A DNA stretch of 64,000 nucleotides from the IMG/VR virus record IMGVR_UViG_3300037502_002993, positions 62,001-126,000 of that record, one strand, 5' to 3'. Within the stretch, counting starts at the first letter, position 1, and every line of letters begins with the position of its first letter. The DNA comes from a virus. This document shows, one piece after another, positions 1 to 64,000 of the stretch. The position numbers and the translations under genes are program-made. Under the pieces are notes generated by a model, which was not told where the DNA came from, did no database searches, and saw only the letters and a program-made list of their open reading frames with translations.

Positions 1-967
1 AGAGTTGGGTCTCCTTCACCATCTCTTCCAGGTAACGATACTTCCCACCCCTACCGTAGTTGGCTGAGAGGACCGTAAGGGTCTCTTTTAGCAACTGCGG
101 CGGCATGGTGTGCATGGCACTGGCAATCACATCCACTAGCTCCTGCCGGATTAAGCTGCGTTCATTGCGACACACCTGATCCATGTAGCGGATATAGGAA
201 CTAAAACCCCCACGCCGATCGCGCAGGACGGTATCCCCATCCATGTTGATGGTGGTGGCACTCACGCTCTTGTGACGTGTTCCGGCTTCCTTCAGTTTGA
301 TGTACTCATCGTAAAGGGTCTTCACCAACTCACGAATACGCCCCTGGGTGTCAGTGACCGTACGAATGATCATCGGCTCGTCTTCAAATTCCTGTAAAAC
401 CCCCTGATAGATCCGGTTGACTAACAGGTCCTCGCTGCGGGCTTCTAACAGCGCCTTCCAGCTGCCGTAACGTTTCAGGTCAAAGCGTCGGTTCAGACTG
501 GCATAGAGCGCCTGGGCAATCTCTGGGTCTGCCAGATAGCGAAACCGTGGCACCAAAAGACTGGTCAGGAAACGGTAATGTAGTACCATGAAGCAGTGCT
601 TCTGTGCCTCTTTCCTCAGCTGACTGGACAGCCCCTTCTCTTGATTCAATCGATAGACCACATAGACGGGGGTATAATTGAACACATCCCCGCTGACTTT
701 AAAGTCGTGGTTGATGGCACTGGCGTTCTCAAAGTCCTTCTCAAGCAATGTCTCGTCGACATCAAGTACCATGTCGTACCAATAGTCACGATCACTGTCC
801 AGAAAACGTACTGGATGGACACCTAATAATGCCCCACCAAAGAAGGCCGCGTGGTCATCATTGCGGGTCATGAAACGATTGGAGTATTGGATGATGCGCT
901 GACACATCATTCGATCAAACTTGACTTCAGAAAACTGCCGGTCAAAGATCTCTTTTAACGTAGCCAT
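1..967 (-). CDS. virion structural-type protein, 3' end outside window
   Basis: The reading frame starts at the ATG complementary to 965-967 and stays open to the window edge, so only the first ~322 residues are visible. They begin MATLKEIFDRQFSEVKFDRM and form a mixed alpha/beta, soluble-looking protein with no motif I recognise. It heads the same minus-strand direction as terminase and the large virion genes. Assignment as a virion or packaging-region protein rests on position only. The missing C-terminus could hold the informative domain. Confidence 0.6.
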   Translation of the reverse strand, partial: MATLKEIFDRQFSEVKFDRMMCQRIIQYSNRFMTRNDDHAAFFGGALLGVHPVRFLDSDRDYWYDMVLDVDETLLEKDFENASAINHDFKVSGDVFNYTPVYVVYRLNQEKGLSSQLRKEAQKHCFMVLHYRFLTSLLVPRFRYLADPEIAQALYASLNRRFDLKRYGSWKALLEARSEDLLVNRIYQGVLQEFEDEPMIIRTVTDTQGRIRELVKTLYDEYIKLKEAGTRHKSVSATTINMDGDTVLRDRRGGFSSYIRYMDQVCRNERSLIRQELVDVIASAMHTMPPQLLKETLTVLSANYGRGGKYRYLEEMVKETQL

Positions 968-1547
968 AAGAAGGGGGTATCCATATCACCAGGTAAGGGG
1001 GATCGTCAAACGATCAGGCATCATCGTATCTCATCTGTCTACACCACATCTTAAAATTTGACCGCGCGCCGGGCCGCGGCGTCACTCCCAGCCCTTGGCA
1101 AGGTGCGTTAGCACAATGGGTTGTTGGGGTTAGACAAATAAACCATTGGAGTCCTCTCATCGGGTTAATCCCATTTATGAGAGGACTCTATGGGAAGGAA
1201 TGAGAACAGGACGTTGACCTTATAGAAACGGATGAGCTTGTCTCATCCTTCCTTAGCTTTTATCTTTTGATGTAGAAAAATACTGAAAATATTTATAATT
1301 TGGATAAAAGCCGACTGAGCGAAAGCGAAGGAGAGCCCTGTTTCGGGGGGCCTGGAGGGCCCCCTTTTATTCTTTTATAAATAAACCCCCCTCTTATGAT
1401 GGAAACATAGCAGTATTTTACCAATGGAGAGGAAACGGTAATAGAGGCCCCCATCAAGGGGCCCATTATGCCGTATGAATCGAAGGGGGTAGCCAAAAAA
1501 AGAAAGGGTGTAAGGGGAGTCCCCACCAAAGGGACTCCAATGTGAAT
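968..1547. other. 580-bp non-coding gap rich in hairpins
   Basis: No convincing gene. It holds several stem-loops: CCTTGGCAAGG near 1096, GTGCGTTAGCAC near 1104, a perfect 12-bp inverted repeat (GAGTCCTCTCAT at 1149-1160 with its complement at 1177-1188), GGATGAG/CTCATCC at about 1229-1247 followed by a T-rich run, and GGGGGCC/GGCCCCC near 1335-1355 followed by TTTTATTCTTTTA. The last two look like plus-strand terminators although both flanking genes are minus strand, so a plus-strand RNA may be made here. A 78-codon frame at 1293-1529 crosses these hairpins and has no good start signal; I do not accept it. Confidence 0.45.
1495..1538 (-). terminator. intrinsic terminator after the 1548-2207 gene
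   Basis: Read on the minus strand, GGAGTCCC and GGGACTCC form an 8-bp stem (1516-1523 with 1531-1538) about 10 nt after the stop codon. It is followed by a pyrimidine-rich stretch ending in a run of seven T. Confidence 0.6.
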
Positions 1548-2207
1548 TCAGGAAGAGCGTTTAATCTTTGCAATAACGTCAGTGATCTGGGCTACCGTAT
1601 GTTGGAACTCCAAAGGAAGATGTGAAGGCATCTGGTGATGTTGGTGGACCTCGTCCAGTGTGTGGAAGTGACCACGGTTGTCGACCCAGCGATAGGGGGT
1701 CAGGTCGCGTTGTTGTTGGTCCGTGAGTGTGGTTCCTGCCGAGGTGACCACAGGAAGGAGGTCAACTAACGCAGATGCGTCCTCAGGCCCCACCATCGTG
1801 AACTGAAATTCATCATCACTGTCGGTGTAAAACAGAGGGCCCAGCGATACGTCTTGACGATGGAAGTTGTAGAGGTGAATCAGACCAGCATCCAATGCTG
1901 ACCACTCCTCAGCTTGGAGGTGATGACGTGTGACTAGTTGTCCTTCTCCACCCAAGACCCCTACAGTGAGCCTCGGGCATTGCAACTGAAAGGAGAACTC
2001 AAGATCTAGAGTGAGGGTTCGGTCCCCGTAAGAGAGGGTTAACCCATAGGCGGATTTACCTGACGCTTTGGCCAGCAACTGATGATGAGTGTTGAGGATC
2101 TGGAAGTGGGCGGACGCTCCCGTTCTGTAGACGCGCACGGTCAGTGGCTGTTCCGACCCCTCTTGGAGCGTGAACACACCTGAAAGAAAGGTTAAGGGAG
2201 TTGGCAT
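1548..2207 (-). CDS. hypothetical protein, 219 aa
   Basis: Begins MPTPLTFLSGVFTLQEGSEQ behind a GGAG-type ribosome site (CTAGGAGAAAACG before ATG). The first half is predicted beta-rich (VRVYRTGASAHFQI, LTLDLEFSFQLQ); the C-terminus is His-rich (DEVHQHHQMPSH) and ends in a short helix. No known domain is recognisable. It is a single gene, bounded downstream by a terminator and upstream by a gap holding paired repeat elements. Function unknown. Confidence 0.65.
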   Translation of the reverse strand: MPTPLTFLSGVFTLQEGSEQPLTVRVYRTGASAHFQILNTHHQLLAKASGKSAYGLTLSYGDRTLTLDLEFSFQLQCPRLTVGVLGGEGQLVTRHHLQAEEWSALDAGLIHLYNFHRQDVSLGPLFYTDSDDEFQFTMVGPEDASALVDLLPVVTSAGTTLTDQQQRDLTPYRWVDNRGHFHTLDEVHQHHQMPSHLPLEFQHTVAQITDVIAKIKRSS

Positions 2208-2220
2208 CGTTTTCTCCTAG

Positions 2221-2336
2221 TGGGCATAACGCTCTATAATGACGTCTAAGGGCTTTAATACCTCACCCGGTACCCTAGGTGGGTTATGGGGTTAAAACGT
2301 CTCAGAGCGACTTATAGAGCGATCTAGTGGGCATTA
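2221..2336. repeat. pair of ~40-nt intergenic repeat elements, inverted
   Basis: One element lies at 2228-2258 (plus: CGCTCTATAATGACGTCTAA) and a second, inverted one at 2291-2336 (minus: CGCTCTATAAGTCGCTCTGA, then GACGTTTTAA). Both are bordered by TAGTGGGCAT. Related pairs occur at 22481-22584 and 30168-30286. They occupy nearly the whole gap between two genes. Role unknown; regulatory or structural RNA elements are possible. Confidence 0.45.
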
Positions 2337-3047
2337 AGACGTTAGGATCATATCCGGGTGATCAGAGGGATCAGAAGGACTGAAGAATTGAATAAATTCC
2401 TCGTCGGGTACGTCAGGTAGGGTGGCAAGCGAAACTACCCGCCAGGTGGGGGAGATCCAGAAGAGGCCTTGGAGTTCCTCTTCGCGAAAGACTTCGGGGT
2501 GATGAATCAATCCCTGTACTCCGCTCTGTGAGGGCGAGCCGGGTACATTCAAGGAGTAAATTTCTCTTGCCTCGGTCCTGAGATCGTTCCGTTGCTGATA
2601 GATACCTTGCCCTGCTGGGTGGGGATAAAGACGCATGCTCATGGCACAGCGTCCCCCAATGGGGATCTCCACGTCCATATGGGCCAGCCGGATGCCGGGT
2701 TCGGGACCCCCCTCTGAGTGATCGTTATGCAACGAGACTGCAGTGAGAGGAGGTAGTCTGCCGAGGTAGAGGTGAGGGAACTCCCGTTTGAGATCGAACA
2801 CCATGGGCTTTAACCAATGGCGGTGGGAGATAGCAGCGCTGCGTACCCCATTCGCCATCCCCAGCACCCACTCCCCGTGCGGGGTGGTGATCTGGGAGGA
2901 GTGGTGAACGACATCCCCCTTACGGTCTATGGAATAGTGGATGACAATCTCTTTATACGTGAATTGGGCATCACCGTCCAGCGATTCAGTGTAGACATCA
3001 AACTTCAGGTGTTTGAGAGTGACGTAGCGATTGTGCATATCTAACAT
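2334..3047 (-). CDS. hypothetical protein, 237 aa
   Basis: I place the start at the ATG complementary to 3045-3047 (MLDMHNRYVTLK), because GGAGGT lies 8 nt upstream. A longer frame reaches 3074 but runs into the promoter-like motif at 3081-3094. No recognisable domain. The sequence is soluble, and the C-terminal tail is acidic and Pro/Ser-rich (SPSDPSDHPD). The gene has its own promoter-like motif and sits just after the terminator that separates it from terminase. Function unknown. Confidence 0.65.
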   Translation of the reverse strand: MLDMHNRYVTLKHLKFDVYTESLDGDAQFTYKEIVIHYSIDRKGDVVHHSSQITTPHGEWVLGMANGVRSAAISHRHWLKPMVFDLKREFPHLYLGRLPPLTAVSLHNDHSEGGPEPGIRLAHMDVEIPIGGRCAMSMRLYPHPAGQGIYQQRNDLRTEAREIYSLNVPGSPSQSGVQGLIHHPEVFREEELQGLFWISPTWRVVSLATLPDVPDEEFIQFFSPSDPSDHPDMILTS

Positions 3048-3080
3048 GGCAATACCTCCAATGGGAAATGGCATAATTAT

Positions 3081-3094
3081 AATCTAGGTGTTAA
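3081..3094 (-). promoter_or_regulatory. phage promoter-like motif (TTAACACCTAGATT)
   Basis: Minus-strand TTAACACCTAGATT, one of seven copies of the consensus TTNACACCTAKATC found upstream of small minus-strand genes. It lies 34 nt before the chosen ATG of the 2334-3047 gene, which leaves room for a short leader with a GGAGGT ribosome site. Confidence 0.5.
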
Positions 3095-3109
3095 TATCGG
3101 TGGACTAGA

Positions 3110-3146
3110 CGACATATTGACCCCCGTACTGGGGGTCAGTATGTCG
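3110..3146 (-). terminator. hairpin with CGACATA/TATGTCG arms, after terminase
   Basis: CGACATA (3110) and TATGTCG (3140-3146) enclose a perfect TGACCCCC/GGGGGTCA stem with a GTAC loop. It sits 12 nt beyond the terminase stop and before the next gene's promoter motif. The same outer arms frame hairpins at 15435, 26972, 37129 and 42964. Confidence 0.6.
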
Positions 3147-3158
3147 TAGGTAGAGTGC

Positions 3159-5351
3159 TTAGGTACCGAAGAAGCGTTGGTTCAAACGTCGCTGGAGTTG
3201 TTCGCGACCCCCTACCCCACCAAAGCGGGACAGTTTACTGCGTCGCTGCCGCTCTTCACGAGACTGTTGGACCAAAGCATCAATACCGACCCCACCCAAC
3301 TCAGAGACATCCACTTTCTGGGAGAGTTGACGAAGACGCGCCTCGTACTTGGAGATCATCATGGGGTCCTGTATGGTCTTTAAGTGATCCATGATCTCTT
3401 GGATTTCATCGTAGTACATCTTCGCACGACGCCGTTTGGCCATCTCAATCTCATCCACCCCTTCGTCTTCAGTGGCGCTCTCACTGAAGATCCGCCGTGG
3501 GTCGATCCCGTAGAAGGACAGATTGCGTCCTTTGGTCAGCAGCCAATGGGCGAGCAGTAGAGAAATCAATACATCATCATGCTTGCCGCCACTGTGATCA
3601 ATCCGTCCATTCTTGATGGTCAGCCCCAAGAGCTCCCCAATGAGGGTCTCATCATAAAGCCGCTTACTGCCGTAGCGCAGCACGGAGTTCAAGGCATCAC
3701 CGTACAGGGCATCGCGACTGTTTCGGCCAGACCCCGCGGTGACAAAGCCAAAGTGGCGTTTAAGGCGTTCATAGATGCCTGGATTGCGCTGATGGAGAGG
3801 ACGTTGGATCTCCTTGTACTCACTGGAGAAGTTTTCCGGGTCATCCACAATCCGGTTATAGATCCGACGGAAAGGATCAATGCCGCGCATGGGGAGTTTG
3901 ATAAAGAGTTTGTCCAGAATGGTAATCGCACTGGATTTCCGCTCAGGGATGTAGGTGATGGTGGGGAAGCGTTCAATGAGCTCAGCAATAAAATCACCGA
4001 ACTTATCCAGATTGGTGGCATTGAAACGACCACAACACACCACATCGTGAGAATAGGCGTCTAGGATGACCACCCCAATGGCATCATTATTTCCTCCTAA
4101 TGCTTCTGAGGTGTCATTGCCCATCACAAACCGCCCATTGCCCATGCGGTGGGTAATCTCCGACTCTGGTAGGTACCAACGCAAGATGTAGTTGTTTTCA
4201 GTGATCTCCGTATACAGCGGTTCGCTCTGAGAGGCCTTCACGGTGCGTTTTTCATCCGGTGTCAACGGAGACCCCTCAGCACCTGCTGTCCAGATGTTAA
4301 AGAAGTCACGATCAGCGACCTCACCTCTCGCGGCGTTTTCACGGATCTTACGGTAGAGCCATTCATCACTGTAACCAAGTTGGCGGTGGTTGAAGGCTCC
4401 GTAAATCATCGGCTTGTCACCGGTGCTGTTGGCCTCTACCAACGCCATCAACGCCGCATTGTCAGGACAGTCATAGAAACTATCATTCCAGACTGCTCCA
4501 CTGGTCATGAAATTGTAAGCCGCGGCGCCATCCCGATCCCCCAAGCTACCGGCGGTGGTGGTATAAACGTTCCCGTAATGAGCTCCTGCAGCGGCCGCAC
4601 TGTCACGTGCCGCGCTTCCCGAGGACAGCGCCACAGGAAGGGTCACACCAATATTGGCAATATAACCCATCTCATCGAAGTGGATGGTGGGGGAGGTCAG
4701 ACCACGACCGAGTTTATCCGCCCCCACTCGGTCAGCGCGCCCTACAGCGGTAACGTATTCATTACGCAGGAGAAGGTTGTTAACGTACTCCTTGTTATCT
4801 GCATCATCACGATTGGGGGTGTAGATATATTCAGGAAGGGTGTCACGCATCTCCTTGAGTTCACGGACGGTCTTTTGCTTTAGCGTGTTGTCTTTCGTGA
4901 CCAGGTAGAACGTTGAACGCTGGGCCCAGACATTCACCAGACCGTTCATCAACGTCGTGGTGGACACCGTCTTACCCGTCTGGCGAATTTGAACTAGGCT
5001 GTAATCAATGTGATTAAAATAACTCCAGAACAGTGAGATATTACCACGGTTCGCGCGAAGGGGGACGGGCTCCTGTCCAGAAGCGGGCACCCTAGCCACC
5101 TCCCTTAGAAAATACCAAGGGTTATATTTACATTCAATGCGGATCTTGAACATCTGGTCTTTAGTAAGATCAGGAGAATAGGGGTCCACTCCCTGAAGGT
5201 CAGGCTGGAGAAGAGTGAGGTGAAAATCGGTGTTCTTGACGCCCATCTTCCTCAAGAGAACTGAGAAACGTAACCAGCTTTTGTTTTTAGTCTGGGTGTC
5301 AGCAATGGCGGTGGGGAACTTCTCCCAATCGGAAAGAAACAATACGGGCAT
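3159..5351 (-). CDS. terL: terminase large subunit
   Basis: ATP-driven motor and nuclease that packages DNA through the portal. I use the ATG complementary to 5349-5351 (MPVLFLSDWEK), about 9 nt after GGAG, giving 730 residues; a 742-residue version needs a TTG start. Visible motifs: Walker A variant RQTGKT (residues ~123-128), Walker B IHFDEM (~223-228), and RNase H-like nuclease acidic residues in MGNDTSEAL (Asp ~413), YIPERKSS (Glu ~470) and GGKHDDVL (Asp ~592/593). The ATPase-then-nuclease order and the length fit jumbo-phage terminases. The C-terminal ~120 residues are basic and coiled. No small subunit is recognisable next to it. Confidence 0.9.
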   Translation of the reverse strand: MPVLFLSDWEKFPTAIADTQTKNKSWLRFSVLLRKMGVKNTDFHLTLLQPDLQGVDPYSPDLTKDQMFKIRIECKYNPWYFLREVARVPASGQEPVPLRANRGNISLFWSYFNHIDYSLVQIRQTGKTVSTTTLMNGLVNVWAQRSTFYLVTKDNTLKQKTVRELKEMRDTLPEYIYTPNRDDADNKEYVNNLLLRNEYVTAVGRADRVGADKLGRGLTSPTIHFDEMGYIANIGVTLPVALSSGSAARDSAAAAGAHYGNVYTTTAGSLGDRDGAAAYNFMTSGAVWNDSFYDCPDNAALMALVEANSTGDKPMIYGAFNHRQLGYSDEWLYRKIRENAARGEVADRDFFNIWTAGAEGSPLTPDEKRTVKASQSEPLYTEITENNYILRWYLPESEITHRMGNGRFVMGNDTSEALGGNNDAIGVVILDAYSHDVVCCGRFNATNLDKFGDFIAELIERFPTITYIPERKSSAITILDKLFIKLPMRGIDPFRRIYNRIVDDPENFSSEYKEIQRPLHQRNPGIYERLKRHFGFVTAGSGRNSRDALYGDALNSVLRYGSKRLYDETLIGELLGLTIKNGRIDHSGGKHDDVLISLLLAHWLLTKGRNLSFYGIDPRRIFSESATEDEGVDEIEMAKRRRAKMYYDEIQEIMDHLKTIQDPMMISKYEARLRQLSQKVDVSELGGVGIDALVQQSREERQRRSKLSRFGGVGGREQLQRRLNQRFFGT

Positions 5352-5533
5352 CTCACTACACTCCAACTCTGGCGTATAAGGGGACAACGCGCTCTTCTAA
5401 GCGGCGCTATGGGCTAAGAGGTATCTATATCATCTTCACTGCCAGTGTAGCTTAGACGGGCAAATAGGTTGTTTTGAAGGAGGTGGTACAGCCAACGGCA
5501 TAACACTCTCCCCGAAGGGAGAGCACTTCATGC
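5352..5533. other. leader region upstream of terminase
   Basis: Holds a hairpin terminator for the small gene upstream (GTGCTCTCCC and its complement at 5505-5525, flanked by GGCATAA) and, at about 5390-5413, a stretch (TAGCGCCGCTTAGAAGAGCG on minus) resembling the ~40-nt intergenic repeat family. A plus-strand GGTATCTATATCATC at 5408-5422 only loosely resembles the promoter motif. No gene seen. Confidence 0.35.
5505..5525 (-). terminator. hairpin after the small membrane peptide gene
   Basis: On the minus strand a CTCTCCC/GGGAGAG stem with a UUCG-like loop sits 9 nt after the stop codon and is followed by GTTATGCCG, the arm sequence shared with other hairpins in this window. There is no strong T run. 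Confidence 0.45.
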
Positions 5534-5623
5534 TCAACGATGTCGTCCGAGTTGAATGATGACAATAGCAAATGACACCATCACCAACCCAAAGGAAAAC
5601 GCTACCCCACCTAAGAACGTCAT
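5534..5623 (-). CDS. 29-aa single-span membrane peptide
   Basis: The frame reads MTFLGGVAFSFGLVMVSFAI followed by VIIQLGRHR. This is one hydrophobic segment of about 23 residues with a basic C-terminal end, typical of a small type-I/III inner-membrane peptide. GAGGGGG lies 4-5 nt before the ATG. The ATG overlaps the TGA stop of the 5620-5979 gene (ATGA), so translation is probably coupled. A hairpin terminator follows the stop. Function unknown; phage peptides of this shape can be lysis regulators or superinfection factors, but nothing here shows that. Confidence 0.55.
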   Translation of the reverse strand: MTFLGGVAFSFGLVMVSFAIVIIQLGRHR

Positions 5624-5979
5624 ACGACCCCCTCACTTAAGAGACACGCCTTACAGAAACACTTCCCACTGTAGAAGTCGTGACCATCCCGGTTGCTCGT
5701 TTCGAACATACACCAACAGTCCTGAGCAGGTGCACCCGCATCTATCGCACAGTAGGTCATGGTTTGACAGTTCGGGCAAGCATGGGTGACCTTAGGCCGT
5801 ACGGCACGCGACGCCAGCTGTTCAAGTACTTTCATGCGCTCTGACATACTCAACCGACTCCAAGTAGCAATTTCTTGACGGGTGCGAAGACACCCACTAC
5901 AATACTGATTGTCTACAAGATGACACTGCCGAGTACAGGGAGAGAGGGGGTCTTTCTTGGGCGGGGTTTTTCGTTTCAT
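5620..5979 (-). CDS. DUF1289 domain fused to a Cys-rich CWC-type domain
   Basis: 119 residues. The N-terminal ~12-57 match the DUF1289 pattern: SPCTRQCHLVD, CSGCLRTRQEIATWSRLS and SERMKVLEQL, with cysteines 15, 19, 27 and 30. The C-terminal ~66-115 match the Cys-rich CWC family: CPNCQ (68, 71), C77, CWC (88, 90), then CFCKACL (107, 109, 112). Twelve cysteines in two clusters suggest metal or Fe-S binding. In bacteria both are small stand-alone proteins of unknown role, so the fusion in a phage is unusual. The start overlaps the stop of the fibre gene upstream (TAATG), and the stop overlaps the next small gene. Confidence 0.7.
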   Translation of the reverse strand: MKRKTPPKKDPLSPCTRQCHLVDNQYCSGCLRTRQEIATWSRLSMSERMKVLEQLASRAVRPKVTHACPNCQTMTYCAIDAGAPAQDCWCMFETSNRDGHDFYSGKCFCKACLLSEGVV

Positions 5980-6737
5980 TAGGTAATGAGTTCCAACACC
6001 GGACGCCAGCTGTTGTAGCTGTTAGTGGCGGTCGTGGACGCGTCATTCGCGGTGGCGGCATTAAAAGCAATCCCCGATGCACCACCATACCGAACTCGGT
6101 TAGACGTGCTGGCAGCTACTGTCTCAACTGCCCAAGGCCACCGTGGACTACTGACTGTCCCACCACCACCAATAGATTCAGCGCTATAAGAAGCTAACTC
6201 ACCATTGAGAAGTTTTACAAAGACGTTAGTTAATTCACCACCTGCCCCGCTTTCAGGGTTGGTATTTGATGCATACAGCAGGCGAGAGCTAAAAGTTGCC
6301 TCGCCAATTATTAACTGAGTGCCATGCACCGCACCGGCCACGTTAATGGAATTCCAAGAAATTCCTCCACGAATGGGTTTTTTTGCAATGTAGAGTATTT
6401 TATTATAACTAGCGACTTTAAGCCAAGCAGATTCGGCATTATTAATCAGTGTCCCAGCACTCACCCCTAGGACACTGCTTAGATCTGAATAACTGATGAA
6501 CTCCTCCGGCCCAATTTCCCCGTAAAACCCCGCCTGTTCGTCTCCCGCGATTAACTCAGTTGGCCCTGGCCCTGTGATGGGAACATACGCCCGTTCTCCT
6601 AGACACTCAAACCCACCATGAATTCCATCCAAATGAAACCGTAAGGCTTTCTTTTCTAAATCAACGGAGAGCATTCCTTCGGGGAGCGCCAAGGCGTTGT
6701 TAAAGGTCGTATCACCGTGGATTAACTTAGTCTTCAT
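5979..6737 (-). CDS. tail fibre-like protein with tropism-determinant-type N-terminus
   Basis: 252 residues. The N-terminal ~50 (HGDTTFNNALALPEGMLSVD then LEKKALRFHLDG and GGFE) follow the pattern of the short N-terminal module in phage fibres and major tropism determinant-like proteins. A middle block (GPGPTELIAGDEQAGFYGE) is shared with the fibre proteins at 53278-54207 and 54218-55111. The C-terminus ends SWRPVLELIT, as in those paralogues (GWRPVLEL, GWRAVLVP), suggesting a common receptor-binding fold. It lies far from the other two, next to terminase. Confidence 0.6.
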   Translation of the reverse strand: MKTKLIHGDTTFNNALALPEGMLSVDLEKKALRFHLDGIHGGFECLGERAYVPITGPGPTELIAGDEQAGFYGEIGPEEFISYSDLSSVLGVSAGTLINNAESAWLKVASYNKILYIAKKPIRGGISWNSINVAGAVHGTQLIIGEATFSSRLLYASNTNPESGAGGELTNVFVKLLNGELASYSAESIGGGGTVSSPRWPWAVETVAASTSNRVRYGGASGIAFNAATANDASTTATNSYNSWRPVLELIT

Positions 6738-6750
6738 ACTTCCTCCGTCA

Positions 6751-6778
6751 GAGAGCGGTCCCCTAAAGGACCGCTCTC
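6751..6778. terminator. 11-bp intergenic hairpin
   Basis: GAGAGCGGTCC and its exact complement pair around a CCTAAA loop between the fibre-like gene and the virion gene. Plus-strand GGGTTTATGCC follows, resembling the TATGCC arm seen elsewhere. No T run on the minus side, so it may be a processing or partial terminator. Confidence 0.45.
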
Positions 6779-6789
6779 GGGTTTATGCC

Positions 6790-8457
6790 TTAAGTGACAA
6801 GCTGACGTACCGGCAGCGCACTCATGCCGAGTTGCAAATCAACCCCATCAGCCATCCGACGAATCCAGTGGATGTAAACCAACTGTCCATCTTGCAAGTC
6901 ATTATTCACCGTCAGGGTCTCGTTGAATTGCTCCACCTCATACTCGTAGGTGTTGTTAGCAAATGCCAAGCGGAAGTGAGTCGGAGTCGGAGCACTGCCT
7001 TCTGTATGGATGTTGATCAGTGGCTCAGTGCGCTCGTACACCACCCTCAGCCAGGTCTCCACACTCGGGTAGCTGTTATCGATGCGAAGGTTCCAATGGT
7101 TGGTGTTGACGTACTCCAGGGCCGCCACCAGTCCTCGACCATAGCCATCCACTTGATCGCTAGTGAAGTAGACAATCCAGTTATCGGCGTGGCTGTCCCC
7201 TCGCGCGAGCAGCGCAATCTGGAAGTTCTGCACATGGCGATACGGAGCAAACCGACTATCCACACGGTTGATGTCAAGTGCTACCGTCAGGGTCTGCACA
7301 CTGCCATAGTCCAGCGGACGGAACGGTGCTGAGGTGGAGCCCCACTCCACGTAAGGCGTGGCGTTGTAGTAAGTCTGTCGGTCCAGGTTGTACAGCCAGA
7401 ACTCCAACCGATACCCCACCTCCGGAGACACCCATACCGGGAAGATGAACAGCTTGACCTCATAGCTACCGTCGACAGGCGTAGTACGTGCTCGATACGG
7501 GACAACCAGTGATCGGTTAGCGCTGGGTTCGAGGTTATAGCTGACTTCATCCGCTCCCAGCTGATAGCGAAGACCCATCGGGAAGGTCTGTCCTACGTTG
7601 GTCGCTACGTAGTTACGCAGGCCCATCAGGGTAAACTTATTCCCATCGATGGGGTAGCGCTGCCGGCTACCGTCACTGTAGAAAACCACCGCGCTCATCG
7701 GCAGGGATTCCACGGTGACATTGATCGGGAACTCAATGACAAACGGATCAGCATCACTCAAGAAGGGACTCTCAATGGCAATCCCTTTCACGTAGCGTTT
7801 GCTCTGATCGGTCATGCGGATCACTTCGGTGTTGCGCACGATCAACTGCGCGATCGAGTGAGGGCCGCCATCATCCGTGTAAGCCACCACAGTGACCCGT
7901 TCCCCATCTTGAAGGGGCTCGGTGGTGTAACCCACCATGGGGACTTTGGCATTACGGATGACCTCACCGTTGGGCTGAACTACTTCAGAGGTCTCAAAGG
8001 GGATCATCGTCCCTAAGAAGTTCCCGGAGTTGTCCTGAAACGAGGAGATTACCTTCCCGTGCACTTCTGAGATATCACTGCCCAGAAATACCTTGTAGCC
8101 ATCGAGCATACTGCCACGGAAATAGATTCGTGCATCAGGGGCCATGACGTGAGGCGTGACACTGCGATCGACAAAGAGTCGCCAGCTCTCAGAGCTATAA
8201 CCGGGGCCAAGTGCAGTGAGAATATCCCCCGCATCATCCCCAGCATCCACTGGCTGTGGCATGACCCAAGGCGCTAGTACCGAAATGCCCGTGGTGTAGT
8301 CCACTTCCTGAACGATGAAAAAACCCGCGTCTTTGTCAAACACCAGGTCCCCTGGATTGGGGACCCACTGTCCATTTCCGGTGGCGGTGACAATCTCACC
8401 CCGCGCCCATGTCCGAAACCCGCGATCGGGATTTCGAAAATGTGTGGTCGTCTCCAT
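6790..8457 (-). CDS. virion structural-type protein, 555 aa
   Basis: Begins METTTHFRNPDRGFRTWARG behind AGGAGA. It is beta-rich throughout (for example VTVVAYTDDGG, YEVKLFIFPVWV, VQTLTVALDIN) with no enzymatic motif and no membrane segment. It follows the 891-residue gene by 8 bp, so it is probably co-transcribed and part of the same particle subassembly near the tail genes. Assigned by size, composition and neighbours only. Confidence 0.6.
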   Translation of the reverse strand: METTTHFRNPDRGFRTWARGEIVTATGNGQWVPNPGDLVFDKDAGFFIVQEVDYTTGISVLAPWVMPQPVDAGDDAGDILTALGPGYSSESWRLFVDRSVTPHVMAPDARIYFRGSMLDGYKVFLGSDISEVHGKVISSFQDNSGNFLGTMIPFETSEVVQPNGEVIRNAKVPMVGYTTEPLQDGERVTVVAYTDDGGPHSIAQLIVRNTEVIRMTDQSKRYVKGIAIESPFLSDADPFVIEFPINVTVESLPMSAVVFYSDGSRQRYPIDGNKFTLMGLRNYVATNVGQTFPMGLRYQLGADEVSYNLEPSANRSLVVPYRARTTPVDGSYEVKLFIFPVWVSPEVGYRLEFWLYNLDRQTYYNATPYVEWGSTSAPFRPLDYGSVQTLTVALDINRVDSRFAPYRHVQNFQIALLARGDSHADNWIVYFTSDQVDGYGRGLVAALEYVNTNHWNLRIDNSYPSVETWLRVVYERTEPLINIHTEGSAPTPTHFRLAFANNTYEYEVEQFNETLTVNNDLQDGQLVYIHWIRRMADGVDLQLGMSALPVRQLVT

Positions 8458-8465
8458 GATCTCTC

Positions 8466-11141
8466 CTAACTGATATTAACAAACGCCGACAGGTCAGGCG
8501 GGTTATTGAGGTGAGCTTCCAGCGCGCGCACCAAGAAGCGATACTGATACAGAGTGAGTGAGATGGGTCCTGGGTGCCAGTGAGGAATGACGTTAATGTG
8601 GATCTCATCGTACTGACGGTTACACAGGTCAAAGGGCAGTAACCACCGATAGGGTTCGCACCACTCACGCACTTGATGGTGGGAATAGTCTCCCTCAATG
8701 CCCGGCGGATAGAACCACCCCTCCCTCAGGTCATGAATGAGCTTATTGGTGAAGGGTGAGATCACCCGGTAAGGACGATCAATAAAGTTGGGGTCCTCAG
8801 GCGCGGGCTGTGGGAAATACTCCGTCAGGTAGTTCGACACCTGTCGGTTGATCTCCTCATCTTTCTCACGCGCTACGTAGTCATCGGCATAGACTTCACG
8901 GAAGTTAATGAAGGGCGTCTGAATGTAATAGGGTGCCCCATTACGTACGCCTTCCATCTGAAACGTTCCATCGTCTTCATCGAAGATCACGTCATCCGGA
9001 TGGCGATAGCGCCCATCCACGATCACCCGAAGGACTCTGTTGGAGTGAATGTCATAGTGGTGGTTATGGGACAGCACACCGTAGGTGACAAACCCCACCT
9101 CAGTTTTCGGATGGCGGGTGAGGTCCGCTTGACAAAACCCATAGCCCCGCACCATCACCTGCTGTTGGTCATCTTCATTGAGGTACTCGGTATTAAAGAT
9201 GACCACCTCAGGCCAGTTGATGATGAAATCAATGTCCTCGGCAAGTGCCCGTCCATTTAGAAACAAGTCATACTGACCATGGGGAATCTCAGCAATCTGT
9301 CGTTGAAAGTCCCCACTGGTCTGATCAAACACCTTCTCCTCAATTGAGAAACGCAGGTGTCCATCCCCTTTGATCAGGTTCAGGGCGTAAAGCACAAAGG
9401 CGTTATCTTGACGCACCACGCCCTGCTGACCTGAGGGAAGGGTCCAGACCCAACGGTGCGGGACACTGACATCATCCAGCCAACCGTACTCGTGACGGTC
9501 CTCTGCAAAGGTGATGTCCTCCCAAGGTCCAGTGGCCACCCCACCGAACATCGGCCTGACATAAAGCCGAAAGTCATACCCCGTAGCTAACTCAACTGGA
9601 TCGCGTCCAATGACGGTATTACCCCCACCCCCACGACCGGCCATCCCCTCTACCAGTTGACACCCCGCAAAACGCGGCTGATGGAGCACCCCACCGGTGT
9701 GGAGATGATACCCAAGTAACTCCCCTTCAGCGTTGTACTCAAACAGGGTACTGTTGCGCTGGTGCTCCCAGGGAAGGGAGACGTAAGGCGTGGTGGTGCC
9801 TGGCAGTGGGGCTGGGCGTTTCGGGGTATCGGCCAATACCTTACCCGCGGCATAGTACCCGTAGGCCTCTCCCACCATCTCTTGAAGAAGGACTTTCTGC
9901 TCGTTATCCTCATGGGTCATATAGCCAATGGGATAGACCTCTCGGGCCGGGAGTGACATGAACTGAATATAGGCAGACCGCTCCAGATGCTTGGCGGTCC
10001 ACACCTCCACCAGGCTATCGGTTCCTCTTAGCGCCGCCACTATGCGATGCTCTGGAAGCTTATACAGCTCTTGAAGTCGGTTGGCTTCCGGCACCAACGG
10101 ACGGTGATACCCAGAGTGGCGCAGATAGAGACGTAACACCTTCCCAGACAAACTCTCCCAACGCCCTCGATCAAACCGGTTCGGATCAACCGCATGACGG
10201 TAGTCTCCAGGGAAACTGGTAACAAAGTTGGTCAGTCGGGGTACTGGAATACTGTAGTCTTTGTGAGTGACCATTCGCAGCCAGTGGTCCTGGTTACGGT
10301 GGTAGGTCAGTCCCATAAACCGGTTTTGAACCCCGGGTTGATAGACAAACAGATCACAGTCATCTCGATACTCGATGATACCGTCCCCTTCCCCTGGGTA
10401 GTGGAGAAGGTACTTGTTCATCTCGTCGAGTTCTGACTGAAAAGTGGGGAGATCCTCAATCACGAACTCGTGCATGGCCTTAATCGACCCATCCAGCACA
10501 AACTCCACCACATCTCCGTCAGTAGCGCTCACCAGTGAGATGTTATTGACAAACCGACCATTTACGAAATAGTACGGATACCCACCGTACTCATCGACAA
10601 TGTCCCTCACTTTACGCTGGAAGGCCAACAGGGCCTGATCATTAGTGACGTGCAGTCCCCGACAAAAGAGGAAACGCTCCCCATCACTGCGCTCACTGGT
10701 CCAGTAGGCGTTGTCATAGAGCCTCAGGTAGAGGGGAGAGTCCTCCAGCTCATGTACCCGCTCATTGATCGGAACGGCAAAGAGCAGGTTCCGTGATGGG
10801 GTGATCCACAGGTAGCTATTGAAACGGGGGAACTGTATGCCCGACGCCGTGTAAAGTTCCATCAGGGTTTTATGCCCCTCGACGGTACTGTCCAGACGAT
10901 GCCACTGTCGGATATCGGTAGGTAGCCCTAAGTTCAGCGGCACGACCCGTCCGGTCTGGTAGATGTGATAACGCACTCCTTCAACAGGAAGGGGAATGCG
11001 CTCGTAGATGTCGGTGTATTGACGCTGTACGCCCCGCCGTGGGGTGAGGCGTGCCAGCTTATAGACAAACTGGCGATCCATTCCAGGATTGCACCAGATG
11101 TTGTCAATGGCGTGGCGCAGCAGGGCAGTATTCATTGTCAC
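8466..11141 (-). CDS. virion structural-type protein, 891 aa
   Basis: Starts MTMNTALLRHAIDNIWCNPG; a second ATG (MNTALL) two codons later is equally likely. Many aromatic-rich, beta-type segments (FNSYLWITPSRNLLF, YLRLYDNAYW), no catalytic motif, no membrane segment. The start overlaps the stop of the 11138-12082 gene by 4 bp, so the three genes 11138-12082, 8466-11141 and 6790-8457 form one translational unit divergent from tail sheath. A baseplate or tail role is plausible but unproven. Confidence 0.6.
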   Translation of the reverse strand: MTMNTALLRHAIDNIWCNPGMDRQFVYKLARLTPRRGVQRQYTDIYERIPLPVEGVRYHIYQTGRVVPLNLGLPTDIRQWHRLDSTVEGHKTLMELYTASGIQFPRFNSYLWITPSRNLLFAVPINERVHELEDSPLYLRLYDNAYWTSERSDGERFLFCRGLHVTNDQALLAFQRKVRDIVDEYGGYPYYFVNGRFVNNISLVSATDGDVVEFVLDGSIKAMHEFVIEDLPTFQSELDEMNKYLLHYPGEGDGIIEYRDDCDLFVYQPGVQNRFMGLTYHRNQDHWLRMVTHKDYSIPVPRLTNFVTSFPGDYRHAVDPNRFDRGRWESLSGKVLRLYLRHSGYHRPLVPEANRLQELYKLPEHRIVAALRGTDSLVEVWTAKHLERSAYIQFMSLPAREVYPIGYMTHEDNEQKVLLQEMVGEAYGYYAAGKVLADTPKRPAPLPGTTTPYVSLPWEHQRNSTLFEYNAEGELLGYHLHTGGVLHQPRFAGCQLVEGMAGRGGGGNTVIGRDPVELATGYDFRLYVRPMFGGVATGPWEDITFAEDRHEYGWLDDVSVPHRWVWTLPSGQQGVVRQDNAFVLYALNLIKGDGHLRFSIEEKVFDQTSGDFQRQIAEIPHGQYDLFLNGRALAEDIDFIINWPEVVIFNTEYLNEDDQQQVMVRGYGFCQADLTRHPKTEVGFVTYGVLSHNHHYDIHSNRVLRVIVDGRYRHPDDVIFDEDDGTFQMEGVRNGAPYYIQTPFINFREVYADDYVAREKDEEINRQVSNYLTEYFPQPAPEDPNFIDRPYRVISPFTNKLIHDLREGWFYPPGIEGDYSHHQVREWCEPYRWLLPFDLCNRQYDEIHINVIPHWHPGPISLTLYQYRFLVRALEAHLNNPPDLSAFVNIS

Positions 11142-12082
11142 TCCTCGACGAGTTCAGAGGCAATCATGAATTGGATACGGTCGGTAAAGGCTTTGAGTTC
11201 GGTGGTGCGCCCTGCCCCCTCAAAGACCCGAGCAATGGCACTCTTGCGGTAGGAGCGATCCGTCCCTGCTGTAAAGCACATGGCAAGGAAGGTCGGCATA
11301 CTCTCAAGAGCGACCCCTACGTTCTCCCGTGCCATGACCCCACTCCAACTGTTCATCAACAGGGCATAAACGTCAGCGTACTTCAACGACTCTAACCGTA
11401 CACTCCCTCCGAACTTGGCAATTGCTGTTACCAGGTCAGTAATGGTCAGAGGAACGTCCTTTGCCACCAGCTCCCGTGAGAGTTCCGTCACTGCTGCATG
11501 GGGAACCCCAGTTGCTGCACTCACGTACTGAGCAAGTCGATCCAGGGGAGCATCCCCATCAAAGCGCAGGTAGTAATAAAACCCCACGATTACTGACAGG
11601 CGCAGCTGCACGTCCATCGGAAGGTTCAGTCGGCCCGATAGGGTTCCCACTATCCAGCGAATAAAGGTCTTTGCGGGGAGGGTTCCCAAACGGGTAGCCA
11701 TGACGCCCCCTTGGCTCTCCCAGTCCAGGTTCATCAGGGCCACTCGAATCACCTGAAAGTAGAAATCCCGTTCAGAGGTGACACGATACCCAGTGGGTTT
11801 TTGACGGTATGATGCGTCGGACTCCTCAGGACGTGTCATCATACGTGCATCGACCACCCAAAAGCGTTCACCTTTTTCACCGATGTCAAGCGGTTGGGTA
11901 AACGCAGGAATGTCTTCATGTCCTGGTGAACTGACCACGATCCCAGCGCCCTTAACGCGAATCCCACGGGGAGTGACCATGTCCAGCAGGGGGTGCTGAA
12001 TGCGCACACGACGAACTGCTTGGATTAGTTTCGCTTCATTGTAGTGCTTACAGACGTGCGTCTGGTAAGGGGGGATAAACAT
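11138..12082 (-). CDS. virion structural-type protein, 314 aa
   Basis: MFIPPYQTHVCKHYNEAKLI; mixed alpha/beta, with a helical C-terminal half (LQYADVYALLMNSW-like helices). No recognised domain. First gene of a three-gene minus-strand run that is divergent from tail sheath, with its start preceded by GGAG (CATTGAGGAGTGAACG). Likely tail or baseplate by position. Confidence 0.55.
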   Translation of the reverse strand: MFIPPYQTHVCKHYNEAKLIQAVRRVRIQHPLLDMVTPRGIRVKGAGIVVSSPGHEDIPAFTQPLDIGEKGERFWVVDARMMTRPEESDASYRQKPTGYRVTSERDFYFQVIRVALMNLDWESQGGVMATRLGTLPAKTFIRWIVGTLSGRLNLPMDVQLRLSVIVGFYYYLRFDGDAPLDRLAQYVSAATGVPHAAVTELSRELVAKDVPLTITDLVTAIAKFGGSVRLESLKYADVYALLMNSWSGVMARENVGVALESMPTFLAMCFTAGTDRSYRKSAIARVFEGAGRTTELKAFTDRIQFMIASELVEE

Positions 12083-12226
12083 CGTTCACTCCTCAATGGA
12101 ACAAGCACCGTCCCCATTAGTATGGTAAGAAATGGTGACGATATGATTGACGCCGGTGTCAGTTATTTTCATAACATCCGAAGCCACTAGGTAAAGGATG
12201 AAGCTACTCTTAACAAGGAGTAAGGT
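12083..12226. promoter_or_regulatory. divergent promoter region, structural operon versus tail sheath
   Basis: 144 bp between two divergent structural operons. It must hold outward signals on both strands. I can see AAGGAG six nt before the sheath ATG and GAGGAG before the minus gene, but no copy of the TTNACACCTAKATC motif and no clear sigma70 pair. This suggests these late genes use a different promoter class. Confidence 0.4.
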
Positions 12227-14323
12227 ATGGCCAACCTGACCAACTCCCATCCGAGATTTATCTTCGGTGGGATTAATGACCAATCGCGGGGAACGATTCC
12301 CCTTGAGGCGGAGACGTTCGCCCAACACCTGCCACTGGTGAGAATCTTTGCCCAAGATGGCCCGAGTGAGACCTTCTACATTGGTCCCAACTCAGGCTCT
12401 TTTGCCGACATCTACGGTTCTGATACCCTCAACCGCCGCAGCAAGTACTTCAACACCCAGTCCCTGCTCGTGGAGCAGCTGCTGGAACAGGGCAACGGCC
12501 TGTTCGTCAAGCGCCTGATTCCTGACGACGCTGAAGCCCCTGCCCGTCTGATCCTGGCCATGGACATTGTGGAGGATGACATCCCCCGCACCATCGGGTC
12601 GCTGGACGGCTTCGATTACCCCACTGGCGAAGCGCCCAATCCCGATGGTTATGTCGTTAACGAAAATGGCGACATCGAAACCGTTCCGGGTTACCGTGCA
12701 CGCCTGGTGCTGATCGAGGACACTGAGACCGAGGTGGGTGGTCAGTCTGTGGTTGATGGTGCTTTTGTGTCTGAGCGTGATGGGACTCAATCCACCCTCT
12801 ACCCGCTCTTCGAACTCCCCACCCGCTTTGTCGGTGAGGGTGGTCAGCTCAAGGGTATCCGTCTGTGGGCCCCCACCACCAACGATGCGATCCCGTTCGA
12901 TGAGTCGGTGGCAGAGGCGTTCAAGACCCGCGTCTATCGCATTCAGATGGTGAAACGCAGCGCTGACGGTGGCTCTCCTGTGACCGTACGGACTCGCAGT
13001 GGCGAAGAGTACGTGGATGTAACCTTCACTCCCGGTGCCTACTCCCCGTCAACCGATCGGGAATACTACATCGGTGATACCCTGATCGATGCCTATGAGG
13101 ATGACGGCATTACCACCGGCACTGCGCCGCGTTTTGCCCCGTTCTCTGATATCCACGTCTATCAGGACAATATCACTGCCATCCAGGAGATGATTTACGC
13201 CCAAGAACTGCACGCGCTGGTTAACCCAGCCGCTGCAGCCTATCTGGAAGCCGCTTCCCAGATCGATATCTTTACTGGCCGTGAAGCGGATGGGGACCAG
13301 CACGTGGCCCTCCACCTGGAAGGTCCGATGTCGGGTGGTCTGCGTCTCTCCTCTGATACCGTGCTGTATGCTTCCGGTGGATCTGACGGCACCATCAGCC
13401 TGGAAGAGTACGAGCGCTTGGTCACTCGTGAGAACGTGAACTTCGGGGAACTGGACGACCAGTACGAGAACCTCGCCATGTTCCCGTTCAGTGTCATCTA
13501 CGATACGGGCCTCTCCATGGCCGGTAAGCGTAACATGATGCGAGTCCTTGGTCGCCGTCAGGACGTACGTTGCGTCTTCACCACCTACGTGGAAGCGGAT
13601 GGTCGTGCACCGACGGCCTCTGAAGAACTGTCGCGCTGTCAAGCCCTGATGGCAGACCTGCGTGCCTTCCCGGAATCCATCCTGTATGGCACTGGGGTGT
13701 GTCGGGCTGAGATCATCCTGCAAACCGGTCGCCTGGCCAATGGCAATTACCTGAAGCCCGTACCTCAGGTGATCGACTACGCCACCCGGTGGGCAGACTT
13801 TGCCGGTGCGGCTACTGGTATCATGCGTGCTGGTCGTGATATCGACAAGGCCGGCAACAAGCGCGTGACGGCTGTGCGTGACCTCAACGTCACCTTCTTC
13901 AATACCCGGATGCAGTCCGAACTGTGGAACAATGGCGGGACCTACTCCCTGACCTATGATCGCCGCAGTCAGTACTACCCGGCCATCCAGTCGGTCTACA
14001 CGGACAAGACCAGCGTACTGGTGTCTCCGATCACCGTACACATCTGCTGTGATATCATTCGCTTGATGCGTCTGGTACATGCGGAGTTTTCCGGTGACAG
14101 CACCCTGACGGCCGGTCAGCTCATCGAGCGTTGTGAAGACATGACACAAGAGTTGGTCAATGGTCGCTATAATGATCGTGTCAATATCACCCCGGAGTTC
14201 TATTACACCGAAGGGGATATCGAACGCGGCTATTCCTGGCATGGTCGGGTTCGGGTAGAGGCCAACAACGTCCGTACGGTGATGGTCTTCGACCTCGAAA
14301 CTCAGCGCATGGGAGATAACTGA
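12227..14323 (+). CDS. tail sheath protein
   Basis: 698 residues, starting MANLTNSHPRFIFGGINDQS with AAGGAG 6 nt upstream. The contractile sheath drives DNA injection. Family features: N-terminal block with SGSFADIYGS and LLEQGNGLFVKRLIP (sheath N-terminal fold), a long central insertion, then the C-terminal handle domain with AATGIMRAGRDIDKAGNKRV and LNVTFFNTRMQSELWNNGGT. The length is typical for jumbo myophages. The next gene is the tube protein, overlapping by one base (TGATG), the usual order. Confidence 0.85.
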   Translation: MANLTNSHPRFIFGGINDQSRGTIPLEAETFAQHLPLVRIFAQDGPSETFYIGPNSGSFADIYGSDTLNRRSKYFNTQSLLVEQLLEQGNGLFVKRLIPDDAEAPARLILAMDIVEDDIPRTIGSLDGFDYPTGEAPNPDGYVVNENGDIETVPGYRARLVLIEDTETEVGGQSVVDGAFVSERDGTQSTLYPLFELPTRFVGEGGQLKGIRLWAPTTNDAIPFDESVAEAFKTRVYRIQMVKRSADGGSPVTVRTRSGEEYVDVTFTPGAYSPSTDREYYIGDTLIDAYEDDGITTGTAPRFAPFSDIHVYQDNITAIQEMIYAQELHALVNPAAAAYLEAASQIDIFTGREADGDQHVALHLEGPMSGGLRLSSDTVLYASGGSDGTISLEEYERLVTRENVNFGELDDQYENLAMFPFSVIYDTGLSMAGKRNMMRVLGRRQDVRCVFTTYVEADGRAPTASEELSRCQALMADLRAFPESILYGTGVCRAEIILQTGRLANGNYLKPVPQVIDYATRWADFAGAATGIMRAGRDIDKAGNKRVTAVRDLNVTFFNTRMQSELWNNGGTYSLTYDRRSQYYPAIQSVYTDKTSVLVSPITVHICCDIIRLMRLVHAEFSGDSTLTAGQLIERCEDMTQELVNGRYNDRVNITPEFYYTEGDIERGYSWHGRVRVEANNVRTVMVFDLETQRMGDN

Positions 14324-15186
14324 TGACTCGCTACGCCAACCCCTTCCTCGGCAACCGCGCTTTCGGGCGCGGTCAGGCTGAGAACATGATCAACCCCGCC
14401 CAGGCGGGGACGCGTCAGTTTGCTCCTGACCTGGCGAACATCGCCAGTAACACCCCTTACGTTCGGCGTAATGTCATTCCCTTCCTGATCGAAGCCCCGC
14501 GCTTCTTCCAGTACATGCCGAATGCGGACGTTCTGGTGCGTTGCCTGAAGGCCATGATCGAGGTGCACACGCGCTCCATCGACGGCCTCAACAAGCAGCT
14601 CACTGTGACCAGTGCTGAATCCCCCTGGGGTGGTAGCGGTGAACGTATTCAGACGCCCACTAACGTGGAACGGGCAGTCAGCACCCCGACCCACGGCATG
14701 TGGGAACTCCAGGGTCGTGCAATCTCCAAGTTTGTGCGTTTCTGGATTCAGTTTGGTATCGGTGACGAGAACACCAAGGTCCCGCTGGTGGTGGCTAATG
14801 GCAACATTACTGCCAGTCAGTACGATCAGACGTTCTTCGGCGCTACAGTGCTGTATGTTGAGCCTGACCCCACCATGACTGATGTGGTGGACGCCTGGCT
14901 TGTCACCAACATGTATCCCACCCAGACCGCCCCCTGGGAAGGTTCCAAGGACGCCAGTCAACTCGGTCAAACCCTGGATATCTCTCAGGAGTTTACCGGT
15001 ATCGCTGACGTCTCCATGGGGACCCATCTGTTCGCCAAACAGAAGCTCCAGGAGCTCAACCTGCTGGGTCTGAATCCGAATGAGCGCCCGCTGTGGCTTG
15101 AGCGGGTCAGTGCAGATGTTCAGGCGGCAACGAATGGTATCGACCAGCAGCTCCAAGAAGGTGCCTCCAGCCGGATCTCCTTCTGA
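14323..15186 (+). CDS. tail tube protein
   Basis: 287 residues starting MTRYANPFLGNRAFGRGQ. It directly follows tail sheath with overlapping stop and start codons. The segments FFQYMPNADVLVRCLKAMIE, IDGLNKQLTV and FWIQFGIGDENTKVPLV recall the tube proteins of jumbo myophages, which form the inner hollow tube inside the sheath. There is no membrane segment or catalytic motif. The assignment rests on synteny plus that resemblance. Confidence 0.75.
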   Translation: MTRYANPFLGNRAFGRGQAENMINPAQAGTRQFAPDLANIASNTPYVRRNVIPFLIEAPRFFQYMPNADVLVRCLKAMIEVHTRSIDGLNKQLTVTSAESPWGGSGERIQTPTNVERAVSTPTHGMWELQGRAISKFVRFWIQFGIGDENTKVPLVVANGNITASQYDQTFFGATVLYVEPDPTMTDVVDAWLVTNMYPTQTAPWEGSKDASQLGQTLDISQEFTGIADVSMGTHLFAKQKLQELNLLGLNPNERPLWLERVSADVQAATNGIDQQLQEGASSRISF

Positions 15187-15207
15187 GGGTAGCTTACCAC
15201 TAGGTAA

Positions 15208-15236
15208 CAGACGGACCGCCTTTAGGGGCGGTCTTT
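15208..15236 (+). terminator. intrinsic terminator after tail tube
   Basis: GACCGCC pairs with GGCGGTC around TTTAGG, followed by TTTCTG, 25 nt past the tube stop. The next small gene begins 23 nt later, so it may allow partial read-through. Confidence 0.55.
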
Positions 15237-15258
15237 CTGCCGTTACGAGGACGTTATC

Positions 15259-15420
15259 GTGCCACAACGAAACCCCAATCCCCCTAATGACCGATTGAAC
15301 CACAATACCAATCCTAACCAACCGCACTTTCCTACCACCACCGACCCTAAGGTGGACGCCGCACAGAACGGCATCAAATGGCAACTGGAACAAGAGGCCC
15401 GTCGGCGTTTGGTGTATTGA
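15259..15420 (+). CDS. small hydrophilic protein, 53 aa
   Basis: GTG start, seven nt after GAGGA. The protein begins MPQRNPNPPNDRLNHNTNPN and ends LEQEARRRLVY. The first half is Asn/Pro-rich and probably disordered; the second half is a short charged helix. It is the last gene of the sheath-tube run and ends at a bidirectional hairpin. Function unknown; a minor virion or assembly protein would fit. Confidence 0.5.
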   Translation: MPQRNPNPPNDRLNHNTNPNQPHFPTTTDPKVDAAQNGIKWQLEQEARRRLVY

Positions 15421-15434
15421 AACAAAAAAGAAAG

Positions 15435-15471
15435 CGACATAGCGCCCTCCCCGTGGGGAGGGCATATGCCG
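15435..15471. terminator. bidirectional hairpin with CGACATA/TATGCCG arms
   Basis: Perfect GCCCTCCCC/GGGGAGGGC-type stem between two convergent genes (ends at 15420 and 15478). Outer arms CGACATA and TATGCCG also pair. On the minus strand it is followed by TTTCTTTTTTG. Confidence 0.7.
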
Positions 15472-15477
15472 TGGGTA

Positions 15478-16083
15478 TCACGACCTCTCAGGCAGGGTGG
15501 TTTCAGGAGGGAGTTCTACATGGGTAAATACCGCAGGGGTCGTTGACACGGAGTCATGGGAAATAGGGGACTCACTCGGCGCTAACATCCACCACTTCAC
15601 CAAATCACGCACCTCTCTCTTAACACCAGCTGAAAGCGGCAGGCAGATTGAGAGACATGGGTCTTCCATATAGAACCCACTATGGCTCAGTCGACGATCT
15701 CTGACCAAGCGCTTTTGGACACCGTCCCACAGAAAGTAATAAAGCCCGTCAGTCCCCTGGAAGTGATGTCCCGTGGTGTTCAGGTCGGCTTGACCTAGGT
15801 CCTTCACCAGTAGGAAGAGATTGAGACGAAGTTCTTCTTCATTGTGTCCCACCTGAAGAACAAAGCTGCGCTTCAGTCGAGAGAGTAACACTTGGAGTAC
15901 GGTGTGATACTTGAGGGTGTTAAACAGTAGATTTTCTACCCGACGGTTTTCATTGGGGATAGCGAATGCCGTACGGGAGACGAAGTTGATACGAGGATAA
16001 CGCCAACCCTTCAGAGACAGACGTGTCATGTGAAAGAGTCCCATGATATTTAACCACAGGTTGGTCAAGGCGTGACGGAACAT
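15478..16083 (-). CDS. hypothetical protein, 201 aa
   Basis: MFRHALTNLWLNIMGLFHMT, with AAGGAAA seven nt upstream. The N-terminal ~20 residues are amphipathic/hydrophobic but not a clear signal peptide; the rest is soluble with several Leu-rich helices (LLFNTLKYHTVLQVLLSRLK). No known domain. Adjacent to and probably co-transcribed with the 16099-17016 gene (15 bp apart). Confidence 0.6.
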   Translation of the reverse strand: MFRHALTNLWLNIMGLFHMTRLSLKGWRYPRINFVSRTAFAIPNENRRVENLLFNTLKYHTVLQVLLSRLKRSFVLQVGHNEEELRLNLFLLVKDLGQADLNTTGHHFQGTDGLYYFLWDGVQKRLVRDRRLSHSGFYMEDPCLSICLPLSAGVKREVRDLVKWWMLAPSESPISHDSVSTTPAVFTHVELPPETTLPERS

Positions 16084-16098
16084 GGCAATTTCCTTTTT

Positions 16099-17016
16099 CT
16101 ATTGAGAGACAGCAGCATCAAGCGACAGTTCAGTTGGCAAGACAGGGCGCCAGTTGGGATTGGTCATCAGCCGCATGGCGGCATTCGGGGTAATAATCTC
16201 CCGGTAGGTATACCGGCCGGTTTGATCCCCCAACACCTGAAAGCTCAAGCCGGTAGTGAAGAGAAGTGGGTTGGCTTCCAGTACTACGAGTCCATCGGGG
16301 GTACGGATCATTATTCCAAGACCCGGATCGTACCCGTGACCACTCCCCGGCAGTAGGTGGATAGCGGCTATCGGGTAGAGGTTACAGCGCCAGCGTCGAA
16401 ACATCTCCTCAGGGAGGCGCTTTAATAACGCATCGGAAAAGGGTCCGTTCCGATACGCTGTGATATGATCCTTGAAATCATAATGACACCGGTGGATAAA
16501 CTGTTTCTCCTCAGCCGGGTCCCACAGTAGGGGCTCGTCCACCTGATTCCAGTGGAGTAGGTGCGTTCGTGTTTTCAACCACTGCTGTTCTCCTTGGGGG
16601 TTGAGTTCATGACAATCCCAGGATAGGGCCGGCATAAAGTCAGGACGGAAGGTCAAGTGGAGGGTAAAGAAACTGGCACAGTGCGTCACTGAGAACAGTT
16701 CTTCAAAGAACGTGAAGAGCGTCTGATGGTAATCGGTTGGCGTGGGACGAGGGATCTTCGGCAGTAGGGTATCATAGAGCCGCTCGATGTCTCGACGCCC
16801 TACCTGAATTTTCTCGGGTAGTGACGGAACATCACATTCAATGCCATTGACAGTAACAACGCTCCCTTTCCAATCAAAGGTGATACTGAGGTTGGTTTTT
16901 GGGATATGGGCTTGGGTTAAGATGACGTCACTGAGCTTACGGGTGGAGGTAGGGAGGAGGTGTTGGAAAAGCAACGGTAAGAGGGTGGTTACGATATCGC
17001 GTTTAAGGTTTGTCAC
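16099..17016 (-). CDS. hypothetical protein, 305 aa
   Basis: GTG start preceded by AAGGAG. It reads MTNLKRDIVTTLLPLLFQHL and continues as a soluble alpha/beta protein with no motif I can place. The stretch GYDPGLGIMIRTPDGLVVLE looks like a beta-hairpin core. First gene of a two-gene unit. Function unknown. Confidence 0.6.
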   Translation of the reverse strand: MTNLKRDIVTTLLPLLFQHLLPTSTRKLSDVILTQAHIPKTNLSITFDWKGSVVTVNGIECDVPSLPEKIQVGRRDIERLYDTLLPKIPRPTPTDYHQTLFTFFEELFSVTHCASFFTLHLTFRPDFMPALSWDCHELNPQGEQQWLKTRTHLLHWNQVDEPLLWDPAEEKQFIHRCHYDFKDHITAYRNGPFSDALLKRLPEEMFRRWRCNLYPIAAIHLLPGSGHGYDPGLGIMIRTPDGLVVLEANPLLFTTGLSFQVLGDQTGRYTYREIITPNAAMRLMTNPNWRPVLPTELSLDAAVSQ

Positions 17017-17039
17017 GTTGTTATCTCCTTAGTTCAGTT

Positions 17040-17125
17040 CTCAGAGGGGCTAAACCCCCTCAAACAATTACCTACGTTTATTTGCTTCATTACGGCATAA
17101 TGACCGCCCCAAGGGCGGCCACGGG
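17040..17125 (-). terminator. two hairpins after the 17131-17586 gene
   Basis: CCGCCC/GGGCGG (about 17104-17118) with a CGGCATAATG arm, and GAGGGG/CCCCTC at about 17043-17060. They lie between the end of one minus gene and the start of the next and probably end its transcript. Confidence 0.5.
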
Positions 17126-17130
17126 GAACA

Positions 17131-17586
17131 TTAAAAGCGGAGGTATTCAGAAGGAGGATCTAGGTGATAATCCCCCAACATGCACCGTTCCGAATGCCTT
17201 GCTTGCTGGATGGTGTAACGTTTCACACTACCTTCACCATTGATGATGAGTGAGCAGTTCTTTGCGACATCATGAAGGAGTTTTCCGAAGAACACCTCAG
17301 TGGCCACAGGGTAGCGTTTGAGGGTAGGGACCACCAACACGTTGAAGACAACCTCTTCAAGGGTCTGGGCACTGATCAGCTTGAGAGTGCCTAGGTTTTT
17401 CCAGTGTTGGGGGCTGTCAGGTCCATAGGGCAGGGGGGTCCAGGTAAGTGAAGAATCATCAATACCGCGGCGGCTGATGTAGCACTCAATCCCCTCCACA
17501 CCCCGATAGTGGAGAAGGCCCTCATCATGGATCACAATGAGTTGTTTCTCCTGGGTCGCATTGGAGGGCTGTAAGTGGACATTCAT
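17131..17586 (-). CDS. hypothetical protein, 151 aa
   Basis: Begins MNVHLQPSNATQEKQLIVIH with AAGGAA upstream. The protein is soluble with a beta-rich N-terminus and no recognised motif. It starts 22 bp beyond the stop of the dCTP-deaminase remnant, so it belongs to the same minus-strand run as dcd. Function unknown. Confidence 0.55.
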   Translation of the reverse strand: MNVHLQPSNATQEKQLIVIHDEGLLHYRGVEGIECYISRRGIDDSSLTWTPLPYGPDSPQHWKNLGTLKLISAQTLEEVVFNVLVVPTLKRYPVATEVFFGKLLHDVAKNCSLIINGEGSVKRYTIQQARHSERCMLGDYHLDPPSEYLRF

Positions 17587-17608
17587 GGTTCGATTCCTTA
17601 TCTAACTA

Positions 17609-17785
17609 TCACAGTCGTGCAGTGGTGAGGCCGGTTTGGTTCTGGCACTTCCCGCCTCGACAGGCATAGGAGACCTCACAGGGTTTATCGCCCTTGAAGA
17701 ACAAGAACTGTGCAATCCCCATTCCGGAATAAATCTTGAGGGGGAGCTCTGCCGATTTTCTTTTCCATGTTTCATACCCGCGGTG
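17609..17785 (-). pseudogene. remnant of a second dCTP deaminase (C-terminal part)
   Basis: A 58-residue frame without a start codon, opening just after a TAA and shifted relative to the intact dcd whose end it overlaps. It contains [31 protein letters not shown] and [11 protein letters not shown]. These align with the intact neighbour's [31 protein letters not shown] and [12 protein letters not shown], and look closer to the usual dCTP deaminase C-terminus than the intact copy does. Best read as the tail of a duplicated or replaced dcd. A frameshifted extension of the intact gene is less likely because the homologous segments repeat. Confidence 0.6.
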
Positions 17786-18350
17786 TTACCGGACCTGAGG
17801 TTTGGTTTTGGTATTTCCCATTTCTACTAGCGTATGACGTCAGGCACTCCTCACCCTGGAAGAATAACACCTGACAGGCACCTTCACCTGCGAAGAGCAT
17901 CGCGGGGAGAGGGGTTGTGTTTGCAAACTCCAAAGTGACGTAGCCTTCCCAGCCCGGTTCCAACGGCGTTGCCAGACATTCTATCCCACAGCGAGCATAG
18001 GTCGATTTCCCAAGTACTACCCCAACTGTGTCGGCTGGCATGGCGATCCTCTCAGCGCTGGCGGCCAATACAAAGGAGTTAGGTGGGATGATACAAACAT
18101 CCCCTTCGTAGTCAACAAAAATACTGTCCGAGAATTCTTTGGGGTTGATGATGGAATTGTTGACGTTAGTAAAAATTTTAAACTGGTTACCCACCCGTAG
18201 GTCGTAGCCATAGCTAGACAGTCCGTAACTGATAACACGCTCCCCACTTTCTGACACACGAACCTGAGTGTCGAAAAAGGGTGTGATGAGAGATTTCTCT
18301 CTAGACTGACAGCAGAGCGCCTTGATTTGGTGGTCAGCTAAAATAGTCAC
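17772..18350 (-). CDS. dcd: dCTP deaminase
   Basis: 192 residues, GTG start behind AAGGAAGG. Converts dCTP to dUTP, feeding thymidylate synthesis; the phage also encodes a thymidylate kinase at 33106-33750. Family motifs: [15 protein letters not shown] near residue 40, [33 protein letters not shown] (the KSTYAR nucleotide-binding segment), a catalytic-type Glu in [17 protein letters not shown], and a Gly/Tyr-rich C-terminal lid ([13 protein letters not shown]). Full family length. The dUTPase-like relatives share the fold, but the SSYGYD and [10 protein letters not shown] pattern favours deaminase. Confidence 0.88.
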
Positions 18351-18389
18351 AAATACCTTCCTTTGAGGTGGTGGTTACTACCGGTTTAT

Positions 18390-18740
18390 TTACTTGGTTA
18401 ACCTTAAAGTGCGGTTGCGTTTGATGTAACGCGCATTCGTTTTTATGCCATCTCCCCCATTAGCGCGACAGATGGACCCCACATCCAACTCCCCATCACT
18501 TACGAAATGGAAGAGGTGATAGTCAGCGCGCGGTACATGCAGAACCAGTGCCTTAGTACCGTGTTGTTTTCTGATCTCAGTGGCAAAGTCACTGGCGGTG
18601 GCGACATGGTAATCAGGAGGGTATATCGTTAACATAGGAAGGTCAATGTCGTTGTAGGTGAGCCCGATCATCACCTGAAACGACATGGTCCCTAAGGGTT
18701 CATGACGGTATTCTTCCAGTAATGCGTTCAGAGACGTCAC
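18390..18740 (-). CDS. hypothetical protein, 116 aa
   Basis: GTG start whose GTGA overlaps the stop of the gene upstream, with GAGGAGA 6-7 nt before it. Reads MTSLNALLEEYRHEPLGTMS. Small alpha/beta protein with a basic C-terminus (RYIKRNRTLRLTK). No family recognised. Coupled to the 18737-19165 gene and followed by dcd. Confidence 0.55.
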   Translation of the reverse strand: MTSLNALLEEYRHEPLGTMSFQVMIGLTYNDIDLPMLTIYPPDYHVATASDFATEIRKQHGTKALVLHVPRADYHLFHFVSDGELDVGSICRANGGDGIKTNARYIKRNRTLRLTK

Positions 18741-19165
18741 GATGCGATCTCCTCAGAGTCCTGTAGCGGGACAGATTCCACGGCAGCCACAGGAAGGTTA
18801 GGGTAGTTCACCCCCTCAAGAATGATGGCCCCTTTCTCCCCATGGTAGAGTAACGCCAGGCCATTCTCATCATGTGCCCGCTGCCCCAATGTATTCAGGA
18901 TAAAGCGCCACTGAGTGTGGTGTTGACCTGTGGGGGTCTCCATTATCACACCAGCATGGTAGTCTTCCCCATCGTACGTTAAGAGACCCATGACCAGGCC
19001 GTCATCAAAAGGCGTAACCAACACCCCTTTGAAGTCACCCGGTACGGATAGAAGGGTACTCTCACGACCATTTAGTGTGGAGAGCACCGTACGTTGTTCA
19101 TCCTCCCGTACTGTCACTCGAAAGACCGCTTCCTGTAACGTGTACAGGAAAGAGCGCGTGGTCAT
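18737..19165 (-). CDS. hypothetical protein, 142 aa
   Basis: I start at the ATG complementary to 19163-19165 (MTTRSFLYTLQEAVF), which has GGAG 9 nt upstream. The longer frame to 19255 would cross a terminator hairpin and the omega-RNA-like repeat and is not credible. Predominantly beta (FRVTVREDEQRTVLST, GVLVTPFDDGLVMGLLTYDG), acidic overall. No family recognised. It overlaps the next gene by 4 bp. Confidence 0.6.
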   Translation of the reverse strand: MTTRSFLYTLQEAVFRVTVREDEQRTVLSTLNGRESTLLSVPGDFKGVLVTPFDDGLVMGLLTYDGEDYHAGVIMETPTGQHHTQWRFILNTLGQRAHDENGLALLYHGEKGAIILEGVNYPNLPVAAVESVPLQDSEEIAS

Positions 19166-19185
19166 AAAGACAACTCCAGAAAAGA

Positions 19186-19207
19186 ACCCCCCACATCGGC
19201 GGGGGGT
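19186..19207 (-). terminator. intrinsic terminator
   Basis: On the minus strand a CCCCCC/GGGGGG stem is followed by TTCTTTT. It lies just after the solo omega-RNA-like copy at 19215-19345, so a transcript entering that copy would end here. Confidence 0.6.
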
Positions 19208-19214
19208 TAGTTCA

Positions 19215-19345
19215 TTGACACTCCACTCCCTAAAGGAAGTGGATTCTTGCTTCATTGAACTGACTTACCTTCGGTAAGGAAGGCAGAGGTCCTGTTCTCC
19301 ACAAGCGTTTTACGAGTCCGTATACCCTACGGCCTCTGCTGACTC
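19215..19345 (-). ncRNA. solo IS605 right end / omega-RNA-like copy A
   Basis: Read on the minus strand it shares GCAGAGGCCGTAGGG, GGACTCGTAAAACGCTTGTG, TTACCGAAGGTAAGTCAGTT and a terminal hairpin ending in GAGTGTCAA with the sequence that forms the 3' end of tnpB (30550-30690) and with 33816-33942. No tnpB remains beside it. Its end hairpin (CCACTTCC/GGGAGTGG) differs from the other copies in both arms, so pairing is kept. It lies directly after the 75-residue gene and before a terminator, so it can be transcribed. Confidence 0.65.
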
Positions 19346-19350
19346 ATAGC

Positions 19351-19578
19351 TCAAGCTACATCTAAGCGGTATAACAATTCAGTAGAGCGACGTTGCATTA
19401 CCGGAAGTGCTTTGACCTCATCAAGGTTACGTCCGGTAGAGAGGTCCAGTGCATAGGCATCGATATCAAAGTCATCTTCAGAGGGAAGTGACAACACGAT
19501 GGGGTCATCCTCGATCTCAGATGCCAGACTGCTCCAGAACCCCGTACCATTTACCTGTGTGAGTATGTTATCTACCAT
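19351..19578 (-). CDS. small acidic protein, 75 aa
   Basis: MVDNILTQVNGTGFWSSLAS with GAGGAG upstream of ATG. Acidic (EIEDDPIVLSLPSEDDFDID) with a short basic C-terminal helix. No family recognised. The stop lies at the border of the solo omega-RNA-like copy, so the insertion may have replaced the original 3' flank. Confidence 0.5.
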   Translation of the reverse strand: MVDNILTQVNGTGFWSSLASEIEDDPIVLSLPSEDDFDIDAYALDLSTGRNLDEVKALPVMQRRSTELLYRLDVA

Positions 19579-19652
19579 TTTTATTGGCTCCTCAGCCCTT
19601 CAGTTGTTGCGTTATTGTGGGGTTCATTCCCCATCGGATTGTGTAAGATTAC

Positions 19653-19783
19653 GTCATGCTATGCATGGGTGGGAACATTTCCACCAATGAGGGGGTGATC
19701 CAGCTGCTAACGCTGTCCTTAAGCGTCTGCTCCTACCGTGATGGTAGTCGAGGCCTTACGTCTACCTGTGCGCCATGCATGAC
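19653..19783. ncRNA. candidate structured RNA, multi-branched
   Basis: ATGCATGG (19661-19668) pairs with CCATGCAT (19773-19780), extended by GTC/GAC outside a 5-nt bulge. Inside are three local hairpins: GGTGGGAA/TTCCACC, ACGCT/AGCGT and CTACC/GGTAG. Four helices in about 130 nt of otherwise empty DNA is more than expected by chance. The transcribed strand is unclear. It could be a leader of the 75-residue gene or a free RNA. Confidence 0.35.
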
Positions 19784-19785
19784 CC

Positions 19786-19805
19786 GCCCCACCTCCGGGT
19801 GGGGC
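19786..19805 (-). terminator. hairpin terminator after the 19824-20552 gene
   Basis: GCCCCACC/GGGTGGGGC with a 3-nt loop, 18 nt beyond the stop, flanked by the CGGCATAA arm. No T run is visible on the minus side. Confidence 0.5.
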
Positions 19806-19823
19806 GTTATGCCGTGAGTTTAT

Positions 19824-20552
19824 CTAAGTGCACTTCTTAACATGGGCACGCAGCGTCATTAAGTCGATCTGTAGTCGCAGGGTCCGTCTCGGATTGAAAC
19901 GATACAACAATAGGTAATCAGCCCGATAAGGCGTCAAGGAGAACTGCTGGAGATTCCATTCACGGGTGGCCAGCATGGCGCTTAAAGGGGACAATAATAC
20001 GTTCGTGAAGGCGTTAAGGTTCCTACGGAAGGTATCCTCCACGTCATGGGTGGCGTAAAGCAGCATGGTAAGTTGTTGAACGTCTAACACTGACTGCTTT
20101 GATAAGTACAGTTCCGAGAGTTTCGGGTAGTCGTCTCGCACGGTTGACGTGAGCACAAAGAAGGGACTGTCCCCATCGCTCAGTTCCCATGTTTGTTGAA
20201 TGGCACTTTTCTTGGGATTCGTGGACAGGGCGGAGTGGGTTTTCCCTTCACGTAACGCGGAAGGACAAAACGGGTCGATGAGAGTTTCTGCTAATTGATC
20301 CACATAGATCGGAATGTCCACTACCCCTTCGTACACCACCTTGGCGGCATTGAGCTTGCGCTCACACTCCTCAATAGTCATGGCGGGGGTGAAGGTGGTC
20401 CGTACCACTTCGAGTTTGGCCTCAACCAACAAGCGCCGTTTATGAAGGGTATCGGTCCAGAGTTCACGCTCATCCCCAAACCGCCGTCCGATGGCGACCT
20501 CGTCATCCACGACTAACCGCCGTTTGAAATCAACAAAGGACGGCTTTTTCAC
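19824..20552 (-). CDS. hypothetical protein, 242 aa
   Basis: GTG start behind GGGAGG, one base after the stop of the 20554-21195 gene, so the two are coupled. Starts MKKPSFVDFKRRLVVDDEVA. Largely helical and soluble with a basic C-terminus. No motif recognised. Confidence 0.55.
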   Translation of the reverse strand: MKKPSFVDFKRRLVVDDEVAIGRRFGDERELWTDTLHKRRLLVEAKLEVVRTTFTPAMTIEECERKLNAAKVVYEGVVDIPIYVDQLAETLIDPFCPSALREGKTHSALSTNPKKSAIQQTWELSDGDSPFFVLTSTVRDDYPKLSELYLSKQSVLDVQQLTMLLYATHDVEDTFRRNLNAFTNVLLSPLSAMLATREWNLQQFSLTPYRADYLLLYRFNPRRTLRLQIDLMTLRAHVKKCT

Positions 20553-20553
20553 A

Positions 20554-21195
20554 CTACCTCCCTGAGACTAACTCTCGGTGTTTGAGAAACCCATCCAGGT
20601 GAAATAAGAATCCCAGTTCATACGGAAGGTTGGAACACCCGAACGCCACCATGATCTTATCGCCCGTTCTGGTGAACTGCCGCACGGGAAATTGATCAAG
20701 GCAGGAGAACGGATGTTGGAGGAAGGCTTGGATTATTACGTCAAACCAACCCTCGCTAGATGGCACGGTTAGTATCCCCTCGTGTAGATATCGCACGAAG
20801 GGGAAGTGCATGTCAGGTTGTTCGCGTTCGATCTCGTAGACTTGGACTACGTTATTTTGTCGATCGGTATCGGACACCAAGCTGTACAGGGCCGCAGTCT
20901 CAAGCCCTGCCCACTTGACCTCACCGCCAATCCGAACGACTAAGTCTTTGGAGAGCGGCAATGGGATCAGCTGCTCACACGCAACCTTGGCGCTCTCGAA
21001 CCCGAAATGCAGAAGGGAGAAGAGTTCATCTAGCTCGTCGATGTGTTGTTGGATGTTAGCTTCGGGCAGTCCTGCATCTTCCATCCCCTTCCGTAAGCCT
21101 CCTTCAAAACTCTCTCGGTACTCCCCACCGAGGGATGTGGCATAGCTCTGCACGACAGGTAGTGGTATTGCTGAGATAAGTTCCGACTGATCCAT
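20554..21195 (-). CDS. hypothetical protein, 213 aa
   Basis: I choose the ATG complementary to 21193-21195 (MDQSELISAIPLPVV), which has GGAGAG 5-9 nt upstream; a GTG at 21210 would place the ribosome site inside the gene. Helical N-terminal half, mixed C-terminal half, no known domain. Has its own promoter-like motif 49 nt upstream (21244-21257). First gene of a two-gene unit. Confidence 0.6.
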   Translation of the reverse strand: MDQSELISAIPLPVVQSYATSLGGEYRESFEGGLRKGMEDAGLPEANIQQHIDELDELFSLLHFGFESAKVACEQLIPLPLSKDLVVRIGGEVKWAGLETAALYSLVSDTDRQNNVVQVYEIEREQPDMHFPFVRYLHEGILTVPSSEGWFDVIIQAFLQHPFSCLDQFPVRQFTRTGDKIMVAFGCSNLPYELGFLFHLDGFLKHRELVSGR

Positions 21196-21243
21196 TAGGA
21201 TTCTCTCCACGGGTAGGTTGATTTACCATAACAGCCTAAACAT

Positions 21244-21257
21244 GATCTAGGTGTGAG
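21244..21257 (-). promoter_or_regulatory. phage promoter-like motif (CTCACACCTAGATC)
   Basis: Minus-strand copy of the TTNACACCTAKATC consensus, placed between the terminator of the upstream gene and the start of the 20554-21195 gene. Confidence 0.55.
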
Positions 21258-21272
21258 AAATGTTCGAACCCC

Positions 21273-21297
21273 AAAAAAAGAACCCCCCGAAGGGGGC
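21273..21297 (-). terminator. intrinsic terminator after the 21334-21897 gene
   Basis: Minus strand: CCCCC-TTC-GGGGG stem followed by GTTCTTTTTTTGGGG. Strong rho-independent form. Confidence 0.75.
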
Positions 21298-21333
21298 AGG
21301 TCCCATACCGAGACCCAAGGGGCACACAGGAGA

Positions 21334-21897
21334 CTACAACCGGCGTGAGGCTTTTAACTCTCCAGGAACATCCACCCCCCGGACCTCAAAAGGGCGTGGA
21401 GAGATATGTATGTTGCCTTGGATGTCAGAATTTACCATCAGATAGTGGTAGATGCAGTAAGCGGCGCGATGCCGACTCTCATCACTGACATTGAAGGGAG
21501 TCAACAGACGCGTCATCGTTTGCCGGGTGATGTTGCGACCATCCACTTCCCACTCTTTGAGTTCGTGGAGTAGGAAGGTGGCGAGAACAGACCCCTCCAG
21601 GTGAACGCTCCAGTCCTTCGGCTCATGGGGGCCATTGGAGTTCTTGATGATGAGATAACCCACATCGGACAGGAAGCGTTTAAACAAGTAGGTGTGGCGG
21701 CGGTAGATATGGTCAAGTCCCTCAACTCCCAGGGCATGGATGACCGCGCCCATTCCGAATCGCAGTCGCTTCACCTCCAGCAACTCCACGGACTCTTCTT
21801 CCTTACCCAGTAACACCATGATGTCCAACAGTGGTGCGGGGACGTCTTTGGTGGTCATCCGTATGACGTTGTAAAGTGAGCGTTCAATGAAGGGCAT
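21334..21897 (-). CDS. hypothetical protein, 187 aa
   Basis: Start placed at MPFIERSLYNVIRM (ATG complementary to 21895-21897), 7 nt after GGAG; a start 5 codons earlier lacks that spacing. Helical, soluble, His-containing protein with no known domain. The start overlaps the stop of the small membrane gene upstream, so it may work with it. Function unknown. Confidence 0.6.
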   Translation of the reverse strand: MPFIERSLYNVIRMTTKDVPAPLLDIMVLLGKEEESVELLEVKRLRFGMGAVIHALGVEGLDHIYRRHTYLFKRFLSDVGYLIIKNSNGPHEPKDWSVHLEGSVLATFLLHELKEWEVDGRNITRQTMTRLLTPFNVSDESRHRAAYCIYHYLMVNSDIQGNIHISPRPFEVRGVDVPGELKASRRL

Positions 21898-21901
21898 GGG
21901 A

Positions 21902-22168
21902 CTACTCCACATTGGACAGGTTGGTCATCAGGGCGATGGCGTAGACACCCCCTGACATTAACAGCGCCAGTGGGGTGGCGTACCAGTCCAGTTGCTGGGA
22001 AAGCAGGGCCGCAAGGCCCCATCCCACCAGACCCGCGCCCACGGCATAAACACCGCGCGGAAGCCCGGTGGCGTGGTAGTGCTGGGCAGCCAGAGCAAGC
22101 ACTGGCCTCAGGGCAAAATGAAGGAGGACGATAACAGCGATGAAGACAGCAAGATCGATGAGAGACAT
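21902..22168 (-). CDS. small integral membrane protein, 88 aa, holin-like
   Basis: Three predicted membrane segments: about residues 6-27 (LAVFIAVIVLLHFALRPVLA), 41-60 (YAVGAGLVGWGLAALLSQ) and 66-83 (PLALLMSGGVYAIALMTN). The size and topology fit a class I holin, which would release endolysin by permeabilising the inner membrane. However, the endolysins lie far away (27.3 and 50.4 kb), so this is only a suggestion. It sits in a run of small accessory genes with another membrane protein. Confidence 0.55.
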   Translation of the reverse strand: MSLIDLAVFIAVIVLLHFALRPVLALAAQHYHATGLPRGVYAVGAGLVGWGLAALLSQQLDWYATPLALLMSGGVYAIALMTNLSNVE

Positions 22169-22202
22169 TAGTCTTTCCTCTTTTTGATTTTTATGAAGCG
22201 AC

Positions 22203-22415
22203 TTACACAGTGGGGTAGGGGGCAGTCCCCACCCAGATGACGATGGTCAGAGTGATCACCGCAACCGTCACGATCGGAGTAATCAGAAGGTGGTGGAACT
22301 GCAGGGGGTTCATAAGACCGATAGCGTGAGTCAGACACTCCCCGATCACCCAGCCGGTGAAGGCGGCGAGAGTCAGTATCACAGCGGTGGTTAAGAGATA
22401 AGTGGTAGTGTTCAT
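22203..22415 (-). CDS. small membrane protein, 70 aa
   Basis: MNTTTYLLTTAVILTLAAFT and later LLITPIVTVAVITLTIVIWV give two membrane segments with a short loop. The ATG follows a weak GAGGATAC site. The first gene after the promoter motif at 22445-22459; the 88-residue membrane protein follows. Could be a holin, antiholin or superinfection-exclusion protein; nothing in the sequence decides. Confidence 0.5.
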   Translation of the reverse strand: MNTTTYLLTTAVILTLAAFTGWVIGECLTHAIGLMNPLQFHHLLITPIVTVAVITLTIVIWVGTAPYPTV

Positions 22416-22444
22416 GTCCGTATCCTCAGTGGATTCACCTCAAG

Positions 22445-22459
22445 GATATAGATGTCAAA
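22445..22459 (-). promoter_or_regulatory. phage promoter-like motif (TTTGACATCTATATC)
   Basis: Minus-strand copy of the TTNACACCTAKATC family, 30 nt before the ATG of the 70-residue membrane protein. Shares an upstream GATTCTA with the copy at 35323. Confidence 0.55.
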
Positions 22460-22480
22460 TTCGATAGAATCCGTAAATCA

Positions 22481-22584
22481 ACCTATAAGGCACTCTAAGA
22501 GGCGCTAGGGGTCACCCACCCTACCCCACAGGGGCAATCGGTAAAACGCCCTACAGGGCCTTGTAAGCGCTTTTAGCGGCATAA
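22481..22584. repeat. pair of ~40-nt intergenic repeat elements
   Basis: Elements at 22481-22510 (CCTATAAGGCACTCTAAGAG) and 22541-22584 (AACGCCCTACAGGGCCTTGT, then AAGCGCTTTTAGCGG). The second matches the element at 30168-30210 (CGCCCTAGAGGGCCTCTTAA) and the border GCGGCATAAA. This gap (22416-22717) also carries the promoter motif on its left and an ACCACCC/GGGTGGT hairpin at 22590-22609. No gene is seen in it. Confidence 0.45.
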
Positions 22585-22717
22585 ATGCAACCACCCCCTT
22601 AAGGGTGGTCAAAGGTGCGGTTCTTAGGAGTAGACGTGAACGTGTTTAGGTTCCATCAAGTTAAAGGGCATGTGATTTTATAGTTCCTACATACCCCACC
22701 ACCCAATAGGCCCCTTC

Positions 22718-23092
22718 ATGCTTAATCAACTTACCGCTGCAATTGATCACTACACCCAGGCATTAAAAACCTACGTACAGAGCCGTACAGGTGCGGTCGC
22801 TGTGGCAGAGACCGCCGTCATTGCGGCTAACACCGCACATAGCTATAACCTCGCAACACTACTAGGAGTTAATCATGCGCAGTACGATAAGCTCTCTTCT
22901 GTCATCGTGGTCAAGGTCCTCGACACCGATGCCAACTCCCCCACCAGTGGACTTTACATCAACTCAGAAGCCGTGATCACCACCGGGGTTGATGCAGAGG
23001 GTGTTGTCGTGATCCATAACCACCACACAGCAGCCGTAACCTGTTACATCCGGATTGATGTGCCGCTGGTGGCTGCTAATCCGATCGGATAG
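22718..23092 (+). CDS. virion-type protein, 124 aa
   Basis: MLNQLTAAIDHYTQALKTYV; helical N-terminus, Ala-rich middle (VAVAETAVIAANTAH), beta-rich C-terminus. The ribosome site is weak (ATAGGCCCC), so the exact start is uncertain. It opens a plus-strand run with two larger genes. By composition it could be a small adaptor or fibre-associated protein; no family recognised. Confidence 0.55.
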   Translation: MLNQLTAAIDHYTQALKTYVQSRTGAVAVAETAVIAANTAHSYNLATLLGVNHAQYDKLSSVIVVKVLDTDANSPTSGLYINSEAVITTGVDAEGVVVIHNHHTAAVTCYIRIDVPLVAANPIG

Positions 23093-23101
23093 GAGTAAGT
23101 C

Positions 23102-24886
23102 ATGTCAGTCATCACTCCAGACATTCGCCCGATGCACTATGTCGGAGCCCGTACGGTGAACTGGTCGGTTGACCCGGACGCTTTCGGAGTAGCGGTTACG
23201 GTAAACGACCTGGCCCCTGCGATCTCTGAGTATATCGCCTATGACACCTTGAACCCACCTAACCCGTTCCTTGCTGTCACTCAAGACGGGAATGGTAATG
23301 TGGTCTATGATGGCGGCTTTCCTAAGTTTTACAACAGCCGAGGACCAGATGCTTTAGATACCCAGTTTTCTCAACTGAATGCCAGTTTTAAGTTTCTCTA
23401 TAATGCGATTAATTTCTGCGCTAACCCGATCAAGGTGGCGGAAGGTAACCGCAAGGTTCTCCTAGTGGGCGATCAGCTGAGTGGCAATCCCTATTCTGTC
23501 AAGGACACCGCTGCCAGTAGTTTCCGCACCAGCTTCACGCGCTTATGCAATATCGCCAACTTTGAGCTAACCATCAAAGACCGCAGTGATTGGGGCGGGG
23601 CCATTAACTTTAACTTCACTGAGTTAGATCAATACTGCTGCGTGATTGTGATGGGCAGTGACTTCACTGAAAATCCCAACCACATCACCAATCAAGCCGT
23701 ACAGGACATAGTTACGTATCGCAGTTTGGGTAACGGCATCATCTTGATTACGGATCACGGACCTAACCTTCTTAACATTACCCAGGCGCAGCAGTCACAC
23801 AGCGGCTTCTTCACCATCTGTAACCGCATTGCGGTGAACTTCGGAGCCTATTTCACTGGTGATGTCAATCGTTCCCCAGTCAATGTGGGGTTCTTGCGGT
23901 CAACCTACGGGAATCACCCGCTATATAACGGAATGGCAGATAGTGAGGATATCTTTGCTGGCGGGTCAGAAAGCATCGTCGTAGTGACCGAAACTCCGGT
24001 ATTCGCACCAGAAACCCTTCCTGCGTCCCCTATGATAGACCCAGGGCGTTACACCTTTAACTTTCTGGTGGTCTATGATGACCGGTCTCTTGCAACCGTA
24101 AGCTTTACCTACACGATCATCGAAGGCGAGTTTGTTTTCCTTAAAGACGCCAGTGGTGATGTCAGGACCAATTACCAACTCAGTACGTTTCGCGATATGG
24201 CGGACTTCACCTTAGAGAACACCGACGCCTCCATGGGCACTCTGGTGGGGGATGTACTACGCAATGACCGTAAGGTGGGGGAGTTCGTTCATAGTCAAAG
24301 CGGAACGGTGTTTCAATGGTTTTCAGGTGGTGACGCTTCTTTCCCAATGGAGGAGGGGGATCGTATCGGTTTAGAAGTTCGTCAACCCTTTGGGTACTAC
24401 GTGGAGACAACGGTGGTGAAGCAGCAAGTAATCCCTTTCCCCACCAAGAACCTCGCGGCCATGATGGCAAGCCTCAATCAGGGTGATCTCTCAGGGCTAT
24501 CTCCTGAAGCGGCGTTTGACCACCTGGCACAATACAGTCATCGGATCTATTTCCCAGACCAAACCCGTCAGGTAAGAAAGTATGCTCAGGACGCCCAACA
24601 CATCGTCCATGCATTAACCAACCCTCAGGCCCTACCGCCGGTGGAGCGCTATATCTACGCCACCACTCAAGCGTTAACGGCAGATCTCCCCACAGTCCCG
24701 AGTGGAGCGATGGTGGTGATTGATGCCCAAACAGGCAACGTGTATACCCGACAAGACAGCACTTGGGCCATTGATAACGGGCTTCAAGCACAAGACTTTC
24801 TTGGTGCTCCCCGGGTGATTATTCACCCCATCTCTAGGGTAACATTCACCCTTCACGAAAACGGCACCTTTACGCACCAGGACTGA
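23102..24886 (+). CDS. virion-type protein with an internal Rossmann-like segment, 594 aa
   Basis: Starts MSVITPDIRPMHYVGARTVN with AGGAG 6 nt upstream. The N-terminal ~100 residues look like a particle-attachment region. Residues ~118-215 (KVLLVGDQLSG, then YCCVIVMGSD, then GNGIILITDHGPN) alternate strands and helices in a way that recalls ThuA/class-I amidotransferase-like folds. A beta-sandwich region follows (YTFNFLVVYDDRSLATVSFT), and then a helical tail. No catalytic residues can be assigned. Co-oriented with the helicase gene, 6 bp apart. Confidence 0.5.
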   Translation: MSVITPDIRPMHYVGARTVNWSVDPDAFGVAVTVNDLAPAISEYIAYDTLNPPNPFLAVTQDGNGNVVYDGGFPKFYNSRGPDALDTQFSQLNASFKFLYNAINFCANPIKVAEGNRKVLLVGDQLSGNPYSVKDTAASSFRTSFTRLCNIANFELTIKDRSDWGGAINFNFTELDQYCCVIVMGSDFTENPNHITNQAVQDIVTYRSLGNGIILITDHGPNLLNITQAQQSHSGFFTICNRIAVNFGAYFTGDVNRSPVNVGFLRSTYGNHPLYNGMADSEDIFAGGSESIVVVTETPVFAPETLPASPMIDPGRYTFNFLVVYDDRSLATVSFTYTIIEGEFVFLKDASGDVRTNYQLSTFRDMADFTLENTDASMGTLVGDVLRNDRKVGEFVHSQSGTVFQWFSGGDASFPMEEGDRIGLEVRQPFGYYVETTVVKQQVIPFPTKNLAAMMASLNQGDLSGLSPEAAFDHLAQYSHRIYFPDQTRQVRKYAQDAQHIVHALTNPQALPPVERYIYATTQALTADLPTVPSGAMVVIDAQTGNVYTRQDSTWAIDNGLQAQDFLGAPRVIIHPISRVTFTLHENGTFTHQD

Positions 24887-24892
24887 TACCGC

Positions 24893-26959
24893 ATGATTAG
24901 TTCATTCAGAAGTATTCTCGGGGCGATTCACATCACTCAGAAGGGTAAGGTTATTCGGATCTCGGGGCTGTCTGCCCGAGGCTTTACTCGCGGCATAGCC
25001 AGTCTTTGGAAAACCAACCGCATCGTTAAGCACATGTTTACGAGGGTGGGGGGTAGCTACGTGGAGTTTCCGCTCTTCTTTGCCCCCGATGTACTCTACA
25101 TGGTAGAGACAATGATTGACCAACGTCCTAGGGGGGTTAATGTCAGGGCACTGGCAAAGGTACGGAAGCTACTTCTTGCCGACACCTGGTTGTCCGATAC
25201 CCTCCTTGACCCCACCCCTATCCTTGATTTAAAGCAAATTGATCAACTGCACCTACGTCCTAAGGACTATCAGTTAGATTTCCTTAAGACGTACGATCAG
25301 AAAACACAACAGTATCATCTCGGTGGGTATCTTCTGGCAGGCAGTGCGGGTTCAGGTAAAACCGTCACATCCATGTGGCTGGGCGCCTATCTGAATGTCG
25401 ATACCGTACTTGTGATCTCTCCAAAAAATGCCGTGGAGCGCGTGTGGGAATCTGAGATCCTGTCAAAGCACAAGCAGAAGAAATCCTACTGGATCTATGC
25501 CCAAGGAAAGCCTTGGAACGACCCCCACTATGTGGTGCTGCATTATGAAGCCCTCACTCAAGCTGAGTGGTTATTGAGTAAGCTCAAGGACCGCAAACGG
25601 GTACTGGTGATACTCGACGAATGCCATAACCTCAATGACATCAAGTCACTGCGCACTCAACGTTACTTGGATCTCGTGACAAAGCTTCGGCAAACCACCG
25701 AACGGCTTGACGTCCTGCCAATGTCGGGAACACCGTTGAAAGCAATGGGGGCTGAACTCATTCCACTTCTAACGTCATTCGACCCCTACTTTGACCTTCA
25801 AGCCCAGGATCGTTTCAAACGCATCTACGGCAGCGATGGGAACCGAGCGTTAGACATTCTCAACCACCGCATGGGCAATGTATCTTACAAAGTGGCTAAA
25901 ACTCAACTGGGTCTGGCTGAGCCGGATTACCGTCAACTTAAGATCACCATTCCAAAAGGGGAACGGTATACCCTAAAAGCCATTGCGGAGGACATGCGGA
26001 CCTTTATTGATGAGCGGGCGGCCTACTACAAAACACGCAAGGATGACGATCACGCGTTCTACCGCCAGTGTTTAGAGTACGTAGAAGAAAGACTCACTGG
26101 ATCAAAACTCAAGGAGTTAGCCACCTATAAGCAGTACGTCAAACGGGTCATTGCTGCCCGGGGGGACTCTCGCCAGGTAGGTGATGAGGTGGTGTGGTGC
26201 AACCATTTTGAGAAGACCGTTATCATTCCTCTTCTCCCAAAAGAGTGGCAGGCCCCCTTCAGGGAGGTGAAGTCCATTGTCAAATACCTGAACTTAAAAA
26301 TTCAAGGTGAGGCATTGGGTAGAATCCTTGGGCGCAAACGTACGGAATGTCATGTGGAGATGTGTCGAGCCATTGACTACGAGGCCATTTGCAGTGAAAC
26401 AACGAAAAAGACAGTAGTGTTCACGTCGTTTGTTCCAGTCCTTGAAGAGGTAGAACAACTCCTTACAAAGTCAGAAGAGCTCAATCCCCTCAAGGTCTAC
26501 GGTAAGACCAATAATGAACTGGCCCGTATCATTCAGTCGTTTGACGACCAGGAGGACCTTAATCCCCTCATCGCCACCTATCAGTCGCTATCCACCGCGG
26601 TCCCACTGGTGATGGCGGACACCATGATCATGATCGATGCTCCTTTCCGTGCCTATATTCGTGAACAGGCCATTGCTCGTATCAACCGACTGGGGGCGGA
26701 TACCCAGGCGACCATTTGGGAATGTAGTCTAGACACGGGAGCAGAGCCTAACATCAGTACCCGTAGTGCCGATATCTTGGAATGGAGCCAGCAACAAGTT
26801 AATGCGATCATGGGGACCGATACGGAATTTAACGCCAGTATTGAAGACCATACAGCGGTGGTATCCCTGGAAAGCCATGATATTGAGGTGGTGAATGGGT
26901 CGTTTGAAACCTCCCCTTCTGTAAGGACAGACAACTTACCTAACTACGTGGTCTGGTAA
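24893..26959 (+). CDS. SF2/SNF2-type DNA helicase
   Basis: 688 residues. ATP-dependent duplex-DNA translocase. Motifs: LRPKDYQ (residues ~121-127, motif Q-like), Walker A GSAGSGKT (~150-157), VLVISPKNA (Ia), DECH box LDECHN (~242-247), MSGTPLK (motif III, ~277-283), and the second RecA domain with KTVVFTSFVPV (IV), ATYQSLSTAVPL (V) and INRLGA (VI). The N-terminal ~110 residues are of unknown type. It is related to UvsW/RadD/SNF2-like phage helicases; which cannot be told here. It lies in a run with virion-type proteins, so it may be packaged or expressed late. Ends at a bidirectional hairpin. Confidence 0.8.
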   Translation: MISSFRSILGAIHITQKGKVIRISGLSARGFTRGIASLWKTNRIVKHMFTRVGGSYVEFPLFFAPDVLYMVETMIDQRPRGVNVRALAKVRKLLLADTWLSDTLLDPTPILDLKQIDQLHLRPKDYQLDFLKTYDQKTQQYHLGGYLLAGSAGSGKTVTSMWLGAYLNVDTVLVISPKNAVERVWESEILSKHKQKKSYWIYAQGKPWNDPHYVVLHYEALTQAEWLLSKLKDRKRVLVILDECHNLNDIKSLRTQRYLDLVTKLRQTTERLDVLPMSGTPLKAMGAELIPLLTSFDPYFDLQAQDRFKRIYGSDGNRALDILNHRMGNVSYKVAKTQLGLAEPDYRQLKITIPKGERYTLKAIAEDMRTFIDERAAYYKTRKDDDHAFYRQCLEYVEERLTGSKLKELATYKQYVKRVIAARGDSRQVGDEVVWCNHFEKTVIIPLLPKEWQAPFREVKSIVKYLNLKIQGEALGRILGRKRTECHVEMCRAIDYEAICSETTKKTVVFTSFVPVLEEVEQLLTKSEELNPLKVYGKTNNELARIIQSFDDQEDLNPLIATYQSLSTAVPLVMADTMIMIDAPFRAYIREQAIARINRLGADTQATIWECSLDTGAEPNISTRSADILEWSQQQVNAIMGTDTEFNASIEDHTAVVSLESHDIEVVNGSFETSPSVRTDNLPNYVVW

Positions 26960-26971
26960 ACAAAAAAGAAA

Positions 26972-27012
26972 CGGCATAGCTGCCCTCCCGTAATGGGAGG
27001 GCGTCTATGTCG
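26972..27012. terminator. bidirectional hairpin with CGGCATA/TATGTCG arms
   Basis: GCCCTCCC/GGGAGGGC stem between the helicase gene (plus) and a small minus gene. Outer arms CGGCATA and TATGTCG also pair with one G-T. Minus side continues into TTTCTTTTTTG. Confidence 0.7.
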
Positions 27013-27039
27013 CTGGTCTTACGATTAGCGAGGCCACGA

Positions 27040-27165
27040 TTAAGCGGCCTTCTTCTTCGGGATGATGTTATCCATCCACGAGGGCTTCTTGGCCTCCTCT
27101 TTGAGTACCCTGCGGGTGGACTCAGGAAGGGCTGCGAGTTGACGATCAAGCCAATCATTCTTCAT
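27040..27165 (-). CDS. 41-aa charged small protein
   Basis: The frame from the ATG complementary to 27163-27165 reads MKNDWLDRQLAALPESTRRV, then LKEEAKKPSWMDNIIPKKKAA. AGGAG is 7 nt upstream; an ATG two codons earlier is too close to it. Amphipathic helix with a basic tail. A promoter-like motif lies 43 nt upstream and a terminator follows, so it is a self-contained unit. Function unknown; small host-takeover proteins often look like this. Confidence 0.6.
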   Translation of the reverse strand: MKNDWLDRQLAALPESTRRVLKEEAKKPSWMDNIIPKKKAA

Positions 27166-27207
27166 GGTCATGCTCCTATGACATCATTGGGACTTATCAT
27201 GGGAGTC

Positions 27208-27220
27208 ATATAGATCTTAA
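27208..27220 (-). promoter_or_regulatory. weaker phage promoter-like motif (TTAAGATCTATAT)
   Basis: Minus-strand TTAAGATCTATAT, differing from the TTNACACCTAKATC consensus in the middle, at the expected distance before the 41-residue gene. Confidence 0.35.
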
Positions 27221-27269
27221 ATCCACTGGAATGTGACTTAACTGCTGGCCACCGTATGTTTACTCCATG

Positions 27270-27731
27270 TCACGGATAGACTTGTACAAATCGATGGTTA
27301 CCGATCTGTACCATGGAGATGGGGTTGCGTCCCCAAGGCGGTGAGGACACACTCGGATTGAAAAAGTGATCGGCTCCTTCAGTGACGTCATCAATCCCTT
27401 CCTGAAAGGACCGCGCCACAAGAGCCAGGGTTTCATGGAAACTCTCAATGTCACCAGGTTCCGTTAACACGACGTCATCCAGACTTCTTCCAGCACTGAC
27501 ATGAGAAAACTGACCGGGTTGATGGAGTACCCCACAGAGATCATCGGGAAACCGGTAGAGCTCACTACGCGTGATAGCGACATTGGCCACGGCCTTTTTC
27601 CCAACCCAACGTTCCCCATTGGCTTCGAAATGGACGATCTCGGTTAAACACATGGCGTCCTTAAGATCAGCTGGCGCTACCTCACCCCCCAGGACAAAGA
27701 GGGCGAATGCGGCTGCCTTTACCACCGCCAT
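27270..27731 (-). CDS. SleB-type cell wall hydrolase with signal peptide
   Basis: 153 residues. N-terminal MAVVKAAAFALFVLGGEVAPA resembles a Sec signal peptide. The remainder follows the SleB/Hydrolase_2 pattern: CLTEIVHFEANGE with the likely catalytic Glu, GKKAVANVAITRSE, FPDDLCGVLHQPGQFSH, then GADHFFNP, SPPWG and IGNHRFVQVYP. Such enzymes cleave peptidoglycan. Export by its own signal would avoid the need for a holin. It overlaps the exonuclease gene by 13 bp and is distinct from the muramidase at 50.4 kb. Confidence 0.8.
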   Translation of the reverse strand: MAVVKAAAFALFVLGGEVAPADLKDAMCLTEIVHFEANGERWVGKKAVANVAITRSELYRFPDDLCGVLHQPGQFSHVSAGRSLDDVVLTEPGDIESFHETLALVARSFQEGIDDVTEGADHFFNPSVSSPPWGRNPISMVQIGNHRFVQVYP

Positions 27732-28192
27732 GGTGCATCGTTCTCCAGTTGCAGAAAGCTATCACGGATGGCACGGGCATCTTCAAGTGCATTGTGTTTG
27801 ATCTTTGATGCCTTAGCAGAGAGGCGATCATCAATGATCAAATTTACTACGCGTCCGGTCTTCTCACCAAACCACTCACCAGGACCCGTCTCCATGACCT
27901 CAGCCAGGTATTTGTGATCAATGGGGTAGTCGGCAAACACCGAGATCCTCCCAAATTGGTCAAGAAATGCCGCCAGTTTCATTTTGAGATCATCCAGCGG
28001 AATGGCCTCTTTCCCCAAGATCGGCATGATGTTGTCTTTCACCCAAGGGTCCAGCTCGTCAGGGCACTCGGTGACCTCATAGAACTCATGTTTCCCACAA
28101 TCACTCACCAGGGCAATGGAAATCAACTTCCCCATCTGGCCGTTGAATTCAGAGTCGGTAAAGAGTACGACCGACGGTTTTTGATCAGACAT
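27719..28192 (-). CDS. DEDD-type 3'-5' exonuclease (Rv2179c-like)
   Basis: 157 residues from MSDQKPSVVLFTDSEFNG (ATG complementary to 28190-28192; AGGGA six nt upstream). Exo I TDSEFNG supplies Asp and Glu, Exo II is around VFADYPIDHKYLAEV, and Exo III HNALEDARAIRDSF carries His and Asp, in the order of the RNase T-like superfamily. The LISIALVSDCGKHEFYEV segment is typical of the Rv2179c-type 3'-5' exoribonucleases found in many phages. It probably degrades RNA or single-stranded DNA. The downstream hydrolase overlaps its end. Confidence 0.75.
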   Translation of the reverse strand: MSDQKPSVVLFTDSEFNGQMGKLISIALVSDCGKHEFYEVTECPDELDPWVKDNIMPILGKEAIPLDDLKMKLAAFLDQFGRISVFADYPIDHKYLAEVMETGPGEWFGEKTGRVVNLIIDDRLSAKASKIKHNALEDARAIRDSFLQLENDAPWRW

Positions 28193-28242
28193 GGGCATTC
28201 CCTTTTGTCGAAAAAAGAAAGTCAAGCTGCTTCATCAGATAA

Positions 28243-28260
28243 GGGGGACGCGTGTCCCCC
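28243..28260 (-). terminator. hairpin terminator
   Basis: GGGGGACACGCGTCCCCC on the minus strand, 12 nt beyond the stop of the 28272-28865 gene, followed by TTATC. Confidence 0.55.
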
Positions 28261-28271
28261 TGTTGACGGCG

Positions 28272-28865
28272 TTAAGGCTGGGAAGGGAGACCGCACAGGT
28301 CCGACGAGCGGTCTCGCCAGCACATGCGGTACAGCATCCCTTTGAGGCGTTCGGCTTGCCGCTTACGACTCCCCTCACTCCACCAGGCGTTATCATCATC
28401 CTCGACATAGATCGGTGGGTAGGTTTCTCCCAGTGGTCCAGTCCCCTCCTGGAAGGCCACAATGGCTTGGTCCTCCACTGTGGTGACGTAATACCCCCGA
28501 GGAAGGGAAACCACCTGCCCTTCCAGTAAGATGGTTCCCAGACCACCGTACTCCCCTCTGGGCTCGCTTGAGGCGATGTCACGACATACCCCATGCCGAC
28601 ACTCTAAGTGGGTGAATGATAACCAGTCCTGCGTGTAGACCACACCCTCCCCCTCCCGTTTTAACTGCACCTCAACGGCAAAGGGAAGGATGTGGGTTTC
28701 ACAGTCAATCATCTCTCCCACACTTTCACACAGAAGAACCTCGGGTACGTCCTCCCCGTACCAAGGAGGGGCCTTGGCAAACCACCAGTGGCTTTCTGCT
28801 GCATGAACATGCCCACTCACCCCAAGGGCAAGATAACCTACCACTATCCAGACGAAGCGGTTCAT
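28272..28865 (-). CDS. exported protein, 197 aa
   Basis: Clear Sec signal peptide: MNRFVWIVVGYLALGVSGHV then HA before AESHWW. The mature part is ~175 residues with seven cysteines (LLCESVGEMIDCE, LECRHGVCRD, MCWRDRSSDLCG), so disulfides in the periplasm are likely. No known domain. An exported phage protein of this sort may modify the envelope or block superinfection, but this is inference. It stands alone between a terminator and another unknown gene. Confidence 0.6.
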   Translation of the reverse strand: MNRFVWIVVGYLALGVSGHVHAAESHWWFAKAPPWYGEDVPEVLLCESVGEMIDCETHILPFAVEVQLKREGEGVVYTQDWLSFTHLECRHGVCRDIASSEPRGEYGGLGTILLEGQVVSLPRGYYVTTVEDQAIVAFQEGTGPLGETYPPIYVEDDDNAWWSEGSRKRQAERLKGMLYRMCWRDRSSDLCGLPSQP

Positions 28866-28890
28866 TTTTGATTTTTCTCAGTAAGTTAAG

Positions 28891-29814
28891 TTAGCAGGCC
28901 ATCATTACAACGTCGTTGGGACTATCCAGTAGGATATCCTGGGGCTGGTCCTCGTCGTACGCAAGATAGAGTTCGTCATTCCCCACCGCCTCATCATACC
29001 AATCTACGCTTCCTCGATGGACCAGAAGCTGTGTAGTATTCACGATTACCTCAAGAGGCGGGACGCCCATGGCGTAAGCCGTGAGGTGGGCAAGTAGACC
29101 CGTGTTAAACCAAACGCTTGCTAACTGTTGACCAAATGTGATCTCCGGGTAGGTAGCGTTGACTGCAAGACCCGTTCGAGGCACCCCCATGGCGTCCATC
29201 TTCTCTTCGGTCAGCATTTCGATACCTTCATCTGAATCCAGCCAGCCGTCTTTTCCATCACGTCCCGACAGGTGCTCCACAAAGCCGCAGGCAACGATAT
29301 CCCGGCGTTCCTTAAGAGTGAGCTCTCGCAGATAGAACTGCAGGTGAGGTTTCAAGTAGGGAGGCACGTCATCCCCTACAACCTCAAGGGTCATCACAGA
29401 GCGTAAGGGACGCTCCGGGAGGTATTGAATCACCTCCATCAGCGGATCAGACACGCGACTAACCAGTGATACCGCATCATCAATGGGGGTGATGGTAACT
29501 CCTAGCTCTTCACCTTCTACAAACTCCTCTTCCTCCAAGTCAATGAACTCATGCGTGACCCGGTAACGCAGTGATGCCCAGGGGGAGTCGGCATTGTTAT
29601 CACCGAGCATGTCAAAGAAGGCCAGCTTCGCTTCTTCGATATTAAATTCAGCCAGCCGAGATGAGTAGGGAATGCCATTTCCTGTTAGGAAAAAGTTCAT
29701 CGGGGGAGGGGACACGTAAGCGCTCTCCTGACTTGGGTCGGTAGCCTCAATAAACACTTCGACAACACAATCAAGAATGTCATCAAGTACATCGTGAAAG
29801 ACCGGGATGGACAT
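28891..29814 (-). CDS. hypothetical acidic protein, 307 aa
   Basis: MSIPVFHDVLDDILDCVVEV; strongly acidic throughout (FIDLEEEEFVEGEELG), soluble, mixed helices. No catalytic motif recognised. The gene upstream (29868-30152) encodes another acidic protein, and the two are probably co-transcribed. A DNA-mimic type of role is possible from charge alone but unsupported. Confidence 0.55.
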   Translation of the reverse strand: MSIPVFHDVLDDILDCVVEVFIEATDPSQESAYVSPPPMNFFLTGNGIPYSSRLAEFNIEEAKLAFFDMLGDNNADSPWASLRYRVTHEFIDLEEEEFVEGEELGVTITPIDDAVSLVSRVSDPLMEVIQYLPERPLRSVMTLEVVGDDVPPYLKPHLQFYLRELTLKERRDIVACGFVEHLSGRDGKDGWLDSDEGIEMLTEEKMDAMGVPRTGLAVNATYPEITFGQQLASVWFNTGLLAHLTAYAMGVPPLEVIVNTTQLLVHRGSVDWYDEAVGNDELYLAYDEDQPQDILLDSPNDVVMMAC

Positions 29815-29867
29815 AAGGATTCCTTAAGGGTAGAGAGTTTCACTGAGCGGGTGTAGTGTTATAGTCC

Positions 29868-30152
29868 TCAATCATTATCTTTCCAGGAAGGGTTCCAGTG
29901 AGTGTCACCGTTGTCATCGACACTTTCATCCTCCCACCCAAGGGGGAGGCACTCATCGCCCATCATCTCAGAATCCCACTCGATCTGCAGGGGAGTGCCT
30001 TCACCGGTATCACTGGCATCACGCTCCGGCTCCTCGGGGGGGTGAGTGAAGTGACGGCTGAAGGAGGTGTCCTTATACCCCCACGGAAACGAAGCGGTGG
30101 TCGGGGTGTTCACCTCACCCAGGGTTCTGAGGTAATCCTGTTGAAAGTTCAT
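29868..30152 (-). CDS. small acidic protein, 94 aa
   Basis: MNFQQDYLRTLGEVNTPTTA with GGAG before ATG. Low-complexity, acidic and Trp-containing C-terminus (LGWEDESVDDNGDTHWNPSW). Probably disordered. No family recognised. Preceded by a gap carrying two of the ~40-nt repeat elements. Confidence 0.5.
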   Translation of the reverse strand: MNFQQDYLRTLGEVNTPTTASFPWGYKDTSFSRHFTHPPEEPERDASDTGEGTPLQIEWDSEMMGDECLPLGWEDESVDDNGDTHWNPSWKDND

Positions 30153-30167
30153 GGTCGTTCTCCAGTA

Positions 30168-30286
30168 TAGCGCTATATCGCCCTAGAGGGCCTCTTAAAC
30201 GCATTTAAAGTAAAAGATGTATGTTGGTATCACCTGCGGCATAAAAACGCTCACAGCGTCTTACAGGGCGTTTTAGTGGGTATATC
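30168..30286. repeat. pair of ~40-nt intergenic repeat elements
   Basis: Element one, 30168-30210 (plus: CGCCCTAGAGGGCCTCTTAA, ACGCATTTAAA). Element two, 30236-30286 (plus: AACGCTCACAGCGTCTTACA, GGGCGTTTTAGTGGG), preceded by GCGGCATAAA. They match elements at 22541-22584 and 2291-2336 respectively. Confidence 0.45.
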
Positions 30287-30300
30287 GAAAGGACACATAG

Positions 30301-30343
30301 CCAGACCCCCTTACTTGAGGTCTGGATGTGGGGTATTATGCCG
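30301..30343 (-). terminator. hairpin after the 30336-30521 gene
   Basis: CCAGACC/GGTCTGG stem at 30301-30325 on the minus strand with an adjacent TATTATGCCGG arm overlapping the gene's end. Weak T content, so efficiency is uncertain. Confidence 0.4.
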
Positions 30344-30521
30344 GAAGCGCACGCAAGGGGCGGTAGAACTTCTCAAAGCGGGCTAGAGGGACGGTCTCCC
30401 GATCTTGGCGTCCTTCTTGCTGAACCACGACCTTATCGCGGCGAACCTCTTTTACGGTCACGACCTGTACGGTGCCGTGCCGCTCGAATTTGAATTGTTG
30501 ATTGAGATACGCTTGGCTCAC
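30336..30521 (-). CDS. small basic beta-type protein, 61 aa
   Basis: MSQAYLNQQFKFERHGTVQV, then VTVKEVRRDKVVVQQEGRQD and a basic end. The pattern of short strands suggests an SH3/KOW-like barrel, but this is only shape. The right end of the tnpB element lies 29 bp upstream of its start, so the insertion has probably replaced its original promoter region. Confidence 0.5.
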   Translation of the reverse strand: MSQAYLNQQFKFERHGTVQVVTVKEVRRDKVVVQQEGRQDRETVPLARFEKFYRPLRALPA

Positions 30522-30549
30522 TCGTACGTCTCCTTCACGGTTTCATTGC

Positions 30550-30690
30550 TTGACACTCCCCTTCTTAAAAGAAGGGGATTCTTGCTTCACAGAACTGACT
30601 TACCTTCGGTAAGGAAGGCAGAGGCCACTTTCTCCACAAGCGTTTAGTGAGTCCGTATGCCCTACGGCCTCTGCTAAAGCCACTGTTCAA
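30550..30690 (-). ncRNA. omega-RNA / right end of the tnpB element, copy B
   Basis: Begins inside the last tnpB codons and runs to the right-end hairpin. Contains GCAGAGGCCGTAGGGCATAC, a TTACCGAAGGTAA stem-loop and AATCCCCTTC/AAGAAGGGG. TnpB nucleases use such 3'-end RNAs as guides, with the targeting part being the sequence just beyond the right end (GCAATGAAACCG on the minus strand). Two further near-copies without tnpB are at 19215 and 33816. Confidence 0.7.
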
Positions 30691-31904
30691 GCAGTGAGGT
30701 GGTGTTCTTGGATGAACACCGCTGTGAGTGTTTGTCTTAAATGACTGGTGGGCGGTAGTTGTTCCAGAGCCATGGTCCTTAAGTTGATGGCCGCGTTGTG
30801 ATCGCGATCATGCGTGGTCTTGCAAGAAGGACAATCCCACCAGCGTTGGTGTAGCTTGAGCTTCAGTTTCCCCTCTAAACGATGGTTACACGCACTGCAG
30901 GTCTGAGTACTGGGAAAGAATCGTTCCGCAATGACGACCTTGCAGTGCTGTGACTCATCGGCCTTGTAGACCAACTGAGTCAGGAACTGCCGCCATCCAC
31001 AATCAGCAATGTGTTTAGCGAGTCTCCTGTTCCTGACCATACCCTCAATATTGAGGTCCTCAATAGCAATAGTCATGCATTGGTCTACAAGGCTTCTAGA
31101 AAGCTTGTGCTGAAAGTCCATCCGACACCGCTTGGTTTTTGCGTATATCTTGGCGACTTTCAGCCTCTGCTTTCTGTAGTTGGCACTGCCTTTGACTTTG
31201 CGTGATAGATCGCGCTGTGCCCTCGCCAGTTTCCTGGCATACTGCCCTTGGTATTTGGGTTTGGCATACTCCTTCCCTTCTGAGTCTACCGCAAAGGTCT
31301 TAATCCCTAAGTCCGATCCCAAATGAGACTCCCCATTCGTGAGTCGAGGTTCACATTCACAAATGAAACAAGCATAATACTTACCATCAGACTCACGAAT
31401 GATACTACAGGAAGAAGGTTGGGTGGGGAGTACCCCACCCCATTTCTCGTTCTTGTAACTCCATTTAGTTTTGATGGGGGACTGCATGACTTTCGCCATG
31501 CGGAAATCCCCTGTTTCTAGATTTAAAGTAAAAGCAGCCTTCGTCAGTCGGATGGACTGACGACTGACCCGCTTCTTGTACTTGGGAAATCCAATCTTCC
31601 CTTTCCCTTTGAAAAAGGATTGGAAAGCAGTCCCTAGGTCCCGTAGGGACTGCTGTAGGATGACGGATGAAACCTCATAGAGAAACCCAAACTCATCTTT
31701 TAGTTCGGGAAGACGGTAGGTGAGTGCATTTGCACTCAGTTTGGGTTTCTCTAATGTTGGGTCCGTCTGGTAGGCTTTGTATTCCTCTTGTACCCTACCC
31801 AGTACCTGATTCCAGACAAACCGTTTACAGCCAAACGACCTCACCAGGAGGTCAGTTTGCATGGCATTCGGATAGATCCGAAAACGAAATGTTTTCGTTG
31901 CCAT
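30687..31904 (-). CDS. tnpB: TnpB, RNA-guided nuclease of IS200/IS605 type
   Basis: 405 residues, full family length. MATKTFRFRIYPNAMQTDLL and CKRFVWNQ are typical N-terminal signatures. The RuvC-like core looks intact: Asp198 in LGSDLGIKTFAVD, Glu282 in IAIEDLNIEGM, and Asp366/368 in HDRDHNAAINL, with a zinc finger of Cys336, Cys339, Cys358 and Cys361 (TCSACN...CPSCK). Known members cut DNA matching their omega-RNA guide, which maintains the element. With no tnpA, it may persist as a homing-type nuclease in the phage. The 3' end overlaps the omega-RNA. Confidence 0.9.
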   Translation of the reverse strand: MATKTFRFRIYPNAMQTDLLVRSFGCKRFVWNQVLGRVQEEYKAYQTDPTLEKPKLSANALTYRLPELKDEFGFLYEVSSVILQQSLRDLGTAFQSFFKGKGKIGFPKYKKRVSRQSIRLTKAAFTLNLETGDFRMAKVMQSPIKTKWSYKNEKWGGVLPTQPSSCSIIRESDGKYYACFICECEPRLTNGESHLGSDLGIKTFAVDSEGKEYAKPKYQGQYARKLARAQRDLSRKVKGSANYRKQRLKVAKIYAKTKRCRMDFQHKLSRSLVDQCMTIAIEDLNIEGMVRNRRLAKHIADCGWRQFLTQLVYKADESQHCKVVIAERFFPSTQTCSACNHRLEGKLKLKLHQRWWDCPSCKTTHDRDHNAAINLRTMALEQLPPTSHLRQTLTAVFIQEHHLTA

Positions 31905-31984
31905 GGTTGGCCTCCTGGGGAAATGAGTTAGTGTATATGTTAGTATTTAATGGTCTCTCACCAGGCGGGGTCTGGTGATGCAAA

Positions 31985-32899
31985 TCATCCTCCACCTGAA
32001 GGAGGAGGCTTTATGACCACTGGGTAACCTGACGTTTGGTTGGGATCGGCATCACGCAGCGGGGGTTTCTTTTGTGTAATGATCTTGGGTAATGTTTTAA
32101 CTAACACCTTTTCCATTTTGGTTCTTGGTTTGCCAATGGCTTTCAGCCACTCTTCTGGCGTAAGGTTCCTTTTTATTGAATTACAGGTCTGGCAGGATAG
32201 AGTGGCGTTAACTTCTGAGTTAGATCCACCCCTAGACTTGGGGATCTTGTGCTCCCATTGGAGAATTTTATCCCCACTAACTCCAAGGCAGTATTGGCAC
32301 GTATGGTTGTACCTGTAGAGTAGATACTCACGCATCTCGGTACCGAAGAGCCTGCCCTTCTGATATTCTTTGTCTTTGATACCAGGATTCTTCAGTAAGT
32401 GGGTATCAAACTTTACCTCTTCGACCTTGGCGCTGGTGATGGGACACCAGCGCATGAAGCGATCGATCCAAGTCTGGGTAGTGAGTGCTCGATGTTGGAT
32501 GGAGGGTGGAAGCCACCCTTTAGGTCTAGCGCGGTTCAAGAACCGCGCGGGACGATACCGGGTTTTCCTAGAACGACGAGATCGGCGATACATTGCTCGG
32601 CTAGCCAAACGCTTACGGATCACCTGACCGCGATGCACTAGGTTAATTCCTAACACGCATCGGTCCCCTCGCTTATCGTGAGAGATCACGGCAATCCCGG
32701 TGGTCTTCGAACCAGGATCAATCTGAATGGAAAAGTTATTCCTGATTGGTCCTTTCGGGACATAGTTCAGAATGATAATGAATGGGTACCGTCGGAAGAC
32801 GGCGGCTTTGCCCTTGCGTAACAATTCCCGAGCACGTGCTGGATGACACGGTGCTAAAGGAATTCGATTGGCGTCTAGCACCAATACGTAATTTGACAT
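31985..32899 (-). CDS. iscB: IscB-type HNH/RuvC nuclease, C-terminally truncated
   Basis: 304 residues; intact IscB is usually 400 or more. N-terminal RRXRR/PLMP-type region (MSNYVLVLDANRIPLAPCHP, ARELLRKGKAAVFRR), RuvC-I IQIDPGSKTTGIAV (Asp61), Arg-rich bridge helix (RRSRRSRKTRYRPARFLNR), RuvC-II VEEVKFD (Glu160/161), and an HNH domain with CQYC, QWEHKIPKSRGGSN and CQTCNSIKRN. The frame then loses similarity soon after KKPPLRDAD, so the RuvC-III His/Asp motif and target-binding domain are missing. The last residues (KPPPSGGG) are encoded by the left end of the tnpB element. It might still nick through HNH, or be inactive. Confidence 0.8.
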   Translation of the reverse strand: MSNYVLVLDANRIPLAPCHPARARELLRKGKAAVFRRYPFIIILNYVPKGPIRNNFSIQIDPGSKTTGIAVISHDKRGDRCVLGINLVHRGQVIRKRLASRAMYRRSRRSRKTRYRPARFLNRARPKGWLPPSIQHRALTTQTWIDRFMRWCPITSAKVEEVKFDTHLLKNPGIKDKEYQKGRLFGTEMREYLLYRYNHTCQYCLGVSGDKILQWEHKIPKSRGGSNSEVNATLSCQTCNSIKRNLTPEEWLKAIGKPRTKMEKVLVKTLPKIITQKKPPLRDADPNQTSGYPVVIKPPPSGGG

Positions 32900-33065
32900 G
32901 ATTTAGGTTTCCCTAATAGTCTACTCGGGTTCAAGACCCTTGTGTTACGTGAACCTCGACAATGTTCAAAAGGCTTGTCATGCACGCCGCACCGCCCCTA
33001 CCTCACAGGACTTTTAACGACGCACCTTAGAGCCAGGGGCTGGTTCGGCCACCCCTGGGTAAGAT
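32900..33065 (-). ncRNA. candidate omega-RNA upstream of iscB
   Basis: IscB omega-RNAs are encoded just 5' of the gene. This 166-bp stretch has no frame and contains, on the minus strand, a CCAGGGGTGGC/GCCCCTGG-type hairpin and a GC-rich GGGGCGGTGCGGCGTGCATG block, then leads into the iscB start. Its boundaries and guide cannot be fixed by eye. Its survival beside a truncated nuclease may mean the decay is recent. Confidence 0.45.
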
Positions 33066-33105
33066 CACCTAATGAACGGAGTCCCTGTTAGGGGACAGAG
33101 TCTGG

Positions 33106-33750
33106 TCAGCATTCCCGGAAGGGGACTCCAAGTTGATGGAGGGTGTTACTGACAATATCGCTAACCGTGCTCTTGGTGGTGTCATGACAAAGGGCCGTGT
33201 GGTTACCTGCCTTCTGCAATCGTTGCCGGGCAAACAGGTGACGCCTTTGATCGAGGGTTGTGTCATCTAAGACGTCCAACCGATTGATATCTTCCCGATC
33301 ACGAATCCGCTCACGGATGGTGGCGTTGTCCGCGTCCAGGTAGAGCGTCAGATTGGGAGGAACAATAGGTACCCACCCCAGGCCCTTTGGGGTAGTGTTA
33401 GCAATCAGGGTATCAAGTGTCGGGTTGTTGTCACCCTGATAGACATAGGTGGTATCGAGGTGACGGTCACTGATCACCCACCAGCCTTCATCCACTAGCG
33501 GTTTGATGACCTTGGTCAGGTGCTCCCACCGCTGGGCCTGCATGATAAGAATCTCCGTCTCAGGACACAGATCGGTGTAGCGAAACAGTAACGATCGGAT
33601 CTCCTCACCGAATGGGGTCCCTCCGGGTTCTTTGGTGAGGGTGGCCTTATGACCCAAGCTGTTTAGAGCATCTCTTAACGCCCTAGCAATAGTGGACTTA
33701 CCTACGCCATCCTGCCCTTCGATGATAATGAACCCACCTGATGGTGTCAT
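33106..33750 (-). CDS. tmk: thymidylate kinase
   Basis: 214 residues, the normal family size. Phosphorylates dTMP to dTDP. P-loop EGQDGVGKST (residues ~10-19), KEPGGTPFGEEIR (dTMP-binding loop with the conserved EPGG), and the DR-type motif ISDRHLDTTYVYQG (~93-106) followed by the lid region TIRERIRDREDINRLD. With dCTP deaminase it suggests the phage boosts the thymidylate supply. It lies between the iscB and omega-RNA elements, so this locus has collected insertions. Confidence 0.9.
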   Translation of the reverse strand: MTPSGGFIIIEGQDGVGKSTIARALRDALNSLGHKATLTKEPGGTPFGEEIRSLLFRYTDLCPETEILIMQAQRWEHLTKVIKPLVDEGWWVISDRHLDTTYVYQGDNNPTLDTLIANTTPKGLGWVPIVPPNLTLYLDADNATIRERIRDREDINRLDVLDDTTLDQRRHLFARQRLQKAGNHTALCHDTTKSTVSDIVSNTLHQLGVPFREC

Positions 33751-33782
33751 CCTACCTCCTTTGAATTAGCTGGACACAATTC

Positions 33783-34070
33783 GCAAAGAGCCTGCAAACT
33801 CGTCACCTCGGTGATTTGACACTTCCCTTCTTTTAAGAAGGGAATTCTTGCTTCATTGAACTGACTTACCTTCGGTAAGGAAGGCAGAGGCCACGTTCTC
33901 CACAAGCGTTTTACGAGTCCGTATGCCCTACGGCCTCTGCTAAAGTCACTGTATTTAGTGGCCTTATACCAGACTACGTCTGGAGATATCATTCACCCCC
34001 CTCCTTTAGGAGGGGGTTTTACGATCGCAATCGATAAAGATCCTGCAAGATCACCATCCTGGTGATATAA
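33783..34070. repeat. imperfect ~35-bp direct repeat flanking the IS605 remnant
   Basis: AGAGCCTGCAAACTCGTCAC then CTCGGTGAT at 33786-33815, and AGATCCTGCAAGATCACCAT then CCTGGTGAT at ~34040-34067, lie on either side of the remnant. IS605 elements make no target duplication, so this may be an older duplication into which the remnant inserted. Confidence 0.35.
33816..34022 (-). mobile_element. IS605-like remnant with omega-RNA copy C, tnpB lost
   Basis: On the minus strand: left-end-like TCGTAAAACCCCCTCC with hairpin (~33998-34016), about 50 bp of remnant, then the omega-RNA block (GCAGAGGCCGTAGGGCATAC, GGACTCGTAAAACGCTTGTG, TTACCGAAGGTAAGTC) and the right-end hairpin TTCCCTTCTT/AAGAAGGGAA ending in GTGTCAA at 33816. 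The whole is ~205 bp, MITE-like. The omega-RNA is closer to copy A than to the tnpB-linked copy. An 81-codon frame crosses it and is not a gene. Confidence 0.6.
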
Positions 34071-34091
34071 GTCTGAAAATGACTTCAATCC

Positions 34092-34132
34092 ACTGTTGAC
34101 ACTCCCCTTCTTAAATGACGGGGTTTTACGAC
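34092..34132 (-). mobile_element. IS605-like end-to-end scar (copy D)
   Basis: TCGTAAAACCCC of a left end is followed within 10 bp by AAGAAGGGGAGTGTCAA of a right end on the minus strand, with no omega-RNA between. Its outer flank GGTTGTGGTCGTAAAACCCC matches the flank GATTGCGATCGTAAAACCCC of the neighbouring remnant. Looks like an internally deleted element. Confidence 0.45.
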
Positions 34133-34160
34133 CACAACCGATAAAAAGAATACCACAATA

Positions 34161-34186
34161 GACAGCCCGCACTTAAGCGGGCTGTC
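34161..34186 (-). terminator. intrinsic terminator after the 34207-34620 gene
   Basis: GACAGCCCGC/GCGGGCTGTC 10-bp stem, followed on the minus strand by TATTGTGG and then TTCTTTTTATC. Confidence 0.7.
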
Positions 34187-34206
34187 GGAATGACGCTAAC
34201 GCACTA

Positions 34207-34620
34207 TCAGATCGCGTCAAACAGTTCCTGTACGGCCTTCATGGCTTTGTTGGTATCCGCCCGATTGGGCTCTTTCCAACTGGCCACAGCCCGCACGCTT
34301 TCTTCGCCCTTCTCCGGGGAGCGGTTGAAGAACAGATCCTGCTCCATGTAACCTACCTTGTAGGACAGGGAGAGTTCTTTACTCTCCCCGTTCTCACGGA
34401 AGTGATCGCGGGCCAGTTCACCGGCAGCAAGCACTGTACCGGAGAGAACCTCTTGGTTGTGCTTTTGCAGCTTCTTCACCTGCTCAAGCGTCAGACCCTC
34501 GGGCAGGGTGGCCTCATAGTAGTCATCACTGACGTCAATGGTACCGGTCTTGGCATTGACGGTCAGCTTGTCTTTGAGGCCGAACTTTTCTGCATGGGCT
34601 TGGGCTTTCAGTGTGGACAT
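34207..34620 (-). CDS. hypothetical protein, 137 aa
   Basis: MSTLKAQAHAEKFGLKDKLT with AAGGAGTAACTCCGCA before ATG. Soluble, charged helices, with one beta patch (KELSLSYKVGYM). No family recognised. Monocistronic: promoter motif 80 nt upstream, terminator downstream. The pattern suggests an abundant early protein, but the function is unknown. Confidence 0.6.
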   Translation of the reverse strand: MSTLKAQAHAEKFGLKDKLTVNAKTGTIDVSDDYYEATLPEGLTLEQVKKLQKHNQEVLSGTVLAAGELARDHFRENGESKELSLSYKVGYMEQDLFFNRSPEKGEESVRAVASWKEPNRADTNKAMKAVQELFDAI

Positions 34621-34699
34621 TGCGGAGTTACTCCTTACGGTTTAAGATTCCCAGTGCATGGGTTGAGGGACGTAGACCTTGTCTGCCACTCCCCAGAAT

Positions 34700-34713
34700 G
34701 ATCTAGGTGTCAA
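34700..34713 (-). promoter_or_regulatory. phage promoter-like motif (TTGACACCTAGATC)
   Basis: Best match to the TTNACACCTAKATC consensus on the minus strand, located between the terminator of one gene and the start of the 34207-34620 gene. Confidence 0.6.
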
Positions 34714-34730
34714 TTTTCTTGGGATAGGAC

Positions 34731-34762
34731 AAAAAAAGAACACCCCTCATCTCGTGAGGGGT
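34731..34762 (-). terminator. intrinsic terminator after the 34769-35260 gene
   Basis: ACCCCTCA/TGAGGGGT stem followed by GTTCTTTTTTTG on the minus strand. Confidence 0.75.
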
Positions 34763-34768
34763 TTCGGT

Positions 34769-35260
34769 TTAAGACGCCACGACGAACTTCGGGGAGTCGT
34801 CGATCATCAACATGTCATCCTTCAACGTGATGGTGTAGCTGACCCGAGTGAAGGCAATGCGCAATGCGTCGATCGCGCGTTCTTCTGTGGTGGGGATCAT
34901 CTCGCCTTTAAAATACTTGCAGAACGTGGCGTTTTCATGTCGTCCACTGTAGAACGTCCACAGGGTTTGGGCAAGTGCCGTGGGGCTGTCCCCCACTCGC
35001 ACAGCGCGCAGGGTCTTACGCTCAACCTCACTTCCTGAGGCGTTGGTGGTCACGTAGTGAATCTCAGCACGCTCCGGGGTAACGTCAACGACCACTTCCA
35101 GAAGCTTGCGGTGGGTGTTGATGATCAGGTCCTCACACTCTACTGCGCGCTTATAACACGCAGTGGTGCCTTTCAGGTGCTTGACCAACACCGAAAGAGT
35201 GAAGCGGCAGAACGGACGACTGGCATCAAGGGTGGGTTTGGCCTTAAGGAAATTAAACAT
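34769..35260 (-). CDS. hypothetical protein, 163 aa
   Basis: MFNFLKAKPTLDASRPFCRF with GGAGAGTC upstream. Alternating strands and helices, four cysteines scattered without a metal pattern. No family recognised. Monocistronic, with promoter motif and terminator. Confidence 0.6.
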   Translation of the reverse strand: MFNFLKAKPTLDASRPFCRFTLSVLVKHLKGTTACYKRAVECEDLIINTHRKLLEVVVDVTPERAEIHYVTTNASGSEVERKTLRAVRVGDSPTALAQTLWTFYSGRHENATFCKYFKGEMIPTTEERAIDALRIAFTRVSYTITLKDDMLMIDDSPKFVVAS

Positions 35261-35322
35261 AATGACTCTCCAAATCGCAATAGAGGGGATGAACGATAGC
35301 GGTCGCTCTTAGTCACGATCAG

Positions 35323-35336
35323 GATATAGGTGTGAA
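35323..35336 (-). promoter_or_regulatory. phage promoter-like motif (TTCACACCTATATC)
   Basis: Minus-strand copy of the consensus, 63 nt before the 34769-35260 gene. Upstream GATTCTA is shared with the copy at 22445. Confidence 0.6.
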
Positions 35337-35370
35337 AACGCGTAGAATCGCCATATTTACCATAACAGAT

Positions 35371-35396
35371 AAAAAAGAAACCCCCGTGTGAGGGGG
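35371..35396 (-). terminator. intrinsic terminator after the 35407-35967 gene
   Basis: CCCCC/GGGGG stem with a 5-nt loop followed by TTTCTTTTTT on the minus strand. Confidence 0.75.
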
Positions 35397-35406
35397 CTTC
35401 GATGTG

Positions 35407-35967
35407 TTATCTAGAAAGTGCCATTCCGATGGTGGCGTTGACTCGTGCCATTGCCATATGAAAACCCACTGGCATGCGAGTAGCCTTCACTTTACGCAGG
35501 AAGGCGTGTTCCTCACGATACGCTTCTTGTTCCCACTCGCTGTCCATGTAGTAATCAGCGTCCTTCTTCAGCCTTGACTTATCGATTTCCACGCCTTTCC
35601 AGTACATGTCAGAGATCTCCCCTCTGCTATCAAACGCCACAGTGAAATCCCCACGACGCCACTGGAACCAGTGAACAGTCTCGTGAAAGACACTCCCTGC
35701 ACGGAGTTTGGGATTACTGGTGTCGATGACAATAACGGGCACTTCTTTATCACCCTCCTTGATCACCGTGAACATAGCCGCCATCCCGGGTATGTCCGTG
35801 GCGTAGAGCTTCCCCCCGCAGCGCAGAAAGAGATGCAGGCGTGCGGCTTCCTCTGCATAAAGGGAAGCTAACGCACTCTCAACATTCGCCTTGTTGAAGA
35901 ACAGGCGATCAGCCACCATGACGTTAACGGTAAAACCACTAAGGGTGTAGGTGGTATCTTGAAACAT
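35407..35967 (-). CDS. putative small zinc metallopeptidase (HExxH)
   Basis: 186 residues. HETVHWFQW at ~95-103 is a zincin-type HExxH motif preceded by a hydrophobic helix start (LRAGSVF). The later WEQEAYREEHAF could supply the third ligand Glu. A preceding VPVIVIDTSN strand fits the edge strand seen in such folds. No signal peptide, so it would act in the cytoplasm or particle. The family cannot be named. The single motif could be chance, but the context is consistent. Confidence 0.5.
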   Translation of the reverse strand: MFQDTTYTLSGFTVNVMVADRLFFNKANVESALASLYAEEAARLHLFLRCGGKLYATDIPGMAAMFTVIKEGDKEVPVIVIDTSNPKLRAGSVFHETVHWFQWRRGDFTVAFDSRGEISDMYWKGVEIDKSRLKKDADYYMDSEWEQEAYREEHAFLRKVKATRMPVGFHMAMARVNATIGMALSR

Positions 35968-36026
35968 GAGGTGTACCCTTTTTGATTTTTAGAGGTTGGA
36001 TGGGACATCCCTGTCCCTGATGCAGG

Positions 36027-36239
36027 TTAGCCTTGGCGCATCTTCCAGGCCCAGGCGGCCACGGCAATGCCGCCGCCCACTGCCGTACCAAAAGCGGTAC
36101 CGGCGAGGAAGCCACGACGAGCCGACTTCTTCTTCTCTTTCGTTATGTTGACGTCATTGGCGACTTTTTCAGCAATTCCCTCGGCCAGTTTAGCAATGGT
36201 CTCATTGGACAGGGTATCGTTAGCGGTTTGTTCAGACAT
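36027..36239 (-). CDS. small tail-anchored membrane protein, 70 aa
   Basis: MSEQTANDTLSNETIAKLAE, a helical soluble part, a basic patch (KEKKKSARR), then one Gly/Ala-rich membrane segment (FLAGTAFGTAVGGGIAVAAW) and a short basic tail. The GxxxG spacing suggests oligomerisation. Promoter motif 56 nt upstream. Function unknown. Confidence 0.6.
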   Translation of the reverse strand: MSEQTANDTLSNETIAKLAEGIAEKVANDVNITKEKKKSARRGFLAGTAFGTAVGGGIAVAAWAWKMRQG

Positions 36240-36294
36240 GGTAGTGCTCCTAAAGGTTTTATGAGGTCCCGGAATGGGCTGAACTCACTAACAG

Positions 36295-36308
36295 GATATA
36301 GGTGTTAA
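36295..36308 (-). promoter_or_regulatory. phage promoter-like motif (TTAACACCTATATC)
   Basis: Minus-strand copy of the TTNACACCTAKATC consensus, serving the 70-residue membrane protein. The divergent Tad1-like gene begins 172 bp to the right. Confidence 0.6.
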
Positions 36309-36480
36309 AATGGTTCAATTCCGTGAAACACTAGGCTCTTTGATTATGTAGGCTGCACGAGAACATTTAGCGGAAATTAGAAATGGACCGTACTCTCGTT
36401 CTGGCCCTATTTCGTCTGACGAGGAGTTTATTCTAAGTAAAACCCATCTTCACACTTTCACCCAACAGAAGGAAACTCTC

Positions 36481-36876
36481 ATGCGTGAACTTCACGGCCA
36501 CAAAGTCAATCCCGCCAACGATACCGTGACTATTAAAGTCACTGATGAGCCCGGCCAGGGTGGTGCCAACCACCGTTATGAGATCTCTGGTTTTAATACC
36601 GAGACTAATGCGTCTCGGTTGGACCATGATGGTAACCGTCAGCAAGTCAACCTCCTGTTCCAGAATGGTCCCATTCCTGAGTTCGGCGTCAACGGTATCA
36701 CTCACGAGGTACTGTTGGCCATCCTAATTGACCGTTTGCAGGGTTTCCAGAACGGCCCCTATGCCTGTCGTGAAAACGCCCTTGCGTTAACGAAACTACA
36801 AGAAGCGCAAATGTGGCTCCAGTCCCGCACTCGCGAACGAATGACCAGGGGTGTAGAGGGAACTCACGAAAAATAG
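36481..36876 (+). CDS. Tad1/Acb2-family anti-defence nucleotide sponge (putative)
   Basis: 131 residues, plus strand, AAGGAAA 6 nt before ATG. The N-terminal half is beta-type (HKVNPANDTVTIKVTDEPGQ, GGANHRYEISGF). The C-terminal half matches the helical hairpin of the Acb2/Tad1 family: FQNGPIPEFGVNGITHEVLL, IDRLQGFQNGPYACRENALA, LTKLQEAQMWLQSRTRERMT, ending RGVEGTHEK. Tad1 proteins bind gcADPR signals of Thoeris and some also bind CBASS cyclic nucleotides, blocking the host alarm. It is isolated from neighbouring minus-strand genes, as accessory anti-defence genes often are. Ligand cannot be told from sequence. Confidence 0.7.
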   Translation: MRELHGHKVNPANDTVTIKVTDEPGQGGANHRYEISGFNTETNASRLDHDGNRQQVNLLFQNGPIPEFGVNGITHEVLLAILIDRLQGFQNGPYACRENALALTKLQEAQMWLQSRTRERMTRGVEGTHEK

Positions 36877-36950
36877 GTCCCTTCCAACACGGGAAGGCGC
36901 GAGGTCAGCCAGGCTAGAAGCTGAGGAAAAATTTAAACGCCCTTTTCTAG

Positions 36951-37115
36951 AATCCTTCTAGATACTCCGACAAACAGACCATTATCATCGTCACGAAAAA
37001 CAACGAACGCCTGGATATTCGCGATACGAACGATGTGGACTTCACGTTTGGCTTCATTAATTCTGATGCGTGGGAGTTCTACGTTGGTGATGACGACCCC
37101 CGTAACAATCGCTGA
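36951..37115 (+). pseudogene. C-terminal gene fragment, no start codon
   Basis: A 54-residue open frame with protein-like composition (DKQTIIIVTKNNERLDIRDT, then NDVDFTFGFINSDAWEFYVG and DDDPRNNR) but no ATG, GTG or TTG start with a ribosome site; it opens directly after TAG. Upstream lies a CCTTCC/GGAAGG hairpin following the Tad1-like gene. Likely the remains of a gene whose 5' part was lost. Use of a non-standard start cannot be excluded. Confidence 0.4.
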
Positions 37116-37128
37116 TGCTTACCCATGA

Positions 37129-37167
37129 CGACATACACGCCCTCCCATCCGGGAGGGCGCTATGCCG
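37129..37167. terminator. bidirectional hairpin with CGACATA/TATGCCG arms
   Basis: GCCCTCCC/GGGAGGGC stem between convergent genes, with the same outer arms as at 15435 and 26972. Confidence 0.65.
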
Positions 37168-37170
37168 CAT

Positions 37171-37512
37171 CTAGCGAAAGTCCACAAAGAGCTCCACTTG
37201 TCCTTCAGGGAGTGAGAGGTGAGTGAATGAATCAATGCGCTTGGGTCCTGAGGTATGGAAGGTAATACCGTAATGACGGCCAAACACCTCAAACCAGTGG
37301 GCATTGGTCCATGATGACACATCCCACTGTGGGAGGTGCACACTCAGTAGCTCCCTCAGCTGATGAAGGATACGAGTAACGTCCCGTGATACTATCACCA
37401 GCACTACCCTGTGGGGTGGGTCTTCCTTTACCCGTCCAGTGATGTAGCGGTAGATATCATCCACGATCTGCGGGGTCCCGTAACGAGGACGATAACGATC
37501 AGCTTGATTCAC
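37171..37512 (-). CDS. hypothetical protein, 113 aa
   Basis: GTG start (complementary to 37510-37512), seven nt after AAGGAG, giving MNQADRYRPRYGTPQIVDDI. Predicted alternating strand-helix protein (VVLVIVSRDVTRILHQLREL) with a C-terminal strand. No family recognised. It follows the portal-like gene by about 40 bp on the same strand but precedes it in coordinate, so it is downstream of the portal and probably co-transcribed. Confidence 0.55.
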   Translation of the reverse strand: MNQADRYRPRYGTPQIVDDIYRYITGRVKEDPPHRVVLVIVSRDVTRILHQLRELLSVHLPQWDVSSWTNAHWFEVFGRHYGITFHTSGPKRIDSFTHLSLPEGQVELFVDFR

Positions 37513-37554
37513 GACGGTACTCCTTAGTACCCTCACTTCAGTGAGGGCAATGTA

Positions 37555-40221
37555 TCAGGGTTTGGTTTCGTCATCCGTGTCGTCACCGGATTCCTCTTCA
37601 CCAGATTCCTCATCACCACTCTCTTCCTCTGGTGTTTCGTCCTCCTCTAGCTCACCGCCCTCCTCAGATTCCCCTTCCTCATCAAAAGAGACGTCGTCAT
37701 CGGCAACGTCTTCCTCCGGAGTGTCGTCATCCATACCGGCGGTATCGGAGAAGTCGTCACCACCCCCTGCGGCTTCTTCAAGCTTGGCTTTCTCCTCCTC
37801 CCATTTCTTACGCCGCTTGTCTACCGATTTCAGGTACTTCTGAATGGCCTTACCCACCGACCCCATCAGTCCATCCTGAATCTCCAACAGGTTAAAGCCC
37901 GGACGGGTAGGGCCTTCCATCTCAGTGAGCTGGGTCAGTTCAGGGAGGATGTTATTCTTCTCCATCCAGACCCGCATGTAGTAGCTACGGATTACCGCAA
38001 TGACGTTACGCACGGCGTCGGGTTCTGCGGCAAGCATCTCCGGTGTGAAAAGGTCTTCAGTGATGTGGGATTCCAACGCCCGGTCAAGCAGTTGGGCATG
38101 CTGTTCCAGTGCTACGAACTGAGCATCCTCTTTGGTGGTATCTGGAGACGGTAGAGAAAGTTCAATGGCATCAATAAATCCATCAATCAACTCTTCCCCG
38201 TCACCCTCCTGAGTAAAGACTTTACGCTGCTCTGGCGTCAGTTTGGTCTTATGCTCCTCTAAGGTCTTGGTAAGACTCTCCATGAGGATAGACGAATGCC
38301 GGATATAGAGCCGAACGAACTTTGTCAACCATTGACAGAACTGCTTCTGGCGCCGAATCACTCGACGGGCCAGCATCAGGTTATTATTGACCACTGAAGT
38401 AGCGAAGTCGGGAGACTGGGTGGGGTCTACCTGCTCAGGATTGAGCCCGTAAGATGAGATCTGCATGCGCCTTAAGCGGTCTTCAAGCTCAGGGTTTCCT
38501 GCCTGCACGTTAGTGGTGTAATCATCAAACTCCACTTTCGTGTTTGGGTAGTTATCCCCTTCTATGTTGATCTGAAAATCATACCCGGCTCGGTGCAGAT
38601 AATCCAATGTCTGACCTGGATCAGGACTTGCCAGTGGGAAGCCACGTGCAGAGGACTCAAGGATCAGGTTCTGGATGTCACTGATGTCTTTCTCAGGATC
38701 AAGCGAGTCAGCATCGGGACTAATGGAGACCCGCTTACGCCCAATGGCATTGCGCACCCCACTCATGGTGTCAGCAAACAGCAGCACACTGCGCATGGAG
38801 GCGATGATTTCCGTACGGGTCACCAGTGAGCGACCAATCCCGAACTGACTGTAGTCATACGCCATATAAACCACGAGTTCTTCCGGGATATAGATCAGTT
38901 GGGTCTGCTGTGCTTTCAATGCCCGGTAGAGCATGATCTCCTGGATCGCTTCCGTCATCCCCAGCGAGAACTCTTCCCGGTAGAGTCCGTTGCGCAGACG
39001 GTTCAGTAAGTCATTCTCCAGGATTTTAGAGTAGGCATTATTGATCTGCTCAATATCCATGTCACGGTTTCGTGTGACGCCACCAAACGCCTCTCGCGCT
39101 AGCTTAACAATATCACTGGCGTTATCGTTACCCGTCCCTTGATAGGTAGAGCGGATCTCATTGTAGTAATCCCGTGACCCATCCCGTACAACAGGGCGTG
39201 AGTTCTCATCCAGGAGAAGGAAGTACCCAACATGATCTTCCGGCTGTCCCGGAGTAAAGACCGGAATCACGGACTCTACGGGAAGCTTCATTACCAGGGG
39301 GTGCCCCACTGAGGGTCGGGACATGTACTCTTGGGGAACCACGGTGTGCGTGGGGGTGTTCGGGTGGTCCTTGTGATAGAGCTTATCGATCTCCTCAGGG
39401 GACAGACCTTTTGCCTGTGATTCTAGCCCCACAGACTGTAACTTCCGATTGTGTGCGGTAATGGTCTGAGAGATTACCTTTCCCCTCAGGCGCTTACGCA
39501 TGTTCGGGACTTTAAGGGTTTCGAAGTTATCAGAAACACGCAGGTGGGGAATGACATGGGACTTCCCCTCTCCTGAGTTCACTCTCACTCGCTCATCGTA
39601 ACGCTGGGTGTCGCTATAATGCTCCATCCCAACCCCAGGCGTTATCGAACTGCCAAGCAGCCCCAATGGCTGTCCTTTCTCAAAGCGTTGGATCACATGA
39701 CCAAATGCCTCGGTGCTCACATGTCGTGATCCAGCGTTAATGATCATATCGAGGTTGTTTTCAGGTAGGACGGCTTGAATGTAGGCCCCTTTCGTGAAAA
39801 GAATCTCGGTGAGCATGGCATCAAGTTTCTCATCAATGCGATACTCTTTCTTGAAATGGGTTTTCACCACTTCAAGAAAAGGACCGGCAATCTCTGAGTG
39901 GTACTCTCCCTCACGAATGGCAAAGCCGACATCAGCGGTGGAAAGATCCTTAGGGGAGAGGATACTTCCCACTAAGACCTGCTCTGCCAATTCAATATCA
40001 GGTAAGAGCTGATAAATGCCATCAATACTGGCCAGCTTCTGTCCCGTTTCTTTAGAGAGTCCTTCAAAAAGATCCTTACTGATATTAACCCGTCTGGCCT
40101 CAGCGGGCGCCTTGGGGTCATGGGGATCAACGGTAAGCTTTGACAGTAGGGCTTTGGTACTTTCTGGGGTTTTGCGCTCTACACTCAACCGACTGAATTG
40201 GCGCGTGGGTTTGCGGGCCAT
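37555..40221 (-). CDS. portal-like protein, 888 aa
   Basis: The portal ring is the entry gate for packaged DNA. Starts MARKPTRQFSRLSVERKTPE behind AGGAG. The core has features of large-phage portals: ELVVYMAYDYSQFGIGRSLV, then TRTEIIASMRSVLLFADTMS and VRNAIGRKRVSISPDADSLD, and a long C-terminal helical region with LMLARRVIRRQKQFCQWLTK. The last ~90 residues are extremely acidic, with a Glu/Asp/Ser-rich low-complexity tail (DEESGEEESGDD). An acidic tail this long is unusual and may contact DNA-binding partners. Assignment is by pattern only. Divergent from 40258-42399 with a ~36-bp gap. Confidence 0.6.
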   Translation of the reverse strand: MARKPTRQFSRLSVERKTPESTKALLSKLTVDPHDPKAPAEARRVNISKDLFEGLSKETGQKLASIDGIYQLLPDIELAEQVLVGSILSPKDLSTADVGFAIREGEYHSEIAGPFLEVVKTHFKKEYRIDEKLDAMLTEILFTKGAYIQAVLPENNLDMIINAGSRHVSTEAFGHVIQRFEKGQPLGLLGSSITPGVGMEHYSDTQRYDERVRVNSGEGKSHVIPHLRVSDNFETLKVPNMRKRLRGKVISQTITAHNRKLQSVGLESQAKGLSPEEIDKLYHKDHPNTPTHTVVPQEYMSRPSVGHPLVMKLPVESVIPVFTPGQPEDHVGYFLLLDENSRPVVRDGSRDYYNEIRSTYQGTGNDNASDIVKLAREAFGGVTRNRDMDIEQINNAYSKILENDLLNRLRNGLYREEFSLGMTEAIQEIMLYRALKAQQTQLIYIPEELVVYMAYDYSQFGIGRSLVTRTEIIASMRSVLLFADTMSGVRNAIGRKRVSISPDADSLDPEKDISDIQNLILESSARGFPLASPDPGQTLDYLHRAGYDFQINIEGDNYPNTKVEFDDYTTNVQAGNPELEDRLRRMQISSYGLNPEQVDPTQSPDFATSVVNNNLMLARRVIRRQKQFCQWLTKFVRLYIRHSSILMESLTKTLEEHKTKLTPEQRKVFTQEGDGEELIDGFIDAIELSLPSPDTTKEDAQFVALEQHAQLLDRALESHITEDLFTPEMLAAEPDAVRNVIAVIRSYYMRVWMEKNNILPELTQLTEMEGPTRPGFNLLEIQDGLMGSVGKAIQKYLKSVDKRRKKWEEEKAKLEEAAGGGDDFSDTAGMDDDTPEEDVADDDVSFDEEGESEEGGELEEDETPEEESGDEESGEEESGDDTDDETKP

Positions 40222-40257
40222 AATCTCATCAACTCCTACAGGACTTTGGGGTGCGTC

Positions 40258-42399
40258 ATGCGCAACGTGTTTTACGAACTATATCGAGAAGAAATCCTCG
40301 CCTTGGCGAACTCCATGGTGATCAAGTGCGATGCCATCGCCCAGACGCTTAATCGAGAACTCACTCTACAGGGGCATGCCATTGAAGATGATCCCATTCA
40401 TTGGAAATACTATCTGAACCTCAGTGGTGACTACCACCCCACTGACACCAAGATGACAGTGATCAGTGTAGACACCCTAGAAGAGATCATTTTCAATAAG
40501 ACCAACCTTCAAATTCACCGAGCCACGTTTCGAGAATACCGGTTAGGTGAGCCTCTCTATGAGCAGTTAGTACGCCGCTATCCCCATCAGGTGGATTTGA
40601 TACGGGGTATCTTAAACCCGGTGGACATTCAAAAAGCCATTGCGGCTCGGGATGGGGACATTCTGACTTATGAACCCACCTTGATTGAACCCAATGAAGA
40701 ATCACTGTTAGGGTCTCTACAACGTTGGGTGAGACAGTTCTTCTTACGGTGGTATAATGTCCAATATGTCTTAACGGACGATCTTTATATTCCCGCCTTT
40801 TGGGGACTGCTCTATCTCCATCTACCCAATGCGATTCAACAAGCGCGTCTGCGCTCGACTCGCTCCGATGAAGCCCATTCATTCCATGTAAGGGAGTATC
40901 TAGCGTCTAACGGCGGCCTGGATCGTTATCTGCCTTACCTGAACACCCGCCAGCGCATGTGGCTGTATAAGAACTTACGCTACCTGCAACGTCACGTGGG
41001 ACAGCAGCGCATCTTTGACAGCGTAGTGAAGCACATTATCCTGGATCGGCGTTTTCCGCTGCAGGCCTATCGCATCGAACAGGACACGTCCCCTCAACCG
41101 GACGCGATCTACCCCGATGTCGATATGATGAAGGTGCCATTAGGCAATACCTTCATTGAACCTGACAACATGACGAGTTCCGTCTATACAATCCTTTCGC
41201 GGCAGGCAACGATTGCCCGGGATAATAGCCGAGTGATTCATGACGCGGAAGTGGAAACCACGCGACTGGCTTCTCACGGACAGTTCAGTCAGCTTCCCAC
41301 TAAGGTAGTGGAGTCAGAGGTGGTCGATCGATCTACCTCATCGGTGAGGAGTCTTGAGCACGTCAAGATCAATCACTGGCTTTATTTAGCGACCCACCAG
41401 CGCTATAACACCTTTATCTCCATTACCCACCCGGGCAGTGGCGAGATCATGAGTGTCACTGTACGCGAAGCGTTTGTGATTGCCTTGTACTGCTTCTACC
41501 GCATGCAGGACATCCCGATCATGGACTCCGTACCAAGGGTGATAGCATATGACGTATTAAGAACGCCTCTACCTACGTATCATGAGCTTTCATCGATCGT
41601 TGATGTGGATGCCCTACAGCCTGGATTGATCCAAGCGATTATGGACCGCGTAACACCCATTGGGCAATGGCAGACGGTGGACGAGTTCCATGAGGGATGC
41701 ATCCGTCTTCATCAAGAGTATTTAGCCCTGTGGGAGCTACATGCCTTCCAGACCCGTATGCTGCAGGAGGGTTACACCCAGCAATTGGTGAAACGCCACT
41801 TCATGCACATTAAGTGTTCGCTGACAGAAGAGGTAGTGAGCTTTGAGCAATGGTTCACTGAGCGTGGCTATGGGATTGAGCATCTAAGCAACATTGAACT
41901 TGAACAGCTCTTCATTGACGTCGTAGCGGCTGCCACAGGGAGTGATTTGAGCAATACCCAATCGCTGGCTGAGATTCACCGCGCCTTGATCTCACTGACC
42001 AATCAGCTCACGAGCTACACCACACAATTCATCAGTACCATCAACGACGACAGCTACTGGTATCTAGCATGGAAGCGTCCGCGTATCGGTGATATCCGTC
42101 AAAGCACCTACGGGTATTCTGAGGTGCCGATTAAGTCCCTCACTGTTTTACGGCTCAAAGGACAGAGTGCTCAGCAAATCAATATCCAGGAAAGTCATGT
42201 CAGTGACGTTCGCGTAAGTGCTCAGACCGCAGCCCGGGTATGTCTACCCACGCGGCTTCAATATCGCCTACAGCGGCAGGACTTTGGTACGGCACGCGTC
42301 AGCCTGCGTTCTGTTGGTCTGAGAGGGTTCTCATTTGAGATACTCGGAGACCCTCCCGAAAGTAACGATTTAGGATTCTATCACCCTCCTGAAGATTAA
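40258..42399 (+). CDS. virion structural-type protein, 713 aa
   Basis: I start at MRNVFYELYREEILALANSM (ATG at 40258); the longer frame to 40198 runs into the divergent portal gene. The ribosome site is weak (GGGGTG). A large soluble protein with many Leu/Ile helices and aromatic residues (WVRQFFLRWYNVQYVL), no enzyme motif. Followed 18 bp later by the 179-residue gene. Probably a tail or baseplate component, by company. Confidence 0.6.
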   Translation: MRNVFYELYREEILALANSMVIKCDAIAQTLNRELTLQGHAIEDDPIHWKYYLNLSGDYHPTDTKMTVISVDTLEEIIFNKTNLQIHRATFREYRLGEPLYEQLVRRYPHQVDLIRGILNPVDIQKAIAARDGDILTYEPTLIEPNEESLLGSLQRWVRQFFLRWYNVQYVLTDDLYIPAFWGLLYLHLPNAIQQARLRSTRSDEAHSFHVREYLASNGGLDRYLPYLNTRQRMWLYKNLRYLQRHVGQQRIFDSVVKHIILDRRFPLQAYRIEQDTSPQPDAIYPDVDMMKVPLGNTFIEPDNMTSSVYTILSRQATIARDNSRVIHDAEVETTRLASHGQFSQLPTKVVESEVVDRSTSSVRSLEHVKINHWLYLATHQRYNTFISITHPGSGEIMSVTVREAFVIALYCFYRMQDIPIMDSVPRVIAYDVLRTPLPTYHELSSIVDVDALQPGLIQAIMDRVTPIGQWQTVDEFHEGCIRLHQEYLALWELHAFQTRMLQEGYTQQLVKRHFMHIKCSLTEEVVSFEQWFTERGYGIEHLSNIELEQLFIDVVAAATGSDLSNTQSLAEIHRALISLTNQLTSYTTQFISTINDDSYWYLAWKRPRIGDIRQSTYGYSEVPIKSLTVLRLKGQSAQQINIQESHVSDVRVSAQTAARVCLPTRLQYRLQRQDFGTARVSLRSVGLRGFSFEILGDPPESNDLGFYHPPED

Positions 42400-42417
42400 G
42401 GAGAACTGAGGTGTAAC

Positions 42418-42957
42418 ATGGATACACAGGAACTGCACCACGATCGGGAGTTGCAGTTGGGGTACTTACGTCTCTCACCGTGGGAAGCGTTTATTGCAAT
42501 GGTCAATGATCAGTACCACTACGGTCTCTTCCCCGAAACCACCACTCTGGTTGATCGCGAATCACTGGACAACGGCCGGTTAGAGATCACCATCGCTGTC
42601 CAGCGCTCAAAAAGGCTATCGAACCTCCTTCCTCCATTTGAACAAGCAACCTTTGTGTTGAACCGTTTGCATCTGGGGGAGTACTTCAACTCCCCCGTGC
42701 AGTTTTTCCGTAGTCAGTTACCAGAGGTTGGTTTTAGGCGCTCTGATCTACTAGATGTGATCTTTGCCACCGAAGGGAACTCCGTCTATCGTGACATCTC
42801 TGACATTGAAGATGAGTGGGTAATTCGTGATGAGGTCAGTGCCTTAACGCAGCACGTCATCGAGGCCCACCCACTCTCCCTTCGTTGGGTAGGTAGTGTG
42901 CGGGCAGATGTGGTGGGGTTTGGTGGTTCCCGGGTCCCCTTCACTGTAGTGATGTAA
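42418..42957 (+). CDS. virion structural-type protein, 179 aa
   Basis: MDTQELHHDRELQLGYLRLS. The arrangement of an N-terminal loop, NRLHLGEYFNSPVQFFRSQL, a middle helix and C-terminal strands (LSLRWVGSVRADVVG) loosely resembles the 194-residue protein at 55123-55707, suggesting paralogous virion proteins. No further family named. Ends at two successive terminators. Confidence 0.55.
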   Translation: MDTQELHHDRELQLGYLRLSPWEAFIAMVNDQYHYGLFPETTTLVDRESLDNGRLEITIAVQRSKRLSNLLPPFEQATFVLNRLHLGEYFNSPVQFFRSQLPEVGFRRSDLLDVIFATEGNSVYRDISDIEDEWVIRDEVSALTQHVIEAHPLSLRWVGSVRADVVGFGGSRVPFTVVM

Positions 42958-42963
42958 ACACTA

Positions 42964-43003
42964 CGACATAGCGCCAGCCCTAAGGCTGGCGTTTTATGTT
43001 GTC
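42964..43003 (+). terminator. hairpin terminator with CGACATA/TATGTTG arms
   Basis: CGCCAGCC/GGCTGGCG stem followed by TTTTATG on the plus strand; outer arms as in the other copies. Confidence 0.75.
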
Positions 43004-43030
43004 TGCTGCATTAGATACCATATACAAATA

Positions 43031-43060
43031 AAAAAAAGGAGCCCTAGTGGGCTCCTTTTT
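43031..43060. terminator. bidirectional intrinsic terminator
   Basis: AGGAGCCC/GGGCTCCT stem with an A7 run on one side and a T5 run on the other, between two convergent genes. Confidence 0.8.
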
Positions 43061-43063
43061 ATG

Positions 43064-43456
43064 TTAATTGACCACAACGCCTTCATCGTTAACCCAGTCA
43101 CCCAACACCGGATCATAGGCAATGCCGAGTTGTTGTCCCAAAAAGGCTTCAAGCCCCATTGGCGTCACGGCTTTATCGTTGACCTCAGTACCAGGTACCA
43201 TGTCCTCAACGCTGGCAGCGCTAACACCACCCCCGCCTTCACCTGGCTCAAAATCCGCCAGGGCAGTTTGAATGGCTTGTTGAACAATCGCTTCAACATC
43301 GGGAAGGTTGGGAATTGAGTGACCACCTGGCTTTTCTCCGTCATGCAGACGAATGCGCCAGTTATTGGTGTCAATTGTCATCTCACCGGCCGGGCCGACG
43401 TAGATGTTGTTAGCGGCTTCCGATCCTCTCAGAAACCGTACGCGAAAACCCGCCAT
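43064..43456 (-). CDS. fibre protein with short tropism-type N-terminus, 130 aa
   Basis: Start at MAGFRVRFLRGSEAANNIYV (8 nt after AGAGGTG). GEMTIDTNNWRIRLHDGEKP resembles the N-terminal module of phage fibre and tropism-determinant proteins. A Gly-rich linker follows, and the C-terminus AYDPVLGDWVNDEGVVVN closely matches the end of the 1301-residue fibre (YYDETLQDWVNDEGTVGN). This shared tail may be a docking or trimerisation peptide. Last gene in transcription order of the fibre cluster. Confidence 0.6.
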   Translation of the reverse strand: MAGFRVRFLRGSEAANNIYVGPAGEMTIDTNNWRIRLHDGEKPGGHSIPNLPDVEAIVQQAIQTALADFEPGEGGGGVSAASVEDMVPGTEVNDKAVTPMGLEAFLGQQLGIAYDPVLGDWVNDEGVVVN

Positions 43457-43519
43457 ATCCATTCACCTCTTGCTAAGGGGGCGGGAATCCCGCCCCCGGT
43501 TCATGTAGTACCGTTTGGA

Positions 43520-44521
43520 TTAGGCAGCGGCCGGCGTGTACAGATACTGGACTTGTACCTGGAAGCCATCCCACTCGTCCACTTCGTCGGTCTCGACAGT
43601 GAATTCATTGTCGTTGACAGTAGCGGCGAGGGTGGCATCGTAAGCCACGGTACCATCGGTATCGGTGAAGAAGTAACGAACAGTCGCGTGATTCATGATG
43701 CCGCCGATACCGCCCTTCGGCGGATGGGTAAGGGTGATGGTGGAACCACTCACGGTGAGAGTTTCCAACAGCGGTACGGCACCGCCATTCCGGGCGGCCT
43801 CATCGGCGTAGGCCTTCACAGCCGCGGCAGAAGGGGCGTTGTCAGTGGGGGCGGAAGCCTCCAAATCTTGTTCCAGTCCAGCCTTGAGTACCGCATCATC
43901 CAGATCGATCCCCTGGGTGACGGTAATGAAATCCACCTTGGCCTTATGGGCGTCAGTGAAGGCATTGGTGTTTTCGTTGGACTCATAGGCCTCTTTGATA
44001 GAGAGGGCGCTGATGGAGTGCTCAAGGGCGTCCTGGTCGGAGAGCTTGATCCAGTCTGTGACCACACCGTCTTCGATAGCGTAGGGCTTGTACATCGCCC
44101 ACTTACCATCACCGTCGTCCGCCACAAAGATACGGTCAGCAGGATCGAGGTTCTCCAGGGCGTCACGCTCGGTGATGTCAGCGACGTTGTAGTTGGTGCC
44201 GAGGGCCAGCCCTGCGTCCAGAATGGCCTGGTCAACCTCTTCGGTGGAGTAAACGTCGATATTGGTGCGCGCTTGCTCGACATTGTCCAGGTCTGCCAGG
44301 TTCTGGGAAATCTGGAGGGCGGCCTCAGAGCCGCTCTGTGCGCTGCCCAGGACCTCGTTAATGGCACCCACTAGGGTAGCCTTCTCCTCGGTGAGAAGTT
44401 CGCTCAGATCGCCGTCTGCGGCGGCACGCGCCTGGGATTCCGAAGAGATGTCGTTGGCGAGCTGCTGAAGGGTCAGGTTCAGACCCAGGATGGTGTTCTT
44501 ACTGCGCTTAATAATAGCCAT
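43520..44521 (-). CDS. fibre/structural protein, 333 aa, tandem paralogue 1
   Basis: MAIIKRSKNTILGLNLTLQQ with AGGAGAATATC before ATG. Shares with its upstream neighbour (44582-45637) the blocks EAALQISQNLADL, LGTNYNVADITERDALENL, DGDGKWAMYKP, ENTNAFTDAHKAKVDFITVT and GSTITLTHPPKGGI. The N-terminal helices, a middle domain with YKPYAIEDGV and a C-terminal beta-sandwich suggest an elongated fibre or decoration protein. Arose by gene duplication. Confidence 0.65.
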   Translation of the reverse strand: MAIIKRSKNTILGLNLTLQQLANDISSESQARAAADGDLSELLTEEKATLVGAINEVLGSAQSGSEAALQISQNLADLDNVEQARTNIDVYSTEEVDQAILDAGLALGTNYNVADITERDALENLDPADRIFVADDGDGKWAMYKPYAIEDGVVTDWIKLSDQDALEHSISALSIKEAYESNENTNAFTDAHKAKVDFITVTQGIDLDDAVLKAGLEQDLEASAPTDNAPSAAAVKAYADEAARNGGAVPLLETLTVSGSTITLTHPPKGGIGGIMNHATVRYFFTDTDGTVAYDATLAATVNDNEFTVETDEVDEWDGFQVQVQYLYTPAAA

Positions 44522-44581
44522 GATATTCTCCTAACGCACGGGAAGGTGCTTGATTGAGACTGCTTAACCTACGTCTTCTAA

Positions 44582-45637
44582 TCACTCGGGCTCAGGGAGT
44601 TCGCCCTGATCGACATAGCCGTTTTCATCCAACTCCGGCAGGCTTTCCACATCACCGGTATAGAAATACTGCACCATGACTTGCTCACCATCCCACTCGT
44701 CTTCGACGGAAGTGGACACCACGAACTCATTGGGTTCAGCGGTGGCAATGACGGGAGCATCGTAGCTCACATCACTGGCGTTGGTGAAACGGACCGTGCT
44801 GAAGTTATCGATGCCGTGAACACCGTTGCGGGGGGCGTGAGTCAGTGTAATGGTAGAGCCCGCTACCGTCACTGCCTCTCGAGCCAACACCGGACCGCCC
44901 ACTCGTGTGATTTCATCAACATAGGCCACCACGGCGGAGGCGGCGGGAACAGTACCTTCACCCGCACCGATCTCCATCACGTCTTGATTGAGGTCACCCT
45001 TAAGGGCAACGTCGTCCAGGTCCACGGCTTGGGTAACCGTGATATGATCGACTTTCTCTTGATCAGCATCGGTAAAGGCGTTGGTGTCTTCGTTCTCCTC
45101 ATACCGCGCCTTGATTGCGTCAACCGTGATGACGTTTTCCAGACTGGTTTGGCTAGAGAGAAGTCGCCAATCGGTAGCCAGGCCACCTTCAAAAGCAATG
45201 GGCTTATAGGTTGCCCAAGTGCCATCACCGGTATCTTTTACGAACACCCGGTCATTGGTGTTCAGATTAGTCAGGGCATCACGTTCTGTGATATCCTCTA
45301 CTCGGTAATTGGTACCGAGATCCAACTGGGCAGTGGTAATGGCGTCCAGCACGCCTTGGGTTGAGTACACCCCCAGGTTGTTTTGGGCAGTGAGGACGTT
45401 CTCGAGATCAGCCAAGTTCTGACTGATTTGCAGTGCTGCTTCGCCTGCATTGCCGATGCCGGTGAGCGCGGCGTTAATGGCTGCCACCAGACTGGACTTG
45501 TTCTCGCTGGTGAGTTCGGACAACTCACCGTCAGCTGCCCGACGTTCAGCACTGGCCATACCGAGTGAACTGTTCAGGTCCTGCAAGTCATCCTCCAATC
45601 CGAAGATTTGGCGGATGTTACGCCGAATGATGCTCAT
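44582..45637 (-). CDS. fibre/structural protein, 351 aa, tandem paralogue 2
   Basis: MSIIRRNIRQIFGLEDDLQD with AAGGAG upstream. Parallel domain order to paralogue 1: helical N-terminus (AADGELSELTSENKSSLVAA), EAALQISQNLADLENVLTAQ, LGTNYRVEDITERDALTNLN, ENTNAFTDADQEKVDHITVT, GSTITLTHAPRNGV, and an extra acidic C-terminal tail. The substitutions are spread across all domains, so the duplication is not recent. Confidence 0.65.
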   Translation of the reverse strand: MSIIRRNIRQIFGLEDDLQDLNSSLGMASAERRAADGELSELTSENKSSLVAAINAALTGIGNAGEAALQISQNLADLENVLTAQNNLGVYSTQGVLDAITTAQLDLGTNYRVEDITERDALTNLNTNDRVFVKDTGDGTWATYKPIAFEGGLATDWRLLSSQTSLENVITVDAIKARYEENEDTNAFTDADQEKVDHITVTQAVDLDDVALKGDLNQDVMEIGAGEGTVPAASAVVAYVDEITRVGGPVLAREAVTVAGSTITLTHAPRNGVHGIDNFSTVRFTNASDVSYDAPVIATAEPNEFVVSTSVEDEWDGEQVMVQYFYTGDVESLPELDENGYVDQGELPEPE

Positions 45638-45693
45638 GGGAAACTCCTTTTTGGGAAATCACCACAATGGAACTCACTGTGGTTCGTCTACAC

Positions 45694-46095
45694 TTATTCC
45701 AAACCCGCGATAAAGGAGACCGTGAGGGTCTCTACTTCCTCGGAGTATTCCAGGAAGTCTTCTTGTTTTAGCTGAACAAAGTGTTTACCTGACTGCTCTA
45801 AGTGGGTGAGTTCTGTCATCTCGACCACTGACCCATCGGATAGAAACACATGCGCCATGTCAAGAAGAAACCCCCCTAGCGGTTTAGAGGGTAGTTCAGC
45901 TTTCCCCTCGTGATCCACAGGGACCTGAGAAGCGGTAACAAGCCCAATGTTGGCGTCTGTGTCAGTAGGGATAAGGTCAGTGAGTTTAAAGCGTACGTTG
46001 GTCCAGAAACCTTCAGGACCTCGTTGAATTGCTTCAACCCACTCCTTTCCTGTTAAAGGACGCCCCTTGGGTAGTTGGGAGATTCTCCTTGCCAT
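45694..46095 (-). CDS. fibre-associated protein, 133 aa
   Basis: MARRISQLPKGRPLTGKEWV, then EAIQRGPEGFWTNVRFKLTD. This N-terminal ~45-residue module resembles the start of the giant fibre (LTGDVWIEIIHRASPQDPWQ) and is a form often seen at the N-terminus of fibre proteins that dock to the baseplate. The remainder is a small beta domain. Directly downstream of the giant fibre gene. Confidence 0.55.
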   Translation of the reverse strand: MARRISQLPKGRPLTGKEWVEAIQRGPEGFWTNVRFKLTDLIPTDTDANIGLVTASQVPVDHEGKAELPSKPLGGFLLDMAHVFLSDGSVVEMTELTHLEQSGKHFVQLKQEDFLEYSEEVETLTVSFIAGLE

Positions 46096-46219
46096 TGCGG
46101 TGTAACTCCCTATAAGTTAAAAAACAGATGAACGATTTGATGTTGTTATAATGGTGAATTAAATTACATCACTACTCACCTCTTGAAAAGTGGGGGGGTG
46201 TCACCACCCCCCAACTCAC

Positions 46220-49200
46220 TCAGTTGCCAACAGTCCCTTCGTCATTGACCCAATCCTGAAGGGTTTCGTCGTAGTAGATCCCCATCTCCGCAAAGAGATC
46301 CGCCATGGACTTCGCTGACATCAGGGCGTTGTCATCGGGTTCGACACTACGCACATCCGCAGGAGCGGCTTTGTTGACTTTCACCCACGCATTGCGCTTT
46401 CTGAGGTGGAGTTCTTCCGCGTCTGCTTCAGAGACATCCGGTACCTCAGCGACAGGCAGTGCCCAGCCACCGTCCTGACGAACGTACTGCTGGCCGTCAA
46501 TCGGAGCTTCTGGTACTTCCGCAGTTGGTCTCACCCACTCGCCATCTTTGAGCAGGTATTCCTGACCATCCATGGGTGCGCCAGCCAGGGCATCAAGCAC
46601 CTGCCACTGACCGTCCTTGTAGACGTACTGCTCACCGTCAGCGGGGGGAGCGTAGACATTACCCCCACCCAGATGACCCATTGATGCCCAGGTGGTGTTG
46701 GACGTTTTCTGGAAGTACTCATTGCTGGTGGTGTTGATGGCAAAGTCCCCTACATCCCCCACAATCTGAGTTGGGTTCTGAGGCAGGGCAATCCAGCGTG
46801 AGCCATTCAGGGAGTAAAGCCACTCTTCGACGGTGCCTTCGTAACCAGCCTCAACAGCGACCTGGTAAGCCGACAAACCTTCAGGCCCCCGCATGGATTC
46901 CATCCATTCCTCAAGGGTTCCTGAGAAACCGAGTTCATCCACAGCGATCTGGTAGGCATTCTTCCCTTTCAGGGATTCCAGCCACTCCGCTTCAGTACCA
47001 GTGAAGCCCAGATCAACCGCCTCCTCATAGGCACTTTTACCAGTGTCACCCTTCTCCCCCCGATCTCCAGTGTCACCCTTCTCCCCCTTGGGACCGCGAA
47101 TGGGACCGAGGTTAATCCACCCCCCCTGGACTTCAGACCACATCCAAACATCCTGGTTGACAACGTAGGCCTCACCCTGGAAGTTACCCGGAGTGGGAAG
47201 ATCCTCGAAAGAAGGCAACTCCCCTTGAAGGTCCACAGGCACGGCATTGTCGCCCGGTTCACCTTTTAGAGAGTCAAGCCACTCTGATGGGGAGCCGGTG
47301 AAACCTTCGTTGACGGCTACCTGGTAAGCCGAGAGGCCCTCGGGTCCCACCAGACTCTCAAGCCACTCTGTCTCCGATCCAGTGAACCCCTGAGACACGG
47401 CCAGATCGTAAGCGCTATCCCCTTGGTCGCCTTTGAGTGACGCCAACCACTCCTGTTGGGTACCGCCAAAGCCCTCACTTACGGCAACCGCGTAGGCACT
47501 TTCACCAGGTTCCCCCTTCAAGGAGTTGAGCCATTCGGTCTCGGTACCGACGAACCCATTGAGGAGCGCCACCTCATAGGCCGAGTCGCCCCGAGCCCCC
47601 TTCAAGGAGTCAAGCCACTCTTGTTCAGTCCCCACAAAGCCCAGGTCCACGGCGACCTCGTAAGCAGACTTCCCTTGGATGGACTCCAACCATTCGGCTT
47701 CAGTTCCCTGGAACCCGTTGTCAACAGCAACATCGTAAGCAGAGCGTCCATCCTCACCCCGATCGCCCTTCTCTCCTTTTTCCCCTTGGGCGCCTTTTAC
47801 CTCACCCAAGTCGATCCAGGCATTGCCATTCCATGCGTAGAGGTTTTGACCCACCAGATAACCCTGGCCCAGTTCCCCTTCAGGCGGGAGTTCAGACGGG
47901 TCATCTGCCCCCCCCATAATGGAGAGGTTAGCACCGGGAGGGCCCTCAGGGCCCACTTCGCCCTGATTGCCCTTCTCTCCTTTCTCCCCCTTCAAGGACT
48001 CCAACCATTCCCCACGGGTCCCGGTGAAGCCTTCGGCCTGAGCGACCGCAAACGCATCCTCACCTTTCAGGGACTCAAGCCATTGCCCCTCGGACCCCAC
48101 AAAACCGTTCTCTACAGCAAGCTGATAAGCGCTCTGCCCCACCAGGGAGTTGAGGTACTCCTCTTCCGTTCCTTCGAAGCCATTATCCACCGCGAGTTGA
48201 TAGAGATCTCGACCCACGATGGTACCAGCATCCTGCCACTCTCCAGCCGTCTCAGAGTAGATCCACAATACCCCATTGATAATGTAGGCTGAGAACTCAG
48301 ACACCTCAGGAAGTTCAGACGGATCGGAGAGTACTCCAGTAATAGTCAGGCCATCTCCTTTTGGACCGGGGTTACCGCGATCCCCTTGCGGACCTTTGAG
48401 AGACTCCAACCATTCGGCTTCTGTACCGACGAAACCACTCTGAAGGGCAATCTCGTAGGCACTGGCTCCGTTGAGACTGTCGAGCCAAGCGGTTTCATTT
48501 CCTACAAAACCGTGGTCCACCGCAACGTCGTAGGCGGATTTACCATTCAGGGTGGCCAGGTACTCAGACTCGGTCCCTTGGAACCCATTCTCTACGGCAA
48601 CCTCATAGACGGACTTACCGTCTGCCCCACGCAGTGAAGAGAGCCATTCGGAACGACTGCCGTTAAAGCCATCGTCCAAGGCGACCTCGTAAGCAGACTT
48701 ACCACGCTCACCCTTATCACCGGTATCGCCAGTGTCACCCTTCTCACCTTGGGGGCCCACGACCTCACCGGCATCAAACCAGTCTTCCCCAGTCCAGACC
48801 CAGAGATTACGAACGATAAAGTAAGCATCACCCGGCTCAGCCCCGCCCGGTAGATCGACCTCATCGTTAACTTCTCCCAGAACCTTAATGGCCGCACTGG
48901 GGTCGCCCTTCTCCCCTTTCTCCCCCTGAATGCCCGTATCACCCTTAGGACCCACCAGGGAGTCAAGCCATTCCCCACGGGTACCAGTGAAGCCTTCTTG
49001 GGTGGCAACGGTGTAGGCATCGTTTCCTTTGAGGGAGGTAACCCACTCACTGCGGGTGCCTTGGAAGCCTTGGTCAACGGCGATTTGGTAAGCGTCTTTC
49101 CCCACCAGTGACGCAAGCCACTGCGTTACCGTACCGGAGAAACCTTCCTGCACGGCAAGTTGATATGCAGAGCTCCCTTTCAGGGAATTGAGCCATTGGT

Positions 49201-50125
49201 TCAGTGTACCTTGGAACCCCTGCTGGACAGCAAGCTGGTAAGCGTTCTGACCTGCCGGACCCACTTGACCGACGGGCTCCCATCCTTGACCTTCCCATAC
49301 CCACATCTTGGAATTGATGATGTAGGCATCACCTGCACTGTTGCCTGTCATCGGCAGGAGGGCTTCATCCTGGAAGGACCCGAGAATACGAAGGCCATTA
49401 CCTGCTTTACCCTTCAAGGAATCAAGCCACTGCTCTTCGTTCCCTTCAAAACCATTGCGTTGTGCTACCTCAAAAGCACTTTCACCGCGCTCCCCTTTAA
49501 GGTCCTCTAGCCACTCTTCTACAGTGCCCTCGAAACCTTCCTCGACGGCAATATCGAAGGGGCTCTTGCCTTCTGGACCACGAAGAGACTCTACCCACTC
49601 CTCCTCCTCACCGTCAAAACCAAGCTCAACAGCAATCTCGAAAGCAGACTTACCTTTGAGGGAATCAAGCCAGGTAGTTTCATCTCCCTCGAAGCCGTTC
49701 TCCTGCGCGACCTCAAAGGCAGACTTTCCTTCTGGTCCAACAAGACTGTCAAGCCACTCTTGTTCATCTCCAGTAAAGCCGTTTTCTACCGCAACATCAA
49801 ACGCGGAGCTACCGACCAGGGTGGCGAGCCAGTCTACCTCTGAACCACCGAAGCCTTGTTCCACCGCCACCTGATAGGCGGATTTGCCTTCTTCACCAGG
49901 TTCCCCTTTCAGGGAGTCGAGCCATTCTTGTTTTGTACCAGTAAACCCTTCTTCTACGGCCAGCTCATACGCAGAAGCGCCATCCTGACCGATGGCGACA
50001 AGCTCATCAGGAGACAAGCGCATGTTCTGCCAGGGATCTTGAGGGGACGCGCGGTGGATGATCTCAATCCACACGTCCCCTGTGAGTTGGTTTAAAATAT
50101 CAAACGATGAAGTTCTTCCCGCCAT
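46220..50125 (-). CDS. giant repeat tail fibre, 1301 aa
   Basis: Starts MAGRTSSFDILNQLTGDVWI with AAAGAGG upstream. After the docking module come 27 copies of a ~22-residue unit of the form SAYxxAVxxGFxGTxxEWLxSLKG, several followed by collagen-like GxY stretches (GEKGEKGD, GPQGDRGNPG). Five ~45-residue inserts carry AYxxNxxLWxWxGxxW, likely small beta domains. The C-terminus has three DGxxYVxxDGxW repeats and ends QDWVNDEGTVGN. Such repeats form long trimeric rods that reach to host receptors. No cleavage domain is seen. Confidence 0.8.
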   Translation of the reverse strand: MAGRTSSFDILNQLTGDVWIEIIHRASPQDPWQNMRLSPDELVAIGQDGASAYELAVEEGFTGTKQEWLDSLKGEPGEEGKSAYQVAVEQGFGGSEVDWLATLVGSSAFDVAVENGFTGDEQEWLDSLVGPEGKSAFEVAQENGFEGDETTWLDSLKGKSAFEIAVELGFDGEEEEWVESLRGPEGKSPFDIAVEEGFEGTVEEWLEDLKGERGESAFEVAQRNGFEGNEEQWLDSLKGKAGNGLRILGSFQDEALLPMTGNSAGDAYIINSKMWVWEGQGWEPVGQVGPAGQNAYQLAVQQGFQGTLNQWLNSLKGSSAYQLAVQEGFSGTVTQWLASLVGKDAYQIAVDQGFQGTRSEWVTSLKGNDAYTVATQEGFTGTRGEWLDSLVGPKGDTGIQGEKGEKGDPSAAIKVLGEVNDEVDLPGGAEPGDAYFIVRNLWVWTGEDWFDAGEVVGPQGEKGDTGDTGDKGERGKSAYEVALDDGFNGSRSEWLSSLRGADGKSVYEVAVENGFQGTESEYLATLNGKSAYDVAVDHGFVGNETAWLDSLNGASAYEIALQSGFVGTEAEWLESLKGPQGDRGNPGPKGDGLTITGVLSDPSELPEVSEFSAYIINGVLWIYSETAGEWQDAGTIVGRDLYQLAVDNGFEGTEEEYLNSLVGQSAYQLAVENGFVGSEGQWLESLKGEDAFAVAQAEGFTGTRGEWLESLKGEKGEKGNQGEVGPEGPPGANLSIMGGADDPSELPPEGELGQGYLVGQNLYAWNGNAWIDLGEVKGAQGEKGEKGDRGEDGRSAYDVAVDNGFQGTEAEWLESIQGKSAYEVAVDLGFVGTEQEWLDSLKGARGDSAYEVALLNGFVGTETEWLNSLKGEPGESAYAVAVSEGFGGTQQEWLASLKGDQGDSAYDLAVSQGFTGSETEWLESLVGPEGLSAYQVAVNEGFTGSPSEWLDSLKGEPGDNAVPVDLQGELPSFEDLPTPGNFQGEAYVVNQDVWMWSEVQGGWINLGPIRGPKGEKGDTGDRGEKGDTGKSAYEEAVDLGFTGTEAEWLESLKGKNAYQIAVDELGFSGTLEEWMESMRGPEGLSAYQVAVEAGYEGTVEEWLYSLNGSRWIALPQNPTQIVGDVGDFAINTTSNEYFQKTSNTTWASMGHLGGGNVYAPPADGEQYVYKDGQWQVLDALAGAPMDGQEYLLKDGEWVRPTAEVPEAPIDGQQYVRQDGGWALPVAEVPDVSEADAEELHLRKRNAWVKVNKAAPADVRSVEPDDNALMSAKSMADLFAEMGIYYDETLQDWVNDEGTVGN
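46800..50010 (-). repeat. 27 tandem-like protein repeats with DNA-level similarity
   Basis: The repeat units are about 66-72 bp plus variable GxY spacers. DNA identity is high between some (GAGTGGCTG/GACTCC-type core) and lower between others, consistent with expansion, drift and unequal recombination. It is a likely site of length variation between strains. Confidence 0.6.
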
Positions 50126-50154
50126 GCTGGTTTACCTCTTTTTAAAATGACTTA

Positions 50155-50367
50155 TTAAAACGTCGACACTTCTGGGGATATTCCCAAACAGCGATTGAGT
50201 TTTTGAAGATCCTCCTCAGAAAAAACTCCAGTGCATGGGAGTTTTAAATCCCGCTGAAAGGCTTTAAGGGAGCTAATGGAGCGTTGATCATGAACACCTG
50301 TCACATAACAGCTGTACCCTAATCGACGCAGTTTGAATTGCATTAGTGTAATGTCGTCGGATGTCAT
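50155..50367 (-). CDS. small peptidoglycan-binding-domain protein, 70 aa
   Basis: MTSDDITLMQFKLRRLGYSC, YVTGVHDQRSISSLKAFQRD and LPCTGVFSEEDLQKL follow the PG_binding_1 three-helix pattern and make up the whole protein. Without a catalytic domain it could be a cofactor of the muramidase encoded directly upstream, or a virion peptidoglycan-binding piece. Starts 12 nt after the muramidase stop, on the same transcript. Confidence 0.65.
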   Translation of the reverse strand: MTSDDITLMQFKLRRLGYSCYVTGVHDQRSISSLKAFQRDLKLPCTGVFSEEDLQKLNRCLGISPEVSTF

Positions 50368-50379
50368 TAGACCCACCGC

Positions 50380-51252
50380 CTATGCTGCCAACTTCAAATC
50401 GACTACTGTTTTCGAATGTTTGGCAAAAGCCCTTTCTAAACGCACATCGTACGGCGGGTTGTGTTTATCAAAAGCCGGCCCGTTGTAAATTCTGGCATAG
50501 TCCGCCCACGCTTGTGTTCTCAGGGCATTGACCAGGCGACGATCTTTCATGTTGAAACGCACAAACGCATCGAGATGATTACGCTCACTCCGGTGCATCT
50601 CATCCATGTAGTGGACTGCACTTTGGTAATCCAGATGCTGCCAGTGGAAACCCATGATTTGGAAAAGCCCCCAGGACGCCGATTCAATCCCTGAGGGGCG
50701 ATGAATTGCCTTGGCTTGATCCAAACGATCGTATTCTCGCACCCCACCAATGTAACCACCCGTTGCCGTGTTGACGATATTGGGCAGACGCTGAATATGC
50801 GGGGCGGGGTCGATGTTGTGGTGCACCAAACGCCGACGCATGATGTGGCGCTCAAACAGAATCGCAGGTCGGTTGTTGCTGAAGAAACCACTACCGCGTG
50901 ATTCCACCTCGTTAACCGCCATGACGGCCGCCACGGGAACTTGGAGTACCCCTGCTGCCCATACCAGATCGGAGTGTTGCAGGAAACGCGTATTGGGTTT
51001 GGCATTACGCAGTGTGAGGAGAGTCTTCTCCCCCACCTGCCCATCGACCACAAGCTTGTGATCACGCTGAAACTGCATGACGACTGTTTCTGTTTGAGGA
51101 CCGAAAATGCCATCTACTCCGATGGTGTAGCCTAGGCCTCTGAGAAGCTGTTGGACCTCTCTAATGCGGTTTTCATTGGGACCATCACGATCTCCTCGTT
51201 GGAGCATCGGTAAGCGATCAACAACAAAATCCACTTCACTAAACCAGGACAT
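50380..51252 (-). CDS. endolysin: peptidoglycan-binding plus N-acetylmuramidase
   Basis: 290 residues. Residues ~25-80 form a PG_binding_1 domain (VQQLLRGLGYTIGVDGIFGP, VVMQFQRDHKLVVDGQVGEK). Residues ~95-285 match the DUF3380 N-acetylmuramidase family: NEVESRGSGFFSNNRPAILF with the probable catalytic Glu, FERHIMRRRL, SASWGLFQIMGFHW, and WADYARIYNGPAFDKHNPPY near the C-terminus. It cleaves glycan strands and has no signal peptide, so it needs a holin. GGAG lies before ATG. DUF1353 gene upstream, small PG-binding gene downstream. Confidence 0.85.
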   Translation of the reverse strand: MSWFSEVDFVVDRLPMLQRGDRDGPNENRIREVQQLLRGLGYTIGVDGIFGPQTETVVMQFQRDHKLVVDGQVGEKTLLTLRNAKPNTRFLQHSDLVWAAGVLQVPVAAVMAVNEVESRGSGFFSNNRPAILFERHIMRRRLVHHNIDPAPHIQRLPNIVNTATGGYIGGVREYDRLDQAKAIHRPSGIESASWGLFQIMGFHWQHLDYQSAVHYMDEMHRSERNHLDAFVRFNMKDRRLVNALRTQAWADYARIYNGPAFDKHNPPYDVRLERAFAKHSKTVVDLKLAA

Positions 51253-51255
51253 GGA

Positions 51256-51660
51256 TCACTCCTCCGTTTTTTTGGGATAACGGGAAGGAAAAAACGCACG
51301 GATAAAACCGTAAGTCTCCACCGCCCCGATCATTAAGTAACGTCTCCAGATGGGGACGTCGCTATGCCGTAGAACTCGACGAAAATGGCGATTGGCCTTT
51401 CCCCAACCGTAGCCGTACTCAAGAAGATAGTCATGCACCAGTGTCGCTCTTAGGTAACGACACACCGGAGGAAAGATCACCCATAGCAGACGAAAGACCG
51501 TGGCCCCATCCGACACGAACCCCTTAGGTACATGAATACCATCAATGTGCATGTCGTCATGCAGCTTATACATGACAGGATTGTACCATTTCTCCGGAAT
51601 CAACAGGTCCACCGGTAGGGTATCCACATACCGGCGTCCACTCACAATAAAGGTAGTCAT
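51256..51660 (-). CDS. DUF1353 family protein
   Basis: 134 residues. VPKGFVSDGATVFRLLWVIF, PPVCRYLRATLVHDYLLEYG and the closing helix IWRRYLMIGAVETYGF match the DUF1353 family, common in phages near lysis or tail genes and of unknown function. The conserved DGAT and HDYLL suggest an unrecognised hydrolase or binding fold. Stop is 3 bp from the start of the endolysin gene. Confidence 0.75.
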   Translation of the reverse strand: MTTFIVSGRRYVDTLPVDLLIPEKWYNPVMYKLHDDMHIDGIHVPKGFVSDGATVFRLLWVIFPPVCRYLRATLVHDYLLEYGYGWGKANRHFRRVLRHSDVPIWRRYLMIGAVETYGFIRAFFPSRYPKKTEE

Positions 51661-51685
51661 CCTTTCCCCCGGTAGTTACCTTACG

Positions 51686-52441
51686 TTATTCGCCAGGAAG
51701 TTCAGCGGCCATGAGGTCTTGATACGCAGACATGAAGGCCTCTGCCAGATCAAGTTCCTGGAGTTCTTCTTCGGTCTCTGCTGCACTGATCAGGTTTTCA
51801 TCCACCAGACGCTCTGCGGAGAAGGAGACCTGCACGTGTGCGGAGGCGAACTGGGCGATCGGGGCGATCTCCTCAAGGGTCACCGCCACCCAACCGGACG
51901 GGGACTTCCAGTCAACGGAACTACGAAGCCCCTCCTTCAGGGTGTTATAAGCATTCCCCAGCTGGGATTGGGATTCCCGCGTGGTGATGACCTTTACCCC
52001 GGTGGGGGTTTCCACACCACCAGTCTCATGGGCAAACCGGACGGCGGCCAGGGCTTCACGCTTGGCTGTTTTAATACGCGCCATACGGGCCTCAGAGACC
52101 TCAGGAGCGTCCTTCAGGGCTTCCAGGTAGGGTACGGTAGACTCTGCCTCTACCACGCCGTACTGGACGTAATCGGAGACCTGAGAAAGATGCTCTTCGG
52201 TAAGGTCTTCCTGACCATTAACTTCATCCAGACGCGCTTGCTGTGCTTCAGTCAGCACAAGGGGTTTGAAGGACAGGCGGTCGTGGTGCCACCACTTGTT
52301 GACAAAGTCACGCCAGTACTGTTCGGTGTCATCGAACTTGACGCGCTTCTCATCACGGTCAAAGAAAGTCGCCTGAAGACGCTTGGGTTCAAACTGCTCG
52401 GTTTCAGCGTTGAACTTGAGGAAAAGGTCGTGCTGTGACAT
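51686..52441 (-). CDS. DUF4376-type fibre-associated protein, 251 aa
   Basis: Start placed at MSQHDLFLKFNAETEQFEPK (AGGAG seven nt upstream); a longer frame to 52543 crosses a terminator hairpin. The C-terminal ~120 residues (ARIKTAKREALAAVRFAHET then TPTGVKVITTRESQSQLGNA, VDWKSPSGWVAVTLEEIAPI, VQVSFSAERLVDE) match the DUF4376 pattern found at the end of fibre assembly and fibre-adjacent proteins. A separate N-terminal region contains YWRDFVNKWWHHDRLSFKPL. Probably helps fibre assembly. Confidence 0.65.
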   Translation of the reverse strand: MSQHDLFLKFNAETEQFEPKRLQATFFDRDEKRVKFDDTEQYWRDFVNKWWHHDRLSFKPLVLTEAQQARLDEVNGQEDLTEEHLSQVSDYVQYGVVEAESTVPYLEALKDAPEVSEARMARIKTAKREALAAVRFAHETGGVETPTGVKVITTRESQSQLGNAYNTLKEGLRSSVDWKSPSGWVAVTLEEIAPIAQFASAHVQVSFSAERLVDENLISAAETEEELQELDLAEAFMSAYQDLMAAELPGE

Positions 52442-52537
52442 GGGCAAGCTCCTAGGGTTTGCGGGATAACACCACGTCGAGGATGCGTGGTGGGGCTTGG
52501 CCTTACAGGCCTCATACTGTAAAGTGGTTATACGGTA

Positions 52538-52570
52538 CGGCATAGCTGCCGCCCAAAGGCGGCCATTATT
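52538..52570 (-). terminator. hairpin with CGGCATA arm
   Basis: GCCGCC/GGCGGC at 52548-52563 between the Avd-like gene and the DUF4376 gene. The adjacent 52575-52686 has no gene; a 20-codon ATG frame at 52582-52644 lacks a ribosome site. Confidence 0.45.
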
Positions 52571-52686
52571 AATTACCTAATTTAACGTTCCAGGGCTTTA
52601 CTATCACCACAGTTACCCGACAGACCAGTATTACCACAGTTCATACGCAGGTTTCAGACACCAACGCAAAGTGATATCTCCAATAC

Positions 52687-53034
52687 TCACCTGTCTATAA
52701 TGGCAGTAGTGCCATTGGAGATATCGCTCAATCGACGACTCAACAGGGTGTGAAACTCAATAGAGATGTATTCGTAACGCTTGGCGGTTTGAAAAAGAGC
52801 GGCTAAAAAGTAACACTTACCCCTCACTTCTTTGATGGCGCTGGTGAAATCACGAAGATTACTTTGATAGGGGGCGCTTAAGAGTTTTCCCATGATTTCC
52901 CACAGTGTCAGTTTGATCTGGTTAACAAGAGTCGCCCTCTCTGACCGAGGGAAGTTCTTAAGTGAAGGAACGACCTCGTCAAATAGCATTTCGGTCTGAC
53001 GCATCAAGGTCAGACATTTATCCTCATAATACAT
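52687..53034 (-). CDS. Avd-like four-helix bundle protein
   Basis: 115 residues: KCLTLMRQTEMLFDEVVPSL, FPRSERATLVNQIKLTLWEI, LLSAPYQSNLRDFTSAIKEV and CYFLAALFQTAKRYEYISIE follow the helix and motif pattern (FPxSxRxxLxxxI, LLxA) of the bAvd/four-helix-bundle family. Avd proteins pair with the reverse transcriptase of diversity-generating retroelements. It lies immediately downstream of two fibre proteins whose C-termini look like variable lectin domains. No reverse transcriptase or template repeat is visible in the window, so this may be a stand-alone homologue. Confidence 0.6.
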   Translation of the reverse strand: MYYEDKCLTLMRQTEMLFDEVVPSLKNFPRSERATLVNQIKLTLWEIMGKLLSAPYQSNLRDFTSAIKEVRGKCYFLAALFQTAKRYEYISIEFHTLLSRRLSDISNGTTAIIDR

Positions 53035-53277
53035 TCGATATTGCCTTTTTATAGATGGACAATTACATCTTATTATTTAATTGAGTATTTTTTAACTGAG
53101 GTTGGGACCCATGTCCAGGCGTTACTGTACTAAGGGTCCCAACGTACTTACACCTGTAGCTTATTCGGCCTGAAAGGCCAAAGCGGCACGCCCCCACTGG
53201 TGGGCGGTCCGTGTGACGGTGGCGTTATACCGGCACGAGGACTGCACGCCTCCATCGGTGAGCGGTGTGAGTGCCCA
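53035..53277 (-). other. gap between lectin-like fibre gene and Avd-like gene, with a long hairpin
   Basis: GTTGGGACCC (53101-53110) pairs perfectly with GGGTCCCAAC (53134-53143) around a 23-nt loop. A second CGCCC/GGGCG-type hairpin at ~53191-53209 and GGCC/GGCC at ~53168-53181 precede it. Diversity-generating retroelements carry hairpins just after the variable repeat; here it is ~130 nt downstream, so the match is weak. It may simply be an attenuator. Confidence 0.4.
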
Positions 53278-54207
53278 TCAGTTGTCTAAGATGGGGACGA
53301 GTACCGCTCTCCAACCGAAAAGCGAACCCGCAGACGAAGAGGTAGCGCGAGACAAGTGCGTAACACCAGAATTACCACGATACACGCGCTGGGTGCTGGT
53401 GGCGGGGGTTTCCTGACACCAGTTGGCGCGACCATTGTCGGTACCACGCAATACCAGATCCGCGTCACTGTACTGCGCCCAGCTCCCGAAGGGGGCGGCC
53501 GTGGGGTCGGTGTGCACCGTGGGGTTACTGGTGTCGGTGTGCACACCGGAGTGGATGGGGTACAGTAACCGGTTCCACTCCGACCCATGAGTGGTGGGGA
53601 TGTCCCAGCCCCCGGCATCGGTGGTGGGGTCGGAGGCAGCACCGCGCAGCAGGCGGACTTTAAACTTGTCCAAAAAAACCGATTCTACAACCGGGGCATT
53701 TGCCCCACCATAGACCGCATTGCGGGCGTTAATCTGGTCCCATGAAATAGTGTGGCGGTGAGGCCTCTTTGGTACAAAGAGCGTCTCCCCTCCCAGGTTG
53801 AATTTCAGATACGGAGTATCTGAGTTAAATGCCACACCTGCCGTCAGTCCGATCTTTGCCGCAAGCTCTACCCCATCCATTAACTCACTAGCCAATACCT
53901 CACCGTAGAAGCCCGCGCGGTGATCCCCAGCGATCAATTCTTGAGGACCTGGTCCTGTAAGGATAGGAAGGGCCTTTACCCGTTGTATCCGACTGAAGGC
54001 GCGATCATTCCCTTTAAAACTCTCCAGCAGGTAATAATACTCTTCTCCGCGGGATACCGCCTCATCGCGAAACTGGGTGCTCTCCGCATCGATCTCCGCA
54101 TACGCCTCACTGGGCAGACTGTCGGCATCAAACGGAGTGGCGCTACGCCACACGCGAATGCCATCGTTATTCAGGTTGCGATTGGTAAACCGTAAAGTTA
54201 CAGACAT
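53278..54207 (-). CDS. fibre protein, FN3-like N-terminus and lectin-like C-terminus, 309 aa
   Basis: GAGGATGATAAC before ATG. Residues ~1-80 (LRFTNRNLNNDGIRVWRSAT, DAESTQFRDEAVSRGEEYYY) resemble a fibronectin-III-type domain. Then comes the shared block GPGPQELIAGDHRAGFYGEV, and a C-terminus with NWCQETPATSTQRVYRGNSG and FGWRAVLVPILDN. The terminal ~60 residues, with W, RG and GWRxVL, are similar in layout to C-type-lectin/FGE-like receptor-binding folds. Paralogue of 54218-55111 and 5979-6737. Confidence 0.6.
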   Translation of the reverse strand: MSVTLRFTNRNLNNDGIRVWRSATPFDADSLPSEAYAEIDAESTQFRDEAVSRGEEYYYLLESFKGNDRAFSRIQRVKALPILTGPGPQELIAGDHRAGFYGEVLASELMDGVELAAKIGLTAGVAFNSDTPYLKFNLGGETLFVPKRPHRHTISWDQINARNAVYGGANAPVVESVFLDKFKVRLLRGAASDPTTDAGGWDIPTTHGSEWNRLLYPIHSGVHTDTSNPTVHTDPTAAPFGSWAQYSDADLVLRGTDNGRANWCQETPATSTQRVYRGNSGVTHLSRATSSSAGSLFGWRAVLVPILDN

Positions 54208-54217
54208 GTTATCATCC

Positions 54218-55111
54218 TCACGTTAAAAGGGGGGCGTCTGACCAGTTGAAATCATAAATCGTGACAGGTTTTACGTAGTCTGTGGTGTACCAGAGGTTCT
54301 CTAACGGGAACAGAAGATCCTCCAGTGAGATCAGCTCTAACACAGGACGCCAACCTAAGGCAGTTCCCGCACTACTGTTAGCGCTACTGCCGTACGTCGT
54401 GGCATTACTTCCCCCTCGGGTGACACGTGAGGCACTGGCCCCCACCACACTCTCCTGCATCCAACACTGACTGCCATTCCCCGTCAGGCCGAGGTCCGCA
54501 TTACTGAGTGAACCAAGAGATACATCTCCATCACCAGTCGCGGCTACCGCGTTAATCAAGCGGTCCCACTCTCCACCACGTCCATTGGAGGGGTCAGCAT
54601 CACCCCCCGTTAGTAGCCGTAACTTAAAGGCGTAGTTGCCTTTGATCAAGGGGATCAACTGAAGCGTCTCTTCCACCACGGGGTTAGTACCCACGCCACT
54701 TACCCCGTAAACCGCTCCAGCCTGATAAAGCGTCGCCCAACTCACCGAGTGCATGATGGGTTTCTTGGCCACGTACAGGATACGGCCCTGACTGGCAAAC
54801 TTCAACCAGTTCTCGTCACTGTTAATCCCCACCCCACTGGAAATCCCTACTTCAGCAATCAACTCACTTCCCGTAAACAGGATATTGGGTGATACCTCAC
54901 CCAGATACCCCTGTGAGCCAGTTCCTGAAAGAAACTCCTGACCACCGGGTCCTAAATCAAACGCCCGACGACTGGGGAGTTCAAAGCCTCCCTGCGTTTC
55001 TCCATCATAAAACCGTACGGTTTTCTTCTGCACATCTACCGCAATCTGTCCCTTGGGTAAGTTCAAGGCATCAAGCTGTGATGTTGTCCCTCTTAGGTGT
55101 CGTGTTCTCAC
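54218..55111 (-). CDS. fibre protein, tropism-type N-terminus and lectin-like C-terminus, 297 aa
   Basis: GTG start after GGAGG. HLRGTTSQLDALNLPKGQIA, VDVQKKTVRFYDGETQGGFE is the N-terminal fibre module. FSLS-type linker regions lead to LGPGGQEFLSGTGSQGYLGE, and the C-terminus has CWMQESVVGASASRVTRGGS, SANSSAGTALGWRPVLELIS plus a ~30-residue extension not present in the paralogues. Probably exposed and host-range determining. Ten bp from the next paralogue. Confidence 0.6.
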   Translation of the reverse strand: MRTRHLRGTTSQLDALNLPKGQIAVDVQKKTVRFYDGETQGGFELPSRRAFDLGPGGQEFLSGTGSQGYLGEVSPNILFTGSELIAEVGISSGVGINSDENWLKFASQGRILYVAKKPIMHSVSWATLYQAGAVYGVSGVGTNPVVEETLQLIPLIKGNYAFKLRLLTGGDADPSNGRGGEWDRLINAVAATGDGDVSLGSLSNADLGLTGNGSQCWMQESVVGASASRVTRGGSNATTYGSSANSSAGTALGWRPVLELISLEDLLFPLENLWYTTDYVKPVTIYDFNWSDAPLLT

Positions 55112-55122
55112 GATAACCTCCG

Positions 55123-55707
55123 TTAGTTAACACTACCTTCTTCCAACAGGCGATATTCTCCATTTTCCATCAAACGTGGTTCACCGTCTTCCAAGAGGCG
55201 GGCATTAAATGGAACTACACTCCCCTCACCAAATACAATTCTTATATCAACATAGCTGTACCAGACATAAGAGCCCGGTAGGGCAGTTAAGCGGTATAGG
55301 GTTTCTGTAGCGTCTTCATCGGGACGGATTGTTTGATCACTGAACTCAACATCAGTGGGTTCCAGGTAGAGACGATAACGATCGTTCAATACCCCGATAA
55401 GTTCCGTTTTGGTGATCTCTGACACATCGCTCGGGAGCAAAAGATCAACATGGCCCGTATCGCCCACCTCCATGGCAGTTGCCAGTGATAAGCGACGATA
55501 GAAAAAGGGCTTTTTCACCCCCAGATCCCGATTGTACACCTCAATAAAAGTACGGCCTGGATTGCCCACCATGGGCACATGCATGAGTTCACGAAACTCC
55601 ACATTGCTCTCATACACCCGCCAATGGGGCTTCGAGGCCTGCACCAAAGTAATCAAAGCCTGTAGAGAAGGACGATCATACGGAAAGCGGTCTGCGGAAA
55701 GCGGCAT
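55123..55707 (-). CDS. virion structural-type protein, 194 aa
   Basis: I take MPLSADRFPYDRPSLQALIT (ATG complementary to 55705-55707) with GAGGA 8 nt upstream. Conserved-looking regions: YNRDLGVKKPFFYRRLSLAT, GHVDLLLPSDVSEITKTELI, YLEPTDVEF, and terminal GEPRLMENGEYRLLEEG. Similar layout to 42418-42957. Likely a particle protein linked to the fibres encoded next to it. The frame stays open upstream to 56085, but that part looks non-coding. Confidence 0.6.
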   Translation of the reverse strand: MPLSADRFPYDRPSLQALITLVQASKPHWRVYESNVEFRELMHVPMVGNPGRTFIEVYNRDLGVKKPFFYRRLSLATAMEVGDTGHVDLLLPSDVSEITKTELIGVLNDRYRLYLEPTDVEFSDQTIRPDEDATETLYRLTALPGSYVWYSYVDIRIVFGEGSVVPFNARLLEDGEPRLMENGEYRLLEEGSVN

Positions 55708-56209
55708 GGGAGGTGTCCTCGTTAATGGGGAAAATCTCGCAGTCATACCATCCGAGTACGGACTCTTAGGTACACGGCGGTGTATACGCCAACACGAAGT
55801 AACTCCCAGTCGTACCGCAGTGAAGCATGCGGCATAAATGAAATCCCCGCCCCAGTGCTCCTCGTTGGAGTGGGGCAGGGAAACTCCCGCTAGGGAGTGA
55901 GTGGTACTTAATCGTACACTTGGGAGTGGGGGTCGGTTGTGGGTCCATACACCTCCCTTATAAGGTGCGGTGCCCAAGGGCAACACGCATGACCACCGTG
56001 ACGTATCAATAGCACTGCTGAATAACTCCTGTGATGACCCCCCGATCGATATCCACAGCAGAACCAACAGTACCTGACATGCCATGAGCCAAAACAGTGA
56101 CTTTAGAAGAGTGCTCAGGGCTTACTCCTCTCTTTATTGAAGACTCCGGTAGCCCTCAACATCTTATTACCTGTCTCAGTAGTGTTTAGCCACCACCTGC
56201 ATGGGTGAG
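55708..56209 (-). other. gap of ~500 bp with ambiguous open frame
   Basis: The reading frame of the next gene continues open through this stretch to an ATG at 56085 (MACQVLLVLLWISIG), which even looks like a membrane segment, yet it crosses GCGGCATAAA plus hairpins (ACTCCC/GGGAGT near 55885) characteristic of intergenic DNA here. A 60-codon frame at 55766-55948 has GGGAGG only 3 nt before ATG. I cannot decide whether a small membrane peptide is encoded; otherwise nothing is seen. Confidence 0.3.
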
Positions 56210-56620
56210 CTAACTACCCCCACTCAGGATAAAGACCACCCCACTGCCAATGGCCTGCAGGATTGAGGTGATCTGATCGAGTAGCTCAACCCCCCTTCCA
56301 GGACTCCCCCGAACACTGCCGTAAACCTCGATCACCGCGAGAGAAAACACCAACAACGTCAGTCCTACGGCCACAAGAATCAACAACAGTCGAAAACTGT
56401 CTCGATCTCGAATCACTCCCCACTCTTCTGTTAGAATGCGCTCTCGATTGGGATGACGATAGACCCGGGTCAGTGCTTCATCGCCAGGGGTATCTAACGT
56501 GATGCAGTCTTGATCGGTTGGTTCAAGGTGAGCGTTGAGGGAAGCGACAAGTGACTTAGAGATCGGGCTGTGCTTGATGGGGCGGTCGCCAAGCCTCACC
56601 AACGCCTCTCGTGTATTCAC
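56210..56620 (-). CDS. membrane protein, 136 aa, holin-like candidate
   Basis: GTG start (complementary to 56618-56620) five nt after AGGGGG. The N-terminal ~75 residues are soluble and charged, then FRLLLILVAVGLTLLVFSLA forms one strong membrane segment and ILQAIGSGVVFIL a second, weaker one near the C-terminus. It sits directly after the o-spanin gene, so a role in lysis (holin or pinholin-type) is plausible. The long soluble N-terminus is not typical of holins. Confidence 0.5.
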   Translation of the reverse strand: MNTREALVRLGDRPIKHSPISKSLVASLNAHLEPTDQDCITLDTPGDEALTRVYRHPNRERILTEEWGVIRDRDSFRLLLILVAVGLTLLVFSLAVIEVYGSVRGSPGRGVELLDQITSILQAIGSGVVFILSGGS

Positions 56621-56640
56621 TGAAACCCCCTTTCTTCTCT

Positions 56641-56982
56641 TTACGGATCGGCTATAATGGCCTGTTGCTGTTTTACCCATTCACGCAAATAGTGCAGTTG
56701 CCGATTGCACTCGCCTACGCGCTGGGTCTGTGCCATGAATTTATCTGTCATTAGAAGGGTTCTGGCCTCCCATACCCCACCTGGGAGGTTATCATACAGA
56801 TCATTGGCACGCAACAGCATGTCTTCGGAAGGAGGGGGGATTGGACGACAGTCCCTTAAGGTAATATCAGGGGGGGCAATTAGCGTGGTCTGGGTCTGCG
56901 TGACAATACGTGTCCCACATCCCGTCAGTAAGATAACGAACACGCAAACTATCATCACGCGCAGCAGGGGGTGGTGTAACAT
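56641..56982 (-). CDS. o-spanin-like outer-membrane lipoprotein
   Basis: Start at MLHHPLLRVMIVCVFVILLT (ATG complementary to 56980-56982). A hydrophobic signal ends with the lipobox LLTGC, so Cys~21 would be lipidated. The mature ~93 residues are Pro-rich then helical (WVKQQQAIIADP). It overlaps the 3' end of the i-spanin gene by 116 bp in another frame, the partly embedded arrangement known from Rz/Rz1 pairs. Spanins disrupt the outer membrane at the end of infection. A Gram-negative host is implied. Confidence 0.7.
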   Translation of the reverse strand: MLHHPLLRVMIVCVFVILLTGCGTRIVTQTQTTLIAPPDITLRDCRPIPPPSEDMLLRANDLYDNLPGGVWEARTLLMTDKFMAQTQRVGECNRQLHYLREWVKQQQAIIADP

Positions 56983-57415
56983 GGACAACTCGCTCAGTGA
57001 CAGGTGGGGGTTCTTGTACGGGAGTATCTTGGGGTGCCTCTACTGGCTCAGGGCGGAAGATCAAAGGATCAAAATCCAGATACCCCTCTATAAAGGCGGT
57101 ACGTGCTCTGGTTTGTTCCTCGCGCAAGCGGTCTCGTTCTTCAATAAATGCCGTGACGACCGACATGTCCACTTCACTGGAACGCTCTTGTTGCGCCTGG
57201 AGTTCTTCAGCCGCTACTAAGGCCTCTTGCGCCACACGGTGTTCCTCTCTTAAGGCATCAAGCTGAGCACTGCGCCAAAAAAGAAACACCAGTGAAGCAA
57301 TCGCCGCCAGTCCCAAGATAATCAGTGGGGCAGCAAGACCCTCTTTTGCGGTAAAGAAAGCCCGAACCGCCGGTACACCAAACCGCCCTCGTGTGATTAG
57401 GGTAAAGAGCGACAT
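56867..57415 (-). CDS. i-spanin-like inner-membrane protein
   Basis: 182 residues. One membrane segment (APLIILGLAAIASLVFLFW, ~29-47) is followed by a long coiled coil (AQLDALREEHRVAQEALVAA, EELQAQQERSS, ERDRLREEQTRARTAFIEG) and a Pro-rich periplasmic tail. This fits an Rz-type i-spanin that binds the o-spanin. Its end overlaps the o-spanin gene and its start overlaps the RuvC-type gene by 19 bp. Confidence 0.7.
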   Translation of the reverse strand: MSLFTLITRGRFGVPAVRAFFTAKEGLAAPLIILGLAAIASLVFLFWRSAQLDALREEHRVAQEALVAAEELQAQQERSSEVDMSVVTAFIEERDRLREEQTRARTAFIEGYLDFDPLIFRPEPVEAPQDTPVQEPPPVTERVVHVTPPPAARDDSLRVRYLTDGMWDTYCHADPDHANCPP

Positions 57416-57993
57416 GGGGTCTCCTTATGGATGGCTAGTAGATAATGCAGTGCCACTGCAGTGGCATCCACCGAGTGTTCATCAAGATCGTTTAACGCGA
57501 CCTTCCAGGTCAGATCCTTGCGCTTCCTTAATGCCTGCGTGACATGGTCCTTATGCATCTTACGTTGTATCTTCACGCCCACGCTCTTCTTTGCTGTGGT
57601 GGGGTCAACCAACACAATCGGCAGATGAAGGTCATAGGCAACTACCGCCTGTCTTACCACCATCAGGCACTCTACCAGAGCCGCAAAGCTTTGGGCAAAC
57701 TTCCCCATAAAAGGGGACTCACACACCACAATGTGGGGGTTGATCTCCACTAGATGGGGAACGAGTTGGTCTTTGAGTTGCTGCAGGCGGGCATAAAGCT
57801 CCCCATGATGGAAAGCAAGTCCAAGGTAGTCTTTGTGTTGGTTCTTTGCCTTAAGGGTTTGAGCAGCTTGGATGGTAAACCTAGGGGTCTTCAGTGAGGT
57901 GTCCAGTGTCACATGAGAGATACCCAGGGTGGTGGTCCCTGGGTCAATCCCCATTACAGTAAGATCACGCCCACGGTGTGGTGTGAGTAACAT
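57397..57993 (-). CDS. RuvC-type Holliday-junction resolvase
   Basis: 198 residues from MLLTPHRGRDLTVMGIDPGT (ATG complementary to 57991-57993, AAGGATTGG before it). Catalytic pattern: Asp in VMGIDPGTTTLGIS, Glu in VVCESPFMGKFAQ, the DPTTAKKSVGVK segment, and Asp/His in LDEHSVDATAVALHYLL, as in RuvC-fold nucleases. Resolves branched replication or recombination intermediates before packaging. Placed in the late region directly before the spanins. It overlaps the i-spanin start. Confidence 0.8.
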   Translation of the reverse strand: MLLTPHRGRDLTVMGIDPGTTTLGISHVTLDTSLKTPRFTIQAAQTLKAKNQHKDYLGLAFHHGELYARLQQLKDQLVPHLVEINPHIVVCESPFMGKFAQSFAALVECLMVVRQAVVAYDLHLPIVLVDPTTAKKSVGVKIQRKMHKDHVTQALRKRKDLTWKVALNDLDEHSVDATAVALHYLLAIHKETPCRSLP

Positions 57994-58006
57994 GCCAATC
58001 CTTACC

Positions 58007-58900
58007 TTACGGTGTGAGGAAGGAGGCCCCTGCCAGATCATCCATCCCGAGCAGCGGTTCAACCGAACCCACGTCAAAGGAGAAGCGCGCGCCATCGGCA
58101 CTGTGACCAATGGACCGGTAGGTCGAGATAAAGACATTCACCTGACAAGCAATTACCTCAGTGTAGTTAAAGCTACCACTCCCCCCTACAGAAGAGGACA
58201 CTTCGCGGTCCACGCCGGTACACATGGCGAGTTCAGAGATAACCGGAGACCGTGTGCTACCGGTACGAATACGGTGAGCGTTCATGATCTCGATGATGTC
58301 ATCGGTATCCAGTTGTACGGTAAGAACAGCCGACGCGATCAGGGCTGACCGAGAACCCAGGATCGTGCCGGTATTGGAAATCTCAGGTCGGGTGGGGTTC
58401 AGGTTCTCGGTGGTGGGGACAAAGGGTTCCGCAGTGACCACCCCGTCCTCTTTGGTGATGCGCTGAAGACCTACGGTGACTTCATTGAGATTCAGACGAC
58501 GGGCATAGTAGGCAATATAGTTCTGCCCATCATGCGTCTCCTGACGACGCAGGGCATACCGACCACGGCGTTCAGCAGGAAGGTCGTTGCTGACCTCACG
58601 GAGCACAAACGGAATCGGACCATAAAGGCCTGCATCTGAGGCACTGTGGGGAAGGGCTTCAGTTTCATCTGACCCATCCGCCGCTTTGACGGTATAGTGA
58701 CCCAGGTTTCCCATCACCAGGTACCGCATGGTTGGCATGATGTTCGGGGCCGGAGCGACTCCCGGCTGGATGCCGAAGCGCTCGTTCAGGGTGGTGTTAT
58801 CCCTCAGCAGGAACGGCAGACCAAACTTGTTACGAACATTGAGCTCATCCCCGTAAATAGTGGGGGTGACGGCGATGATATCACGATCAATCGAAGACAT
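58007..58900 (-). CDS. virion structural-type protein, 297 aa
   Basis: MSSIDRDIIAVTPTIYGDEL; beta-rich with conserved-looking blocks (RNKFGLPFLLRDNTTLNERF, MPTMRYLVMGNLGHYTV, RRGRYALRRQETHDGQNYIA). No enzyme motif. First gene of a long minus-strand late operon leading to resolvase, spanins and fibres. Divergent from the fibre operon at 59059. Probably a baseplate or tail component. Confidence 0.6.
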   Translation of the reverse strand: MSSIDRDIIAVTPTIYGDELNVRNKFGLPFLLRDNTTLNERFGIQPGVAPAPNIMPTMRYLVMGNLGHYTVKAADGSDETEALPHSASDAGLYGPIPFVLREVSNDLPAERRGRYALRRQETHDGQNYIAYYARRLNLNEVTVGLQRITKEDGVVTAEPFVPTTENLNPTRPEISNTGTILGSRSALIASAVLTVQLDTDDIIEIMNAHRIRTGSTRSPVISELAMCTGVDREVSSSVGGSGSFNYTEVIACQVNVFISTYRSIGHSADGARFSFDVGSVEPLLGMDDLAGASFLTP

Positions 58901-59058
58901 TGTCGTTTTCCATGTCAGGTAATGAAAGAGCAGTGAGAACAGTACGTACTATATATGGCTGGAGTCATATCTTCGCGCTATCTAGTCCCTTTATATGGGG
59001 TGTCTCTCAAATGCTATAGTTAGATGAACCCCGCCCGTCCTTAAGGAGTACCGCACTC
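58901..59058. promoter_or_regulatory. divergent promoter region between two late operons
   Basis: Plus side: AATGCTATAGTTAGATG at ~59011-59027 resembles ATTTTATAGTTCCTAC upstream of 22718 (shared TATAGTT), a possible late promoter element. The ribosome site is AAGGAG before the fibre ATG. Minus side: CATATATAGTACG near 58950. No copy of the TTNACACCTAKATC motif. Confidence 0.35.
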
Positions 59059-61020
59059 ATGAGTCGTCCAGTGACCACGGGTCTTTACCCGTTTGATCCC
59101 TATGGGAATAACCCAGATTGTTTGGTGGAAAATGAAAAGCAGGTAATCAACCCCCCTGGGCGGGACGATTTCTATTTTCTGATCCCCCAAGCGGCCCCGT
59201 TTTTTGTCAACTCCCTGAGTGTGCACAATGACCTCACAGGAGAGGAGTTAATCGAAGGCCAGCACTACGTCATCGGCCATTACTTCGTTGAAGCCATGAA
59301 CAAAACCGGACGCGCCATTGCAGGTAGTATCCGGTTTTTGGATCGCACTCTTCAAGGGATTGTTCGTCTTCGGTACCAAACCGTAGGTGGGGAATGGGGC
59401 TACAACGACCAAGCTATTCTGGAAGAGCTTTCTAATAAGAGTGTCAATCCCCTGGTACGGGCATGGGCCCAGATTGACGTTCTACCGAATAGTTTCCCGC
59501 CAATTCCCCATGATCAGCATGTCGATGACCTGATCGGGTGGGGAGAGATCACTGAGGCGATGGATCGCGTTGCCCATGCCCTCGGGGAAACAGAGGAAGG
59601 GGCGTTTAACGCTCACATGGCTGCACGTGATAACCCTCACCAGGTGACAAAGAGTCAGGTAGGCCTTGCCGCTGTGGCGAACCACCCCATGGCCTCTGAC
59701 AACGAAGCACTTGAGAACCGCAGTGATCGCTACATGTCACCGCGCACCACCCGACTACTGATTAACAACCTTGCGATCTCAGCGGTGCAGGCCCACCTAG
59801 ACGACTTGGACAACCCCCATGCAGTCACCAAGGAGCAGGTTGGCCTGGGTAATGTAGGAAACTTCCCCATTGCCAGTGATGAAGAAGCCCTGGACATTCG
59901 CGACGACCGCTACATGTCACCGCGGTCAACGCGGGTACTGGTAGAGGCCTATGCCAACCAGACGGTTGGTGGTCACGTGGATGATCGTGACAACCCCCAC
60001 CAGGTGACTGCCGCTCAGGTTAACCTCGGGGAGGTGGCTAACCACCCCATGGCGTCCCCAGCCGAAGCCCTGGAGGATCGTACTGACCGGTACATGTCAC
60101 CGCAGACCACACGACTTCTGATCAACACGATGTCGGGTGCCGCCATTAATGACCACGTTGACGATAAAGAGAATCCCCACCAGGTGACTGCTGCCCAGAT
60201 TGGGACCCTCACCACCCAAGAGATTAATGTCTTACTGGCGGACAAGCTGGTGTTTGAAGACACCATCTCTAATGCCGAGCGATTTAACGGCATGGATCTG
60301 GAAGCTTTGGCGAGTGCCATATTGGATGGTGCTACTATAGGTAATGCCGTCCGTTTCGATGGGAGAACATTTTCAGAGGCAGCTACGGAGATTCTGAACG
60401 GCACGGCCGCTAACGCTGATCGACTAGATGGGATGTCGGGAGCCGATTGGATTGAGCAAATTTCATCTCTGGTTGAAAACAGCCTGACAGAAGTTGGCGC
60501 GCCAATGATCGCCACGTTCCCTATGGCGTATGTTGATCAGGACAACTACGTAAAACTAATCACCCGAGAAGTTGTTAGAGATGAGTTTGATGTGGTTATT
60601 CCATCTGAAGGTTTTACTTGTCTTCTCACTGGCGAGTACCTCAATGGTTACGGTAGTGCATTGCAGTTGAGCCTGAGTCCGGTAGGCGGGGAAGGAGTAA
60701 AGGCTCGAGCAATCGGGGGGGTTGACTCGGAGTTAGAGCTTTTTGTCACGGCGGATACGGACCATTACAGCGTGTGGGTAAAGCGACCCACATCTGGTGG
60801 GGTATTAAACATCCTTCCGCTGTCTCAGGTAGATACTCGAGACACCCTCCTATCCTCCCTGGCGGACCCCGCTACTCTGGAACCCGGAGAAACATCAGGC
60901 CAGGTGAGTGCGGACATCACAGACCTGTCCCCTTCGACAGTGGTCGTTGAGAATAGCCACAGTGAAATAGTTGATGCCCTTACTGAGGCGTTCAACACCG
61001 CTATCGCTGAGCTTAGCTAA
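59059..61020 (+). CDS. tail fibre with NPHxVTxxQVGL repeats, 653 aa
   Basis: MSRPVTTGLYPFDPYGNNPD opens an attachment module (to ~residue 130) shared in style with 61831-63573. Four repeats of the form AHLDDLDNPHAVTKEQVGLG (DNPHQVT at ~192, 255, 312 and 373) with SDRYMSPRTTR segments follow, then helices and a beta-rich end. NPHxVTxxQVGLGxVxN repeats are known from long tail fibres of myophages. No chaperone domain here. First gene of the plus-strand fibre operon. Confidence 0.75.
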   Translation: MSRPVTTGLYPFDPYGNNPDCLVENEKQVINPPGRDDFYFLIPQAAPFFVNSLSVHNDLTGEELIEGQHYVIGHYFVEAMNKTGRAIAGSIRFLDRTLQGIVRLRYQTVGGEWGYNDQAILEELSNKSVNPLVRAWAQIDVLPNSFPPIPHDQHVDDLIGWGEITEAMDRVAHALGETEEGAFNAHMAARDNPHQVTKSQVGLAAVANHPMASDNEALENRSDRYMSPRTTRLLINNLAISAVQAHLDDLDNPHAVTKEQVGLGNVGNFPIASDEEALDIRDDRYMSPRSTRVLVEAYANQTVGGHVDDRDNPHQVTAAQVNLGEVANHPMASPAEALEDRTDRYMSPQTTRLLINTMSGAAINDHVDDKENPHQVTAAQIGTLTTQEINVLLADKLVFEDTISNAERFNGMDLEALASAILDGATIGNAVRFDGRTFSEAATEILNGTAANADRLDGMSGADWIEQISSLVENSLTEVGAPMIATFPMAYVDQDNYVKLITREVVRDEFDVVIPSEGFTCLLTGEYLNGYGSALQLSLSPVGGEGVKARAIGGVDSELELFVTADTDHYSVWVKRPTSGGVLNILPLSQVDTRDTLLSSLADPATLEPGETSGQVSADITDLSPSTVVVENSHSEIVDALTEAFNTAIAELS

Positions 61021-61054
61021 AGCTGGTCAATTCAGTTAAGATAGGAATCTATCA

Positions 61055-61780
61055 ATGGCCAACGTTCACGGACAAGTAGCACGACACGGCATCACCATTC
61101 AGACTGAATCTCGCTTCAGTCCCGCTGTAGGGTGGTTAAGCGATTTCACAAGACAAAGTGGGGGTACGGTTCCGTCCTGGGTCGGTACCACCCTGACTAA
61201 CGGTGGAATATCTATCCCACGGTGGATGAGTGATGTGCCAGAAAGAAGACGGGTTCTAAGTTACGAGAAACACCGGGGATATTCTCGATATCCCGGTAGG
61301 CGTAACATCACTATTAACGAGTCGCTAGACGTTAACCTACAAGGAATGAGCACACGCTTTAGTGTTGACGCTTCCATTGGCGGTGTTAGAAGAGCATCAC
61401 ACAAAGGGTTAGACCAGGGAGCGCGTCGAGGTAACATGACCATCCGTATTAGAGCTTGGAACACGAATGGCCAACTGGTAGTGGACGACAATAGATTGTC
61501 GAGTGGTCAATTTCCACATCCACACATCAGCGGATGGAGTCCTCGTAATCTGTATAGATGGGAGCAAGAATACACATCTACATCTCCAATAGGACGTGTC
61601 CTAGTTGAACAAAACATCACCACAGGATCCGAAAATTTTCATGACGTGGGGGATCGCTCTCCCGGCGGTTCATGGAACCCCACAGAAAATATTGGGAGAT
61701 ATTACCCGTTTAATTATTACTCCATTCTAGGAGCAAACGAACAGGGTAGCGTCAACAGGGTCCGTGAGTTCATTTTGTAA
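61055..61780 (+). CDS. fibre-tip or fibre-associated protein, 241 aa
   Basis: MANVHGQVARHGITIQTESR. Basic, aromatic and Gly-rich, low hydrophobicity, no recognised domain (GYSRYPGRRNITINESLDVN; SGWSPRNLYRWEQEY). Codon usage and composition seem slightly different from the flanking fibres, as for a replaceable tip. Located between two fibre genes, it may bind the end of the first fibre. Confidence 0.45.
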   Translation: MANVHGQVARHGITIQTESRFSPAVGWLSDFTRQSGGTVPSWVGTTLTNGGISIPRWMSDVPERRRVLSYEKHRGYSRYPGRRNITINESLDVNLQGMSTRFSVDASIGGVRRASHKGLDQGARRGNMTIRIRAWNTNGQLVVDDNRLSSGQFPHPHISGWSPRNLYRWEQEYTSTSPIGRVLVEQNITTGSENFHDVGDRSPGGSWNPTENIGRYYPFNYYSILGANEQGSVNRVREFIL

Positions 61781-61830
61781 TAAAGTTCTCGCCTGACTTC
61801 TTACATAGTTTGTTTTTTTGAGGTTTAACC

Positions 61831-63573
61831 ATGACACCATTGATTCGTAAGTTTCCCTTAGACCGGACTGGTGAGAATCCCAACAACTTGGTGTTGGGGG
61901 AGCCGCACGAACTGGCAGACAATGGTCGTGACGGCATGCGGGTGTTCGTACCTCAGTACGGTGCCTTTTACACTCAGAGCCTGGTGATTCGGGATGCCAA
62001 CGGCATCACCCTTGCCCCTCACTCCGACTACATCGCCACCTACTACTACGAAGACGCGTCGACGATGAGCGGCCTTGAGGTATGTGCGGCGATTGTCGTC
62101 CTCAATCCGAACATCCCCTCCCCCGTCTCCATTGACTATCAAGTGGTGGGGGGTGACCATGCGTTCTCCACTACCGCACTTGCAGAAGTCCTGGAAACGC
62201 TCCGTGACAACGAACAGCCCGTCCAGTGGGCCAGCATTGTCGGTAAGCCCACCATGTTCCCTCCTGGTGGTCACCTACACGCCCTGTGGGAGCTGTATGG
62301 CTTTGAATACGTCACTATCCAGCTGGAGCGGATGGTCCGTGCCATTCTGGTGGGTGATCAAGCGACGATGGATGAGATCCGCGCCTACGCCCTACGTCTC
62401 CATGAAGACGGCATTGACTACACCGACGCGCTTGATTCGCGTTTCCAGGATCACTTAGCTGATAGTAGCAATCCCCACAGTGTTACCAAAGCACAAGTGG
62501 GTCTTGGGAGCGTACCGAACTGGCCTGGTGCTAACCAAACCGAGGCACAGCAAGGAGACCGCAATGACCGCATTATGACACCCCTGCGGACCGCTCAGGC
62601 GATTACCACGCAAGCCCTGACGCCTCTTAATGCCCACGTTAATAACACCAACAATCCCCACAGTGTTACCAAAGCACAAGTGGGTCTTGGTAGTGTTCCC
62701 GACTGGCCAGGGGCCACTCAAGCTGAGGCCGAGTCCGGCACACGCAATGACCGCATCATGACCCCACTGCGGACTGCCCAAGCGATCTCCACCCAGGCAC
62801 TGGCTCCTTTGAACTCGCATGTTCAGAACACCAACAATCCCCACAGTGTTACCAAAGTCCAAGTCGGGTTAGGGAGTGTTCCCGACTGGCCAGGGGCCAC
62901 TCAAGCTGAGGCCGAGTCCGGCACACGCAATGACCGCATTATGACTCCCCTACGTAATGCCCAAGCCTTCCCGAGGCGATTTAATGAGCAGGTGCAGAAT
63001 GGCTTTTCCATGCCCAGAAACCAAGACAACTCCACCTTGTCTTTTGGGTCGTGGAATAATGACGGTGCGTTTATACGTCACCGGTCCCCAGATAACAATA
63101 GTGCGTTTTTAGACCTTTCCTGTGGTAATACTACAACGGGCACAAGTCGTAAACTTCAGTTTGGTGGCGGTACCACCAATAATTTTTCCTCCTGGTTAAC
63201 CCTTGATCACGACCTCGCATATTTCACCGGACGTATTAACGCCGTTGATTATTATGTCCGTTCTGATGAACGTTATAAAACTAACCTACGGCCCATTGAC
63301 GATCCACTTGGACGACTTGCTGGGATTGAGGGACTGTTTTATGAGTTCATTGACGACGAAAGTCACGCGGCGGGGTTGAGTGCACAACAACTACAGAAGG
63401 TTCTTCCACAGGCAGTTCGATCGGTTATCGACGATGATGGAAAAGATCGATTACATATCAACCATGGCGGACCTATTGCCCTTTTGGTTAGTTCAGTTAA
63501 CGCACTTCGTGAGATAGTAGATAAACAGAGTGCAGAAATAGACCGTTTGAAAGAGTCAGTGGGGGAACGGTAG
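61831..63573 (+). CDS. tail fibre with S74 autocleaving chaperone domain, 580 aa
   Basis: Attachment module (LIRKFPLDRTGENPNNLVLG), three SNPHSVTKAQVGLGSVPxWP repeats with RNDRIMTPLRTAQAI segments, a middle beta region, and a C-terminal peptidase_S74 domain from ~residue 476: VRSDERYKTNLRPIDDPLGR with the Ser478-Asp479 dyad, LFYEFIDDES, GLSAQQLQKVLPQAV, then the coiled-coil end VNALREIVDKQSAEIDRLK. S74 domains fold the trimer and cut themselves off. Last recognised complete gene in the window. Confidence 0.85.
   Translation: MTPLIRKFPLDRTGENPNNLVLGEPHELADNGRDGMRVFVPQYGAFYTQSLVIRDANGITLAPHSDYIATYYYEDASTMSGLEVCAAIVVLNPNIPSPVSIDYQVVGGDHAFSTTALAEVLETLRDNEQPVQWASIVGKPTMFPPGGHLHALWELYGFEYVTIQLERMVRAILVGDQATMDEIRAYALRLHEDGIDYTDALDSRFQDHLADSSNPHSVTKAQVGLGSVPNWPGANQTEAQQGDRNDRIMTPLRTAQAITTQALTPLNAHVNNTNNPHSVTKAQVGLGSVPDWPGATQAEAESGTRNDRIMTPLRTAQAISTQALAPLNSHVQNTNNPHSVTKVQVGLGSVPDWPGATQAEAESGTRNDRIMTPLRNAQAFPRRFNEQVQNGFSMPRNQDNSTLSFGSWNNDGAFIRHRSPDNNSAFLDLSCGNTTTGTSRKLQFGGGTTNNFSSWLTLDHDLAYFTGRINAVDYYVRSDERYKTNLRPIDDPLGRLAGIEGLFYEFIDDESHAAGLSAQQLQKVLPQAVRSVIDDDGKDRLHINHGGPIALLVSSVNALREIVDKQSAEIDRLKESVGER
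62640..62960 (+). repeat. two nearly identical ~180-bp DNA repeats inside the S74 fibre gene
   Basis: AACACCAACAATCCCCACAG, then GACTGGCCAGGGGCCACTCA and GCTGAGGCCGAGTCCGGCAC occur at about 62643-62755 and 62826-62938 with very few differences. A third, more diverged copy starts at ~62460. The near-identity indicates recent duplication or gene conversion. Confidence 0.65.
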
Positions 63574-63590
63574 TCATTTGAGGGTTTGTC

Positions 63591-64000
63591 ATGTATCAAA
63601 TCACACGAACTTTTCGACGTACTAATCGACAACAGGGAAGGTGGGAAGAGTATCCGCTCGCTGATGAACCAGTTCTCACCTTAACAGAAACACATGGCGA
63701 CGTTTGGATTTTCCTCACCTACCCGATGCTCCAGGGTGAGGAGCGCGCACTGCGCTTTGACAAGGTAAGGAATCTACTGGTAAACACCGCCCCCACCACC
63801 ACCGTCCAGGAGTGGCTTACGTCACTGGGAAACCAAACCCTGCCCGTTGAAGCCAGCCTACCGGAATTCAAAGAGCGGTTTGTGACCTACGCGTCTGCCT
63901 GGCATGCGGGTTATGAGGTTATCGCCATCGGCCGCGGAGCGAGTGCGGATCAGAATGCGTCTAAGTTCAATAAGGAGGACTTAAGGCTCACTAAGGACGA
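63591..64000 (+). CDS. virion-type protein, start of gene, 3' end outside window
   Basis: ATG at 63591 after GAGGGTTTGTC; MYQITRTFRRTNRQQGRWEE continues open to the window end (~136 residues). Contains ERALRFDKVRNLLVNTAPTT and FKERFVTYASAWHAGYEVIA. No family recognised. Co-oriented and 17 bp after the S74 fibre, so probably in the same operon. Confidence 0.6.
   Translation, partial: MYQITRTFRRTNRQQGRWEEYPLADEPVLTLTETHGDVWIFLTYPMLQGEERALRFDKVRNLLVNTAPTTTVQEWLTSLGNQTLPVEASLPEFKERFVTYASAWHAGYEVIAIGRGASADQNASKFNKEDLRLTKD

What the first reader, a model, noticed from the sequence alone, without database searches (positions are those of the whole stretch)
30550..34132. IS605 nest with solo omega-RNA copies that keep their end hairpin by compensating changes
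Three copies of the same ~130-nt RNA-like block occur at 19215, 30550 and 33816. Only the middle one is attached to tnpB. The terminal hairpins read AATCCACTTCC/GGGAGTGG, AATCCCCTTC/AAGAAGGGG and AATTCCCTTC/AAGAAGGGAA, with changes on both arms that keep pairing, while the block before them is nearly constant. This suggests selection on RNA structure, so the orphan copies may still act as guide RNAs for the phage TnpB in trans, each with a different flanking guide.
Basis: partly seen in the sequence, partly recalled or inferred. Interest (0 to 1): 0.75.

Follow-up and report, generated by a model that had tools for sequence, protein, structure and literature searches.

The report
Gene-less TnpB guide-RNA mini-elements in phage
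A phiKZ-like giant phage carries eight copies of a guide-RNA block made by TnpB 'jumping-gene' nucleases; four copies have lost the nuclease gene but keep an intact, structurally constrained guide RNA, so they may still steer the phage's remaining TnpB enzymes, although no activity has been shown.

Summary
Confirmed and extended. The ~128-nt block is a TnpB omega-RNA. A covariance model built only from this phage's copies finds it at the 3' end of tnpB in distant relatives, with 32 of 35 base pairs covarying. The phage record (220,598 bp, phiKZ-like) has eight copies, all on one strand: three with full tnpB, one with 5'-truncated tnpB, four solo. It also has two 45-bp end-only (PATE-like) elements and no Y1 transposase.

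The solo copies are non-autonomous IS605-type derivatives. They lost tnpB at distinct breakpoints, all 0-31 nt upstream of the omega-RNA; each has its own flanking guide.

The hairpin changes are real, but alone do not show RNA selection: the left-end hairpin, which is not in the RNA, diverges the same way, as expected for a transposase DNA hairpin. RNA-level constraint shows better in the body: paired columns are nearly invariant while unpaired ones vary (p=0.003), and omega-RNA is 100% identical between two elements whose tnpB genes are 79.5% identical.

Trans-guidance is plausible (three catalytically intact TnpBs, shared scaffold, reconstructable TTAT+guide empty sites) but untested; no guide target was found. 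The kind is known (PATEs; standalone omega-RNAs): a new member with unusually informative truncations.

The parts
30550..32023 (-). TnpB-only (IS1341-type) IS605 element; left outer end 32023, preceded by TTAC (32024-32027), right end TTGACAC at 30550
   Evidence: Pfam OrfB_IS605/Cas12f1-like_TNB. The left boundary is less certain here than in the TTAT copies.
30687..31904 (-). tnpB, 405 aa, RuvC D/E/D motif residues present
   Evidence: aligned to ISDra2 TnpB 8bf8/8h1j, 1.8e-60
30550..30677 (-). omega-RNA attached to tnpB; guide 30534-30549 (GCAATGAAACCGTGAA)
   Evidence: R1 model 158.8 bits
33816..34033 (-). solo mini-element, 218 bp: left-end hairpin then direct jump to omega-RNA, tnpB entirely removed; TTAT at 34034-34037
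   Evidence: the joined flanks give a ~33-bp tandem repeat
33816..33943 (-). solo omega-RNA; guide 33800-33815 (ATCACCGAGGTGACGA)
   Evidence: 157.3 bits; 8 differences from consensus, 0 pairs broken
19215..19370 (-). solo remnant: last ~7 tnpB codons + omega-RNA (19215-19342), left end lost, TTAT retained at 19371-19374; guide 19199-19214 runs into an intrinsic terminator
   Evidence: 150.3 bits
34096..34140 (-). 45-bp end-only (PATE-like) element: left-end arm joined to right-end arm; TTAT at 34141-34144
31985..32899 (-). isrB (RRXRR + HNH), neighbour of the tnpB element
32944..33153 (-). HEARO (IsrB omega-RNA), overlapping the 3' end of thymidylate kinase
   Evidence: 120.1 bits

Best explanation
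The phage was colonised by IS605-family elements of the TnpB-only type. Deletions inside or across some copies removed tnpB (and in some the left end) but left the right-end-encoded omega-RNA whole. The solo copies are non-autonomous mini-elements or remnants that still specify a full TnpB scaffold plus a site-specific guide. Most likely mechanism (inferred): the solo RNAs are transcribed with neighbouring phage genes, bound by TnpB from the intact tnpB copies, and direct cleavage of TTAT+guide, i.e. the uninterrupted allele in co-infecting or sister genomes, so that recombinational repair copies the mini-element (non-autonomous homing/retention). Shown: omega-RNA identity, structure, tnpB loss, intact catalytic motifs, element boundaries for several copies. 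Inferred: transcription, binding in trans, cleavage, benefit.
For: R1, built only from this phage's copies, finds the RNA at the 3' end of distantly related tnpB (best relatives 36-43% protein identity): 33 hits in 80 viral loci and 51 in 80 genome loci at E<=1, nearly all at that position. In the family alignment 32/35 pairs covary, 0/500 shuffles. Body paired columns vary 2/52 versus 11/43 unpaired, p=0.0026; omega-RNA 128/128 identical between elements whose tnpB is 79.5% identical. Solo 33816: 8 differences, 0 broken pairs (P=0.008); solo 19215: 13 differences, 1 broken (P=0.004). Four solo copies have distinct left junctions, all 0-31 nt 5' of the omega-RNA; no tnpB piece exists without omega-RNA. 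Joined flanks at TTAT restore a CxxC zinc-ribbon ORF (record 50072), an ORF start (44652) and a tandem repeat (95816). RuvC residues intact.
Against: No expression data and no target found for TTAT/TTAY+guide of four copies in viral contigs or in the window. The guide of 19215 falls partly in a terminator stem. Retention of omega-RNA could reflect recency. Two solo copies lost the left end and cannot be re-mobilised by a transposase. Nothing here shows that TnpB accepts the solo RNAs. No relative close enough to show an empty allele was found.
Confidence: 0.55

Rival explanations
1. Inert remnants: the solo blocks are recent deletion products with no function; the omega-RNA is intact only because little time has passed, and the right end remained because deletions happened to start upstream.
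For: IS605-type elements commonly suffer core deletions (PMC3119063). The 34020 copy shows plain truncation with loss of host codons. Solo RNAs are only 4-13 changes from consensus.
Against: Left junctions of all four solos cluster within 31 nt of the omega-RNA start although ~1,350 bp was available (uniform chance about 0.03 each; my estimate). Changes avoid breaking pairs. In cyanobacteria several solos also start at about -10 to -6 relative to the omega-RNA, although those hits were ascertained by a full-length RNA model.
Confidence: 0.3
2. The compensating hairpin changes reflect DNA, not RNA: the right-end hairpin is a single-stranded DNA recognition element for a Y1 transposase supplied in trans, or a palindrome kept perfect by template-switch correction. 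(Not exclusive of the best explanation.)
For: Left-end hairpins outside the RNA show the same paired divergence. Two 45-bp end-only elements without omega-RNA body lie at TTAT sites. Within the seven close copies, two-sided pair changes occur only in this hairpin.
Against: It does not explain conservation of the body stems or family-wide covariation there. No Y1 transposase in the record.
Confidence: 0.45
3. Domesticated guide RNAs for a nuclease-dead TnpB (TldR-like repression).
For: Several guides for one TnpB family, in a phage.
Against: All three full-length TnpBs keep the D/E/D motif and zinc-ribbon cysteines. Guides are simply insertion-site flanks.
Confidence: 0.04

Closest known systems
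ISDra2 TnpB and its reRNA/omega-RNA (PMC8612924)
   Same: TnpB with RuvC D/E/D, ~130-150 nt right-end RNA at the 3' end of tnpB, guide from flanking DNA, motif 5' of the left end as candidate TAM
   Different: No tnpA in the record; four copies have no tnpB; TAM candidate TTAT/TTAC rather than TTGAT; activity untested
PATEs and core-deleted IS605-type elements of Haloquadratum (PMC3119063)
   Same: End-only elements of about 50 bp and internally deleted IS605-type elements at short target oligonucleotides, no transposase
   Different: In a phage, and most deleted copies keep exactly the omega-RNA
Standalone omega-RNAs that function with IscB (cited in PMC9581776 from Altae-Tran 2021)
   Same: omega-RNA loci without a nuclease gene, expected to work in trans
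   Different: TnpB rather than IscB; function in trans not tested here
IS605 TnpB gene drive in plasmids (PMC11870625)
   Same: TnpB nuclease activity spreading or retaining the element, akin to homing
   Different: There the nuclease gene is in the element; here it would be supplied in trans

Membership tests
TnpB (OMEGA nuclease) | OrfB_IS605 / Cas12f1-like TNB domains and RuvC D-E-D residues | tested here: met
TnpB (OMEGA nuclease) | Structured omega-RNA overlapping or following the 3' end of tnpB and ending at the right end | tested here: met
TnpB (OMEGA nuclease) | RNA-guided DNA cleavage with a TAM | not testable with these tools
   Only a candidate TAM (TTAT/TTAC) from element boundaries
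IS200/IS605 element | Subterminal hairpins at both ends, insertion 3' of a fixed short target, no target duplication | tested here: met
   for copies 50072, 44652, 95816, 96096; for 180839. Copies 92550 and 190200 do not show TTAT.
IS200/IS605 element | Y1 transposase TnpA in the element (autonomous form) | tested here: not met
   PF01797 absent from the record: these are TnpB-only or non-autonomous forms
PATE | Both palindromic ends without transposase gene | tested here: met
   window 34096-34140 and 33816-34033. Not met by 19215, whose left end is lost.
Standalone (trans-acting) omega-RNA | Complete omega-RNA without nuclease gene | tested here: met
   four copies
Standalone (trans-acting) omega-RNA | Guides the nuclease in trans | not testable with these tools
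   none
TldR (nuclease-dead TnpB repressor) | RuvC catalytic residues lost | tested here: not met
   D/E/D present

The most novel reading that the evidence does not exclude
TnpB has its own class of guide-only mini-elements: tnpB is deleted up to the 5' boundary of the omega-RNA, repeatedly and independently in phage and cyanobacteria, leaving trans-acting RNAs that home with a TnpB supplied elsewhere. In this phage they form a multi-guide set aimed at uninterrupted alleles of competing phages.
Probability: 0.3. Interest if true: 0.72.

Novelty: new member of a known kind. Interest (0 to 1): 0.45.

Why it matters
If the solo RNAs work, a non-coding element of about 130-220 bp could spread by RNA-guided cleavage using another element's nuclease, making non-autonomous RNA-guided homing directly testable in a phage. 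It also shows that hairpin compensation at IS605 ends cannot by itself be read as RNA selection.

Tried and rejected
Close relatives by single-protein scan, by omega-RNA pattern in viral contigs and by DNA in phage records: none. Other phiKZ-like records carry no R1 match, so orthologous empty sites could not be compared. Guide matches in the window: only own sites at 0 mismatches. Rfam does not hold this RNA; only HEARO nearby. The long-range GCAGAGGCC/GGCCTCTGC pairing was rejected because two solo copies break it, whereas the structure used is kept. The CUUACC/GGUAAG hairpin was rejected in favour of UGCCUUC/GAAGGUA, which covaries in copy 190200. Structure prediction was not run, since solved ISDra2 TnpB already aligns over nearly the whole protein.

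Full report
Setting. The window is bases 62001-126000 of a 220,598-bp virus record. Its large terminase is about 50-56% identical to those of phiKZ, PhiPA3 and similar phages, and several window proteins match phage structural families.

Observation. The whole record has eight copies: with tnpB at 34020 (5'-truncated), 50072, 92550 (window 30550) and 190200; solo at 14269, 44652, 81215 (window 19215) and 95816 (window 33816). Two further 45-bp copies have both ends but no omega-RNA body: record 96096 (window 34096-34140) and 180839. All ten lie on the same strand.

What the block is. I built covariance model R1 from the eight phage copies alone. Searched against 160 loci of TnpB relatives (at best about 36-43% protein identity), it gave 33 and 51 matches at E<=1, nearly all on the coding strand at the 3' end of tnpB. 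In the 51-row alignment 32 of 35 pairs change on both sides, 91.2% of cells pair, and no shuffle reaches this. That alignment was fitted to the structure, so the counts lean towards it, but sliding the partners collapses the signal. This is a TnpB omega-RNA, not matched by any Rfam family.

How the solo copies arose. The left end is TTAT followed by a hairpin; the right end is a hairpin then GTGTCAA. Joining the flanks at TTAT restores the reading frame and final CxxC of a zinc-ribbon gene (copy 50072), the start of an ORF matching phrog_7413 (44652) and a tandem repeat of about 33 bp (95816). Copy 44652 keeps the left end and 25-27 tnpB codons, then jumps at a shared GCA to the omega-RNA. Copy 95816 keeps the left end and jumps before the tnpB start. 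Copy 81215 keeps TTAT but only the last ~7 tnpB codons, now the tail of a host gene. Copy 14269 keeps only about 10-17 nt upstream, inside an HNH-endonuclease ORF beside a group I intron. Thus four left junctions, distinct in structure, all lie 0-31 nt before the omega-RNA. A search for tnpB pieces found none without an omega-RNA.

RNA or DNA selection. Among all eight copies seven pairs change on both sides versus 1.4 in shuffles. Four of these are in the terminal hairpin; the other three come only from the divergent tnpB copy 190200. IS605 ends are recognised as single-stranded DNA hairpins by Y1 transposases (established knowledge), and here the left-end hairpin, which is not in the RNA, shows the same paired divergence. 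The hairpin alone is therefore not evidence for RNA function. The body is: among the seven close copies, 2 of 52 paired columns vary versus 11 of 43 unpaired (p=0.0026), and the omega-RNA is identical at 128/128 positions between two elements whose tnpB genes are 79.5% identical. Recombination between copies could also produce that identity. Solo 95816 has 8 differences and no broken pair (P=0.008 under random placement), 81215 has 13 and one broken (P=0.004), and 14269/44652 have 4 each and none broken. These random-placement tests treat linked changes as independent.

Could they guide in trans? The full-length TnpBs keep the D/E/D residues, shown for copy 92550 by alignment with ISDra2 TnpB. 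Two of them, differing at 17% of residues, share an identical scaffold, so the close solo scaffolds are probably acceptable; this is inference. Every solo copy has a different guide. No TTAT+guide match was found in viral contigs for the four copies scanned and no off-site match in the window. The 19215 guide runs into a terminator stem, which may hinder it.

Is this unusual? Solo omega-RNAs of the same family also occur elsewhere. In six cyanobacterial genomes, 59 sampled matches divide into 29 with full tnpB, 10 with partial and 20 with none; some of the latter begin about 6-10 nt before the omega-RNA relative to a tnpB-linked copy. A second phage contig has an omega-RNA identical to its tnpB-linked copy behind only about 38 tnpB codons. 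These samples were selected by a full-length RNA model, so they cannot measure how often omega-RNA is lost. PATEs and core-deleted IS605 elements are described (PMC3119063), and standalone omega-RNAs are reported to work with IscB (PMC9581776). I therefore call this a new member of a known kind.

Noticed in passing
window 31985-33153 (-): IsrB gene with HEARO RNA next to the TnpB element; the HEARO 5' end overlaps the 3' end of thymidylate kinase (33106-33750), so its guide would be thymidylate-kinase sequence (about 33154-33173). Two unrelated RNA-guided nuclease systems lie side by side.
   Followed up: partly
record 188-721 (+), L017: Second RRXRR-domain protein in a 489-aa open frame, possibly IscB, at the very end of the record.
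   Followed up: no
record 13574-14740 (-), L007: Group I intron (Rfam RF00028, 73.8 bits) beside an HNH-endonuclease ORF interrupted by the 14269 solo omega-RNA: one mobile element inside another.
   Followed up: partly
L214, L215, L217, L223, L230, L231, L246, L247, L251, L261, L262: A cyanobacterial family of solo omega-RNA elements with a shared non-coding stretch of about 250 nt upstream of the omega-RNA, without an Rfam match in those members scanned.
   Followed up: partly
window 19360-19580 (-): A small phage gene now ends in TnpB-derived codons (YRLDVA stop) because the solo element sits at its stop codon; its original terminator follows the guide.
   Followed up: partly
record 34020-35200, L002: 5'-truncated tnpB in a DUF4326 gene whose first ~27 model positions are missing: a deletion crossing the element's left end into the host gene.
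   Followed up: yes

Follow-up and report, generated by a model that had tools for sequence, protein, structure and literature searches.

Within the 64,000-nucleotide window analysed here (positions 62,001 to 126,000 of IMG/VR record IMGVR_UViG_3300037502_002993), an intact gene encoding a Tad1 protein of 131 amino acids lies on the plus strand at 36481..36876. Tad1 proteins are known phage sponges for the small molecules with which bacteria signal antiviral alarm. The gene starts at an ATG, the first ATG, GTG or TTG of its open frame, with GAAGGAAA a short way 5' of it; the frame and the C-terminal motifs named in a preliminary description of this DNA are both found there. That description had also called it the only intact plus-strand gene between 27.0 and 40.2 kb, and tad1 is indeed the sole supported one in this interval, the remaining plus-strand frames of the non-overlapping list being short, unsupported and opened by TTG or GTG. 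A consensus scan for promoters and terminators around tad1 gave no excess over shuffled sequences. On the same strand, 36951..37115 is an open frame with no ATG, GTG or TTG start, which we discuss below as the 3' remnant of a Tad2-like (DUF2829) gene. The conserved neighbours of tad1 lie on the minus strand: a thymidylate kinase gene (tmk; 33106..33750; Pfam Thymidylate_kin, E 7e-32) and a phiKZ gp186-like gene (34207..34620; 46% identity to a 137-aa protein of the related record L005 and 23% to PHIKZ186). A further minus-strand gene near tad1 (35407-35967) encodes a 186-aa protein that has no Pfam match and carries an HETVH motif of the kind seen in zinc metallopeptidases.

Judged by its gene content, the record belongs to a nucleus-forming phiKZ-like phage, since it encodes an 888-aa PHIKZ129-like virion structural protein (37555..40221, minus strand; 45% identity to PhiPA3 gp148 over 90% of the query; phrog_3004, E 2.5e-234), the Pfam phiKZ gp28 vertex and gp29PR proteins, both within the window, and a homologue of the nuclear-shell protein gp54 (36% identity, E 1e-88). 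At 220.6 kb the record is probably a fragment. L005 is a second phiKZ-like record, with a PHIKZ129-type protein 56% identical to that of the window. The window also holds an IscB-type gene (31985-32899, minus strand; RRXRR and HNH, 304 aa) and, beside it, a tnpB gene (30687-31904, minus strand; OrfB_IS605 and Cas12f1-like TNB, 405 aa).

The preliminary description had placed the protein in the Acb2/Tad1 hairpin family; Pfam, solved protein chains and fold all agree with this and point specifically to Tad1. Its sole Pfam family is Acb2_Tad1_hairpin (PF24729), matched at 30.4 bits against a curated cut-off of 27 in a check set beforehand. Searches with phmmer matched the solved chains of CmTad1 (8kbb, E 7e-24) and CbTad1 (7uav, E 1e-15) as well as phiKZ gp184 (E 9e-21), while a profile built from 67 relatives found the CbTad1 chains at 3e-26 and gp184 at 2e-24. 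These matches are far above chance, and the protein is a real Tad1, for which Tad1 and not Acb2 is the right name. Relatives of it were found in 137 phage records and in 80 or more viral-contig loci; a DNA-level search of the phage collection found no near relatives. Several Tad1 homologues (for example L003:5001-5402, and others in public records) are labelled 'ABC transporter ATPase' or 'HNH endonuclease', which masks the family.

An AlphaFold2 model of the monomer, based on an alignment of 67 sequences, reached a pLDDT of 89.5 and a pTM of 0.80. It has the Tad1 architecture of an N-terminal beta-sheet domain followed by two long C-terminal helices, with strands at residues 2-4, 17-23, 30-36 and 55-60 and helices at 75-91 and 97-123. 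The predicted two-helix hairpin is thus present, and each of the 20 PDB structures matched at E<=0.001 is a Tad1, among them the ligand-bound 7uaw, 8smd and 8kbf (TM to target <=0.77); no Acb2 structure was matched at this threshold. The hairpin (residues 76-123, encoded by 36706..36849 on the plus strand) carries F89, N99, R116 and R120, which are equivalent to F82, N92, R109 and R113 of CbTad1, where F82 and N92 are reported to line the gcADPR pocket in the 2022 Tad1 study. Across the close relatives of the window protein F89 and R120 do not vary and N99 and R116 hardly do, and the C-terminal tail is conserved, as are all pocket positions examined. The gene differs from that of its nearest relative, L005, by 23, 13 and 76 substitutions at codon positions 1, 2 and 3, which indicates that the protein is under purifying selection. 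These findings bear on the idea that the Tad1 fold has been kept while binding of immune signals has been lost, leaving a structural or decaying relative with another job. Such a loss would fit the broken state of the adjoining Tad2-like gene, the appearance of phiKZ gp184 as a separate chain in a PDB entry (8y6v_I), and the labels given to homologues, gp184 being called structural in phiKZ and a Lactococcus homologue 'structural protein'; against the conservation of every pocket position tested and of the C-terminal tail, and purifying evolution at the protein level, we regard it as very improbable.

The closest solved counterparts are the free-standing sponges CbTad1 (7uav, 7uaw, 8smd) and CmTad1 (8kbb-8kbd), which resemble the window protein in sequence, fold, length and the F82/N92/R109/R113 positions; they are only 32-36% identical to it in structure alignments and are prophage-borne, whereas the window gene belongs to a phiKZ-like giant phage. 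Among isolated phages the best matches are the free-standing Tad1 proteins of Agrobacterium phage OLIVR5 and Rhizobium phages IG49, IC12 and LG08 (53-54% identity over 97% of the protein), but these phages are not placed with the phiKZ-like phages and their tad1 genes have other neighbours. Tad1 of SBSphiJ7, the founding member, shares the pocket positions and is 58% identical over residues 48-131, but comes from a Bacillus phage, and its N-terminal half is too diverged to fall within the tblastn alignment. Within the phiKZ-like phages, phiKZ gp184 and PhiPA3 gp217 have the Tad1 domain (35% identity over 98% of the window protein) and are likewise encoded near thymidylate kinase. Tad1 is therefore already known from phiKZ as gp184, and the window gene extends it to another phiKZ-like lineage.

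In a tree of 86 Tad1 rows the window protein is paired with that of L005 (100/91), and the pair sits within a 77-row group of mostly free-standing Tad1 proteins (95/95), apart from the group formed by phiKZ, phiHQ, PhiPA3 and Noxifer (98/93). The alignment has few columns and the tree long branches, so that distant rows are unsure; the branch leading to the window protein itself is short. The placement speaks for an exchange with phages that lie outside the phiKZ group rather than for vertical inheritance from gp184, and suggests that the tad1 lineage of the window was acquired from such phages.

The position of tad1 recurs across the phiKZ-like phages. In phiKZ it is gene 184, with gp182 upstream and thymidylate kinase a few genes further on; in phiHQ, PA1C and Noxifer it stands immediately ahead of thymidylate kinase, and in PhiPA3 downstream of a gp182 homologue. 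L005 has, on a single strand, a gp182-like gene, a gene for a 106-aa protein, tad1, a gene for a 101-aa NAD-ligase-Ia-like protein, one for a 77-aa Tad2-like protein, one for a 167-aa protein, a gp186-like gene and tmk. In the window the gp186-like gene and tmk are still near tad1 but lie on the opposite strand, and roughly 54 kb of the record separates tad1 from the gp182/183 homologues, which indicates that the locus has been rearranged; the ligase-like gene of L005 is missing from it. In L005 that gene (L005:6386-6688), between tad1 and the Tad2-like gene, encodes a stand-alone DNA ligase NAD+-binding Ia domain (PF22745, 34.5 bits, cut-off 27) with relatives in Vibrio and Pseudomonas phages, and could be a candidate for a further NAD-related counter-defence protein.

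The proteins of the phiKZ group differ from that of the window at the N-terminus. phiKZ gp184, which falls in the other clade, begins with MSKPNLEWLASLE and has an extension of about 100 aa with a prohead-protease-like motif, SLE-13; the Tad1 proteins of phiHQ and PhiPA3 start much like it, with SVE and SLE, respectively, at residue 11. The phiKZ prohead protease cleaves after S/A/G-X-E, and gp93 is cleaved at SLE-13 (PMC5694885). The gp184 protein has been validated as injected and tied to the inner-body proteins (PMC10449902), and, according to a review, phiKZ injects its Tad1, which blocks both CBASS and Thoeris (PMC13282480). On its sequence, the gp184 extension appears to be a capsid-packaging tag. 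The window protein lacks an extension of this type: the Tad1 domain begins at the first residue, with no in-frame start codon upstream, and a search with the N-terminal region of gp184, run without a positive control, gave no match. The idea that the window protein is, like gp184, packaged in the head, injected and active ahead of phage gene expression would fit the injection of gp184 with its tie to the inner body (PMC10449902) and the shared gene neighbourhood of tad1 in phiKZ and L005; the extensions of gp184, phiHQ and PhiPA3, however, end in S-X-E type motifs resembling prohead-protease sites (PMC5694885), whereas the window protein has none and opens at the Tad1 domain, and we consider virion delivery unlikely. 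For a Tad1 without an N-terminal extension, production after infection is the more plausible reading, and the window protein is probably made then and not carried in the virion.

The start-less frame downstream of tad1 had been described as a decayed gene, and this is borne out by its 62% identity, along 54 residues, with the C-terminal portion of the 77-aa protein encoded by an intact gene downstream of L005 tad1; the N-terminal third of the gene is gone in the window. Neither the remnant nor the L005 protein directly matched PF11195 (Tad2, DUF2829), and nothing in the window's own record did, so the Tad2-like label rests on intermediates. In gut-phage homologues that share 36-43% identity with the L005 protein, the corresponding domains reach 25.0, 23.5 and 16.6 bits, where the Tad2-like cut-off is 25; a second, clear Tad2-like domain is present in two of these homologues. 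A single-sequence fold of the L005 protein reached a pLDDT of only 57.6, and the best match of the A1 profile to Tad2 structures had an E of 1.5. With moderate confidence, we take the remnant and the L005 protein to be Tad2-like. The adjoining remnant lends modest support to the earlier idea of an anti-defence island. Among the 80 viral-contig relatives listed, some with short loci, a Tad2-like or NAD-ligase-like neighbour was seen in L005 only, so the pairing with tad1 is not general. It is plausible that L005 has a pair of sponge genes that is partly decayed in the window phage, where loss of the Tad2-like gene may reflect relaxed local anti-defence pressure. The remnant suggests that sponge genes can occur together, and be lost, at the tad1 locus.

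Direct evidence covers family membership, fold, conserved pocket positions, purifying selection and the absence of a gp184-type extension. Taken as a whole, the locus is very probably best explained by a soluble Tad1 sponge, made after infection, that captures immune signals. In this model the gene would yield soluble Tad1 once infection has begun, and the protomers would assemble, as into the hexamer of solved relatives. The conserved pockets would take up gcADPR isomers made by TIR proteins and, probably, the cyclic nucleotides of CBASS too; Tad1 homologues differ in ligand choice, according to review text. The signal would thereby be kept from its effector and the infected cell spared abortion. 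We infer the oligomer, ligands, timing and activity in the host.

There is perhaps an even chance that nucleus-forming phages deploy one sponge from the same genome neighbourhood by two delivery modes: packaged and injected with a capsid-targeting extension (phiKZ, PhiPA3), or free-standing, from another lineage and necessarily made post-infection (the window phage and L005), with a Tad2-like partner in L005 that has decayed in the window phage. The interest of the window Tad1 lies in its missing packaging extension, its separate lineage and the Tad2-like remnant. Together the phiKZ-type and window-type proteins offer a natural comparison of whether the sponge must be brought in by the virion to overcome Thoeris or CBASS, or whether post-infection synthesis is early enough.

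Other arrangements of Tad1 were seen in further phages. In Burkholderia phage FLC9, gp131 (L002:7377-8393, 338 aa) is a fusion of a cyclophilin peptidyl-prolyl isomerase (Pfam E 2.5e-44) with a C-terminal Tad1 domain that shares 50% identity with the window's; the fusion is covered in full by no other phage record. Neither G000 nor the record of L005 gave a match to Acb1, in a search in which no control responded either. Phages OBP (L109:1396-2193) and LAh10 (L110:1384-2203) carry a diverged short Tad1-like gene followed directly by a homologue of the anti-CBASS protein Acb1 (PF23474, E 2e-13 and 8e-15), labelled RNA ligase.
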